DNA from: Closterium sp. NIES-65
Lineage: Eukaryota > Streptophyta > Zygnematophyceae > Desmidiales > Closteriaceae
Reading direction: 5' to 3'
DNA: 64,000 bases
Assembly (NCBI GenBank): GCA_948144175.1
Contig: CANXME010000253.1
Coordinates: 1-64,000 of the forward strand
Position 1 is the first letter of the stretch; each line of letters begins with the position of its first letter. Under the pieces are notes generated by a model. That model did not search any database, was not told the origin of the DNA, and saw nothing but the letters and a program-made list of their open reading frames with translations. This document shows, one piece after another, positions 1 to 64,000 of the stretch. Position numbers and translations under genes: made by a program.

Positions 1-76
1 TACTGCTCTCGCCCACCGGCGCTTAGCTTCGGAGTTCTGATGGGATCCGGCGTAGTAGCCGAGGTATGATCGTACC
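1..76 (-). rRNA. 5S rRNA: 5S rRNA, type A, partial (3' part outside the window)
   Basis: Nucleotides 1-76 of the gene are present; the rest lies left of the window. The first base is T, as in uninterrupted copies, where interrupted copies have A, so this copy was not split by the insertion. Helix II region is type A (CCTCGGCTACTACGCCGG). Confidence 0.93.
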
Positions 77-1017
77 ACGTCAACCTCGTGCCCCGACCGC
101 TACACACCCCTTGCCCGGGTCCCCCCTTCATAGTCACACCCCCTGCCCCCTCATGCCATCCGCTCCCCCCCGCCCCTACCCTCCGCGTGCCCGCTCCCTT
201 GCCGCCTCTTTTGACCCTCCCTGCCCCCCCTCGCCGTTTCCCACCGCCCGCCATTCGCTCCTCCCCGCCCGTGCGCTCCCCTCCTTTACCTTCTCCTCTC
301 CCCCCTCCCCTCCTCTGCTGCACGCCTCTTCCTTCCCCTCGCCGACCCACTCCACTCCTGCCCCTCCTCAATCCGCACCCTGCCCCTCGTATCTCGCCCC
401 CCTATGCTTGGTTTCTCCCCTCCCTGCCCATCGCCGCCTTGCCCACGCTCCCCACCTCCCCCCTCTCCCTGCCCCCCCCCACTCTCCCCCCCCCCCTTGT
501 CCTTGGCTTCCTACCTCCCTGCCTCACCTTTCCCCCCTCCGTGTGCTCAGCTTCTCCCCTCCCTGCCCCTCCCTCCTCCCCGCCCTGCCCCTCATTTTCC
601 GCCCCCCCCCCCCCCACGCCCGGTTTCTCCCCTCCCCGCGCCTCCCTTTCTTTCTCCGTGCCTCTCCTTTGCTCCCTCCCTGCCCCCGCCTGCCCATGCC
701 CCTGTCTTTGGCTTCTCCCCTCCCTGCCCCACGTTTCTTCCCTCCCTGCCCCCCGTCTGCCCCTCCCTTGTTTTCCCCTCACCCATTGCTTCTCTCCTCC
801 CTGCCCTTGATTTCCCACACCCCTGCCCTCGTTTCCTATCATCCATGCCCCTCGTTTCCCCCCTTTGTACGTTCAGCCTCTTCCCTCCCTGCCCCTCCCT
901 TCCTCCCCCCCTGCCCTTTGCTCTCCCCTCGTTACGCTCCCTTCTCCCCATCCCTGCTGCCCTCTTACCACCATCAGCCCATCCCCACGACCAGCCCCCC
1001 TCCCACCCTTCAATCCC

Positions 1018-1023
<6 letters not shown>

Positions 1024-1068
<45 letters not shown>

Positions 1069-1085
1069 ACACACACACACACACG
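1024..1085. repeat. Longest CT/CA microsatellite allele
   Basis: About 40 bases of CT (1024..1063) precede the CA run (1068..1084). It is longer than the 20-36 base CT runs of most other units and is a useful length marker. Confidence 0.9.
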
Positions 1086-1604
1086 CACACTCCCCTCCCC
1101 CACCCCCCCCCCACCTACATCCTCCCATTCTGCCCCTCCCTGCCCCTTTCCCACCCCCTCGCACGCCCCTCACCTCCCACCTCCGTGCAACTGGTTTCCC
1201 CCCTATGGTGCCACCCTTGCATCGCTCGCCCCTCTGCTCACCCTCTGCCCGCCCCTTTTCCGTGCCCTCAGTTGGCCCAGCCCCTGCCCGTTGCTGCCCC
1301 TCCCCTTGCCCCCTCAACTCCCCTGCCCCCCGTACACCCCAAGTCCCATCCAACCGCCCCCACCCTCCCCCGGCTGCCCGTTTCCGCTCTCCACCCCCGC
1401 GACCGTGTGCGGCTTCCAACCGCCCAACGGTGGTGCGCACGGGGCGTTTCTTCGCATGGGCAAGCCTCCCCGGGGGCCCCCCACCCCGCTGGGTCGTTGT
1501 TTGGGCAAAAAAAACGAAAAGAAAAGAATCGGACGGCGCTAAAATCGTCCTTTCTTTTTCCCGCTTGCCCCTCCCCCGGCACGTGCCGAGCAAGGGGCAT
1601 AAAT

Positions 1605-1720
1605 GGGTACAACACGAGGACTTCCCGGGAGGTCACCCAGCCCAGTACTGCTCTCGCCCACCGGCGCTTAGCTTCGGAGTTCTGATGGGATCCGGCTAAT
1701 AGCTGAGGTATGATCGTACC
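1605..1720 (-). rRNA. 5S rRNA: 5S rRNA, type B, 116 nt, 5' flank deleted
   Basis: Complete gene with type B helix II (CCTCAGCTATTAGCCGG), which puts A17 opposite C59. The upstream block lacks 14 bp around the TGTGTA motif. The downstream trailer has an extra G (GGACGGCGC on the + strand). Confidence 0.95.
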
Positions 1721-1757
1721 ACGTCAACCTCGTGCCCCGACCGCCCGGGTCCCCCCC
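1721..1757 (-). promoter_or_regulatory. 5' flank with a 14-bp deletion
   Basis: The 14 bases TACACACCCCTTGC (+ strand) found in other units are missing, between CCGACCGC and CCGGGT. This removes the TGTGTA that sits near -28 in the other copies. Confidence 0.7.
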
Positions 1758-2211
1758 TTCATAGTCACACCCCCTGCCCCCTCATGCCATCCGCTCCCCC
1801 CGCCCCTACCCTCCGCGTGCCCGCTCCCTTGCCGCCTCTTTTGACCCTCCCTGCCCCCCCCTCGCCGTTTCCCACCGCCCGCCATTCGCTCCTCCCCGCC
1901 CGTGCGCTCCCCTCCTTTACCTTCTCCTCCCCCCTCCCCTCCTCTGCTGCACGCCTCTTCCTTCCCCTCGCCGACCCACTCCACTCCCTGCCCCTCCTCA
2001 ATCCGCACCCTGCCCCTCGTATCTCGCCCCCCTATGCTTGGTTTCTCCCCTCCCTGCCCCTCGCCGCCTTTCCCCGCTCCCCACCTCCCCCCTCTCCCTG
2101 CCCCCCCCACTCTCCCCCCCCCTTGTCCTTGGCTTCCTACCTCCCTGCCTCACCTTTCCCCCCTCCGTGTGCTCAGCTTCTCCCCTCCCTGCCCCTCCCT
2201 CCTCCCCGCCC

Positions 2212-2223
2212 TGCCCCCGCCTC
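2212..2223. other. Junction of an about 50-bp spacer deletion
   Basis: At 2217/2218 this spacer jumps from CCCTGCCCC to CGCCTCCC. It lacks the segment with CATTTTCCG, the poly-C tract and CGGTTTCTCCCC seen elsewhere, which explains the short 1572-bp unit. Confidence 0.8.
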
Positions 2224-2597
2224 CCTTTCTTTCTCCGTGCCTCTCCTTTGCTCCCTCCCTGCCCCCGCCTGCCCATGCCCCTGTCTTTGGCTTCTCCCCT
2301 CCCTGCCCCACGTTTCTTCCCTCCCTGCCCCCCGTCTGCCCCTCCCTTGTTTTCCCCTCACCCATTGCTTCTCTCCTCCCTGCCCTTGATTTCCCACACC
2401 CCTGCCCTCGTTTCCTATCATCCATGCCCCTCGTTTCCCCCCTTTGTACGTTCAGCCTCTTCCCTCCCTGCCCCTCCCTTCCTCCCCCCCTGCCCTTTGC
2501 TCTCCCCTCGTTACGCTCCCTTCTCCCCATCCCTGCTGCCCTCTTACCACCATCAGCCCATCCCCACGACCAGCCCCCCTCCCACCCTTCAATCCCC

Positions 2598-2642
<45 letters not shown>

Positions 2643-3176
2643 ACACACACCACACACACGCACACTCCCCTCCCCCACCCCCCCCACCTACATCCTCCCA
2701 TTCTGCCCCTCCCTGCCCCTTTCCCACCCCCTCGCACGCCCCTCACCTCCCACCTCCGTGCAACTGGTTTCCCCCCTATGGTGCCACCCTTGCATCGCTC
2801 GCCCCTCTGCTCACCCTCTGCCCGCCCCTTTTCCGTGCCCTCAGTTGGCCCAGCCCCTGCCCGTTGCTGCCCCTCCCCTTGCCCCCTCAACTCCCCTGCC
2901 CCCCGTACACCCCAAGTCCCATCCAACCGCCCCCACCCTCCCCCGGCTGCCCGTTTCCGCTCTCCACCCCCGCGACCGTGTGCGGCTTCCAACCGCCCAA
3001 CGGTGGTGCGCACGGGGCGTTTCTTCGCATGGGCAAGCCTCCCCGGGGGCCCCCCACCCCGCTGGGTCGTTGTTTGGGCAAAAAAAACGAAAAGAAAAGA
3101 ATCGGACGCGCTAAAATCGTCCTTTCTTTTTCCCGCTTGCCCCTCCCCCGGCACGTGCCGAGCAAGGGGCATAAAT

Positions 3177-3292
3177 GGGTACAACACGAGGACTTCCCGG
3201 GAGGTCACCCAGCCCAGTACTGCTCTCGCCCACCGGCGCTTAGCTTCGGAGTTCTGATGGGATCCGGCTAATAGCTGAGGTATGATCGTACC
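3177..3292 (-). rRNA. 5S rRNA: 5S rRNA, type B, 116 nt
   Basis: Uninterrupted gene with the type B helix II mismatch. The normal 5' flank is present. 1635 bp to the next 5S 5' end. Confidence 0.96.
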
Positions 3293-4230
3293 ACGTCAAC
3301 CTCGTGCCCCGACCGCTACACACCCCTTGCCCGGGTCCCCCCCTTCATAGTCACACCCCCTGCCCCCTCATGCCATCCGCTCCCCCCGCCCCTACCCTCC
3401 GCGTGCCCGCTCCCTTGCCGCCTCTTTTGACCCTCCCTGCCCCCCCTCGCCGTTTCCCACCGCCCGCCATTCGCTCCTCCCCGCCCGTGCGCTCCCCTCC
3501 TTTACCTTCTCCTCCCCCCTCCCCTCCTCTGCTGCACGCCTCTTCCTTCCCCTCGCCGACCCACTCCACTCCCTGCCCCTCCTCAATCCGCACCCTGCCC
3601 CTCGTATCTCGCCCCCCTATGCTTGGTTTCTCCCCTCCCTGCCCCTCGCCGCCTTTCCCCGCTCCCCACCTCCCCCCTCTCCCTGCCCCCCCCACTCTCC
3701 CCCCCCCTTGTCCTTGGCTTCCTACCTCCCTGCCTCACCTTTCCCCCCTCCGTGTGCTCAGCTTCTCCCCTCCCTGCCCCTCCCTCCTCCCCGCCCTGCC
3801 CCTCATTTTCCGCCCCCCCCCCCCCCCACGCCCGGTTTCTCCCCTCCCCGCGCCTCCCTTTCTTTCTCCGTGCCTCTCCTTTGCTCCCTCCCTGCCCCCG
3901 CCTGCCCATGCCCCTGTCTTTGGCTTCTCCCCTCCCTGCCCCACGTTTCTTCCCTCCCTGCCCCCCGTCTGCCCCTCCCTTGTTTTCCCCTCACCCATTG
4001 CTTCTCTCCTCCCTGCCCTTGATTTCCCACACCCCTGCCCTCGTTTCCTATCATCCATGCCCCTCGTTTCCCCCCTTTGTACGTTCAGCCTCTTCCCTCC
4101 CTGCCCCTCCCTTCCTCCCCCCCTGCCCTTTGCTCTCCCCTCGTTACGCTCCCTTCTCCCCATCCCTGCTGCCCTCTTACCACCATCAGCCCATCCCCAC
4201 GACCAGCCCCCCTCCCACCCTTCAATCCCC

Positions 4231-4275
<45 letters not shown>

Positions 4276-4811
4276 ACACACACACACACACGCACACTCC
4301 CCTCCCCCACCCCCCCCCACCTACATCCTCCCATTCTGCCCCTCCCTGCCCCTTTCCCACCCCCTCGCACGCCCCTCACCTCCCACCTCCGTGCAACTGG
4401 TTTCCCCCCTATGGTGCCACCCTTGCATCGCTCGCCCCTCTGCTCACCCTCTGCCCGCCCCTTTTCCGTGCCCTCAGTTGGCCCAGCCCCTGCCCGTTGC
4501 TGCCCCTCCCCTTGCCCCCTCAACTCCCCTGCCCCCCGTACACCCCAAGTCCCATCCAACCGCCCCCACCCTCCCCCGGCTGCCCGTTTCCGCTCTCCAC
4601 CCCCGCGACCGTGTGCGGCTTCCAACCGCCCAACGGTGGTGCGCACGGGGCGTTCTTCTTCGCATGGGCAAGCCTCCCCGGGGGCCCCCCACCCCGCTGG
4701 GTCGTTGTTTGGGCAAAAAAAACGAAAAGAAAAGAATCGGACGCGCTAAAATCGTCCTTTCTTTTTCCCGCTTGCCCCTCCCCCGGCACGTGCCGAGCAA
4801 GGGGCATAAAT

Positions 4812-4927
4812 GGGTACAACACGAGGACTTCCCGGGAGGTCACCCAGCCCAGTACTGCTCTCGCCCACCGGCGCTTAGCTTCGGAGTTCTGATGGGATCC
4901 GGCTAATAGCTGAGGTATGATCGTACC
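4812..4927 (-). rRNA. 5S rRNA: 5S rRNA, type B, 116 nt
   Basis: Uninterrupted type B gene, third of three consecutive B copies. The spacer on its left carries an extra TTC in GGCGTTCTTCTTCGC near 4653, a difference I did not see in other units. Confidence 0.96.
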
Positions 4928-4972
4928 ACGTCAACCTCGTGCCCCGACCGCTACACACCCCTTGCCCGGGTC
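4928..4972 (-). promoter_or_regulatory. Conserved 5' flank of the 5S gene (model unit)
   Basis: Immediately upstream of the 5S start on the minus strand. Angiosperm 5S genes usually have a TATA-like box near -28, GC near -12 and C at -1. Here the -30 to -23 stretch reads TGTGTAGC, position -1 is T and there is no GC at -12, so only a weak TATA-like TGTGTA is present. The block is almost invariant across units except for three with a deletion (see the entries at 1721, 10183 and 17421). Its role as a promoter is inferred from position only. Confidence 0.45.
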
Positions 4973-5447
4973 CCCCCCTTCATAGTCACACCCCCTGCCC
5001 CCTCATGCCATCCGCTCCCCCCGCCCCTACCCTCCGCGTGCCCGCTCCCTTGCCGCCTCTTTTGACCCTCCCTGCCCCCCCTCGCCGTTTCCCACCGCCC
5101 GCCATTCGCTCCTCCCCGCCCGTGCGCTCCCCTCCTTTACCTTCTCCTCCCCCCTCCCCTCCTCTGCTGCACGCCTCTTCCTTCCCCTCGCCGACCCACT
5201 CCACTCCCTGCCCCTCCTCAATCCGCACCCTGCCCCTCGTATCTCGCCCCCCTATGCTTGGTTTCTCCCCTCCCTGCCCCTCGCCGCCTTTCCCCGCTCC
5301 CCACCTCCCCCCTCTCCCTGCCCCCCCCACTCTCCCCCCCCCTTGTCCTTGGCTTCCTACCTCCCTGCCTCACCTTTCCCCCCTCCGTGTGCTCAGCTTC
5401 TCCCCTCCCTGCCCCTCCCTCCTCCCCGCCCTGCCCCTCATTTTCCG

Positions 5448-5460
5448 CCCCCCCCCCCCC
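5448..5460. repeat. Poly-C tract of the spacer
   Basis: A run of 13 C in this unit. The same tract varies from unit to unit: 14 at 602..615, 15 at 3813..3827, and 11 or 12 in some others (11 in the unit near 31154). The whole region is missing from one spacer, at the junction 2217/2218. Length differences may be slippage in the genome or sequencing error. Confidence 0.9.
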
Positions 5461-5863
5461 ACGCCCGGTTTCTCCCCTCCCCGCGCCTCCCTTTCTTTCT
5501 CCGTGCCTCTCCTTTGCTCCCTCCCTGCCCCCGCCTGCCCATGCCCCTGTCTTTGGCTTCTCCCCTCCCTGCCCCACGTTTCTTCCCTCCCTGCCCCCCG
5601 TCTGCCCCTCCCTTGTTTTCCCCTCACCCATTGCTTCTCTCCTCCCTGCCCTTGATTTCCCACACCCCTGCCCTCGTTTCCTATCATCCATGCCCCTCGT
5701 TTCCCCCCTTTGTACGTTCAGCCTCTTCCCTCCCTGCCCCTCCCTTCCTCCCCCCCTGCCCTTTGCTCTCCCCTCGTTACGCTCCCTTCTCCCCATCCCT
5801 GCTGCCCTCTTACCACCATCAGCCCATCCCCACGACCAGCCCCCCTCCCACCCTTCAATCCCC

Positions 5864-5869
<6 letters not shown>

Positions 5870-5904
<35 letters not shown>

Positions 5905-5921
5905 ACACACACACACACACG
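5870..5921. repeat. Compound CT/CA microsatellite of the spacer
   Basis: About 15 CT dinucleotides (5870..5899) are followed by TTCT and then about eight CA dinucleotides ending at the G of GCACAC. Every unit has this element with a different CT count; the longest seen is about 20 repeats at 1024..1063. One unit (near 2641..2660) has an imperfect CA run containing an extra C. Confidence 0.93.
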
Positions 5922-6341
5922 CACACTCCCCTCCCCCACCCCCCCCCACCTACATCCTCCCATTCTGCCCCTCCCTGCCCCTTTCCCACCCCCTCGCACG
6001 CCCCTCACCTCCCACCTCCGTGCAACTGGTTTCCCCCCTATGGTGCCACCCTTGCATCGCTCGCCCCTCTGCTCACCCTCTGCCCGCCCCTTTTCCGTGC
6101 CCTCAGTTGGCCCAGCCCCTGCCCGTTGCTGCCCCTCCCCTTGCCCCCTCAACTCCCCTGCCCCCCGTACACCCCAAGTCCCATCCAACCGCCCCCACCC
6201 TCCCCCGGCTGCCCGTTTCCGCTCTCCACCCCCGCGACCGTGTGCGGCTTCCAACCGCCCAACGGTGGTGCGCACGGGGCGTTTCTTCGCATGGGCAAGC
6301 CTCCCCGGGGGCCCCCCACCCCGCTGGGTCGTTGTTTGGGC

Positions 6342-6378
6342 AAAAAAAACGAAAAGAAAAGAATCGGACGCGCTAAAA
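6342..6378 (-). terminator. T-tracts downstream of the 5S gene, candidate Pol III terminator
   Basis: RNA polymerase III normally stops at four or more T. Right after the 5S 3' end the RNA-like strand reads only ATTTAT (three T). The first T4 lies about 61 nt beyond the 3' end (6375..6378), followed by TTTTCTTTTC and a T8 (6342..6349). The A-run on the + strand is 8 in most units, 7 in those preceding 17305, 32144, 43922, 51550, 53185, 57180, 60812 and 62444, and 9 in two (before 26166 and 28162). Termination here would leave a long trailer for processing. Confidence 0.5.
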
Positions 6379-6400
6379 TCGTCCTTTCTTTTTCCCGCTT

Positions 6401-6432
6401 GCCCCTCCCCCGGCACGTGCCGAGCAAGGGGC
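6401..6432 (-). other. Hairpin with a 12-bp perfect palindrome just downstream of the 5S 3' end
   Basis: CGGCACGTGCCG (6411..6422) is a perfect palindrome with a central CACGTG. It is flanked by GCCCCT on one side and AAGGGGC on the other, giving outer GCCCC/GGGGC pairing. It begins about 7 nt past the 5S 3' end in the transcribed direction and occurs in every unit, including the interrupted ones. It could form a hairpin in a read-through transcript or a protein-binding site in DNA; neither is shown. Confidence 0.6.
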
Positions 6433-6438
6433 ATAAAT

Positions 6439-6555
6439 GGGTACAACACGAGGACTTCCCGGGAGGTCACCCAGCCCAGTACTGCTCTCGCCCACCGGCG
6501 CTTAGCTTCGGAGTTCTGATGGGATCCGGCGTAGTAGCCGAGGTATGATCGTACC
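6439..6555 (-). rRNA. 5S rRNA: 5S rRNA, type A, 117 nt (reference copy)
   Basis: The structural RNA of the large ribosomal subunit, made by RNA polymerase III. It starts GGTACGATCATACC and ends GTGTTGTACCC; GGTAC at the 5' end pairs with GTACC at the 3' end (helix I). Nucleotides 16-19 (CGGC) pair with 57-60 (GCCG) in helix II. The match to plant 5S is strong in CCGGATCCCATCAGAACTCC (nt 27-46), GGGCGAGAGCAGTACTGGG (63-81) and GGGTGACCTCCCGGGAAGTC (84-103). By analogy with other eukaryotes, box A lies near nt 50-64, the intermediate element near 67-72 and box C near 80-97. Helix II differs from typical angiosperm 5S but keeps pairing, so the changes look compensatory. The 5' end is set by helix I pairing and could be off by one or two bases. 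Confidence 0.97.
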
Positions 6556-7492
6556 ACGTCAACCTCGTGCCCCGACCGCTACACACCCCTTGCCCGGGTC
6601 CCCCCCTTCATAGTCACACCCCCTGCCCCCTCATGCCATCCGCTCCCCCCGCCCCTACCCTCCGCGTGCCCGCTCCCTTGCCGCCTCTTTTGACCCTCCC
6701 TGCCCCCCCTCGCCGTTTCCCACCGCCCGCCATTCGCTCCTCCCCGCCCGTGCGCTCCCCTCCTTTACCTTCTCCTCCCCCCTCCCCTCCTCTGCTGCAC
6801 GCCTCTTCCTTCCCCTCGCCGACCCACTCCACTCCCTGCCCCTCCTCAATCCGCACCCTGCCCCTCGTATCTCGCCCCCCTATGCTTGGTTTCTCCCCTC
6901 CCTGCCCCTCGCCGCCTTTCCCCGCTCCCCACCTCCCCCCTCTCCCTGCCCCCCCCACTCTCCCCCCCCCCTTGTCCTTGGCTTCCTACCTCCCTGCCTC
7001 ACCTTTCCCCCCTCCGTGTGCTCAGCTTCTCCCCTCCCTGCCCCTCCCTCCTCCCCGCCCTGCCCCTCATTTTCCGCCCCCCCCCCCCCACGCCCGGTTT
7101 CTCCCCTCCCCGCGCCTCCCTTTCTTTCTCCGTGCCTCTCCTTTGCTCCCTCCCTGCCCCCGCCTGCCCATGCCCCTGTCTTTGGCTTCTCCCCTCCCTG
7201 CCCCACGTTTCTTCCCTCCCTGCCCCCCGTCTGCCCCTCCCTTGTTTTCCCCTCACCCATTGCTTCTCTCCTCCCTGCCCTTGATTTCCCACACCCCTGC
7301 CCTCGTTTCCTATCATCCATGCCCCTCGTTTCCCCCCTTTGTACGTTCAGCCTCTTCCCTCCCTGCCCCTCCCTTCCTCCCCCCCTGCCCTTTGCTCTCC
7401 CCTCGTTACGCTCCCTTCTCCCCATCCCTGCTGCCCTCTTACCACCATCAGCCCATCCCCACGACCAGCCCCCCTCCCACCCTTCAATCCCC

Positions 7493-7535
<43 letters not shown>

Positions 7536-8069
7536 ACACACACACACACACGCACACTCCCCTCCCCCACCCCCCCCCACCTACATCCTCCCATTCTGCC
7601 CCTCCCTGCCCCTTTCCCACCCCCTCGCACGCCCCTCACCTCCCACCTCCGTGCAACTGGTTTCCCCCCTATGGTGCCACCCTTGCATCGCTCGCCCCTC
7701 TGCTCACCCTCTGCCCGCCCCTTTTCCGTGCCCTCAGTTGGCCCAGCCCCTGCCCGTTGCTGCCCCTCCCCTTGCCCCCTCAACTCCCCTGCCCCCCGTA
7801 CACCCCAAGTCCCATCCAACCGCCCCCACCCTCCCCCGGCTGCCCGTTTCCGCTCTCCACCCCCGCGACCGTGTGCGGCTTCCAACCGCCCAACGGTGGT
7901 GCGCACGGGGCGTTTCTTCGCATGGGCAAGCCTCCCCGGGGGCCCCCCACCCCGCTGGGTCGTTGTTTGGGCAAAAAAAACGAAAAGAAAAGAATCGGAC
8001 GCGCTAAAATCGTCCTTTCTTTTTCCCGCTTGCCCCTCCCCCGGCACGTGCCGAGCAAGGGGCATAAAT

Positions 8070-8549
8070 GGGTACAACACGAGGACTTCCCGGGAGGTCA
8101 CCCAGCCCAGTACTGCTCTCGCCCACCGATAGTGGCTGTGCTTGAAACGCTGTGCCCGTGCGGTCGTGCGGGTTGCTGCCGTGTTTTGGTCCTTTGGTGC
8201 TTCCTCCTCCTTAGTCTCTCTCCCTCTCTCCTCTTTTCTTCCCACCTCCCTCTTTCTGTTCCCTTCTTCTATCCTTCCCTTCTCTTCCTACCGCCCTCTT
8301 CTTTTCCCTACCACTTCTTCTTACTCCTTCATCCTTCCTTCCTTTCCTTTCTTTCCCCCTTTTCCTACAAAATATATATACCGTCCTCATAGCGATTAGG
8401 CTATGTCGAAATTTCCTAGTCTTGGAAAAACCATTATATTCGGCTTGTATTTGCTCTTCCCCTATTAATGAATAACTGCTCTCGCCCACCGGCGCTTAGC
8501 TTCGGAGTTCTGATGGGATCCGGCGTAGTAGCCGAGGTATGATCGTACC
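8070..8549 (-). pseudogene. 5S rRNA: 5S rRNA gene interrupted by a 346-bp insertion
   Basis: Reading the minus strand, nt 1-75 of a type A 5S (8549..8475) are followed by the insertion and then nt 59-117 (8128..8070). Nucleotides 59-75 are present twice as the 17-bp target-site duplication. The insertion separates box A and the intermediate element from box C, so TFIIIA binding and production of a normal 5S RNA should be lost. The remaining 5S sequence has no other change, so the break is recent or homogenised. Confidence 0.93.
8129..8474. mobile_element. 346-bp short retroelement-like insertion in 5S, allele I
   Basis: It is flanked by the 17-bp direct repeat ACTGCTCTCGCCCACCG (8112..8128 and 8475..8491), which is 5S sequence. 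A perfect 17-bp duplication is typical of target-primed insertion (SINE or truncated LINE) and too long for LTR elements or most DNA transposons. There are no terminal inverted repeats. The first 80 bp are mixed, about 8211..8365 is pyrimidine-rich, and the last 110 bp are AT-rich with ATATATATA (8372..8380) and end ATTAATGAATA. There is no poly-A tail and no convincing A and B boxes, so the family and orientation are unknown. The minus strand has T5 at 8426..8430. Allele I markers: CCTCTTTTCTTCC and CTACCGCCC. Confidence 0.85.
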
Positions 8550-9486
8550 ACGTCAACCTCGTGCCCCGACCGCTACACACCCCTTGCCCGGGTCCCCCCC
8601 TTCATAGTCACACCCCCTGCCCCCTCATGCCATCCGCTCCCCCCGCCCCTACCCTCCGCGTGCCCGCTCCCTTGCCGCCTCTTTTGACCCTCCCTGCCCC
8701 CCCTCGCCGTTTCCCACCGCCCGCCATTCGCTCCTCCCCGCCCGTGCGCTCCCCTCCTTTACCTTCTCCTCCCCCCTCCCCTCCTCTGCTGCACGCCTCT
8801 TCCTTCCCCTCGCCGACCCACTCCACTCCCTGCCCCTCCTCAATCCGCACCCTGCCCCTCGTATCTCGCCCCCCTATGCTTGGTTTCTCCCCTCCCTGCC
8901 CCTCGCCGCCTTTCCCCGCTCCCCACCTCCCCCCTCTCCCTGCCCCCCCCACTCTCCCCCCCCCCTTGTCCTTGGCTTCCTACCTCCCTGCCTCACCTTT
9001 CCCCCCTCCGTGTGCTCAGCTTCTCCCCTCCCTGCCCCTCCCTCCTCCCCGCCCTGCCCCTCATTTTCCGCCCCCCCCCCCCCACGCCCGGTTTCTCCCC
9101 TCCCCGCGCCTCCCTTTCTTTCTCCGTGCCTCTCCTTTGCTCCCTCCCTGCCCCCGCCTGCCCATGCCCCTGTCTTTGGCTTCTCCCCTCCCTGCCCCAC
9201 GTTTCTTCCCTCCCTGCCCCCCGTCTGCCCCTCCCTTGTTTTCCCCTCACCCATTGCTTCTCTCCTCCCTGCCCTTGATTTCCCACACCCCTGCCCTCGT
9301 TTCCTATCATCCATGCCCCTCGTTTCCCCCCTTTGTACGTTCAGCCTCTTCCCTCCCTGCCCCTCCCTTCCTCCCCCCCTGCCCTTTGCTCTCCCCTCGT
9401 TACGCTCCCTTCTCCCCATCCCTGCTGCCCTCTTACCACCATCAGCCCATCCCCACGACCAGCCCCCCTCCCACCCTTCAATCCCC

Positions 9487-9531
<45 letters not shown>

Positions 9532-10066
9532 ACACACACACACACACACGCACACTCCCCTCCCCCACCCCCCCCACCTACATCCTCCCATTCTGCCCCT
9601 CCCTGCCCCTTTCCCACCCCCTCGCACGCCCCTCACCTCCCACCTCCGTGCAACTGGTTTCCCCCCTATGGTGCCACCCTTGCATCGCTCGCCCCTCTGC
9701 TCACCCTCTGCCCGCCCCTTTTCCGTGCCCTCAGTTGGCCCAGCCCCTGCCCGTTGCTGCCCCTCCCCTTGCCCCCTCAACTCCCCTGCCCCCCGTACAC
9801 CCCAAGTCCCATCCAACCGCCCCCACCCTCCCCCGGCTGCCCGTTTCCGCTCTCCACCCCCGCGACCGTGTGCGGCTTCCAACCGCCCAACGGTGGTGCG
9901 CACGGGGCGTTTCTTCGCATGGGCAAGCCTCCCCGGGGGCCCCCCACCCCGCTGGGTCGTTGTTTGGGCAAAAAAAACGAAAAGAAAAGAATCGGACGCG
10001 CTAAAATCGTCCTTTCTTTTTCCCGCTTGCCCCTCCCCCGGCACGTGCCGAGCAAGGGGCATAAAT

Positions 10067-10182
10067 GGGTACAACACGAGGACTTCCCGGGAGGTCACCC
10101 AGCCCAGTACTGCTCTCGCCCACCGGCGCTTAGCTTCGGAGTTCTGATGGGATCCGGCTAATAGCTGAGGTATGATCGTACC
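10067..10182 (-). rRNA. 5S rRNA: 5S rRNA, type B, 116 nt, 5' flank deleted
   Basis: Uninterrupted type B gene. It shares with the copy at 17305 the 15-bp deletion of the upstream block. Confidence 0.95.
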
Positions 10183-10219
10183 ACGTCAACCTCGTGCCCC
10201 GACCGCCGGGTCCCCCCCT
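10183..10219 (-). promoter_or_regulatory. 5' flank with a 15-bp deletion
   Basis: On the + strand GACCGCCGGGTCC replaces the longer GACCGC...CCCGGGTCC form, removing the TGTGTA near -28. The breakpoint differs by one base from the deletion at 1721. Confidence 0.7.
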
Positions 10220-11103
10220 TCATAGTCACACCCCCTGCCCCCTCATGCCATCCGCTCCCCCCGCCCCTACCCTCCGCGTGCCCGCTCCCTTGCCGCCTCT
10301 TTTGACCCTCCCTGCCCCCCCTCGCCGTTTCCCACCGCCCGCCATTCGCTCCTCCCCGCCCGTGCGCTCCCCTCCTTTACCTTCTCCTCCCCCCTCCCCT
10401 CCTCTGCTGCACGCCTCTTCCTTCCCCTCGCCGACCCACTCCACTCCCTGCCCCTCCTCAATCCGCACCCTGCCCCTCGTATCTCGCCCCCCTATGCTTG
10501 GTTTCTCCCCTCCCTGCCCCTCGCCGCCTTTCCCCGCTCCCCACCTCCCCCCTCTCCCTGCCCCCCCCACTCTCCCCCCCCCTTGTCCTTGGCTTCCTAC
10601 CTCCCTGCCTCACCTTTCCCCCCTCCGTGTGCTCAGCTTCTCCCCTCCCTGCCCCTCCCTCCTCCCCGCCCTGCCCCTCATTTTCCGCCCCCCCCCCCCC
10701 ACGCCCGGTTTCTCCCCTCCCCGCGCCTCCCTTTCTTTCTCCGTGCCTCTCCTTTGCTCCCTCCCTGCCCCCGCCTGCCCATGCCCCTGTCTTTGGCTTC
10801 TCCCCTCCCTGCCCCACGTTTCTTCCCTCCCTGCCCCCCGTCTGCCCCTCCCTTGTTTTCCCCTCACCCATTGCTTCTCTCCTCCCTGCCCTTGATTTCC
10901 CACACCCCTGCCCTCGTTTCCTATCATCCATGCCCCTCGTTTCCCCCCTTTGTACGTTCAGCCTCTTCCCTCCCTGCCCCTCCCTTCCTCCCCCCCTGCC
11001 CTTTGCTCTCCCCTCGTTACGCTCCCTTCTCCCCATCCCTGCTGCCCTCTTACCACCATCAGCCCATCCCCACGACCAGCCCCCCTCCCACCCTTCAATC
11101 CCC

Positions 11104-11148
<45 letters not shown>

Positions 11149-11682
11149 ACACACACACACACACGCACACTCCCCTCCCCCACCCCCCCCCACCTACATC
11201 CTCCCATTCTGCCCCTCCCTGCCCCTTTCCCACCCCCTCGCACGCCCCTCACCTCCCACCTCCGTGCAACTGGTTTCCCCCCTATGGTGCCACCCTTGCA
11301 TCGCTCGCCCCTCTGCTCACCCTCTGCCCGCCCCTTTTCCGTGCCCTCAGTTGGCCCAGCCCCTGCCCGTTGCTGCCCCTCCCCTTGCCCCCTCAACTCC
11401 CCTGCCCCCCGTACACCCCAAGTCCCATCCAACCGCCCCCACCCTCCCCCGGCTGCCCGTTTCCGCTCTCCACCCCCGCGACCGTGTGCGGCTTCCAACC
11501 GCCCAACGGTGGTGCGCACGGGGCGTTTCTTCGCATGGGCAAGCCTCCCCGGGGGCCCCCCACCCCGCTGGGTCGTTGTTTGGGCAAAAAAAACGAAAAG
11601 AAAAGAATCGGACGCGCTAAAATCGTCCTTTCTTTTTCCCGCTTGCCCCTCCCCCGGCACGTGCCGAGCAAGGGGCATAAAT

Positions 11683-11800
11683 GGGTACAACACGAGGACT
11701 TCCCGGGAGGTCACCCAGCCCAGTACTGCTCTCGCCCACCGGCGCTTAGCTTCGGAGTTCTGATGGGATCCGGCGTAGTAGCCTGAGGTATGATCGTACC
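11683..11800 (-). rRNA. 5S rRNA: 5S rRNA, type C, 118 nt
   Basis: Like type A but with an extra A in helix II (CCTCAGGCTACTACGCC on the RNA strand), which would bulge or shift the helix. The same form occurs at 22542, also just right of a type B copy. Confidence 0.95.
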
Positions 11801-12736
11801 ACGTCAACCTCGTGCCCCGACCGCTACACACCCCTTGCCCGGGTCCCCCCCTTCATAGTCACACCCCCTGCCCCCTCATGCCATCCGCTCCCCCCGCCCC
11901 TACCCTCCGCGTGCCCGCTCCCTTGCCGCCTCTTTTGACCCTCCCTGCCCCCCCTCGCCGTTTCCCACCGCCCGCCATTCGCTCCTCCCCGCCCGTGCGC
12001 TCCCCTCCTTTACCTTCTCCTCCCCCCTCCCCTCCTCTGCTGCACGCCTCTTCCTTCCCCTCGCCGACCCACTCCACTCCCTGCCCCTCCTCAATCCGCA
12101 CCCTGCCCCTCGTATCTCGCCCCCCTATGCTTGGTTTCTCCCCTCCCTGCCCCTCGCCGCCTTTCCCCGCTCCCCACCTCCCCCCTCTCCCTGCCCCCCC
12201 CACTCTCCCCCCCCCTTGTCCTTGGCTTCCTACCTCCCTGCCTCACCTTTCCCCCCTCCGTGTGCTCAGCTTCTCCCCTCCCTGCCCCTCCCTCCTCCCC
12301 GCCCTGCCCCTCATTTTCCGCCCCCCCCCCCCCACGCCCGGTTTCTCCCCTCCCCGCGCCTCCCTTTCTTTCTCCGTGCCTCTCCTTTGCTCCCTCCCTG
12401 CCCCCGCCTGCCCATGCCCCTGTCTTTGGCTTCTCCCCTCCCTGCCCCACGTTTCTTCCCTCCCTGCCCCCCGTCTGCCCCTCCCTTGTTTTCCCCTCAC
12501 CCATTGCTTCTCTCCTCCCTGCCCTTGATTTCCCACACCCCTGCCCTCGTTTCCTATCATCCATGCCCCTCGTTTCCCCCCTTTGTACGTTCAGCCTCTT
12601 CCCTCCCTGCCCCTCCCTTCCTCCCCCCCTGCCCTTTGCTCTCCCCTCGTTACGCTCCCTTCTCCCCATCCCTGCTGCCCTCTTACCACCATCAGCCCAT
12701 CCCCACGACCAGCCCCCCTCCCACCCTTCAATCCCC

Positions 12737-12779
<43 letters not shown>

Positions 12780-13314
12780 ACACACACACACACACGCACA
12801 CTCCCCTCCCCCACCCCCCCCCACCTACATCCTCCCATTCTGCCCCTCCCTGCCCCTTTCCCACCCCCTCGCACGCCCCTCACCTCCCACCTCCGTGCAA
12901 CTGGTTTCCCCCCTATGGTGCCACCCTTGCATCGCTCGCCCCTCTGCTCACCCTCTGCCCGCCCCTTTTCCGTGCCCTCAGTTGGCCCAGCCCCTGCCCG
13001 TTGCTGCCCCTCCCCTTGCCCCCTCAACTCCCCTGCCCCCCGTACACCCCAAGTCCCATCCAACCGCCCCCACCCTCCCCCGGCTGCCCGTTTCCGCTCT
13101 CCACCCCCGCGACCGTGTGCGGCTTCCAACCGCCCAACGGTGGTGCGCACGGGGCGTTTCTTCGCATGGGCAAGCCTCCCCGGGGGCCCCCCACCCCGCT
13201 GGGTCGTTGTTTGGGCAAAAAAAACGAAAATGAAAAGAATCGGACGCGCTAAAATCGTCCTTTCTTTTTCCCGCTTGCCCCTCCCCCGGCACGTGCCGAG
13301 CAAGGGGCATAAAT

Positions 13315-13794
13315 GGGTACAACACGAGGACTTCCCGGGAGGTCACCCAGCCCAGTACTGCTCTCGCCCACCGATAGTGGCTGTGCTTGAAACGCTGTGC
13401 CCGTGCGGTCGTGCGGGTTGCTGCCGTGTTTTGGTCCTTTGGTGCTTCCTCCTCCTTAGTCTCTCTCCCTCTCTCCTCTTTCTTCCCACCTCCCTCTTTC
13501 TGTTCCCTTCTTCTATCCTTCCCTTCTCTTCCTACCAGCCCTCTTCTTTTCCCTACCACTTCTTCTTACTCCTTCATCCTTCCTTCCTTTCCTTTCTTTC
13601 CCCCTTTTCCTACAAAATATATATACCGTCCTCATAGCGATTAGGCTATGTCGAAATTTCCTAGTCTTGGAAAAACCATTATATTCGGCTTGTATTTGCT
13701 CTTCCCCTATTAATGAATAACTGCTCTCGCCCACCGGCGCTTAGCTTCGGAGTTCTGATGGGATCCGGCGTAGTAGCCGAGGTATGATCGTACC
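13315..13794 (-). pseudogene. 5S rRNA: Interrupted 5S rRNA gene
   Basis: Type A 5' part (13794..13720), insertion, then the 3' part (13373..13315). The trailer on the left has GAAAATGAAAAG in place of GAAAAGAAAAG, a marker shared with the copies at 26166 and 28162. Confidence 0.93.
13374..13719. mobile_element. Insertion in 5S, allele II, 346 bp
   Basis: 17-bp duplications at 13357..13373 and 13720..13736. Allele II markers: one T fewer in CCTCTTTCTTCC and one extra A in CTACCAGCCC, which leaves the length unchanged. Confidence 0.85.
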
Positions 13795-14731
13795 ACGTCA
13801 ACCTCGTGCCCCGACCGCTACACACCCCTTGCCCGGGTCCCCCCCTTCATAGTCACACCCCCTGCCCCCTCATGCCATCCGCTCCCCCCGCCCCTACCCT
13901 CCGCGTGCCCGCTCCCTTGCCGCCTCTTTTGACCCTCCCTGCCCCCCCTCGCCGTTTCCCACCGCCCGCCATTCGCTCCTCCCCGCCCGTGCGCTCCCCT
14001 CCTTTACCTTCTCCTCCCCCCTCCCCTCCTCTGCTGCACGCCTCTTCCTTCCCCTCGCCGACCCACTCCACTCCCTGCCCCTCCTCAATCCGCACCCTGC
14101 CCCTCGTATCTCGCCCCCCTATGCTTGGTTTCTCCCCTCCCTGCCCCTCGCCGCCTTTCCCCGCTCCCCACCTCCCCCCTCTCCCTGCCCCCCCCACTCT
14201 CCCCCCCCCCTTGTCCTTGGCTTCCTACCTCCCTGCCTCACCTTTCCCCCCTCCGTGTGCTCAGCTTCTCCCCTCCCTGCCCCTCCCTCCTCCCCGCCCT
14301 GCCCCTCATTTTCCGCCCCCCCCCCCCCACGCCCGGTTTCTCCCCTCCCCGCGCCTCCCTTTCTTTCTCCGTGCCTCTCCTTTGCTCCCTCCCTGCCCCC
14401 GCCTGCCCATGCCCCTGTCTTTGGCTTCTCCCCTCCCTGCCCCACGTTTCTTCCCTCCCTGCCCCCCGTCTGCCCCTCCCTTGTTTTCCCCTCACCCATT
14501 GCTTCTCTCCTCCCTGCCCTTGATTTCCCACACCCCTGCCCTCGTTTCCTATCATCCATGCCCCTCGTTTCCCCCCTTTGTACGTTCAGCCTCTTCCCTC
14601 CCTGCCCCTCCCTTCCTCCCCCCCTGCCCTTTGCTCTCCCCTCGTTACGCTCCCTTCTCCCCATCCCTGCTGCCCTCTTACCACCATCAGCCCATCCCCA
14701 CGACCAGCCCCCCTCCCACCCTTCAATCCCC

Positions 14732-14776
<45 letters not shown>

Positions 14777-15310
14777 ACACACACACACACACGCACACTC
14801 CCCTCCCCCACCCCCCCCCACCTACATCCTCCCATTCTGCCCCTCCCTGCCCCTTTCCCACCCCCTCGCACGCCCCTCACCTCCCACCTCCGTGCAACTG
14901 GTTTCCCCCCTATGGTGCCACCCTTGCATCGCTCGCCCCTCTGCTCACCCTCTGCCCGCCCCTTTTCCGTGCCCTCAGTTGGCCCAGCCCCTGCCCGTTG
15001 CTGCCCCTCCCCTTGCCCCCTCAACTCCCCTGCCCCCCGTACACCCCAAGTCCCATCCAACCGCCCCCACCCTCCCCCGGCTGCCCGTTTCCGCTCTCCA
15101 CCCCCGCGACCGTGTGCGGCTTCCAACCGCCCAACGGTGGTGCGCACGGGGCGTTTCTTCGCATGGGCAAGCCTCCCCGGGGGCCCCCCACCCCGCTGGG
15201 TCGTTGTTTGGGCAAAAAAAACGAAAAGAAAAGAATCGGACGCGCTAAAATCGTCCTTTCTTTTTCCCGCTTGCCCCTCCCCCGGCACGTGCCGAGCAAG
15301 GGGCATAAAT

Positions 15311-15790
15311 GGGTACAACACGAGGACTTCCCGGGAGGTCACCCAGCCCAGTACTGCTCTCGCCCACCGATAGTGGCTGTGCTTGAAACGCTGTGCCCGT
15401 GCGGTCGTGCGGGTTGCTGCCGTGTTTTGGTCCTTTGGTGCTTCCTCCTCCTTAGTCTCTCTCCCTCTCTCCTCTTTTCTTCCCACCTCCCTCTTTCTGT
15501 TCCCTTCTTCTATCCTTCCCTTCTCTTCCTACCGCCCTCTTCTTTTCCCTACCACTTCTTCTTACTCCTTCATCCTTCCTTCCTTTCCTTTCTTTCCCCC
15601 TTTTCCTACAAAATATATATACCGTCCTCATAGCGATTAGGCTATGTCGAAATTTCCTAGTCTTGGAAAAACCATTATATTCGGCTTGTATTTGCTCTTC
15701 CCCTATTAATGAATAACTGCTCTCGCCCACCGGCGCTTAGCTTCGGAGTTCTGATGGGATCCGGCGTAGTAGCCGAGGTATGATCGTACC
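15311..15790 (-). pseudogene. 5S rRNA: Interrupted 5S rRNA gene
   Basis: Type A 5' part (15790..15716) and 3' part (15369..15311). It is directly next to another interrupted copy on its left, 1996 bp apart. Confidence 0.93.
15370..15715. mobile_element. Insertion in 5S, allele I, 346 bp
   Basis: Flanked by duplications at 15353..15369 and 15716..15732; it carries the allele I markers seen at 8129..8474. Confidence 0.85.
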
Positions 15791-16726
15791 ACGTCAACCT
15801 CGTGCCCCGACCGCTACACACCCCTTGCCCGGGTCCCCCCCTTCATAGTCACACCCCCTGCCCCCTCATGCCATCCGCTCCCCCCGCCCCTACCCTCCGC
15901 GTGCCCGCTCCCTTGCCGCCTCTTTTGACCCTCCCTGCCCCCCCTCGCCGTTTCCCACCGCCCGCCATTCGCTCCTCCCCGCCCGTGCGCTCCCCTCCTT
16001 TACCTTCTCCTCCCCCCTCCCCTCCTCTGCTGCACGCCTCTTCCTTCCCCTCGCCGACCCACTCCACTCCCTGCCCCTCCTCAATCCGCACCCTGCCCCT
16101 CGTATCTCGCCCCCCTATGCTTGGTTTCTCCCCTCCCTGCCCCTCGCCGCCTTTCCCCGCTCCCCACCTCCCCCCTCTCCCTGCCCCCCCCACTCTCCCC
16201 CCCCCTTGTCCTTGGCTTCCTACCTCCCTGCCTCACCTTTCCCCCCTCCGTGTGCTCAGCTTCTCCCCTCCCTGCCCCTCCCTCCTCCCCGCCCTGCCCC
16301 TCATTTTCCGCCCCCCCCCCCCCACGCCCGGTTTCTCCCCTCCCCGCGCCTCCCTTTCTTTCTCCGTGCCTCTCCTTTGCTCCCTCCCTGCCCCCGCCTG
16401 CCCATGCCCCTGTCTTTGGCTTCTCCCCTCCCTGCCCCACGTTTCTTCCCTCCCTGCCCCCCGTCTGCCCCTCCCTTGTTTTCCCCTCACCCATTGCTTC
16501 TCTCCTCCCTGCCCTTGATTTCCCACACCCCTGCCCTCGTTTCCTATCATCCATGCCCCTCGTTTCCCCCCTTTGTACGTTCAGCCTCTTCCCTCCCTGC
16601 CCCTCCCTTCCTCCCCCCCTGCCCTTTGCTCTCCCCTCGTTACGCTCCCTTCTCCCCATCCCTGCTGCCCTCTTACCACCATCAGCCCATCCCCACGACC
16701 AGCCCCCCTCCCACCCTTCAATCCCC

Positions 16727-16771
<45 letters not shown>

Positions 16772-17304
16772 ACACACACACACACACGCACACTCCCCTC
16801 CCCCACCCCCCCCCACCTACATCCTCCCATTCTGCCCCTCCCTGCCCCTTTCCCACCCCCTCGCACGCCCCTCACCTCCCACCTCCGTGCAACTGGTTTC
16901 CCCCCTATGGTGCCACCCTTGCATCGCTCGCCCCTCTGCTCACCCTCTGCCCGCCCCTTTTCCGTGCCCTCAGTTGGCCCAGCCCCTGCCCGTTGCTGCC
17001 CCTCCCCTTGCCCCCTCAACTCCCCTGCCCCCTGTACACCCCAAGTCCCATCCAACCGCCCCCACCCTCCCCCGGCTGCCCGTTTCCGCTCTCCACCCCC
17101 GCGACCGTGTGCGGCTTCCAACCGCCCAACGGTGGTGCGCACGGGGCGTTTCTTCGCATGGGCAAGCCTCCCCGGGGGCCCCCCACCCCGCTGGGTCGTT
17201 GTTTGGGCAAAAAAACGAAAAGAAAAGAATCGGACGCGCTAAAATCGTCCTTTCTTTTTCCCGCTTGCCCCTCCCCCGGCACGTGCCGAGCAAGGGGCAT
17301 AAAT

Positions 17305-17420
17305 GGGTACAACACGAGGACTTCCCGGGAGGTCACCCAGCCCAGTACTGCTCTCGCCCACCGGCGCTTAGCTTCGGAGTTCTGATGGGATCCGGCTAAT
17401 AGCTGAGGTATGATCGTACC
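17305..17420 (-). rRNA. 5S rRNA: 5S rRNA, type B, 116 nt, 5' flank deleted
   Basis: Uninterrupted type B gene. The trailer A-run is 7. The left spacer has CCCCCTGTACACC (T for C near 17033), a substitution I did not see in other units. Confidence 0.95.
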
Positions 17421-17457
17421 ACGTCAACCTCGTGCCCCGACCGCCGGGTCCCCCCCT
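17421..17457 (-). promoter_or_regulatory. 5' flank with a 15-bp deletion
   Basis: Same deletion as at 10183, so the two units probably derive from one ancestor. TGTGTA near -28 is missing. Confidence 0.7.
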
Positions 17458-18343
17458 TCATAGTCACACCCCCTGCCCCCTCATGCCATCCGCTCCCCCC
17501 GCCCCTACCCTCCGCGTGCCCGCTCCCTTGCCGCCTCTTTTGACCCTCCCTGCCCCCCCTCGCCGTTTCCCACCGCCCGCCATTCGCTCCTCCCCGCCCG
17601 TGCGCTCCCCTCCTTTACCTTCTCCTCCCCCCTCCCCTCCTCTGCTGCACGCCTCTTCCTTCCCCTCGCCGACCCACTCCACTCCCTGCCCCTCCTCAAT
17701 CCGCACCCTGCCCCTCGTATCTCGCCCCCCTATGCTTGGTTTCTCCCCTCCCTGCCCCTCGCCGCCTTTCCCCGCTCCCCACCTCCCCCCTCTCCCTGCC
17801 CCCCCCACTCTCCCCCCCCCCTTGTCCTTGGCTTCCTACCTCCCTGCCTCACCTTTCCCCCCTCCGTGTGCTCAGCTTCTCCCCTCCCTGCCCCTCCCTC
17901 CTCCCCGCCCTGCCCCTCATTTTCCGCCCCCCCCCCCCCCACGCCCGGTTTCTCCCCTCCCCGCGCCTCCCTTTCTTTCTCCGTGCCTCTCCTTTGCTCC
18001 CTCCCTGCCCCCGCCTGCCCATGCCCCTGTCTTTGGCTTCTCCCCTCCCTGCCCCACGTTTCTTCCCTCCCTGCCCCCCGTCTGCCCCTCCCTTGTTTTC
18101 CCCTCACCCATTGCTTCTCTCCTCCCTGCCCTTGATTTCCCACACCCCTGCCCTCGTTTCCTATCATCCATGCCCCTCGTTTCCCCCCTTTGTACGTTCA
18201 GCCTCTTCCCTCCCTGCCCCTCCCTTCCTCCCCCCCTGCCCTTTGCTCTCCCCTCGTTACGCTCCCTTCTCCCCATCCCTGCTGCCCTCTTACCACCATC
18301 AGCCCATCCCCACGACCAGCCCCCCTCCCACCCTTCAATCCCC

Positions 18344-18388
<45 letters not shown>

Positions 18389-18921
18389 ACACACACACAC
18401 ACACGCACACTCCCCTCCCCCACCCCCCCCACCTACATCCTCCCATTCTGCCCCTCCCTGCCCCTTTCCCACCCCCTCGCACGCCCCTCACCTCCCACCT
18501 CCGTGCAACTGGTTTCCCCCCTATGGTGCCACCCTTGCATCGCTCGCCCCTCTGCTCACCCTCTGCCCGCCCCTTTTCCGTGCCCTCAGTTGGCCCAGCC
18601 CCTGCCCGTTGCTGCCCCTCCCCTTGCCCCCTCAACTCCCCTGCCCCCCGTACACCCCAAGTCCCATCCAACCGCCCCCACCCTCCCCCGGCTGCCCGTT
18701 TCCGCTCTCCACCCCCGCGACCGTGTGCGGCTTCCAACCGCCCAACGGTGGTGCGCACGGGGCGTTTCTTCGCATGGGCAAGCCTCCCCGGGGGCCCCCC
18801 ACCCCGCTGGGTCGTTGTTTGGGCAAAAAAAACGAAAAGAAAAGAATCGGACGCGCTAAAATCGTCCTTTCTTTTTCCCGCTTGCCCCTCCCCCGGCACG
18901 TGCCGAGCAAGGGGCATAAAT

Positions 18922-19401
18922 GGGTACAACACGAGGACTTCCCGGGAGGTCACCCAGCCCAGTACTGCTCTCGCCCACCGATAGTGGCTGTGCTTGAAAC
19001 GCTGTGCCCGTGCGGTCGTGCGGGTTGCTGCCGTGTTTTGGTCCTTTGGTGCTTCCTCCTCCTTAGTCTCTCTCCCTCTCTCCTCTTTCTTCCCACCTCC
19101 CTCTTTCTGTTCCCTTCTTCTATCCTTCCCTTCTCTTCCTACCAGCCCTCTTCTTTTCCCTACCACTTCTTCTTACTCCTTCATCCTTCCTTCCTTTCCT
19201 TTCTTTCCCCCTTTTCCTACAAAATATATATACCGTCCTCATAGCGATTAGGCTATGTCGAAATTTCCTAGTCTTGGAAAAACCATTATATTCGGCTTGT
19301 ATTTGCTCTTCCCCTATTAATGAATAACTGCTCTCGCCCACCGGCGCTTAGCTTCGGAGTTCTGATGGGATCCGGCGTAGTAGCCGAGGTATGATCGTAC
19401 C
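18922..19401 (-). pseudogene. 5S rRNA: Interrupted 5S rRNA gene
   Basis: Type A 5' part (19401..19327) and 3' part (18980..18922). Its unit is 1981 bp, short because the spacer on its left carries the 15-bp deletion. Confidence 0.93.
18981..19326. mobile_element. Insertion in 5S, allele II, 346 bp
   Basis: Duplications at 18964..18980 and 19327..19343. It carries the allele II markers of the copy at 13374. Confidence 0.85.
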
Positions 19402-20336
19402 ACGTCAACCTCGTGCCCCGACCGCTACACACCCCTTGCCCGGGTCCCCCCCTTCATAGTCACACCCCCTGCCCCCTCATGCCATCCGCTCCCCCCGCCC
19501 CTACCCTCCGCGTGCCCGCTCCCTTGCCGCCTCTTTTGACCCTCCCTGCCCCCCCTCGCCGTTTCCCACCGCCCGCCATTCGCTCCTCCCCGCCCGTGCG
19601 CTCCCCTCCTTTACCTTCTCCTCCCCCCTCCCCTCCTCTGCTGCACGCCTCTTCCTTCCCCTCGCCGACCCACTCCACTCCCTGCCCCTCCTCAATCCGC
19701 ACCCTGCCCCTCGTATCTCGCCCCCCTATGCTTGGTTTCTCCCCTCCCTGCCCCTCGCCGCCTTTCCCCGCTCCCCACCTCCCCCCTCTCCCTGCCCCCC
19801 CCACTCTCCCCCCCCCTTGTCCTTGGCTTCCTACCTCCCTGCCTCACCTTTCCCCCCTCCGTGTGCTCAGCTTCTCCCCTCCCTGCCCCTCCCTCCTCCC
19901 CGCCCTGCCCCTCATTTTCCGCCCCCCCCCCCCCACGCCCGGTTTCTCCCCTCCCCGCGCCTCCCTTTCTTTCTCCGTGCCTCTCCTTTGCTCCCTCCCT
20001 GCCCCCGCCTGCCCATGCCCCTGTCTTTGGCTTCTCCCCTCCCTGCCCCACGTTTCTTCCCTCCCTGCCCCCCGTCTGCCCCTCCCTTGTTTTCCCCTCA
20101 CCCATTGCTTCTCTCCTCCCTGCCCTTGATTTCCCACACCCCTGCCCTCGTTTCCTATCATCCATGCCCCTCGTTTCCCCCCTTTGTACGTTCAGCCTCT
20201 TCCCTCCCTGCCCCTCCCTTCCTCCCCCCCTGCCCTTTGCTCTCCCCTCGTTACGCTCCCTTCTCCCCATCCCTGCTGCCCTCTTACCACCATCAGCCCA
20301 TCCCCACGACCAGCCCCCCTCCCACCCTTCAATCCC

Positions 20337-20385
<49 letters not shown>

Positions 20386-20919
20386 ACACACACACACACA
20401 CGCACACTCCCCTCCCCCACCCCCCCCCACCTACATCCTCCCATTCTGCCCCTCCCTGCCCCTTTCCCACCCCCTCGCACGCCCCTCACCTCCCACCTCC
20501 GTGCAACTGGTTTCCCCCCTATGGTGCCACCCTTGCATCGCTCGCCCCTCTGCTCACCCTCTGCCCGCCCCTTTTCCGTGCCCTCAGTTGGCCCAGCCCC
20601 TGCCCGTTGCTGCCCCTCCCCTTGCCCCCTCAACTCCCCTGCCCCCCGTACACCCCAAGTCCCATCCAACCGCCCCCACCCTCCCCCGGCTGCCCGTTTC
20701 CGCTCTCCACCCCCGCGACCGTGTGCGGCTTCCAACCGCCCAACGGTGGTGCGCACGGGGCGTTTCTTCGCATGGGCAAGCCTCCCCGGGGGCCCCCCAC
20801 CCCGCTGGGTCGTTGTTTGGGCAAAAAAAACGAAAAGAAAAGAATCGGACGCGCTAAAATCGTCCTTTCTTTTTCCCGCTTGCCCCTCCCCCGGCACGTG
20901 CCGAGCAAGGGGCATAAAT

Positions 20920-21035
20920 GGGTACAACACGAGGACTTCCCGGGAGGTCACCCAGCCCAGTACTGCTCTCGCCCACCGGCGCTTAGCTTCGGAGTTCTGA
21001 TGGGATCCGGCTAATAGCTGAGGTATGATCGTACC
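20920..21035 (-). rRNA. 5S rRNA: 5S rRNA, type B, 116 nt
   Basis: Uninterrupted type B gene with normal 5' flank. The spacer to its right has a changed CCCACCTTCTCCCC segment near 21436. Confidence 0.96.
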
Positions 21036-21971
21036 ACGTCAACCTCGTGCCCCGACCGCTACACACCCCTTGCCCGGGTCCCCCCCTTCATAGTCACACC
21101 CCCTGCCCCCTCATGCCATCCGCTCCCCCCGCCCCTACCCTCCGCGTGCCCGCTCCCTTGCCGCCTCTTTTGACCCTCCCTGCCCCCCCTCGCCGTTTCC
21201 CACCGCCCGCCATTCGCTCCTCCCCGCCCGTGCGCTCCCCTCCTTTACCTTCTCCTCCCCCCTCCCCTCCTCTGCTGCACGCCTCTTCCTTCCCCTCGCC
21301 GACCCACTCCACTCCCTGCCCCTCCTCAATCCGCACCCTGCCCCTCGTATCTCGCCCCCCTATGCTTGGTTTCTCCCCTCCCTGCCCCTCGCCGCCTTTC
21401 CCCGCTCCCCACCTCCCCCCTCTCCCTGCCCCCCCCACCTTCTCCCCCCCCCTTGTCCTTGGCTTCCTACCTCCCTGCCTCACCTTTCCCCCCTCCGTGT
21501 GCTCAGCTTCTCCCCTCCCTGCCCCTCCCTCCTCCCCGCCCTGCCCCTCATTTTCCGCCCCCCCCCCCCACGCCCGGTTTCTCCCCTCCCCGCGCCTCCC
21601 TTTCTTTCTCCGTGCCTCTCCTTTGCTCCCTCCCTGCCCCCGCCTGCCCATGCCCCTGTCTTTGGCTTCTCCCCTCCCTGCCCCACGTTTCTTCCCTCCC
21701 TGCCCCCCGTCTGCCCCTCCCTTGTTTTCCCCTCACCCATTGCTTCTCTCCTCCCTGCCCTTGATTTCCCACACCCCTGCCCTCGTTTCCTATCATCCAT
21801 GCCCCTCGTTTCCCCCCTTTGTACGTTCAGCCTCTTCCCTCCCTGCCCCTCCCTTCCTCCCCCCCTGCCCTTTGCTCTCCCCTCGTTACGCTCCCTTCTC
21901 CCCATCCCTGCTGCCCTCTTACCACCATCAGCCCATCCCCACGACCAGCCCCCCTCCCACCCTTCAATCCC

Positions 21972-22008
<37 letters not shown>

Positions 22009-22541
22009 ACACACACACACACACGCACACTCCCCTCCCCCACCCCCCCCACCTACATCCTCCCATTCTGCCCCTCCCTGCCCCTTTCCCACCCCCTCGC
22101 ACGCCCCTCACCTCCCACCTCCGTGCAACTGGTTTCCCCCCTATGGTGCCACCCTTGCATCGCTCGCCCCTCTGCTCACCCTCTGCCCGCCCCTTTTCCG
22201 TGCCCTCAGTTGGCCCAGCCCCTGCCCGTTGCTGCCCCTCCCCTTGCCCCCTCAACTCCCCTGCCCCCCGTACACCCCAAGTCCCATCCAACCGCCCCCA
22301 CCCTCCCCCGGCTGCCCGTTTCCGCTCTCCACCCCCGCGACCGTGTGCGGCTTCCAACCGCCCAACGGTGGTGCGCACGGGGCGTTTCTTCGCATGGGCA
22401 AGCCTCCCCGGGGGCCCCCCACCCCGCTGGGTCGTTGTTTGGGCAAAAAAAACGAAAAGAAAAGAATCGGACGCGCTAAAATCGTCCTTTCTTTTTCCCG
22501 CTTGCCCCTCCCCCGGCACGTGCCGAGCAAGGGGCATAAAT

Positions 22542-22659
22542 GGGTACAACACGAGGACTTCCCGGGAGGTCACCCAGCCCAGTACTGCTCTCGCCCACCG
22601 GCGCTTAGCTTCGGAGTTCTGATGGGATCCGGCGTAGTAGCCTGAGGTATGATCGTACC
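22542..22659 (-). rRNA. 5S rRNA: 5S rRNA, type C, 118 nt
   Basis: Second copy with the extra A in helix II. The local order B, C, I, I repeats that at 10067..15790, suggesting a block duplication. Confidence 0.95.
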
Positions 22660-23594
22660 ACGTCAACCTCGTGCCCCGACCGCTACACACCCCTTGCCCG
22701 GGTCCCCCCCTTCATAGTCACACCCCCTGCCCCCTCATGCCATCCGCTCCCCCCGCCCCTACCCTCCGCGTGCCCGCTCCCTTGCCGCCTCTTTTGACCC
22801 TCCCTGCCCCCCCTCGCCGTTTCCCACCGCCCGCCATTCGCTCCTCCCCGCCCGTGCGCTCCCCTCCTTTACCTTCTCCTCCCCCCTCCCCTCCTCTGCT
22901 GCACGCCTCTTCCTTCCCCTCGCCGACCCACTCCACTCCCTGCCCCTCCTCAATCCGCACCCTGCCCCTCGTATCTCGCCCCCCTATGCTTGGTTTCTCC
23001 CCTCCCTGCCCCTCGCCGCCTTTCCCCGCTCCCCACCTCCCCCCTCTCCCTGCCCCCCCCACTCTCCCCCCCCCTTGTCCTTGGCTTCCTACCTCCCTGC
23101 CTCACCTTTCCCCCCTCCGTGTGCTCAGCTTCTCCCCTCCCTGCCCCTCCCTCCTCCCCGCCCTGCCCCTCATTTTCCGCCCCCCCCCCCCACGCCCGGT
23201 TTCTCCCCTCCCCGCGCCTCCCTTTCTTTCTCCGTGCCTCTCCTTTGCTCCCTCCCTGCCCCCGCCTGCCCATGCCCCTGTCTTTGGCTTCTCCCCTCCC
23301 TGCCCCACGTTTCTTCCCTCCCTGCCCCCCGTCTGCCCCTCCCTTGTTTTCCCCTCACCCATTGCTTCTCTCCTCCCTGCCCTTGATTTCCCACACCCCT
23401 GCCCTCGTTTCCTATCATCCATGCCCCTCGTTTCCCCCCTTTGTACGTTCAGCCTCTTCCCTCCCTGCCCCTCCCTTCCTCCCCCCCTGCCCTTTGCTCT
23501 CCCCTCGTTACGCTCCCTTCTCCCCATCCCTGCTGCCCTCTTACCACCATCAGCCCATCCCCACGACCAGCCCCCCTCCCACCCTTCAATCCCC

Positions 23595-23637
<43 letters not shown>

Positions 23638-24171
23638 ACACACACACACACACGCACACTCCCCTCCCCCACCCCCCCCCACCTACATCCTCCCATTCTG
23701 CCCCTCCCTGCCCCTTTCCCACCCCCTCGCACGCCCCTCACCTCCCACCTCCGTGCAACTGGTTTCCCCCCTATGGTGCCACCCTTGCATCGCTCGCCCC
23801 TCTGCTCACCCTCTGCCCGCCCCTTTTCCGTGCCCTCAGTTGGCCCAGCCCCTGCCCGTTGCTGCCCCTCCCCTTGCCCCCTCAACTCCCCTGCCCCCCG
23901 TACACCCCAAGTCCCATCCAACCGCCCCCACCCTCCCCCGGCTGCCCGTTTCCGCTCTCCACCCCCGCGACCGTGTGCGGCTTCCAACCGCCCAACGGTG
24001 GTGCGCACGGGGCGTTTCTTCGCATGGGCAAGCCTCCCCGGGGGCCCCCCACCCCGCTGGGTCGTTGTTTGGGCAAAAAAAACGAAAAGAAAAGAATCGG
24101 ACGCGCTAAAATCGTCCTTTCTTTTTCCCGCTTGCCCCTCCCCCGGCACGTGCCGAGCAAGGGGCATAAAT

Positions 24172-24651
24172 GGGTACAACACGAGGACTTCCCGGGAGGT
24201 CACCCAGCCCAGTACTGCTCTCGCCCACCGATAGTGGCTGTGCTTGAAACGCTGTGCCCGTGCGGTCGTGCGGGTTGCTGCCGTGTTTTGGTCCTTTGGT
24301 GCTTCCTCCTCCTTAGTCTCTCTCCCTCTCTCCTCTTTTCTTCCCACCTCCCTCTTTCTGTTCCCTTCTTCTATCCTTCCCTTCTCTTCCTACCGCCCTC
24401 TTCTTTTCCCTACCACTTCTTCTTACTCCTTCATCCTTCCTTCCTTTCCTTTCTTTCCCCCTTTTCCTACAAAATATATATACCGTCCTCATAGCGATTA
24501 GGCTATGTCGAAATTTCCTAGTCTTGGAAAAACCATTATATTCGGCTTGTATTTGCTCTTCCCCTATTAATGAATAACTGCTCTCGCCCACCGGCGCTTA
24601 GCTTCGGAGTTCTGATGGGATCCGGCGTAGTAGCCGAGGTATGATCGTACC
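24172..24651 (-). pseudogene. 5S rRNA: Interrupted 5S rRNA gene
   Basis: Type A 5' part (24651..24577) and 3' part (24230..24172). First of four consecutive interrupted copies. Confidence 0.93.
24231..24576. mobile_element. Insertion in 5S, allele I, 346 bp
   Basis: Duplications at 24214..24230 and 24577..24593; allele I markers present. Confidence 0.85.
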
Positions 24652-25587
24652 ACGTCAACCTCGTGCCCCGACCGCTACACACCCCTTGCCCGGGTCCCCC
24701 CCTTCATAGTCACACCCCCTGCCCCCTCATGCCATCCGCTCCCCCCGCCCCTACCCTCCGCGTGCCCGCTCCCTTGCCGCCTCTTTTGACCCTCCCTGCC
24801 CCCCCTCGCCGTTTCCCACCGCCCGCCATTCGCTCCTCCCCGCCCGTGCGCTCCCCTCCTTTACCTTCTCCTCCCCCCTCCCCTCCTCTGCTGCACGCCT
24901 CTTCCTTCCCCTCGCCGACCCACTCCACTCCCTGCCCCTCCTCAATCCGCACCCTGCCCCTCGTATCTCGCCCCCCTATGCTTGGTTTCTCCCCTCCCTG
25001 CCCCTCGCCGCCTTTCCCCGCTCCCCACCTCCCCCCTCTCCCTGCCCCCCCCACTCTCCCCCCCCCTTGTCCTTGGCTTCCTACCTCCCTGCCTCACCTT
25101 TCCCCCCTCCGTGTGCTCAGCTTCTCCCCTCCCTGCCCCTCCCTCCTCCCCGCCCTGCCCCTCATTTTCCGCCCCCCCCCCCCCACGCCCGGTTTCTCCC
25201 CTCCCCGCGCCTCCCTTTCTTTCTCCGTGCCTCTCCTTTGCTCCCTCCCTGCCCCCGCCTGCCCATGCCCCTGTCTTTGGCTTCTCCCCTCCCTGCCCCA
25301 CGTTTCTTCCCTCCCTGCCCCCCGTCTGCCCCTCCCTTGTTTTCCCCTCACCCATTGCTTCTCTCCTCCCTGCCCTTGATTTCCCACACCCCTGCCCTCG
25401 TTTCCTATCATCCATGCCCCTCGTTTCCCCCCTTTGTACGTTCAGCCTCTTCCCTCCCTGCCCCTCCCTTCCTCCCCCCCTGCCCTTTGCTCTCCCCTCG
25501 TTACGCTCCCTTCTCCCCATCCCTGCTGCCCTCTTACCACCATCAGCCCATCCCCACGACCAGCCCCCCTCCCACCCTTCAATCCCC

Positions 25588-25630
<43 letters not shown>

Positions 25631-26165
25631 ACACACACACACACACGCACACTCCCCTCCCCCACCCCCCCCACCTACATCCTCCCATTCTGCCCCTCCC
25701 TGCCCCTTTCCCACCCCCTCGCACGCCCCTCACCTCCCACCTCCGTGCAACTGGTTTCCCCCCTATGGTGCCACCCTTGCATCGCTCGCCCCTCTGCTCA
25801 CCCTCTGCCCGCCCCTTTTCCGTGCCCTCAGTTGGCCCAGCCCCTGCCCGTTGCTGCCCCTCCCCTTGCCCCCTCAACTCCCCTGCCCCCCGTACACCCC
25901 AAGTCCCATCCAACCGCCCCCACCCTCCCCCGGCTGCCCGTTTCCGCTCTCCACCCCCGCGACCGTGTGCGGCTTCCAACCGCCCAACGGTGGTGCGCAC
26001 GGGGCGTTTCTTCGCATGGGCAAGCCTCCCCGGGGGCCCCCCACCCCGCTGGGTCGTTGTTTGGGCAAAAAAAAACGAAAATGAAAAGAATCGGACGCGC
26101 TAAAATCGTCCTTTCTTTTTCCCGCTTGCCCCTCCCCCGGCACGTGCCGAGCAAGGGGCATAAAT

Positions 26166-26645
26166 GGGTACAACACGAGGACTTCCCGGGAGGTCACCCA
26201 GCCCAGTACTGCTCTCGCCCACCGATAGTGGCTGTGCTTGAAACGCTGTGCCCGTGCGGTCGTGCGGGTTGCTGCCGTGTTGTGGTCCTTTGGTGCTTCC
26301 TCCTCCTTAGTCTCTCTCCCTCTCTCCTCTTCTCTTCCCACCTCCCTCTTTCTGTTCCCTTCTTCTATCCTTCCCTTCTCTTCCTACCAGCCCTCTTCTT
26401 TTCCCTACCACTTCTTCTTACTCCTTCATCCTTCCTTCCTTCCTTTCTTTCCCCCTTGTCCTACAAAATATATATACCGTCCTCATAGCGATTAGGCTAT
26501 GTCGAAATTTCCTAGTCTTGGAAAAACCATTATATTCGGCTTGTATTTGCTCTTCCCCTATTAATGAATAACTGCTCTCGCCCACCGGCGCTTAGCTTCG
26601 GAGTTCTGATGGGATCCGGCGTAGTAGCCGAGGTATGATCGTACC
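26166..26645 (-). pseudogene. 5S rRNA: Interrupted 5S rRNA gene
   Basis: Type A 5' part (26645..26571) and 3' part (26224..26166). The trailer has an A9 run and GAAAATGAAAAG, as in the next copy. Confidence 0.93.
26225..26570. mobile_element. Insertion in 5S, allele III, 346 bp
   Basis: Duplications at 26208..26224 and 26571..26587. Allele III markers: GTGTTGTGGTCC, CCTCTTCTCTTCCC and CCCCCTTGTCC. It also has CTACCAGCCC, as in allele II. Confidence 0.85.
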
Positions 26646-27580
26646 ACGTCAACCTCGTGCCCCGACCGCTACACACCCCTTGCCCGGGTCCCCCCCTTCA
26701 TAGTCACACCCCCTGCCCCCTCATGCCATCCGCTCCCCCCGCCCCTACCCTCCGCGTGCCCGCTCCCTTGCCGCCTCTTTTGACCCTCCCTGCCCCCCCT
26801 CGCCGTTTCCCACCGCCCGCCATTCGCTCCTCCCCGCCCGTGCGCTCCCCTCCTTTACCTTCTCCTCCCCCCTCCCCTCCTCTGCTGCACGCCTCTTCCT
26901 TCCCCTCGCCGACCCACTCCACTCCCTGCCCCTCCTCAATCCGCACCCTGCCCCTCGTATCTCGCCCCCCTATGCTTGGTTTCTCCCCTCCCTGCCCCTC
27001 GCCGCCTTTCCCCGCTCCCCACCTCCCCCCTCTCCCTGCCCCCCCCACTCTCCCCCCCCCTTGTCCTTGGCTTCCTACCTCCCTGCCTCACCTTTCCCCC
27101 CTCCGTGTGCTCAGCTTCTCCCCTCCCTGCCCCTCCCTCCTCCCCGCCCTGCCCCTCATTTTCCGCCCCCCCCCCCCACGCCCGGTTTCTCCCCTCCCCG
27201 CGCCTCCCTTTCTTTCTCCGTGCCTCTCCTTTGCTCCCTCCCTGCCCCCGCCTGCCCATGCCCCTGTCTTTGGCTTCTCCCCTCCCTGCCCCACGTTTCT
27301 TCCCTCCCTGCCCCCCGTCTGCCCCTCCCTTGTTTTCCCCTCACCCATTGCTTCTCTCCTCCCTGCCCTTGATTTCCCACACCCCTGCCCTCGTTTCCTA
27401 TCATCCATGCCCCTCGTTTCCCCCCTTTGTACGTTCAGCCTCTTCCCTCCCTGCCCCTCCCTTCCTCCCCCCCTGCCCTTTGCTCTCCCCTCGTTACGCT
27501 CCCTTCTCCCCATCCCTGCTGCCCTCTTACCACCATCAGCCCATCCCCACGACCAGCCCCCCTCCCACCCTTCAATCCCC

Positions 27581-27625
<45 letters not shown>

Positions 27626-28161
27626 ACACACACACACACACGCACACTCCCCTCCCCCACCCCCCCCCACCTACATCCTCCCATTCTGCCCCTCCCTGCC
27701 CCTTTCCCACCCCCTCGCACGCCCCTCACCTCCCACCTCCGTGCAACTGGTTTCCCCCCTATGGTGCCACCCTTGCATCGCTCGCCCCTCTGCTCACCCT
27801 CTGCCCGCCCCTTTTCCGTGCCCTCAGTTGGCCCAGCCCCTGCCCGTTGCTGCCCCTCCCCTTGCCCCCTCAACTCCCCTGCCCCCCGTACACCCCAAGT
27901 CCCATCCAACCGCCCCCACCCTCCCCCGGCTGCCCGTTTCCGCTCTCCACCCCCGCGACCGTGTGCGGCTTCCAACCGCCCAACGGTGGTGCGCACGGGG
28001 CGTTTCTTCGCATGGGCAAGCCTCCCCGGGGGCCCCCCACCCCGCTGGGTCGTTGTTTGGGCAAAAAAAAACGAAAATGAAAAGAATCGGACGCGCTAAA
28101 ATCGTCCTTTCTTTTTCCCGCTTGCCCCTCCCCCGGCACGTGCCGAGCAAGGGGCATAAAT

Positions 28162-28640
28162 GGGTACAACACGAGGACTTCCCGGGAGGTCACCCAGCCC
28201 AGTACTGCTCTCGCCCACCGATAGTGGCTGTGCTTGAAACGCTGTGCCCGTGCGGTCGTGCGGGTTGCTGCCGTGTTGTGGTCCTTTGGTGCTTCCTCCT
28301 CCTTAGTCTCTCTCCCTCTCTCCTCTTCTCTTCCCACCTCCCTCTTTCTGTTCCCTTCTTCTATCCTTCCCTTCTCTTCCTACCACCCTCTTCTTTTCCC
28401 TACCACTTCTTCTTACTCTTCATCCTTCCTTCCTTCCTTTCTTTCCCCCTTGTCCTACAAAATATATATACCGTCCTCATAGCGATTAAGGCTATGTCGA
28501 AATTTCCTAGTCTTGGAAAAACCATTATATTCGGCTTGTATTTGCTCTTCCCCTATTAATGAATAACTGCTCTCGCCCACCGGCGCTTAGCTTCGGAGTT
28601 CTGATGGGATCCGGCGTAGTAGCCGAGGTATGATCGTACC
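28162..28640 (-). pseudogene. 5S rRNA: Interrupted 5S rRNA gene
   Basis: Type A 5' part (28640..28566) and 3' part (28220..28162). A9 and GAAAATGAAAAG trailer as in its left neighbour. The spacer to its right has one C fewer near 28860. Confidence 0.93.
28221..28565. mobile_element. Insertion in 5S, allele III variant, 345 bp
   Basis: Duplications at 28204..28220 and 28566..28582. It has the TTGTGG and CCTTGTCC markers, but CTACCACCC, a missing C in TTACTCTTCATCC and an extra A in GATTAAGGC. Confidence 0.85.
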
Positions 28641-29575
28641 ACGTCAACCTCGTGCCCCGACCGCTACACACCCCTTGCCCGGGTCCCCCCCTTCATAGTC
28701 ACACCCCCTGCCCCCTCATGCCATCCGCTCCCCCCGCCCCTACCCTCCGCGTGCCCGCTCCCTTGCCGCCTCTTTTGACCCTCCCTGCCCCCCCTCGCCG
28801 TTTCCCACCGCCCGCCATTCGCTCCTCCCCGCCCGTGCGCTCCCCTCCTTTACCTTCTCCTCCCCCTCCCCTCCTCTGCTGCACGCCTCTTCCTTCCCCT
28901 CGCCGACCCACTCCACTCCCTGCCCCTCCTCAATCCGCACCCTGCCCCTCGTATCTCGCCCCCCTATGCTTGGTTTCTCCCCTCCCTGCCCCTCGCCGCC
29001 TTTCCCCGCTCCCCACCTCCCCCCTCTCCCTGCCCCCCCCACTCTCCCCCCCCCTTGTCCTTGGCTTCCTACCTCCCTGCCTCACCTTTCCCCCCTCCGT
29101 GTGCTCAGCTTCTCCCCTCCCTGCCCCTCCCTCCTCCCCGCCCTGCCCCTCATTTTCCGCCCCCCCCCCCCCACGCCCGGTTTCTCCCCTCCCCGCGCCT
29201 CCCTTTCTTTCTCCGTGCCTCTCCTTTGCTCCCTCCCTGCCCCCGCCTGCCCATGCCCCTGTCTTTGGCTTCTCCCCTCCCTGCCCCACGTTTCTTCCCT
29301 CCCTGCCCCCCGTCTGCCCCTCCCTTGTTTTCCCCTCACCCATTGCTTCTCTCCTCCCTGCCCTTGATTTCCCACACCCCTGCCCTCGTTTCCTATCATC
29401 CATGCCCCTCGTTTCCCCCCTTTGTACGTTCAGCCTCTTCCCTCCCTGCCCCTCCCTTCCTCCCCCCCTGCCCTTTGCTCTCCCCTCGTTACGCTCCCTT
29501 CTCCCCATCCCTGCTGCCCTCTTACCACCATCAGCCCATCCCCACGACCAGCCCCCCTCCCACCCTTCAATCCCC

Positions 29576-29620
<45 letters not shown>

Positions 29621-30154
29621 ACACACACACACACACGCACACTCCCCTCCCCCACCCCCCCCACCTACATCCTCCCATTCTGCCCCTCCCTGCCCCTTTC
29701 CCACCCCCTCGCACGCCCCTCACCTCCCACCTCCGTGCAACTGGTTTCCCCCCTATGGTGCCACCCTTGCATCGCTCGCCCCTCTGCTCACCCTCTGCCC
29801 GCCCCTTTTCCGTGCCCTCAGTTGGCCCAGCCCCTGCCCGTTGCTGCCCCTCCCCTTGCCCCCTCAACTCCCCTGCCCCCCGTACACCCCAAGTCCCATC
29901 CAACCGCCCCCACCCTCCCCCGGCTGCCCGTTTCCGCTCTCCACCCCCGCGACCGTGTGCGGCTTCCAACCGCCCAACGGTGGTGCGCACGGGGCGTTTC
30001 TTCGCATGGGCAAGCCTCCCCGGGGGCCCCCCACCCCGCTGGGTCGTTGTTTGGGCAAAAAAAACGAAAAGAAAAGAATCGGACGCGCTAAAATCGTCCT
30101 TTCTTTTTCCCCGCTTGCCCCTCCCCCGGCACGTGCCGAGCAAGGGGCATAAAT

Positions 30155-30634
30155 GGGTACAACACGAGGACTTCCCGGGAGGTCACCCAGCCCAGTACTG
30201 CTCTCGCCCACCGATAGTGGCTGTGCTTGAAACGCTGTGCCCGTGCGGTCGTGCGGGTTGCTGCCGTGTTTTGGTCCTTTGGTGCTTCCTCCTCCTTAGT
30301 CTCTCTCCCTCTCTCCTCTTCTCTTCCCACCTCCCTCTTTCTGTTCCCTTCTTCTATCCTTCCCTTCTCTTCCTACCACCCTCTTCTTTTCCCTACCACT
30401 TCTTCTTACTCCTTCATCCTTCCTTCCTTTCCTTTCTTTCCCCCTTTTCCTACAAAATATATATACCGTCCTCATAGCGATTAGGCTATGTCGAAATTTC
30501 CTAGTCTTGGAAAAACCATTATATTCGGCTTGTATTTGCTCTTCCCCTATTAATGAATAACTGCTCTCGCCCACCGGCGCTTAGCTTCGGAGTTCTGATG
30601 GGATCCGGCGTAGTAGCCGAGGTATGATCGTACC
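30155..30634 (-). pseudogene. 5S rRNA: Interrupted 5S rRNA gene
   Basis: Type A 5' part (30634..30560) and 3' part (30213..30155). The trailer has an extra C (TTTTTCCCCGC). Confidence 0.93.
30214..30559. mobile_element. Insertion in 5S, mosaic allele, 346 bp
   Basis: Duplications at 30197..30213 and 30560..30576. Its start (TTTTGG) and end (CCCCCTTTTCC) match allele I, while CCTCTTCTCTTCCC and CTACCACCC match allele III. This is what a conversion tract between two alleles would leave. Confidence 0.85.
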
Positions 30635-31567
30635 ACGTCAACCTCGTGCCCCGACCGCTACACACCCCTTGCCCGGGTCCCCCCCTTCATAGTCACACCC
30701 CCTGCCCCCTCATGCCATCCGCTCCCCCCGCCCCTACCCTCCGCGTGCCCGCTCCCTTGCCGCCTCTTTTGACCCTCCCTGCCCCCCCTCGCCGTTTCCC
30801 ACCGCCCGCCATTCGCTCCTCCCCGCCCGTGCGCTCCCCTCCTTTACCTTCTCCTCCCCCCTCCCCTCCTCTGCTGCACGCCTCTTCCTTCCCCTCGCCG
30901 ACCCACTCCACTCCCTGCCCCTCCTCAATCCGCACCCTGCCCCTCGTATCTCGCCCCCCTATGCTTGGTTTCTCCCCTCCCTGCCCCTCGCCGCCTTTCC
31001 CCGCTCCCCACCTCCCCCTCTCCCTGCCCCCCCCACTCTCCCCCCCCCTTGTCCTTGGCTTCCTACCTCCCTGCCTCACCTTTCCCCCCTCCGTGTGCTC
31101 AGCTTCTCCCCTCCCTGCCCCTCCCTCCTCCCCGCCCTGCCCCTCATTTTCCGCCCCCCCCCCCACGCCCGGTTTCTCCCCTCCCCGCGCCTCCCTTTCT
31201 TTCTCCGTGCCTCTCCTTTGCTCCCTCCCTGCCCCCGCCTGCCCATGCCCCTGTCTTTGGCTTCTCCCCTCCCTGCCCCACGTTTCTTCCCTCCCTGCCC
31301 CCCGTCTGCCCCTCCCTTGTTTTCCCCTCACCCATTGCTTCTCTCCTCCCTGCCCTTGATTTCCCACACCCCTGCCCTCGTTTCCTATCATCCATGCCCC
31401 TCGTTTCCCCCCTTTGTACGTTCAGCCTCTTCCCTCCCTGCCCCTCCCTTCCTCCCCCCCTGCCCTTTGCTCTCCCCTCGTTACGCTCCCTTCTCCCCAT
31501 CCCTGCTGCCCTCTTACCACCATCAGCCCATCCCCACGACCAGCCCCCCTCCCACCCTTCAATCCCC

Positions 31568-31610
<43 letters not shown>

Positions 31611-32143
31611 ACACACACACACACACGCACACTCCCCTCCCCCACCCCCCCCCACCTACATCCTCCCATTCTGCCCCTCCCTGCCCCTTTCCCACCCCCT
31701 CGCACGCCCCTCACCTCCCACCTCCGTGCAACTGGTTTCCCCCCTATGGTGCCACCCTTGCATCGCTCGCCCCTCTGCTCACCCTCTGCCCGCCCCTTTT
31801 CCGTGCCCTCAGTTGGCCCAGCCCCTGCCCGTTGCTGCCCCTCCCCTTGCCCCCTCAACTCCCCTGCCCCCCGTACACCCCAAGTCCCATCCAACCGCCC
31901 CCACCCTCCCCCGGCTGCCCGTTTCCGCTCTCCACCCCCGCGACCGTGTGCGGCTTCCAACCGCCCAACGGTGGTGCGCACGGGGCGTTTCTTCGCATGG
32001 GCAAGCCTCCCCGGGGGCCCCCCACCCCGCTGGGTCGTTGTTTGGGCAAAAAAACGAAAAGAAAAGAATCGGACGCGCTAAAATCGTCCTTTCTTTTTCC
32101 CGCTTGCCCCTCCCCCGGCACGTGCCGAGCAAGGGGCATAAAT

Positions 32144-32260
32144 GGGTACAACACGAGGACTTCCCGGGAGGTCACCCAGCCCAGTACTGCTCTCGCCCAC
32201 CGGCGCTTAGCTTCGGAGTTCTGATGGGATCCGGCGTAATAGCTGAGGTATGATCGTACC
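32144..32260 (-). rRNA. 5S rRNA: 5S rRNA, type D, 117 nt
   Basis: On the + strand it reads CGGCGTAATAGCTGAGG: the CGGCG of type A joined to the TAATAGCTGAGG of type B. It keeps the helix II mismatch of type B but has type A length, so it looks like an A/B recombinant. Confidence 0.95.
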
Positions 32261-33196
32261 ACGTCAACCTCGTGCCCCGACCGCTACACACCCCTTGCCC
32301 GGGTCCCCCCCTTCATAGTCACACCCCCTGCCCCCTCATGCCATCCGCTCCCCCCGCCCCTACCCTCCGCGTGCCCGCTCCCTTGCCGCCTCTTTTGACC
32401 CTCCCTGCCCCCCCTCGCCGTTTCCCACCGCCCGCCATTCGCTCCTCCCCGCCCGTGCGCTCCCCTCCTTTACCTTCTCCTCCCCCCTCCCCTCCTCTGC
32501 TGCACGCCTCTTCCTTCCCCTCGCCGACCCACTCCACTCCCTGCCCCTCCTCAATCCGCACCCTGCCCCTCGTATCTCGCCCCCCTATGCTTGGTTTCTC
32601 CCCTCCCTGCCCCTCGCCGCCTTTCCCCGCTCCCCACCTCCCCCCTCTCCCTGCCCCCCCCACTCTCCCCCCCCCTTGTCCTTGGCTTCCTACCTCCCTG
32701 CCTCACCTTTCCCCCCTCCGTGTGCTCAGCTTCTCCCCTCCCTGCCCCTCCCTCCTCCCCGCCCTGCCCCTCATTTTCCGCCCCCCCCCCCCCACGCCCG
32801 GTTTCTCCCCTCCCCGCGCCTCCCTTTCTTTCTCCGTGCCTCTCCTTTGCTCCCTCCCTGCCCCCGCCTGCCCATGCCCCTGTCTTTGGCTTCTCCCCTC
32901 CCTGCCCCACGTTTCTTCCCTCCCTGCCCCCCGTCTGCCCCTCCCTTGTTTTCCCCTCACCCATTGCTTCTCTCCTCCCTGCCCTTGATTTCCCACACCC
33001 CTGCCCTCGTTTCCTATCATCCATGCCCCTCGTTTCCCCCCTTTGTACGTTCAGCCTCTTCCCTCCCTGCCCCTCCCTTCCTCCCCCCCTGCCCTTTGCT
33101 CTCCCCTCGTTACGCTCCCTTCTCCCCATCCCTGCTGCCCTCTTACCACCATCAGCCCATCCCCACGACCAGCCCCCCTCCCACCCTTCAATCCCC

Positions 33197-33239
<43 letters not shown>

Positions 33240-33773
33240 ACACACACACACACACGCACACTCCCCTCCCCCACCCCCCCCCACCTACATCCTCCCATTC
33301 TGCCCCTCCCTGCCCCTTTCCCACCCCCTCGCACGCCCCTCACCTCCCACCTCCGTGCAACTGGTTTCCCCCCTATGGTGCCACCCTTGCATCGCTCGCC
33401 CCTCTGCTCACCCTCTGCCCGCCCCTTTTCCGTGCCCTCAGTTGGCCCAGCCCCTGCCCGTTGCTGCCCCTCCCCTTGCCCCCTCAACTCCCCTGCCCCC
33501 CGTACACCCCAAGTCCCATCCAACCGCCCCCACCCTCCCCCGGCTGCCCGTTTCCGCTCTCCACCCCCGCGACCGTGTGCGGCTTCCAACCGCCCAACGG
33601 TGGTGCGCACGGGGCGTTTCTTCGCATGGGCAAGCCTCCCCGGGGGCCCCCCACCCCGCTGGGTCGTTGTTTGGGCAAAAAAAACGAAAAGAAAAGAATC
33701 GGACGCGCTAAAATCGTCCTTTCTTTTTCCCGCTTGCCCCTCCCCCGGCACGTGCCGAGCAAGGGGCATAAAT

Positions 33774-33889
33774 GGGTACAACACGAGGACTTCCCGGGAG
33801 GTCACCCAGCCCAGTACTGCTCTCGCCCACCGGCGCTTAGCTTCGGAGTTCTGATGGGATCCGGCTAATAGCTGAGGTATGATCGTACC
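33774..33889 (-). rRNA. 5S rRNA: 5S rRNA, type B, 116 nt
   Basis: Uninterrupted type B gene with normal 5' flank and A8 trailer. Confidence 0.96.
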
Positions 33890-34825
33890 ACGTCAACCTC
33901 GTGCCCCGACCGCTACACACCCCTTGCCCGGGTCCCCCCCTTCATAGTCACACCCCCTGCCCCCTCATGCCATCCGCTCCCCCCGCCCCTACCCTCCGCG
34001 TGCCCGCTCCCTTGCCGCCTCTTTTGACCCTCCCTGCCCCCCCTCGCCGTTTCCCACCGCCCGCCATTCGCTCCTCCCCGCCCGTGCGCTCCCCTCCTTT
34101 ACCTTCTCCTCCCCCCTCCCCTCCTCTGCTGCACGCCTCTTCCTTCCCCTCGCCGACCCACTCCACTCCCTGCCCCTCCTCAATCCGCACCCTGCCCCTC
34201 GTATCTCGCCCCCCTATGCTTGGTTTCTCCCCTCCCTGCCCCTCGCCGCCTTTCCCCGCTCCCCACCTCCCCCCTCTCCCTGCCCCCCCCACTCTCCCCC
34301 CCCCTTGTCCTTGGCTTCCTACCTCCCTGCCTCACCTTTCCCCCCTCCGTGTGCTCAGCTTCTCCCCTCCCTGCCCCTCCCTCCTCCCCGCCCTGCCCCT
34401 CATTTTCCGCCCCCCCCCCCCCACGCCCGGTTTCTCCCCTCCCCGCGCCTCCCTTTCTTTCTCCGTGCCTCTCCTTTGCTCCCTCCCTGCCCCCGCCTGC
34501 CCATGCCCCTGTCTTTGGCTTCTCCCCTCCCTGCCCCACGTTTCTTCCCTCCCTGCCCCCCGTCTGCCCCTCCCTTGTTTTCCCCTCACCCATTGCTTCT
34601 CTCCTCCCTGCCCTTGATTTCCCACACCCCTGCCCTCGTTTCCTATCATCCATGCCCCTCGTTTCCCCCCTTTGTACGTTCAGCCTCTTCCCTCCCTGCC
34701 CCTCCCTTCCTCCCCCCCTGCCCTTTGCTCTCCCCTCGTTACGCTCCCTTCTCCCCATCCCTGCTGCCCTCTTACCACCATCAGCCCATCCCCACGACCA
34801 GCCCCCCTCCCACCCTTCAATCCCC

Positions 34826-34868
<43 letters not shown>

Positions 34869-35402
34869 ACACACACACACACACGCACACTCCCCTCCCC
34901 CACCCCCCCCCACCTACATCCTCCCATTCTGCCCCTCCCTGCCCCTTTCCCACCCCCTCGCACGCCCCTCACCTCCCACCTCCGTGCAACTGGTTTCCCC
35001 CCTATGGTGCCACCCTTGCATCGCTCGCCCCTCTGCTCACCCTCTGCCCGCCCCTTTTCCGTGCCCTCAGTTGGCCCAGCCCCTGCCCGTTGCTGCCCCT
35101 CCCCTTGCCCCCTCAACTCCCCTGCCCCCCGTACACCCCAAGTCCCATCCAACCGCCCCCACCCTCCCCCGGCTGCCCGTTTCCGCTCTCCACCCCCGCG
35201 ACCGTGTGCGGCTTCCAACCGCCCAACGGTGGTGCGCACGGGGCGTTTCTTCGCATGGGCAAGCCTCCCCGGGGGCCCCCCACCCCGCTGGGTCGTTGTT
35301 TGGGCAAAAAAAACGAAAAGAAAAGAATCGGACGCGCTAAAATCGTCCTTTCTTTTTCCCGCTTGCCCCTCCCCCGGCACGTGCCGAGCAAGGGGCATAA
35401 AT

Positions 35403-35519
35403 GGGTACAACACGAGGACTTCCCGGGAGGTCACCCAGCCCAGTACTGCTCTCGCCCACCGGCGCTTAGCTTCGGAGTTCTGATGGGATCCGGCGTAGTA
35501 GCCGAGGTATGATCGTACC
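35403..35519 (-). rRNA. 5S rRNA: 5S rRNA, type A, 117 nt
   Basis: Uninterrupted, identical in the gene to the reference copy at 6439. As there, an interrupted copy follows to its right. Confidence 0.97.
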
Positions 35520-36456
35520 ACGTCAACCTCGTGCCCCGACCGCTACACACCCCTTGCCCGGGTCCCCCCCTTCATAGTCACACCCCCTGCCCCCTCATGC
35601 CATCCGCTCCCCCCGCCCCTACCCTCCGCGTGCCCGCTCCCTTGCCGCCTCTTTTGACCCTCCCTGCCCCCCCTCGCCGTTTCCCACCGCCCGCCATTCG
35701 CTCCTCCCCGCCCGTGCGCTCCCCTCCTTTACCTTCTCCTCCCCCCTCCCCTCCTCTGCTGCACGCCTCTTCCTTCCCCTCGCCGACCCACTCCACTCCC
35801 TGCCCCTCCTCAATCCGCACCCTGCCCCTCGTATCTCGCCCCCCTATGCTTGGTTTCTCCCCTCCCTGCCCCTCGCCGCCTTTCCCCGCTCCCCACCTCC
35901 CCCCTCTCCCTGCCCCCCCCACTCTCCCCCCCCCTTGTCCTTGGCTTCCTACCTCCCTGCCTCACCTTTCCCCCCTCCGTGTGCTCAGCTTCTCCCCTCC
36001 CTGCCCCTCCCTCCTCCCCGCCCTGCCCCTCATTTTCCGCCCCCCCCCCCCCCACGCCCGGTTTCTCCCCTCCCCGCGCCTCCCTTTCTTTCTCCGTGCC
36101 TCTCCTTTGCTCCCTCCCTGCCCCCGCCTGCCCATGCCCCTGTCTTTGGCTTCTCCCCTCCCTGCCCCACGTTTCTTCCCTCCCTGCCCCCCGTCTGCCC
36201 CTCCCTTGTTTTCCCCTCACCCATTGCTTCTCTCCTCCCTGCCCTTGATTTCCCACACCCCTGCCCTCGTTTCCTATCATCCATGCCCCTCGTTTCCCCC
36301 CTTTGTACGTTCAGCCTCTTCCCTCCCTGCCCCTCCCTTCCTCCCCCCCTGCCCTTTGCTCTCCCCTCGTTACGCTCCCTTCTCCCCATCCCTGCTGCCC
36401 TCTTACCACCATCAGCCCATCCCCACGACCAGCCCCCCTCCCACCCTTCAATCCCC

Positions 36457-36501
<45 letters not shown>

Positions 36502-37035
36502 ACACACACACACACACGCACACTCCCCTCCCCCACCCCCCCCCACCTACATCCTCCCATTCTGCCCCTCCCTGCCCCTTTCCCACCCCCTCGCACGCCC
36601 CTCACCTCCCACCTCCGTGCAACTGGTTTCCCCCCTATGGTGCCACCCTTGCATCGCTCGCCCCTCTGCTCACCCTCTGCCCGCCCCTTTTCCGTGCCCT
36701 CAGTTGGCCCAGCCCCTGCCCGTTGCTGCCCCTCCCCTTGCCCCCTCAACTCCCCTGCCCCCCGTACACCCCAAGTCCCATCCAACCGCCCCCACCCTCC
36801 CCCGGCTGCCCGTTTCCGCTCTCCACCCCCGCGACCGTGTGCGGCTTCCAACCGCCCAACGGTGGTGCGCACGGGGCGTTTCTTCGCATGGGCAAGCCTC
36901 CCCGGGGGCCCCCCACCCCGCTGGGTCGTTGTTTGGGCAAAAAAAACGAAAAGAAAAGAATCGGACGCGCTAAAATCGTCCTTTCTTTTTCCCGCTTGCC
37001 CCTCCCCCGGCACGTGCCGAGCAAGGGGCATAAAT

Positions 37036-37514
37036 GGGTACAACACGAGGACTTCCCGGGAGGTCACCCAGCCCAGTACTGCTCTCGCCCACCGATAGTG
37101 GCTGTGCTTGAAACGCTGTGCCCGTGCGGTCGTGCGGGTTGCTGCCGTGTTTTGGTCCTTTGGTGCTTCCTCCTCCTTAGTCTCTCTCCCTCTCTCCTCT
37201 TTCTTCCCACCTCCCTCTTTCTGTTCCCTTCTTCTATCCTTCCCTTCTCTTCCTACCAGCCCTCTTCTTTTCCCTACCACTTCTTCTTACTCCTTCATCC
37301 TTCCTTCCTTTCCTTTCTTTCCCCCTTTTCCTACAAAATATATATACCGTCCTCATAGCGATTAGGCTATGTCGAAATTTCCTAGTCTTGGAAAAACCAT
37401 TATATTCGGCTTGTATTTGCTCTTCCCTATTAATGAATAACTGCTCTCGCCCACCGGCGCTTAGCTTCGGAGTTCTGATGGGATCCGGCGTAGTAGCCGA
37501 GGTATGATCGTACC
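37036..37514 (-). pseudogene. 5S rRNA: Interrupted 5S rRNA gene
   Basis: Type A 5' part (37514..37440) and 3' part (37094..37036). Confidence 0.93.
37095..37439. mobile_element. Insertion in 5S, allele II variant, 345 bp
   Basis: Duplications at 37078..37094 and 37440..37456. Allele II with one C missing near the end (CTCTTCCCTATTAATG). Confidence 0.85.
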
Positions 37515-38450
37515 ACGTCAACCTCGTGCCCCGACCGCTACACACCCCTTGCCCGGGTCCCCCCCTTCATAGTCACACCCCCTGCCCCCTCATGCCATCC
37601 GCTCCCCCCGCCCCTACCCTCCGCGTGCCCGCTCCCTTGCCGCCTCTTTTGACCCTCCCTGCCCCCCCTCGCCGTTTCCCACCGCCCGCCATTCGCTCCT
37701 CCCCGCCCGTGCGCTCCCCTCCTTTACCTTCTCCTCCCCCCTCCCCTCCTCTGCTGCACGCCTCTTCCTTCCCCTCGCCGACCCACTCCACTCCCTGCCC
37801 CTCCTCAATCCGCACCCTGCCCCTCGTATCTCGCCCCCCTATGCTTGGTTTCTCCCCTCCCTGCCCCTCGCCGCCTTTCCCCGCTCCCCACCTCCCCCCT
37901 CTCCCTGCCCCCCCCACTCTCCCCCCCCCTTGTCCTTGGCTTCCTACCTCCCTGCCTCACCTTTCCCCCCTCCGTGTGCTCAGCTTCTCCCCTCCCTGCC
38001 CCTCCCTCCTCCCCGCCCTGCCCCTCATTTTCCGCCCCCCCCCCCCCACGCCCGGTTTCTCCCCTCCCCGCGCCTCCCTTTCTTTCTCCGTGCCTCTCCT
38101 TTGCTCCCTCCCTGCCCCCGCCTGCCCATGCCCCTGTCTTTGGCTTCTCCCCTCCCTGCCCCACGTTTCTTCCCTCCCTGCCCCCCGTCTGCCCCTCCCT
38201 TGTTTTCCCCTCACCCATTGCTTCTCTCCTCCCTGCCCTTGATTTCCCACACCCCTGCCCTCGTTTCCTATCATCCATGCCCCTCGTTTCCCCCCTTTGT
38301 ACGTTCAGCCTCTTCCCTCCCTGCCCCTCCCTTCCTCCCCCCCTGCCCTTTGCTCTCCCCTCGTTACGCTCCCTTCTCCCCATCCCTGCTGCCCTCTTAC
38401 CACCATCAGCCCATCCCCACGACCAGCCCCCCTCCCACCCTTCAATCCCC

Positions 38451-38495
<45 letters not shown>

Positions 38496-39029
38496 ACACA
38501 CACACACACACGCACACTCCCCTCCCCCACCCCCCCCCACCTACATCCTCCCATTCTGCCCCTCCCTGCCCCTTTCCCACCCCCTCGCACGCCCCTCACC
38601 TCCCACCTCCGTGCAACTGGTTTCCCCCCTATGGTGCCACCCTTGCATCGCTCGCCCCTCTGCTCACCCTCTGCCCGCCCCTTTTCCGTGCCCTCAGTTG
38701 GCCCAGCCCCTGCCCGTTGCTGCCCCTCCCCTTGCCCCCTCAACTCCCCTGCCCCCCGTACACCCCAAGTCCCATCCAACCGCCCCCACCCTCCCCCGGC
38801 TGCCCGTTTCCGCTCTCCACCCCCGCGACCGTGTGCGGCTTCCAACCGCCCAACGGTGGTGCGCACGGGGCGTTTCTTCGCATGGGCAAGCCTCCCCGGG
38901 GGCCCCCCACCCCGCTGGGTCGTTGTTTGGGCAAAAAAAACGAAAAGAAAAGAATCGGACGCGCTAAAATCGTCCTTTCTTTTTCCCGCTTGCCCCTCCC
39001 CCGGCACGTGCCGAGCAAGGGGCATAAAT

Positions 39030-39145
39030 GGGTACAACACGAGGACTTCCCGGGAGGTCACCCAGCCCAGTACTGCTCTCGCCCACCGGCGCTTAGCTTC
39101 GGAGTTCTGATGGGATCCGGCTAATAGCTGAGGTATGATCGTACC
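39030..39145 (-). rRNA. 5S rRNA: 5S rRNA, type B, 116 nt
   Basis: Uninterrupted type B gene; B and A copies alternate from here to 42407. Confidence 0.96.
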
Positions 39146-40081
39146 ACGTCAACCTCGTGCCCCGACCGCTACACACCCCTTGCCCGGGTCCCCCCCTTCA
39201 TAGTCACACCCCCTGCCCCCTCATGCCATCCGCTCCCCCCGCCCCTACCCTCCGCGTGCCCGCTCCCTTGCCGCCTCTTTTGACCCTCCCTGCCCCCCCT
39301 CGCCGTTTCCCACCGCCCGCCATTCGCTCCTCCCCGCCCGTGCGCTCCCCTCCTTTACCTTCTCCTCCCCCCTCCCCTCCTCTGCTGCACGCCTCTTCCT
39401 TCCCCTCGCCGACCCACTCCACTCCCTGCCCCTCCTCAATCCGCACCCTGCCCCTCGTATCTCGCCCCCCTATGCTTGGTTTCTCCCCTCCCTGCCCCTC
39501 GCCGCCTTTCCCCGCTCCCCACCTCCCCCCTCTCCCTGCCCCCCCCACTCTCCCCCCCCCTTGTCCTTGGCTTCCTACCTCCCTGCCTCACCTTTCCCCC
39601 CTCCGTGTGCTCAGCTTCTCCCCTCCCTGCCCCTCCCTCCTCCCCGCCCTGCCCCTCATTTTCCGCCCCCCCCCCCCCACGCCCGGTTTCTCCCCTCCCC
39701 GCGCCTCCCTTTCTTTCTCCGTGCCTCTCCTTTGCTCCCTCCCTGCCCCCGCCTGCCCATGCCCCTGTCTTTGGCTTCTCCCCTCCCTGCCCCACGTTTC
39801 TTCCCTCCCTGCCCCCCGTCTGCCCCTCCCTTGTTTTCCCCTCACCCATTGCTTCTCTCCTCCCTGCCCTTGATTTCCCACACCCCTGCCCTCGTTTCCT
39901 ATCATCCATGCCCCTCGTTTCCCCCCTTTGTACGTTCAGCCTCTTCCCTCCCTGCCCCTCCCTTCCTCCCCCCCTGCCCTTTGCTCTCCCCTCGTTACGC
40001 TCCCTTCTCCCCATCCCTGCTGCCCTCTTACCACCATCAGCCCATCCCCACGACCAGCCCCCCTCCCACCCTTCAATCCCC

Positions 40082-40126
<45 letters not shown>

Positions 40127-40660
40127 ACACACACACACACACGCACACTCCCCTCCCCCACCCCCCCCCACCTACATCCTCCCATTCTGCCCCTCCCTGC
40201 CCCTTTCCCACCCCCTCGCACGCCCCTCACCTCCCACCTCCGTGCAACTGGTTTCCCCCCTATGGTGCCACCCTTGCATCGCTCGCCCCTCTGCTCACCC
40301 TCTGCCCGCCCCTTTTCCGTGCCCTCAGTTGGCCCAGCCCCTGCCCGTTGCTGCCCCTCCCCTTGCCCCCTCAACTCCCCTGCCCCCCGTACACCCCAAG
40401 TCCCATCCAACCGCCCCCACCCTCCCCCGGCTGCCCGTTTCCGCTCTCCACCCCCGCGACCGTGTGCGGCTTCCAACCGCCCAACGGTGGTGCGCACGGG
40501 GCGTTTCTTCGCATGGGCAAGCCTCCCCGGGGGCCCCCCACCCCGCTGGGTCGTTGTTTGGGCAAAAAAAACGAAAAGAAAAGAATCGGACGCGCTAAAA
40601 TCGTCCTTTCTTTTTCCCGCTTGCCCCTCCCCCGGCACGTGCCGAGCAAGGGGCATAAAT

Positions 40661-40777
40661 GGGTACAACACGAGGACTTCCCGGGAGGTCACCCAGCCCA
40701 GTACTGCTCTCGCCCACCGGCGCTTAGCTTCGGAGTTCTGATGGGATCCGGCGTAGTAGCCGAGGTATGATCGTACC
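40661..40777 (-). rRNA. 5S rRNA: 5S rRNA, type A, 117 nt
   Basis: Uninterrupted type A gene lying between two type B copies. Confidence 0.97.
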
Positions 40778-41715
40778 ACGTCAACCTCGTGCCCCGACCG
40801 CTACACACCCCTTGCCCGGGTCCCCCCCTTCATAGTCACACCCCCTGCCCCCTCATGCCATCCGCTCCCCCCGCCCCTACCCTCCGCGTGCCCGCTCCCT
40901 TGCCGCCTCTTTTGACCCTCCCTGCCCCCCCTCGCCGTTTCCCACCGCCCGCCATTCGCTCCTCCCCGCCCGTGCGCTCCCCTCCTTTACCTTCTCCTCC
41001 CCCCTCCCCTCCTCTGCTGCACGCCTCTTCCTTCCCCTCGCCGACCCACTCCACTCCCTGCCCCTCCTCAATCCGCACCCTGCCCCTCGTATCTCGCCCC
41101 CCTATGCTTGGTTTCTCCCCTCCCTGCCCCTCGCCGCCTTTCCCCGCTCCCCACCTCCCCCCTCTCCCTGCCCCCCCCACTCTCCCCCCCCCTTGTCCTT
41201 GGCTTCCTACCTCCCTGCCTCACCTTTCCCCCCTCCGTGTGCTCAGCTTCTCCCCTCCCTGCCCCTCCCTCCTCCCCGCCCTGCCCCTCATTTTCCGCCC
41301 CCCCCCCCCCACGCCCGGTTTCTCCCCTCCCCGCGCCTCCCTTTCTTTCTCCGTGCCTCTCCTTTGCTCCCTCCCTGCCCCCGCCTGCCCATGCCCCTGT
41401 CTTTGGCTTCTCCCCTCCCTGCCCCACGTTTCTTCCCTCCCTGCCCCCCGTCTGCCCCTCCCTTGTTTTCCCCTCACCCATTGCTTCTCTCCTCCCTGCC
41501 CTTGATTTCCCACACCCCTGCCCTCGTTTCCTATCATCCATGCCCCTCGTTTCCCCCCTTTGTACGTTCAGCCTCTTCCCTCCCTGCCCCTCCCTTCCTC
41601 CCCCCCTGCCCTTTGCTCTCCCCTCGTTACGCTCCCTTCTCCCCATCCCTGCTGCCCTCTTACCACCATCAGCCCATCCCCACGACCAGCCCCCCTCCCA
41701 CCCTTCAATCCCCCC

Positions 41716-41757
<42 letters not shown>

Positions 41758-42291
41758 ACACACACACACACACGCACACTCCCCTCCCCCACCCCCCCCC
41801 ACCTACATCCTCCCATTCTGCCCCTCCCTGCCCCTTTCCCACCCCCTCGCACGCCCCTCACCTCCCACCTCCGTGCAACTGGTTTCCCCCCTATGGTGCC
41901 ACCCTTGCATCGCTCGCCCCTCTGCTCACCCTCTGCCCGCCCCTTTTCCGTGCCCTCAGTTGGCCCAGCCCCTGCCCGTTGCTGCCCCTCCCCTTGCCCC
42001 CTCAACTCCCCTGCCCCCCGTACACCCCAAGTCCCATCCAACCGCCCCCACCCTCCCCCGGCTGCCCGTTTCCGCTCTCCACCCCCGCGACCGTGTGCGG
42101 CTTCCAACCGCCCAACGGTGGTGCGCACGGGGCGTTTCTTCGCATGGGCAAGCCTCCCCGGGGGCCCCCCACCCCGCTGGGTCGTTGTTTGGGCAAAAAA
42201 AACGAAAAGAAAAGAATCGGACGCGCTAAAATCGTCCTTTCTTTTTCCCGCTTGCCCCTCCCCCGGCACGTGCCGAGCAAGGGGCATAAAT

Positions 42292-42407
42292 GGGTACAAC
42301 ACGAGGACTTCCCGGGAGGTCACCCAGCCCAGTACTGCTCTCGCCCACCGGCGCTTAGCTTCGGAGTTCTGATGGGATCCGGCTAATAGCTGAGGTATGA
42401 TCGTACC
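42292..42407 (-). rRNA. 5S rRNA: 5S rRNA, type B, 116 nt
   Basis: Uninterrupted type B gene. In the spacer on its left the CT tract is preceded by CCCTCCTCT with a base missing (near 41719). Confidence 0.96.
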
Positions 42408-43343
42408 ACGTCAACCTCGTGCCCCGACCGCTACACACCCCTTGCCCGGGTCCCCCCCTTCATAGTCACACCCCCTGCCCCCTCATGCCATCCGCTCCCC
42501 CCGCCCCTACCCTCCGCGTGCCCGCTCCCTTGCCGCCTCTTTTGACCCTCCCTGCCCCCCCTCGCCGTTTCCCACCGCCCGCCATTCGCTCCTCCCCGCC
42601 CGTGCGCTCCCCTCCTTTACCTTCTCCTCCCCCCTCCCCTCCTCTGCTGCACGCCTCTTCCTTCCCCTCGCCGACCCACTCCACTCCCTGCCCCTCCTCA
42701 ATCCGCACCCTGCCCCTCGTATCTCGCCCCCCTATGCTTGGTTTCTCCCCTCCCTGCCCCTCGCCGCCTTTCCCCGCTCCCCACCTCCCCCCTCTCCCTG
42801 CCCCCCCCACTCTCCCCCCCCCCTTGTCCTTGGCTTCCTACCTCCCTGCCTCACCTTTCCCCCCTCCGTGTGCTCAGCTTCTCCCCTCCCTGCCCCTCCC
42901 TCCTCCCCGCCCTGCCCCTCATTTTCCGCCCCCCCCCCCCCACGCCCGGTTTCTCCCCTCCCCGCGCCTCCCTTTCTTTCTCCGTGCCTCTCCTTTGCTC
43001 CCTCCCTGCCCCCGCCTGCCCATGCCCCTGTCTTTGGCTTCTCCCCTCCCTGCCCCACGTTTCTTCCCTCCCTGCCCCCCGTCTGCCCCTCCCTTGTTTT
43101 CCCCTCACCCATTGCTTCTCTCCTCCCTGCCCTTGATTTCCCACACCCCTGCCCTCGTTTCCTATCATCCATGCCCCTCGTTTCCCCCCTTTGTACGTTC
43201 AGCCTCTTCCCTCCCTGCCCCTCCCTTCCTCCCCCCCTGCCCTTTGCTCTCCCCTCGTTACGCTCCCTTCTCCCCATCCCTGCTGCCCTCTTACCACCAT
43301 CAGCCCATCCCCACGACCAGCCCCCCTCCCACCCTTCAATCCC

Positions 43344-43388
<45 letters not shown>

Positions 43389-43921
43389 ACACACACACAC
43401 ACACGCACACTCCCCTCCCCCACCCCCCCCCACCTACATCCTCCCATTCTGCCCCTCCCTGCCCCTTTCCCACCCCCTCGCACGCCCCTCACCTCCCACC
43501 TCCGTGCAACTGGTTTCCCCCCTATGGTGCCACCCTTGCATCGCTCGCCCCTCTGCTCACCCTCTGCCCGCCCCTTTTCCGTGCCCTCAGTTGGCCCAGC
43601 CCCTGCCCGTTGCTGCCCCTCCCCTTGCCCCCTCAACTCCCCTGCCCCCCGTACACCCCAAGTCCCATCCAACCGCCCCCACCCTCCCCCGGCTGCCCGT
43701 TTCCGCTCTCCACCCCCGCGACCGTGTGCGGCTTCCAACCGCCCAACGGTGGTGCGCACGGGGCGTTTCTTCGCATGGGCAAGCCTCCCCGGGGGCCCCC
43801 CACCCCGCTGGGTCGTTGTTTGGGCAAAAAAACGAAAAGAAAAGAATCGGACGCGCTAAAATCGTCCTTTCTTTTTCCCGCTTGCCCCTCCCCCGGCACG
43901 TGCCGAGCAAGGGGCATAAAT

Positions 43922-44401
43922 GGGTACAACACGAGGACTTCCCGGGAGGTCACCCAGCCCAGTACTGCTCTCGCCCACCGATAGTGGCTGTGCTTGAAAC
44001 GCTGTGCCCGTGCGGTCGTGCGGGTTGCTGCCGTGTTTTGGTCCTTTGGTGCTTCCTCCTCCTTAGTCTCTCTCCCTCTCTCCTCTTTTCTTCCCACCTC
44101 CCTCTTTCTGTTCCCTTCTTCTATCCTTCCCTTCTCTTCCTACCGCCCTCTTCTTTTCCCTACCACTTCTTCTTACTCCTTCATCCTTCCTTCCTTTCCT
44201 TTCTTTCCCCCTTTTCCTACAAAATATATATACCGTCCTCATAGCGATTAGGCTATGTCGAAATTTCCTAGTCTTGGAAAAACCATTATATTCGGCTTGT
44301 ATTTGCTCTTCCCCTATTAATGAATAACTGCTCTCGCCCACCGGCGCTTAGCTTCGGAGTTCTGATGGGATCCGGCGTAGTAGCCGAGGTATGATCGTAC
44401 C
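43922..44401 (-). pseudogene. 5S rRNA: Interrupted 5S rRNA gene
   Basis: Type A 5' part (44401..44327) and 3' part (43980..43922). First of a run of three interrupted copies; trailer A-run of 7. Confidence 0.93.
43981..44326. mobile_element. Insertion in 5S, allele I, 346 bp
   Basis: Duplications at 43964..43980 and 44327..44343. Confidence 0.85.
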
Positions 44402-45339
44402 ACGTCAACCTCGTGCCCCGACCGCTACACACCCCTTGCCCGGGTCCCCCCCTTCATAGTCACACCCCCTGCCCCCTCATGCCATCCGCTCCCCCCGCCC
44501 CTACCCTCCGCGTGCCCGCTCCCTTGCCGCCTCTTTTGACCCTCCCTGCCCCCCCTCGCCGTTTCCCACCGCCCGCCATTCGCTCCTCCCCGCCCGTGCG
44601 CTCCCCTCCTTTACCTTCTCCTCCCCCCTCCCCTCCTCTGCTGCACGCCTCTTCCTTCCCCTCGCCGACCCACTCCACTCCCTGCCCCTCCTCAATCCGC
44701 ACCCTGCCCCTCGTATCTCGCCCCCCTATGCTTGGTTTCTCCCCTCCCTGCCCCTCGCCGCCTTTCCCCGCTCCCCACCTCCCCCCTCTCCCTGCCCCCC
44801 CCACTCTCCCCCCCCCCTTGTCCTTGGCTTCCTACCTCCCTGCCTCACCTTTCCCCCCTCCGTGTGCTCAGCTTCTCCCCTCCCTGCCCCTCCCTCCTCC
44901 CCGCCCTGCCCCTCATTTTCCGCCCCCCCCCCCCCCACGCCCGGTTTCTCCCCTCCCCGCGCCTCCCTTTCTTTCTCCGTGCCTCTCCTTTGCTCCCTCC
45001 CTGCCCCCGCCTGCCCATGCCCCTGTCTTTGGCTTCTCCCCTCCCTGCCCCACGTTTCTTCCCTCCCTGCCCCCCGTCTGCCCCTCCCTTGTTTTCCCCT
45101 CACCCATTGCTTCTCTCCTCCCTGCCCTTGATTTCCCACACCCCTGCCCTCGTTTCCTATCATCCATGCCCCTCGTTTCCCCCCTTTGTACGTTCAGCCT
45201 CTTCCCTCCCTGCCCCTCCCTTCCTCCCCCCCTGCCCTTTGCTCTCCCCTCGTTACGCTCCCTTCTCCCCATCCCTGCTGCCCTCTTACCACCATCAGCC
45301 CATCCCCACGACCAGCCCCCCTCCCACCCTTCAATCCCC

Positions 45340-45384
<45 letters not shown>

Positions 45385-45918
45385 ACACACACACACACAC
45401 GCACACTCCCCTCCCCCACCCCCCCCCACCTACATCCTCCCATTCTGCCCCTCCCTGCCCCTTTCCCACCCCCTCGCACGCCCCTCACCTCCCACCTCCG
45501 TGCAACTGGTTTCCCCCCTATGGTGCCACCCTTGCATCGCTCGCCCCTCTGCTCACCCTCTGCCCGCCCCTTTTCCGTGCCCTCAGTTGGCCCAGCCCCT
45601 GCCCGTTGCTGCCCCTCCCCTTGCCCCCTCAACTCCCCTGCCCCCCGTACACCCCAAGTCCCATCCAACCGCCCCCACCCTCCCCCGGCTGCCCGTTTCC
45701 GCTCTCCACCCCCGCGACCGTGTGCGGCTTCCAACCGCCCAACGGTGGTGCGCACGGGGCGTTTCTTCGCATGGGCAAGCCTCCCCGGGGGCCCCCCACC
45801 CCGCTGGGTCGTTGTTTGGGCAAAAAAAACGAAAAGAAAAGAATCGGACGCGCTAAAATCGTCCTTTCTTTTTCCCGCTTGCCCCTCCCCCGGCACGTGC
45901 CGAGCAAGGGGCATAAAT

Positions 45919-46398
45919 GGGTACAACACGAGGACTTCCCGGGAGGTCACCCAGCCCAGTACTGCTCTCGCCCACCGATAGTGGCTGTGCTTGAAACGCT
46001 GTGCCCGTGCGGTCGTGCGGGTTGCTGCCGTGTTTTGGTCCTTTGGTGCTTCCTCCTCCTTAGTCTCTCTCCCTCTCTCCTCTTTTCTTCCCACCTCCCT
46101 CTTTCTGTTCCCTTCTTCTATCCTTCCCTTCTCTTCCTACCGCCCTCTTCTTTTCCCTACCACTTCTTCTTACTCCTTCATCCTTCCTTCCTTTCCTTTC
46201 TTTCCCCCTTTTCCTACAAAATATATATACCGTCCTCATAGCGATTAGGCTATGTCGAAATTTCCTAGTCTTGGAAAAACCATTATATTCGGCTTGTATT
46301 TGCTCTTCCCCTATTAATGAATAACTGCTCTCGCCCACCGGCGCTTAGCTTCGGAGTTCTGATGGGATCCGGCGTAGTAGCCGAGGTATGATCGTACC
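45919..46398 (-). pseudogene. 5S rRNA: Interrupted 5S rRNA gene
   Basis: Type A 5' part (46398..46324) and 3' part (45977..45919); middle of the run of three. Confidence 0.93.
45978..46323. mobile_element. Insertion in 5S, allele I, 346 bp
   Basis: Duplications at 45961..45977 and 46324..46340. Confidence 0.85.
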
Positions 46399-47335
46399 AC
46401 GTCAACCTCGTGCCCCGACCGCTACACACCCCTTGCCCGGGTCCCCCCCTTCATAGTCACACCCCCTGCCCCCTCATGCCATCCGCTCCCCCCGCCCCTA
46501 CCCTCCGCGTGCCCGCTCCCTTGCCGCCTCTTTTGACCCTCCCTGCCCCCCCTCGCCGTTTCCCACCGCCCGCCATTCGCTCCTCCCCGCCCGTGCGCTC
46601 CCCTCCTTTACCTTCTCCTCCCCCCTCCCCTCCTCTGCTGCACGCCTCTTCCTTCCCCTCGCCGACCCACTCCACTCCCTGCCCCTCCTCAATCCGCACC
46701 CTGCCCCTCGTATCTCGCCCCCCTATGCTTGGTTTCTCCCCTCCCTGCCCCTCGCCGCCTTTCCCCGCTCCCCACCTCCCCCCTCTCCCTGCCCCCCCCA
46801 CTCTCCCCCCCCCCTTGTCCTTGGCTTCCTACCTCCCTGCCTCACCTTTCCCCCCTCCGTGTGCTCAGCTTCTCCCCTCCCTGCCCCTCCCTCCTCCCCG
46901 CCCTGCCCCTCATTTTCCGCCCCCCCCCCCCCACGCCCGGTTTCTCCCCTCCCCGCGCCTCCCTTTCTTTCTCCGTGCCTCTCCTTTGCTCCCTCCCTGC
47001 CCCCGCCTGCCCATGCCCCTGTCTTTGGCTTCTCCCCTCCCTGCCCCACGTTTCTTCCCTCCCTGCCCCCCGTCTGCCCCTCCCTTGTTTTCCCCTCACC
47101 CATTGCTTCTCTCCTCCCTGCCCTTGATTTCCCACACCCCTGCCCTCGTTTCCTATCATCCATGCCCCTCGTTTCCCCCCTTTGTACGTTCAGCCTCTTC
47201 CCTCCCTGCCCCTCCCTTCCTCCCCCCCTGCCCTTTGCTCTCCCCTCGTTACGCTCCCTTCTCCCCATCCCTGCTGCCCTCTTACCACCATCAGCCCATC
47301 CCCACGACCAGCCCCCCTCCCACCCTTCAATCCCC

Positions 47336-47382
<47 letters not shown>

Positions 47383-47916
47383 ACACACACACACACACGC
47401 ACACTCCCCTCCCCCACCCCCCCCCACCTACATCCTCCCATTCTGCCCCTCCCTGCCCCTTTCCCACCCCCTCGCACGCCCCTCACCTCCCACCTCCGTG
47501 CAACTGGTTTCCCCCCTATGGTGCCACCCTTGCATCGCTCGCCCCTCTGCTCACCCTCTGCCCGCCCCTTTTCCGTGCCCTCAGTTGGCCCAGCCCCTGC
47601 CCGTTGCTGCCCCTCCCCTTGCCCCCTCAACTCCCCTGCCCCCCGTACACCCCAAGTCCCATCCAACCGCCCCCACCCTCCCCCGGCTGCCCGTTTCCGC
47701 TCTCCACCCCCGCGACCGTGTGCGGCTTCCAACCGCCCAACGGTGGTGCGCACGGGGCGTTTCTTCGCATGGGCAAGCCTCCCCGGGGGCCCCCCACCCC
47801 GCTGGGTCGTTGTTTGGGCAAAAAAAACGAAAAGAAAAGAATCGGACGCGCTAAAATCGTCCTTTCTTTTTCCCGCTTGCCCCTCCCCCGGCACGTGCCG
47901 AGCAAGGGGCATAAAT

Positions 47917-48396
47917 GGGTACAACACGAGGACTTCCCGGGAGGTCACCCAGCCCAGTACTGCTCTCGCCCACCGATAGTGGCTGTGCTTGAAACGCTGT
48001 GCCCGTGCGGTCGTGCGGGTTGCTGCCGTGTTTTGGTCCTTTGGTGCTTCCTCCTCCTTAGTCTCTCTCCCTCTCTCCTCTTTTCTTCCCACCTCCCTCT
48101 TTCTGTTCCCTTCTTCTATCCTTCCCTTCTCTTCCTACCGCCCTCTTCTTTTCCCTACCACTTCTTCTTACTCCTTCATCCTTCCTTCCTTTCCTTTCTT
48201 TCCCCCTTTTCCTACAAAATATATATACCGTCCTCATAGCGATTAGGCTATGTCGAAATTTCCTAGTCTTGGAAAAACCATTATATTCGGCTTGTATTTG
48301 CTCTTCCCCTATTAATGAATAACTGCTCTCGCCCACCGGCGCTTAGCTTCGGAGTTCTGATGGGATCCGGCGTAGTAGCCGAGGTATGATCGTACC
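47917..48396 (-). pseudogene. 5S rRNA: Interrupted 5S rRNA gene
   Basis: Type A 5' part (48396..48322) and 3' part (47975..47917); last of the run of three. Confidence 0.93.
47976..48321. mobile_element. Insertion in 5S, allele I, 346 bp
   Basis: Duplications at 47959..47975 and 48322..48338. Confidence 0.85.
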
Positions 48397-49333
48397 ACGT
48401 CAACCTCGTGCCCCGACCGCTACACACCCCTTGCCCGGGTCCCCCCCTTCATAGTCACACCCCCTGCCCCCTCATGCCATCCGCTCCCCCCGCCCCTACC
48501 CTCCGCGTGCCCGCTCCCTTGCCGCCTCTTTTGACCCTCCCTGCCCCCCCTCGCCGTTTCCCACCGCCCGCCATTCGCTCCTCCCCGCCCGTGCGCTCCC
48601 CTCCTTTACCTTCTCCTCCCCCCTCCCCTCCTCTGCTGCACGCCTCTTCCTTCCCCTCGCCGACCCACTCCACTCCCTGCCCCTCCTCAATCCGCACCCT
48701 GCCCCTCGTATCTCGCCCCCCTATGCTTGGTTTCTCCCCTCCCTGCCCCTCGCCGCCTTTCCCCGCTCCCCACCTCCCCCCTCTCCCTGCCCCCCCCACT
48801 CTCCCCCCCCCCTTGTCCTTGGCTTCCTACCTCCCTGCCTCACCTTTCCCCCCTCCGTGTGCTCAGCTTCTCCCCTCCCTGCCCCTCCCTCCTCCCCGCC
48901 CTGCCCCTCATTTTCCGCCCCCCCCCCCCCACGCCCGGTTTCTCCCCTCCCCGCGCCTCCCTTTCTTTCTCCGTGCCTCTCCTTTGCTCCCTCCCTGCCC
49001 CCGCCTGCCCATGCCCCTGTCTTTGGCTTCTCCCCTCCCTGCCCCACGTTTCTTCCCTCCCTGCCCCCCGTCTGCCCCTCCCTTGTTTTCCCCTCACCCA
49101 TTGCTTCTCTCCTCCCTGCCCTTGATTTCCCACACCCCTGCCCTCGTTTCCTATCATCCATGCCCCTCGTTTCCCCCCTTTGTACGTTCAGCCTCTTCCC
49201 TCCCTGCCCCTCCCTTCCTCCCCCCCTGCCCTTTGCTCTCCCCTCGTTACGCTCCCTTCTCCCCATCCCTGCTGCCCTCTTACCACCATCAGCCCATCCC
49301 CACGACCAGCCCCCCTCCCACCCTTCAATCCCC

Positions 49334-49380
<47 letters not shown>

Positions 49381-49914
49381 ACACACACACACACACGCAC
49401 ACTCCCCTCCCCCACCCCCCCCCACCTACATCCTCCCATTCTGCCCCTCCCTGCCCCTTTCCCACCCCCTCGCACGCCCCTCACCTCCCACCTCCGTGCA
49501 ACTGGTTTCCCCCCTATGGTGCCACCCTTGCATCGCTCGCCCCTCTGCTCACCCTCTGCCCGCCCCTTTTCCGTGCCCTCAGTTGGCCCAGCCCCTGCCC
49601 GTTGCTGCCCCTCCCCTTGCCCCCTCAACTCCCCTGCCCCCCGTACACCCCAAGTCCCATCCAACCGCCCCCACCCTCCCCCGGCTGCCCGTTTCCGCTC
49701 TCCACCCCCGCGACCGTGTGCGGCTTCCAACCGCCCAACGGTGGTGCGCACGGGGCGTTTCTTCGCATGGGCAAGCCTCCCCGGGGGCCCCCCACCCCGC
49801 TGGGTCGTTGTTTGGGCAAAAAAAACGAAAAGAAAAGAATCGGACGCGCTAAAATCGTCCTTTCTTTTTCCCGCTTGCCCCTCCCCCGGCACGTGCCGAG
49901 CAAGGGGCATAAAT

Positions 49915-50030
49915 GGGTACAACACGAGGACTTCCCGGGAGGTCACCCAGCCCAGTACTGCTCTCGCCCACCGGCGCTTAGCTTCGGAGTTCTGATGGGA
50001 TCCGGCTAATAGCTGAGGTATGATCGTACC
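49915..50030 (-). rRNA. 5S rRNA: 5S rRNA, type B, 116 nt
   Basis: Uninterrupted type B gene between a run of three interrupted copies and the only type E copy. Confidence 0.96.
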
Positions 50031-50967
50031 ACGTCAACCTCGTGCCCCGACCGCTACACACCCCTTGCCCGGGTCCCCCCCTTCATAGTCACACCCCCTG
50101 CCCCCTCATGCCATCCGCTCCCCCCGCCCCTACCCTCCGCGTGCCCGCTCCCTTGCCGCCTCTTTTGACCCTCCCTGCCCCCCCTCGCCGTTTCCCACCG
50201 CCCGCCATTCGCTCCTCCCCGCCCGTGCGCTCCCCTCCTTTACCTTCTCCTCCCCCCTCCCCTCCTCTGCTGCACGCCTCTTCCTTCCCCTCGCCGACCC
50301 ACTCCACTCCCTGCCCCTCCTCAATCCGCACCCTGCCCCTCGTATCTCGCCCCCCTATGCTTGGTTTCTCCCCTCCCTGCCCCTCGCCGCCTTTCCCCGC
50401 TCCCCACCTCCCCCCTCTCCCTGCCCCCCCCACTCTCCCCCCCCCTTGTCCTTGGCTTCCTACCTCCCTGCCTCACCTTTCCCCCCTCCGTGTGCTCAGC
50501 TTCTCCCCTCCCTGCCCCTCCCTCCTCCCCGCCCTGCCCCTCATTTTCCGCCCCCCCCCCCCCCACGCCCGGTTTCTCCCCTCCCCGCGCCTCCCTTTCT
50601 TTCTCCGTGCCTCTCCTTTGCTCCCTCCCTGCCCCCGCCTGCCCATGCCCCTGTCTTTGGCTTCTCCCCTCCCTGCCCCACGTTTCTTCCCTCCCTGCCC
50701 CCCGTCTGCCCCTCCCTTGTTTTCCCCTCACCCATTGCTTCTCTCCTCCCTGCCCTTGATTTCCCACACCCCTGCCCTCGTTTCCTATCATCCATGCCCC
50801 TCGTTTCCCCCCTTTGTACGTTCAGCCTCTTCCCTCCCTGCCCCTCCCTTCCTCCCCCCCTGCCCTTTGCTCTCCCCTCGTTACGCTCCCTTCTCCCCAT
50901 CCCTGCTGCCCTCTTACCACCATCAGCCCATCCCCACGACCAGCCCCCCTCCCACCCTTCAATCCCC

Positions 50968-51016
<49 letters not shown>

Positions 51017-51549
51017 ACACACACACACACACGCACACTCCCCTCCCCCACCCCCCCCCACCTACATCCTCCCATTCTGCCCCTCCCTGCCCCTTTCCCA
51101 CCCCCTCGCACGCCCCTCACCTCCCACCTCCGTGCAACTGGTTTCCCCCCTATGGTGCCACCCTTGCATCGCTCGCCCCTCTGCTCACCCTCTGCCCGCC
51201 CCTTTTCCGTGCCCTCAGTTGGCCCAGCCCCTGCCCGTTGCTGCCCCTCCCCTTGCCCCCTCAACTCCCCTGCCCCCCGTACACCCCAAGTCCCATCCAA
51301 CCGCCCCCACCCTCCCCCGGCTGCCCGTTTCCGCTCTCCACCCCCGCGACCGTGTGCGGCTTCCAACCGCCCAACGGTGGTGCGCACGGGGCGTTTCTTC
51401 GCATGGGCAAGCCTCCCCGGGGGCCCCCCACCCCGCTGGGTCGTTGTTTGGGCAAAAAAACGAAAAGAAAAGAATCGGACGCGCTAAAATCGTCCTTTCT
51501 TTTTCCCGCTTGCCCCTCCCCCGGCACGTGCCGAGCAAGGGGCATAAAT

Positions 51550-51667
51550 GGGTACAACACGAGGACTTCCCGGGAGGTCACCCAGCCCAGTACTGCTCTC
51601 GCCCACCGGCGCTTAGCTTCGGAGTTCTGATGGGATCCGGCGTAAGTAGCCGAGGTATGATCGTACC
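51550..51667 (-). rRNA. 5S rRNA: 5S rRNA, type E, 118 nt
   Basis: Type A with one extra base in the loop after helix II (+ strand CGGCGTAAGTAGCCGAGG). Helix II pairing is kept. Only copy of this form. Confidence 0.95.
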
Positions 51668-52604
51668 ACGTCAACCTCGTGCCCCGACCGCTACACACCC
51701 CTTGCCCGGGTCCCCCCCTTCATAGTCACACCCCCTGCCCCCTCATGCCATCCGCTCCCCCCGCCCCTACCCTCCGCGTGCCCGCTCCCTTGCCGCCTCT
51801 TTTGACCCTCCCTGCCCCCCCTCGCCGTTTCCCACCGCCCGCCATTCGCTCCTCCCCGCCCGTGCGCTCCCCTCCTTTACCTTCTCCTCCCCCCTCCCCT
51901 CCTCTGCTGCACGCCTCTTCCTTCCCCTCGCCGACCCACTCCACTCCCTGCCCCTCCTCAATCCGCACCCTGCCCCTCGTATCTCGCCCCCCTATGCTTG
52001 GTTTCTCCCCTCCCTGCCCCTCGCCGCCTTTCCCCGCTCCCCACCTCCCCCCTCTCCCTGCCCCCCCCACTCTCCCCCCCCCCTTGTCCTTGGCTTCCTA
52101 CCTCCCTGCCTCACCTTTCCCCCCTCCGTGTGCTCAGCTTCTCCCCTCCCTGCCCCTCCCTCCTCCCCGCCCTGCCCCTCATTTTCCGCCCCCCCCCCCC
52201 CACGCCCGGTTTCTCCCCTCCCCGCGCCTCCCTTTCTTTCTCCGTGCCTCTCCTTTGCTCCCTCCCTGCCCCCGCCTGCCCATGCCCCTGTCTTTGGCTT
52301 CTCCCCTCCCTGCCCCACGTTTCTTCCCTCCCTGCCCCCCGTCTGCCCCTCCCTTGTTTTCCCCTCACCCATTGCTTCTCTCCTCCCTGCCCTTGATTTC
52401 CCACACCCCTGCCCTCGTTTCCTATCATCCATGCCCCTCGTTTCCCCCCTTTGTACGTTCAGCCTCTTCCCTCCCTGCCCCTCCCTTCCTCCCCCCCTGC
52501 CCTTTGCTCTCCCCTCGTTACGCTCCCTTCTCCCCATCCCTGCTGCCCTCTTACCACCATCAGCCCATCCCCACGACCAGCCCCCCTCCCACCCTTCAAT
52601 CCCC

Positions 52605-52651
<47 letters not shown>

Positions 52652-53184
52652 ACACACACACACACACGCACACTCCCCTCCCCCACCCCCCCCCACCTAC
52701 ATCCTCCCATTCTGCCCCTCCCTGCCCCTTTCCCACCCCCTCGCACGCCCCTCACCTCCCACCTCCGTGCAACTGGTTTCCCCCCTATGGTGCCACCCTT
52801 GCATCGCTCGCCCCTCTGCTCACCCTCTGCCCGCCCCTTTTCCGTGCCCTCAGTTGGCCCAGCCCCTGCCCGTTGCTGCCCCTCCCCTTGCCCCCTCAAC
52901 TCCCCTGCCCCCCGTACACCCCAAGTCCCATCCAACCGCCCCCACCCTCCCCCGGCTGCCCGTTTCCGCTCTCCACCCCCGCGACCGTGTGCGGCTTCCA
53001 ACCGCCCAACGGTGGTGCGCACGGGGCGTTTCTTCGCATGGGCAAGCCTCCCCGGGGGCCCCCCACCCCGCTGGGTCGTTGTTTGGGCAAAAAAACGAAA
53101 AGAAAAGAATCGGACGCGCTAAAATCGTCCTTTCTTTTTCCCGCTTGCCCCTCCCCCGGCACGTGCCGAGCAAGGGGCATAAAT

Positions 53185-53664
53185 GGGTACAACACGAGGA
53201 CTTCCCGGGAGGTCACCCAGCCCAGTACTGCTCTCGCCCACCGATAGTGGCTGTGCTTGAAACGCTGTGCCCGTGCGGTCGTGCGGGTTGCTGCCGTGTT
53301 TTGGTCCTTTGGTGCTTCCTCCTCCTTAGTCTCTCTCCCTCTCTCCTCTTTTCTTCCCACCTCCCTCTTTCTGTTCCCTTCTTCTATCCTTCCCTTCTCT
53401 TCCTACCGCCCTCTTCTTTTCCCTACCACTTCTTCTTACTCCTTCATCCTTCCTTCCTTTCCTTTCTTTCCCCCTTTTCCTACAAAATATATATACCGTC
53501 CTCATAGCGATTAGGCTATGTCGAAATTTCCTAGTCTTGGAAAAACCATTATATTCGGCTTGTATTTGCTCTTCCCCTATTAATGAATAACTGCTCTCGC
53601 CCACCGGCGCTTAGCTTCGGAGTTCTGATGGGATCCGGCGTAGTAGCCGAGGTATGATCGTACC
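53185..53664 (-). pseudogene. 5S rRNA: Interrupted 5S rRNA gene
   Basis: Type A 5' part (53664..53590) and 3' part (53243..53185). First of a second run of three; A7 trailer. Confidence 0.93.
53244..53589. mobile_element. Insertion in 5S, allele I, 346 bp
   Basis: Duplications at 53227..53243 and 53590..53606. Confidence 0.85.
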
Positions 53665-54602
53665 ACGTCAACCTCGTGCCCCGACCGCTACACACCCCTT
53701 GCCCGGGTCCCCCCCTTCATAGTCACACCCCCTGCCCCCTCATGCCATCCGCTCCCCCCGCCCCTACCCTCCGCGTGCCCGCTCCCTTGCCGCCTCTTTT
53801 GACCCTCCCTGCCCCCCCTCGCCGTTTCCCACCGCCCGCCATTCGCTCCTCCCCGCCCGTGCGCTCCCCTCCTTTACCTTCTCCTCCCCCCTCCCCTCCT
53901 CTGCTGCACGCCTCTTCCTTCCCCTCGCCGACCCACTCCACTCCCTGCCCCTCCTCAATCCGCACCCTGCCCCTCGTATCTCGCCCCCCTATGCTTGGTT
54001 TCTCCCCTCCCTGCCCCTCGCCGCCTTTCCCCGCTCCCCACCTCCCCCCTCTCCCTGCCCCCCCCACTCTCCCCCCCCCCTTGTCCTTGGCTTCCTACCT
54101 CCCTGCCTCACCTTTCCCCCCTCCGTGTGCTCAGCTTCTCCCCTCCCTGCCCCTCCCTCCTCCCCGCCCTGCCCCTCATTTTCCGCCCCCCCCCCCCCCA
54201 CGCCCGGTTTCTCCCCTCCCCGCGCCTCCCTTTCTTTCTCCGTGCCTCTCCTTTGCTCCCTCCCTGCCCCCGCCTGCCCATGCCCCTGTCTTTGGCTTCT
54301 CCCCTCCCTGCCCCACGTTTCTTCCCTCCCTGCCCCCCGTCTGCCCCTCCCTTGTTTTCCCCTCACCCATTGCTTCTCTCCTCCCTGCCCTTGATTTCCC
54401 ACACCCCTGCCCTCGTTTCCTATCATCCATGCCCCTCGTTTCCCCCCTTTGTACGTTCAGCCTCTTCCCTCCCTGCCCCTCCCTTCCTCCCCCCCTGCCC
54501 TTTGCTCTCCCCTCGTTACGCTCCCTTCTCCCCATCCCTGCTGCCCTCTTACCACCATCAGCCCATCCCCACGACCAGCCCCCCTCCCACCCTTCAATCC
54601 CC

Positions 54603-54647
<45 letters not shown>

Positions 54648-55181
54648 ACACACACACACACACGCACACTCCCCTCCCCCACCCCCCCCCACCTACATCC
54701 TCCCATTCTGCCCCTCCCTGCCCCTTTCCCACCCCCTCGCACGCCCCTCACCTCCCACCTCCGTGCAACTGGTTTCCCCCCTATGGTGCCACCCTTGCAT
54801 CGCTCGCCCCTCTGCTCACCCTCTGCCCGCCCCTTTTCCGTGCCCTCAGTTGGCCCAGCCCCTGCCCGTTGCTGCCCCTCCCCTTGCCCCCTCAACTCCC
54901 CTGCCCCCCGTACACCCCAAGTCCCATCCAACCGCCCCCACCCTCCCCCGGCTGCCCGTTTCCGCTCTCCACCCCCGCGACCGTGTGCGGCTTCCAACCG
55001 CCCAACGGTGGTGCGCACGGGGCGTTTCTTCGCATGGGCAAGCCTCCCCGGGGGCCCCCCACCCCGCTGGGTCGTTGTTTGGGCAAAAAAAACGAAAAGA
55101 AAAGAATCGGACGCGCTAAAATCGTCCTTTCTTTTTCCCGCTTGCCCCTCCCCCGGCACGTGCCGAGCAAGGGGCATAAAT

Positions 55182-55661
55182 GGGTACAACACGAGGACTT
55201 CCCGGGAGGTCACCCAGCCCAGTACTGCTCTCGCCCACCGATAGTGGCTGTGCTTGAAACGCTGTGCCCGTGCGGTCGTGCGGGTTGCTGCCGTGTTTTG
55301 GTCCTTTGGTGCTTCCTCCTCCTTAGTCTCTCTCCCTCTCTCCTCTTTTCTTCCCACCTCCCTCTTTCTGTTCCCTTCTTCTATCCTTCCCTTCTCTTCC
55401 TACCGCCCTCTTCTTTTCCCTACCACTTCTTCTTACTCCTTCATCCTTCCTTCCTTTCCTTTCTTTCCCCCTTTTCCTACAAAATATATATACCGTCCTC
55501 ATAGCGATTAGGCTATGTCGAAATTTCCTAGTCTTGGAAAAACCATTATATTCGGCTTGTATTTGCTCTTCCCCTATTAATGAATAACTGCTCTCGCCCA
55601 CCGGCGCTTAGCTTCGGAGTTCTGATGGGATCCGGCGTAGTAGCCGAGGTATGATCGTACC
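55182..55661 (-). pseudogene. 5S rRNA: Interrupted 5S rRNA gene
   Basis: Type A 5' part (55661..55587) and 3' part (55240..55182). Confidence 0.93.
55241..55586. mobile_element. Insertion in 5S, allele I, 346 bp
   Basis: Duplications at 55224..55240 and 55587..55603. Confidence 0.85.
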
Positions 55662-56598
55662 ACGTCAACCTCGTGCCCCGACCGCTACACACCCCTTGCC
55701 CGGGTCCCCCCCTTCATAGTCACACCCCCTGCCCCCTCATGCCATCCGCTCCCCCCGCCCCTACCCTCCGCGTGCCCGCTCCCTTGCCGCCTCTTTTGAC
55801 CCTCCCTGCCCCCCCTCGCCGTTTCCCACCGCCCGCCATTCGCTCCTCCCCGCCCGTGCGCTCCCCTCCTTTACCTTCTCCTCCCCCCTCCCCTCCTCTG
55901 CTGCACGCCTCTTCCTTCCCCTCGCCGACCCACTCCACTCCCTGCCCCTCCTCAATCCGCACCCTGCCCCTCGTATCTCGCCCCCCTATGCTTGGTTTCT
56001 CCCCTCCCTGCCCCTCGCCGCCTTTCCCCGCTCCCCACCTCCCCCCTCTCCCTGCCCCCCCCACTCTCCCCCCCCCTTGTCCTTGGCTTCCTACCTCCCT
56101 GCCTCACCTTTCCCCCCTCCGTGTGCTCAGCTTCTCCCCTCCCTGCCCCTCCCTCCTCCCCGCCCTGCCCCTCATTTTCCGCCCCCCCCCCCCCCACGCC
56201 CGGTTTCTCCCCTCCCCGCGCCTCCCTTTCTTTCTCCGTGCCTCTCCTTTGCTCCCTCCCTGCCCCCGCCTGCCCATGCCCCTGTCTTTGGCTTCTCCCC
56301 TCCCTGCCCCACGTTTCTTCCCTCCCTGCCCCCCGTCTGCCCCTCCCTTGTTTTCCCCTCACCCATTGCTTCTCTCCTCCCTGCCCTTGATTTCCCACAC
56401 CCCTGCCCTCGTTTCCTATCATCCATGCCCCTCGTTTCCCCCCTTTGTACGTTCAGCCTCTTCCCTCCCTGCCCCTCCCTTCCTCCCCCCCTGCCCTTTG
56501 CTCTCCCCTCGTTACGCTCCCTTCTCCCCATCCCTGCTGCCCTCTTACCACCATCAGCCCATCCCCACGACCAGCCCCCCTCCCACCCTTCAATCCCC

Positions 56599-56645
<47 letters not shown>

Positions 56646-57179
56646 ACACACACACACACACGCACACTCCCCTCCCCCACCCCCCCCCACCTACATCCTC
56701 CCATTCTGCCCCTCCCTGCCCCTTTCCCACCCCCTCGCACGCCCCTCACCTCCCACCTCCGTGCAACTGGTTTCCCCCCTATGGTGCCACCCTTGCATCG
56801 CTCGCCCCTCTGCTCACCCTCTGCCCGCCCCTTTTCCGTGCCCTCAGTTGGCCCAGCCCCTGCCCGTTGCTGCCCCTCCCCTTGCCCCCTCAACTCCCCT
56901 GCCCCCCGTACACCCCAAGTCCCATCCAACCGCCCCCACCCTCCCCCGGCTGCCCGTTTCCGCTCTCCACCCCCGCGACCGTGTGCGGCTTCCAACCGCC
57001 CAACGGTGGTGCGCACGGGGCGTTTCTTCGCATGGGCAAGCCTCCCCGGGGGCCCCCCACCCCGCTGGGGTCGTTGTTTGGGCAAAAAAACGAAAAGAAA
57101 AGAATCGGACGCGCTAAAATCGTCCTTTCTTTTTCCCGCTTGCCCCTCCCCCGGCACGTGCCGAGCAAGGGGCATAAAT

Positions 57180-57660
57180 GGGTACAACACGAGGACTTCC
57201 CGGGAGGTCACCCAGCCCAGTACTGCTCTCGCCCACCGATAGTGGCTGTGCTTGAAAACGCTGTGCCCGTGCGGTCGTGCGGGTTGCTGCCGTGTTTTGG
57301 TCCTTTGGTGCTTCCTCCTCCTTAGTCTCTCTCCCTCTCTCCTCTTTTCTTCCCACCTCCCTCTTTCTGTTCCCTTCTTCTATCCTTCCCTTCTCTTCCT
57401 ACCGCCCTCTTCTTTTCCCTACCACTTCTTCTTACTCCTTCATCCTTCCTTCCTTTCCTTTCTTTCCCCCTTTTCCTACAAAATATATATACCGTCCTCA
57501 TAGCGATTAGGCTATGTCGAAATTTCCTAGTCTTGGAAAAACCATTATATTCGGCTTGTATTTGCTCTTCCCCTATTAATGAATAACTGCTCTCGCCCAC
57601 CGGCGCTTAGCTTCGGAGTTCTGATGGGATCCGGCGTAGTAGCCGAGGTATGATCGTACC
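57180..57660 (-). pseudogene. 5S rRNA: Interrupted 5S rRNA gene
   Basis: Type A 5' part (57660..57586) and 3' part (57238..57180). The trailer has an extra G (CGCTGGGGTCG) and an A7 run. Rightmost interrupted copy of the array. Confidence 0.93.
57239..57585. mobile_element. Insertion in 5S, allele I variant, 347 bp
   Basis: Duplications at 57222..57238 and 57586..57602. One extra A (CTTGAAAACGC) separates it from the other allele I copies. Confidence 0.85.
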
Positions 57661-58595
57661 ACGTCAACCTCGTGCCCCGACCGCTACACACCCCTTGCCC
57701 GGGTCCCCCCCTTCATAGTCACACCCCCTGCCCCCTCATGCCATCCGCTCCCCCCGCCCCTACCCTCCGCGTGCCCGCTCCCTTGCCGCCTCTTTTGACC
57801 CTCCCTGCCCCCCCTCGCCGTTTCCCACCGCCCGCCATTCGCTCCTCCCCGCCCGTGCGCTCCCCTCCTTTACCTTCTCCTCCCCCCTCCCCTCCTCTGC
57901 TGCACGCCTCTTCCTTCCCCTCGCCGACCCACTCCACTCCCTGCCCCTCCTCAATCCGCACCCTGCCCCTCGTATCTCGCCCCCCTATGCTTGGTTTCTC
58001 CCCTCCCTGCCCCTCGCCGCCTTTCCCCGCTCCCCACCTCCCCCCTCTCCCTGCCCCCCCCACTCTCCCCCCCCCTTGTCCTTGGCTTCCTACCTCCCTG
58101 CCTCACCTTTCCCCCCTCCGTGTGCTCAGCTTCTCCCCTCCCTGCCCCTCCCTCCTCCCCGCCCTGCCCCTCATTTTCCGCCCCCCCCCCCCCACGCCCG
58201 GTTTCTCCCCTCCCCGCGCCTCCCTTTCTTTCTCCGTGCCTCTCCTTTGCTCCCTCCCTGCCCCCGCCTGCCCATGCCCCTGTCTTTGGCTTCTCCCCTC
58301 CCTGCCCCACGTTTCTTCCCTCCCTGCCCCCCGTCTGCCCCTCCCTTGTTTTCCCCTCACCCATTGCTTCTCTCCTCCCTGCCCTTGATTTCCCACACCC
58401 CTGCCCTCGTTTCCTATCATCCATGCCCCTCGTTTCCCCCCTTTGTACGTTCAGCCTCTTCCCTCCCTGCCCCTCCCTTCCTCCCCCCCTGCCCTTTGCT
58501 CTCCCCTCGTTACGCTCCCTTCTCCCCATCCCTGCTGCCCTCTTACCACCATCAGCCCATCCCCACGACCAGCCCCCCTCCCACCCTTCAATCCC

Positions 58596-58640
<45 letters not shown>

Positions 58641-59174
58641 ACACACACACACACACGCACACTCCCCTCCCCCACCCCCCCCCACCTACATCCTCCCATT
58701 CTGCCCCTCCCTGCCCCTTTCCCACCCCCTCGCACGCCCCTCACCTCCCACCTCCGTGCAACTGGTTTCCCCCCTATGGTGCCACCCTTGCATCGCTCGC
58801 CCCTCTGCTCACCCTCTGCCCGCCCCTTTTCCGTGCCCTCAGTTGGCCCAGCCCCTGCCCGTTGCTGCCCCTCCCCTTGCCCCCTCAACTCCCCTGCCCC
58901 CCGTACACCCCAAGTCCCATCCAACCGCCCCCACCCTCCCCCGGCTGCCCGTTTCCGCTCTCCACCCCCGCGACCGTGTGCGGCTTCCAACCGCCCAACG
59001 GTGGTGCGCACGGGGCGTTTCTTCGCATGGGCAAGCCTCCCCGGGGGCCCCCCACCCCGCTGGGTCGTTGTTTGGGCAAAAAAAACGAAAAGAAAAGAAT
59101 CGGACGCGCTAAAATCGTCCTTTCTTTTTCCCGCTTGCCCCTCCCCCGGCACGTGCCGAGCAAGGGGCATAAAT

Positions 59175-59292
59175 GGGTACAACACGAGGACTTCCCGGGA
59201 GGTCACCCAGCCCAGTACTGCTCTCGCCCACCGGCGCTTAGCTTCGGAGTTCTGATGGGATCCGGCGTAAGTAGCTGAGGTATGATCGTACC
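59175..59292 (-). rRNA. 5S rRNA: 5S rRNA, type F, 118 nt
   Basis: On the + strand CGGCGTAAGTAGCTGAGG: the extra base of type E together with the GCTGAGG of type B, hence the helix II mismatch. Looks like an E/B recombinant. Confidence 0.95.
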
Positions 59293-60229
59293 ACGTCAAC
59301 CTCGTGCCCCGACCGCTACACACCCCTTGCCCGGGTCCCCCCCTTCATAGTCACACCCCCTGCCCCCTCATGCCATCCGCTCCCCCCGCCCCTACCCTCC
59401 GCGTGCCCGCTCCCTTGCCGCCTCTTTTGACCCTCCCTGCCCCCCCTCGCCGTTTCCCACCGCCCGCCATTCGCTCCTCCCCGCCCGTGCGCTCCCCTCC
59501 TTTACCTTCTCCTCCCCCCTCCCCTCCTCTGCTGCACGCCTCTTCCTTCCCCTCGCCGACCCACTCCACTCCCTGCCCCTCCTCAATCCGCACCCTGCCC
59601 CTCGTATCTCGCCCCCCTATGCTTGGTTTCTCCCCTCCCTGCCCCTCGCCGCCTTTCCCCGCTCCCCACCTCCCCCCTCTCCCTGCCCCCCCCACTCTCC
59701 CCCCCCCTTGTCCTTGGCTTCCTACCTCCCTGCCTCACCTTTCCCCCCTCCGTGTGCTCAGCTTCTCCCCTCCCTGCCCCTCCCTCCTCCCCGCCCTGCC
59801 CCTCATTTTCCGCCCCCCCCCCCCCCACGCCCGGTTTCTCCCCTCCCCGCGCCTCCCTTTCTTTCTCCGTGCCTCTCCTTTGCTCCCTCCCTGCCCCCGC
59901 CTGCCCATGCCCCTGTCTTTGGCTTCTCCCCTCCCTGCCCCACGTTTCTTCCCTCCCTGCCCCCCGTCTGCCCCTCCCTTGTTTTCCCCTCACCCATTGC
60001 TTCTCTCCTCCCTGCCCTTGATTTCCCACACCCCTGCCCTCGTTTCCTATCATCCATGCCCCTCGTTTCCCCCCTTTGTACGTTCAGCCTCTTCCCTCCC
60101 TGCCCCTCCCTTCCTCCCCCCCTGCCCTTTGCTCTCCCCTCGTTACGCTCCCTTCTCCCCATCCCTGCTGCCCTCTTACCACCATCAGCCCATCCCCACG
60201 ACCAGCCCCCCTCCCACCCTTCAATCCCC

Positions 60230-60278
<49 letters not shown>

Positions 60279-60811
60279 ACACACACACACACACGCACAC
60301 TCCCCTCCCCCACCCCCCCCCACCTACATCCTCCCATTCTGCCCCTCCCTGCCCCTTTCCCACCCCCTCGCACGCCCCTCACCTCCCACCTCCGTGCAAC
60401 TGGTTTCCCCCCTATGGTGCCACCCTTGCATCGCTCGCCCCTCTGCTCACCCTCTGCCCGCCCCTTTTCCGTGCCCTCAGTTGGCCCAGCCCCTGCCCGT
60501 TGCTGCCCCTCCCCTTGCCCCCTCAACTCCCCTGCCCCCCGTACACCCCAAGTCCCATCCAACCGCCCCCACCCTCCCCCGGCTGCCCGTTTCCGCTCTC
60601 CACCCCCGCGACCGTGTGCGGCTTCCAACCGCCCAACGGTGGTGCGCACGGGGCGTTTCTTCGCATGGGCAAGCCTCCCCGGGGGCCCCCCACCCCGCTG
60701 GGTCGTTGTTTGGGCAAAAAAACGAAAAGAAAAGAATCGGACGCGCTAAAATCGTCCTTTCTTTTTCCCGCTTGCCCCTCCCCCGGCACGTGCCGAGCAA
60801 GGGGCATAAAT

Positions 60812-60927
60812 GGGTACAACACGAGGACTTCCCGGGAGGTCACCCAGCCCAGTACTGCTCTCGCCCACCGGCGCTTAGCTTCGGAGTTCTGATGGGATCC
60901 GGCTAATAGCTGAGGTATGATCGTACC
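60812..60927 (-). rRNA. 5S rRNA: 5S rRNA, type B, 116 nt
   Basis: Last complete 5S gene before the array end. In its right-hand spacer the C run before ACTCTCC is longer by two bases (near 61321..61330). Confidence 0.96.
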
Positions 60928-61865
60928 ACGTCAACCTCGTGCCCCGACCGCTACACACCCCTTGCCCGGGTCCCCCCCTTCATAGTCACACCCCCTGCCC
61001 CCTCATGCCATCCGCTCCCCCCGCCCCTACCCTCCGCGTGCCCGCTCCCTTGCCGCCTCTTTTGACCCTCCCTGCCCCCCCTCGCCGTTTCCCACCGCCC
61101 GCCATTCGCTCCTCCCCGCCCGTGCGCTCCCCTCCTTTACCTTCTCCTCCCCCCTCCCCTCCTCTGCTGCACGCCTCTTCCTTCCCCTCGCCGACCCACT
61201 CCACTCCCTGCCCCTCCTCAATCCGCACCCTGCCCCTCGTATCTCGCCCCCCTATGCTTGGTTTCTCCCCTCCCTGCCCCTCGCCGCCTTTCCCCGCTCC
61301 CCACCTCCCCCCTCTCCCTGCCCCCCCCCCACTCTCCCCCCCCCTTGTCCTTGGCTTCCTACCTCCCTGCCTCACCTTTCCCCCCTCCGTGTGCTCAGCT
61401 TCTCCCCTCCCTGCCCCTCCCTCCTCCCCGCCCTGCCCCTCATTTTCCGCCCCCCCCCCCCCACGCCCGGTTTCTCCCCTCCCCGCGCCTCCCTTTCTTT
61501 CTCCGTGCCTCTCCTTTGCTCCCTCCCTGCCCCCGCCTGCCCATGCCCCTGTCTTTGGCTTCTCCCCTCCCTGCCCCACGTTTCTTCCCTCCCTGCCCCC
61601 CGTCTGCCCCTCCCTTGTTTTCCCCTCACCCATTGCTTCTCTCCTCCCTGCCCTTGATTTCCCACACCCCTGCCCTCGTTTCCTATCATCCATGCCCCTC
61701 GTTTCCCCCCTTTGTACGTTCAGCCTCTTCCCTCCCTGCCCCTCCCTTCCTCCCCCCCTGCCCTTTGCTCTCCCCTCGTTACGCTCCCTTCTCCCCATCC
61801 CTGCTGCCCTCTTACCACCATCAGCCCATCCCCACGACCAGCCCCCCTCCCACCCTTCAATCCCC

Positions 61866-61910
<45 letters not shown>

Positions 61911-62443
61911 ACACACACACACACACGCACACTCCCCTCCCCCACCCCCCCCCACCTACATCCTCCCATTCTGCCCCTCCCTGCCCCTTTCCCACCCCCT
62001 CGCACGCCCCTCACCTCCCACCTCCGTGCAACTGGTTTCCCCCCTATGGTGCCACCCTTGCATCGCTCGCCCCTCTGCTCACCCTCTGCCCGCCCCTTTT
62101 CCGTGCCCTCAGTTGGCCCAGCCCCTGCCCGTTGCTGCCCCTCCCCTTGCCCCCTCAACTCCCCTGCCCCCCGTACACCCCAAGTCCCATCCAACCGCCC
62201 CCACCCTCCCCCGGCTGCCCGTTTCCGCTCTCCACCCCCGCGACCGTGTGCGGCTTCCAACCGCCCAACGGTGGTGCGCACGGGGCGTTTCTTCGCATGG
62301 GCAAGCCTCCCCGGGGGCCCCCCACCCCGCTGGGTCGTTGTTTGGGCAAAAAAACGAAAAGAAAAGAATCGGACGCGCTAAAATCGTCCTTTCTTTTTCC
62401 CGCTTGCCCCTCCCCCGGCACGTGCCGAGCAAGGGGCATAAAT

Positions 62444-62507
62444 GGGTACAACACGAGGACTTCCCGGGAGGTCACCCAGCCCAGTACTGCTCTCGCCCAC
62501 CGGCGCT
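62444..62507 (-). pseudogene. 5S rRNA: Truncated 5S rRNA gene at the array edge
   Basis: Nucleotides 54-117 (the 3' half) are intact up to CGGCGCT. The sequence then changes abruptly to CTTACCTTGACC, so nt 1-53, including helix II 5' strand, helix III and most of box A, are missing. There is no 17-bp duplication and the insertion of the other copies is absent, so this break is a separate event. The hairpin and trailer on its left are normal, with A7. Confidence 0.92.
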
Positions 62508-63340
62508 CTTACCTTGACCTAGCTTACCTAGCCATGGCTGCCTACTAAGGAGCCTCCTAAACCTACTATTTCGAGTTGCTTAAGGACAAAGTGATTGTGA
62601 TAGTTGTTTATGTTATAGTTATAAGCGTTTCCAACGGTTAGTTTTTTAGTTTCGACTGTCGAGTTCGACGGGACGGGGGTCGCGAGTTTCGCGCGCGACC
62701 CTCAGGAGTCTCGGAAACGGAACTCGCGGGGTGTTACGGAACCGTTTGTTCGACCCCGCCATCGCGGGATCGCTGCGGACGCGCTGCAGCCGGTGTAACG
62801 GGAGGTGGGGCGCTGACGCGAAGTTCGCCCGCGGAGTGTAACAGCGCGCGCGACTCACAACCACAACTCCGCCAGACACGGTGTTCCCGCCCATCCCCTC
62901 TCTCGACACTCTCCCTTATCCCCCCGCTCTTTTCTGCTCACGGCTTTTCTATTCGAAGCGATTAGCTGCTACCGAGTTTTTTCCCGCGGTTTCCCTCTCT
63001 CGAAGTCACTGAGCTTAGCTTCCGCCCGTAGTTAGCACTCTTCCTTCCCTTTCGGTGCGCCCTTCTTTATCGTAACCCTAATTCGAAGAGCCGCGCGTTT
63101 CCAAGCACGCTTTCTCGTCGCCTATCATGTTTAGTCATGCACTCGTTTTCCCCGCCTGTTCAATCTAGCCGCGACGTAGACGGAACCGCGCACGGGGCGC
63201 TTACCGCCAGGGAAAGGCAGCGCGGAGGGAGGCGAAATTGCTACGTTCGTAGCGATTAAGCAGCCCTCCCCTTGCGCGCCTCCCGAAGCGCGTTTTCTGC
63301 CTAGAGCGTTTTAGCCGCCCACGTTTGGCACACAAGCCGC
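62508..63340. other. Right flank, non-repetitive, no gene recognised
   Basis: Balanced, CpG-containing sequence unlike the spacer. Stops are frequent and the longest frame is an 87-codon minus-strand frame with no recognisable motif. I checked for tRNA genes: GTTCGA-like motifs near 62661 and 62748 lack matching arms. It starts abruptly at the truncated 5S, so it is either the chromosomal neighbour of the array or part of a larger insertion. Confidence 0.6.
62677..62701. repeat. Short inverted repeat in the flank
   Basis: GGGTCGCG (62677..62684) and CGCGACCC (62694..62701) are perfect 8-bp arms around a 9-base loop. No T-tract follows, and no function is suggested by the surroundings. Confidence 0.5.
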
Positions 63341-64000
63341 CCCACTCCCCTTTTGCTCACTCCCACCCTGCCGTGCCTCGTCGCGCACTCGTGCATGCCA
63401 CCCACACGTCGTAATTTTACCCCGTCGCCACCCACATAGTCACCTCCCTGCTCACACCGCCCCTTTCCCCCTCACACGCGCGCTTTAGCCACCCCGCCAC
63501 CTAACCTCTTTCCCTAACGGCGCTTAGCTAGCAGAGGCCGCCCTGTTTCTGGAAACCGTAGGAAATAAGAGGAAACAACTTCAAGGAAAAAAGAAAAGAA
63601 AAAGAAATTCATATAAATCCGAAAAAACCAGGAAAAATCAGAAAGGCAGCTTACACCTTGTTCTCCCAACCCTCCAGGGCCCCACCCAGTCCGCCACCCC
63701 CCCATTCTGTTTCATCATACTACACCACACCCTCCCCTTTTGCCCACCAGCATTACCGCCCCTCTCCCCTTATCCCCCACCACGCCCCCAAGCAGGCCTT
63801 TCTCCCCCCAGCCTCCCGTCTCCCTGCCCTTAGTACCGCCGCGCTCTGCCCGTGCGTCACCCTTGCCCACTTCATACCACCTCCCCCTTCTCCCCCCCCC
63901 CCGGCTTCTCCCTATCATCACCCGCATGTTCCCCCACTCCCCTGTCCACAACGTCCCTCCACCCCCCTTCCTGCTTTCCCCACTCCCACTCTGCCCCCCA
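63341..64000. repeat. C-rich flank, possibly decayed 5S spacer
   Basis: The + strand turns strongly pyrimidine-rich again, with pieces such as CCCCTTTTGC, a 12-C run ending at 63902, and CCTATCATC (63911..63919) that recall the array spacer (which has CCTATCATCCATGCCCC). An A-rich stretch at about 63590..63615 recalls the trailer A-tracts. The match is in composition and short words only, so homology is uncertain. Confidence 0.35.
63518..63529 (-). pseudogene. Possible 12-bp 5S remnant
   Basis: CGGCGCTTAGCT equals nt 49-60 of the 5S gene on the minus strand. The match does not extend to the right, and extends only weakly to the left. It may be chance, or the other side of a 5S copy split at the array edge. 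Confidence 0.25.

Follow-up and report, generated by a model that had tools for sequence, protein, structure and literature searches.

A 346-bp insert in 5S rRNA genes is very probably the truncated 3' UTR of a 5S-inserting LINE

What is the short sequence that interrupts so many of the 5S rRNA genes in this array, always at the same nucleotide, and how did it come to be there? The window analysed here is the whole 64,000-nucleotide stretch of DNA, and its 5S genes, which we take to be plant-type, run antiparallel to the plus strand (35 of 35 Rfam matches lie on the minus strand). The scored set consists of the 35 loci whose 3' end lies inside the window, with a partial 36th copy at 1-77 left unscored. 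Overall, 15 of these loci carry an insert of 345-347 bp (346 bp in 12 loci, 345 bp in two and 347 bp in one). In 19 others the gene runs uninterrupted, and in the remaining one, at 62444, a long sequence of another kind breaks in at almost the same point. The initial annotation had reported inserts in 15 of 34 genes; the 15 insert-bearing genes stand, while the total omitted the interrupted gene at 62444 and the partial copy. The inserts are flanked by a 17-bp repeat, ACTGCTCTCGCCCACCG, which corresponds to 5S nucleotides 59-75 in gene coordinates. Both copies of this repeat are perfect in 15 of 15 window inserts, in agreement with the single exact site and 17-bp duplication proposed at the outset, and the chance of a perfect 17-bp match is about 6e-11 per insert, assuming equal base frequencies. 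The true repeat may be 16 bp, with the first base of the right-hand repeat an untemplated junction base, because this base is A, T or G across copies of the family.

All 15 inserts, referred to below as stubs, lie on the plus strand. The first, together with both 17-bp target copies, spans 8112-8491 (left repeat 8112-8128, insert 8129-8474, right repeat 8475-8491). Further 346-bp stubs occupy 13374-13719, 15370-15715, 18981-19326, 24231-24576, 26225-26570, 30214-30559, 43981-44326, 45978-46323, 47976-48321, 53244-53589 and 55241-55586; those of 345 bp are at 28221-28565 and 37095-37439, and that of 347 bp is at 57239-57585. The insert falls between the parts of the 5S internal promoter, at the positions that we assume for it, and because it splits these parts the stub-bearing genes are probably dead. 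An intron or ancestral sequence was considered as the source of the extra DNA and rejected, since the same array holds 19 uninterrupted genes, which score 84.1-97.5 bits against the 5S model compared with 45.5 bits for insert-bearing genes.

The uninterrupted genes also vary among themselves. Among the 5S genes at 1605-60812, TAATAGCT replaces GTAGTAGCCG in 11 of the 19 uninterrupted copies, with a 5S model score of 84.1 rather than 97.5 bits, and this variant occurs in none of the 15 stub-bearing genes. The spacer is about 1.5 kb in all window units, and its strand is strongly pyrimidine-rich (the window is 50% C and 25% T).

The identity of the insert emerges from the gene at 62444. This gene is cut at GGCGCT/CTTACC, and the array resumes about 11 kb further on with insert sequence, followed by the remaining 5S. 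A 22-bp left target copy (5S nucleotides 54-75) at 62486-62507 on the plus strand precedes a 10,967-bp non-LTR retrotransposon that lies within the 5S gene at C253:62508-73474, where C253 is the contig of the window; the 5' part of this LINE fills 62508-64000 on the plus strand, its ORF begins beyond the window, at C253:65084, and the whole element is antisense to the 5S transcript. Over its full length, the stub matches the last 345 bp of this long copy at 96.8% identity. It is 97.7-98.6% identical to four copies on C161, C235, C332 and C2156, which run past the 5' end of the stub into coding sequence. The stop codon of the long element ends at C253:73123 and the stub sequence starts at 73130. 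Read from these alignments, the stub is the 3' UTR minus its first six bases and nothing else, that is, a truncated LINE stub and not a SINE. While the initial annotation had described a short element that fits no obvious known SINE class, the insert is instead the 3' UTR stub of a LINE of about 11 kb, a long copy of which starts at 62508. We consider it very probable that the insert is the 3' UTR of a 5S-inserting LINE and dates from an insertion in which reverse transcription came to a halt 6 nt before reaching the stop codon.

The large frame of the long element extends over 2,700 codons from stop to stop, or 2,679 counted from its first ATG (C253:65084), and each of the five other frames contains 73-100 stops. 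Upstream of this RT-bearing ORF lies a 452-codon proline-rich frame, for which Pfam returned no match. Self-comparison of C253:62001-82000 revealed 5S units, element-internal repeats and a second long copy, and no terminal direct repeats (LTRs) of the element among matches longer than 60 bp at E up to 1e-10. Stub nucleotides 6-214 (8134-8342) are a diverged inverted copy of a coding segment of the element at C253 ~72,350-72,570, between the CCHC knuckle and the PD motif described below, with an alignment score of 124 compared with at most 54 in 200 single-base shuffles; the element RNA could fold back on itself at this inverted copy.

Comparison of copies reveals one shared 3' junction and several 5' junctions. 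The latter fall at 5S nucleotide 54 (the first C253 long copy), 59 (the stub) and about 62 (the second C253 copy). Both ends could be read for the stub, with its 17-bp duplication, and for the first C253 long copy, both of whose ends lie within one 5S gene and whose duplication is 22 bp (nucleotides 54-75). The second C253 copy, at about 76.74 kb, lacks 437 bp at its 5' end and starts in a 5S gene after 14 bp of target, giving a duplication of about 14 bp on a one-sided reading. One copy on C235 (L025) has the same 5' junction as the first C253 long copy. The 3' junction is common to the stub and to nine long copies (one each on C253, C1491, C571, C161 and C332, and two each on C2156 and C235), each of which was read for at least about 1.5 kb, and the next base varies between A, T and G, which suggests an untemplated base or point changes. 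At the 5' junction of the second C253 copy (C253 ~76,740-76,761) there is also a filler of 18-22 nt, made up of GTACTGCTTTC and a T run that is ambiguous, and the first bases of this filler resemble the adjacent target, as from template jumping.

A fixed 3' end, differing 5' ends and target-site duplications of variable length, all found here, are the features by which a non-LTR retrotransposon is recognized. As judged from the sequences, the junction pattern is that left by target-primed reverse transcription when the first nick is fixed and the second cut varies, and the three 5' junctions point to repeated insertion by this route. The initial proposal of a target-primed, site-specific insertion by LINE machinery is borne out. 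A DNA element with a 17-bp core, such as one moved by a tyrosine recombinase, was rejected, because the length of the target copy varies between copies. The two C253 copies are 99.98% identical over 5.2 kb, with no mismatch, yet differ in their 5' junctions, and this combination points to recent movement. Against the C253 copy, L023 (C2156), L024 (C1491), L025 (C235) and L026 (C571) show 99.8-100% identity over 1.6-4.0 kb. The corresponding figure for L027-L030 is 97.6-97.7%, with 99.8% identity between L027 and L030. The high identity of these other long copies could also be attributed to array amplification.

The large frame encodes a reverse transcriptase (Pfam RVT_1, E=6.2e-18). Its best sequence matches in the PDB are to R2 proteins (E=9.5e-8) and then LINE-1 ORF2p (E=0.0037), a result that is no test of clade since R2 and LINE-1 are the sole LINEs named among the nine matches. 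The only NCBIfam match, to a group II intron RT model at 42.7 bits against a cut-off of 300, fits an RT and not a particular clade. By eye, a C2H2-like finger is visible ahead of the RT at about residue 1441, and a CCHC-like knuckle behind it at about residue 2251. The latter reads CX1CX10HX4C, in which the order is as published and the spacing non-standard, the published form being CX2-3CX7-8HX4C (PMC5678591). Further on, PD..D-type motifs can be discerned, also by eye (RIPDLTCRD at about residue 2497 and VDVSIAD at about 2514), and the lysine motif is not clear. This succession of finger, RT, CCHC-like knuckle and PD..D motifs appears to be the domain order of an R2-type protein. For the C-terminal part, however, Pfam gave no endonuclease match and the PDB no R2 match, only weak, unrelated matches to DNA gyrase B (E=0.0098) and a Fis-like protein. 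We therefore treat "R2-like" as a lead with partial support rather than as a clade assignment, because the endonuclease part lacks Pfam support and its PDB matches are unrelated. No AP endonuclease was found by Pfam in the 2,700 codons, which were searched in two pieces and yielded only RVT_1 and a weak zinc-domain match (E=0.24); the first 559 codons matched nothing in Pfam, and in the rest the zinc-domain match alone precedes the RT. A scan of viral contigs gave no relatives of the RT.

In a comparison of up to 391 C-terminal codons among five copies, dN/dS was 0.28-0.68 in 10 of 10 pairs. The defects in these copies were a stop codon common to two of them and a one-base frameshift in one. 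The roughly 1,440 residues ahead of the finger (C253:65,084-69,400) are mostly low-complexity, Ala/Gly/Glu- and Pro-rich sequence.

To follow the stub beyond the window, we searched its own assembly (874 Mb in 2,400 contigs) with the insert. This gave 313 candidates, and all 40 that were scored are 100% identical, on 9 contigs. The 20 stub loci that were retrieved, four of which are window copies, have one 5' end and one 5S allele (20 of 20), with a perfect 17-bp pair in 19 and two altered bases in the left copy of the remaining one. Searching for the exact 3' end of the stub with any base other than that of the target behind it yielded four places. Each of them proved to be a 5S site in which the first base of the target is altered, and beyond the 5' end of the stub the sequence there continues into other DNA with no return to 5S. 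Patterns excluding the target gave no match in the assembly to the stub 3' end with non-5S flanks at up to 3 mismatches. At this search sensitivity, the search of the rest of the genome called for by the initial annotation turned up the 3' end of the insert in 5S genes alone.

How, then, did the stub come to occupy so many genes? All 15 window stubs share the 5' end, the repeat and the 5S allele, and 8 of the 15 are identical, the others differing at few positions. Because of this shared 5' end, repeat and allele, the array stubs probably descend from one truncated insertion that turnover of the 5S array has multiplied. Taken alone, the allele test for a single origin has limited strength, since the 5S sequence of the stub-bearing genes recurs in 3 of the 19 uninterrupted ones. 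The spacers of 34 units differ by a mean distance of only 0.13-0.19%, too uniform to root the stub units or to show descent independently. The initial impression of an element fixed in nearly half of the array holds as a count (15 of 35), and the multiplication of one truncated insertion with the array is its most likely basis. In a different history, the stub would be a mobile, non-autonomous element, a SINE-like 3' UTR that the long element mobilizes in trans, with many insertions at the same site. R2-type proteins need the 3' UTR for reverse transcription, and the stub consists of just that part, has two small hairpins predicted near its 3' end and occurs in numerous copies across 9 contigs. 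We nonetheless regard this history as improbable given the uniformity of 5' end, duplication and allele in the retrieved loci (with the one altered left copy noted above) and in the window, the lack of any match to the 3' end outside 5S at up to 3 mismatches, and the lack of a recognizable head. The window holds no tRNA in a scan with bacterial settings and no Rfam family except 5S at gathering score. As the initial annotation had surmised, the insert is no ordinary SINE; such a classification was rejected, as no head was found, the origin appears to be single and the sequence is part of a longer element.

The shortened form itself could have arisen in another manner, by a deletion in an older long insertion that removed everything from a point inside the 22-bp left duplication to one just past the stop codon, with later spread through the array. 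Such a deletion would leave exactly the observed structure, as the 17-bp repeat of the stub lies inside the 22-bp repeat of the long copy, but no microhomology is evident at the two ends, and LINEs commonly arise shortened through 5' truncation in reverse transcription (PMC3747384). We judge a deletion to be unlikely, if clearly more plausible than a mobile stub, and it leaves the identity of the insert unchanged. While 5S arrays are hard to assemble, an assembly artefact or collapse has a negligible probability, given the 40 scored identical places over nine contigs, the small differences between copies and the long copies with different 5' junctions. A join between two sequences was rejected on the same 40 of 40 places, and this rival and that of ancestral sequence, both raised in the initial annotation, were thus tested with the identical inserts on nine contigs and the 19 uninterrupted genes, respectively.

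The preferred reading, an insertion cut short in reverse transcription, can be laid out as a series of steps. What the sequences provide directly is the shared 3' end, the shared 3' junction, the differing 5' ends with 17- and 22-bp duplications, and the RT. The putative C-terminal endonuclease would nick the 5S sense strand after nucleotide 74/75, the freed 3' OH would serve as primer for copying the RNA into cDNA, beginning at the end of the 3' UTR, and the other strand would be cut at a variable distance. In the case of the stub, reverse transcription would have halted 6 nt downstream of the stop codon, and the single truncated copy, to judge from its uniform 5' end and 5S allele, would have spread through the 5S arrays via unequal exchange or conversion. 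The element would also need its own promoter, because it is antisense to 5S and read-through expression from the host gene, as in R2, would not be expected.

Taken as a whole, the evidence tilts modestly towards a lineage of R2-like, RLE-type LINEs that resides in the 5S genes of a green-lineage (plant-type) genome, lies antisense to them, has been recently active and has had its own 3'-UTR stub multiplied through the arrays. To our knowledge, no 5S-specific RLE LINE has been described before. The combination of target, lineage and host looks new, and no 5S-specific RLE LINE from a plant or alga appeared among the literature matches listed, although these comprise titles, the beginnings of abstracts and open papers and are weak evidence of absence. 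If this reading is correct, the element would be among the first R2-like elements outside animals. Site-specific R2-type LINEs are investigated both as natural tools for gene insertion and as models for target-primed reverse transcription. A related element that is directed to 5S genes, with reversed orientation and a plant-type host, would broaden the target range and bear on the origin of specificity. The array itself, which is essential and has a dead stub in nearly half of the 5S genes of this stretch, offers a clean case for studying how insertions are tolerated, spread and purged.

Among known systems, Mutsu of zebrafish is, like the present element, a LINE that targets 5S rRNA genes, and it belongs to the AP-endonuclease lineage (Tx1/L1). 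It is about 5.5 kb long with two ORFs (PMC11202950; for the 5S target also PMC3706591), unlike the present element with its one large RT-bearing ORF and no Pfam match to an AP endonuclease. Non-LTR elements of about 5 kb also regularly interrupt the 5S repeats of Tribolium freemani, and these beetle LINEs are described as Jockey-like (PMC11202950). Dada-5S likewise targets 5S genes, in fish, but is a DNA transposon and moves by another mechanism (PMC8869645). Utopia and NeSL are RLE LINEs of small multicopy RNA genes with the order finger, RT, finger and RLE (PMC4640811), an order that our element, with its putative RLE, appears to share. They differ from our element in target, Utopia residing in U2 snRNA genes; the distribution given for Utopia covers Amoebozoa, SAR and Opisthokonta and includes no plants or green algae (PMC4640811). 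Within the green lineage, a table of plant LINEs from 2013 credits flowering plants with L1 and RTE, and green algae with L1, RandI and RTEX; the same source lists Chlamydomonas SINEs that share Dualen/RandI 3' ends (PMC3747384). Dualen/RandI are green-lineage RLE LINEs, but the known ones combine RLE with APE, whereas here no APE was found and the insertion is in 5S.

As of 2016, R2 had never been found outside animals according to Kojima et al. (PMC5035012), and the host of the present element is apparently no animal. R2 targets the 28S genes of animals, so the 5S target found here is not that of the R2 clade. Unlike R2, the element is antisense to its gene, has a frame of 2,679 codons with about 1,440 mostly low-complexity residues ahead of the finger, and leaves duplications of 17 and 22 bp. 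Both are alike, on the other hand, in a single multidomain protein with a C2H2-like finger and an RT, to which candidate C-terminal CCHC-like and PD..D motifs, recognized here by eye, may be added, and in the use of a fixed site in a multicopy rRNA gene, with a fixed 3' junction and differing 5' ends.
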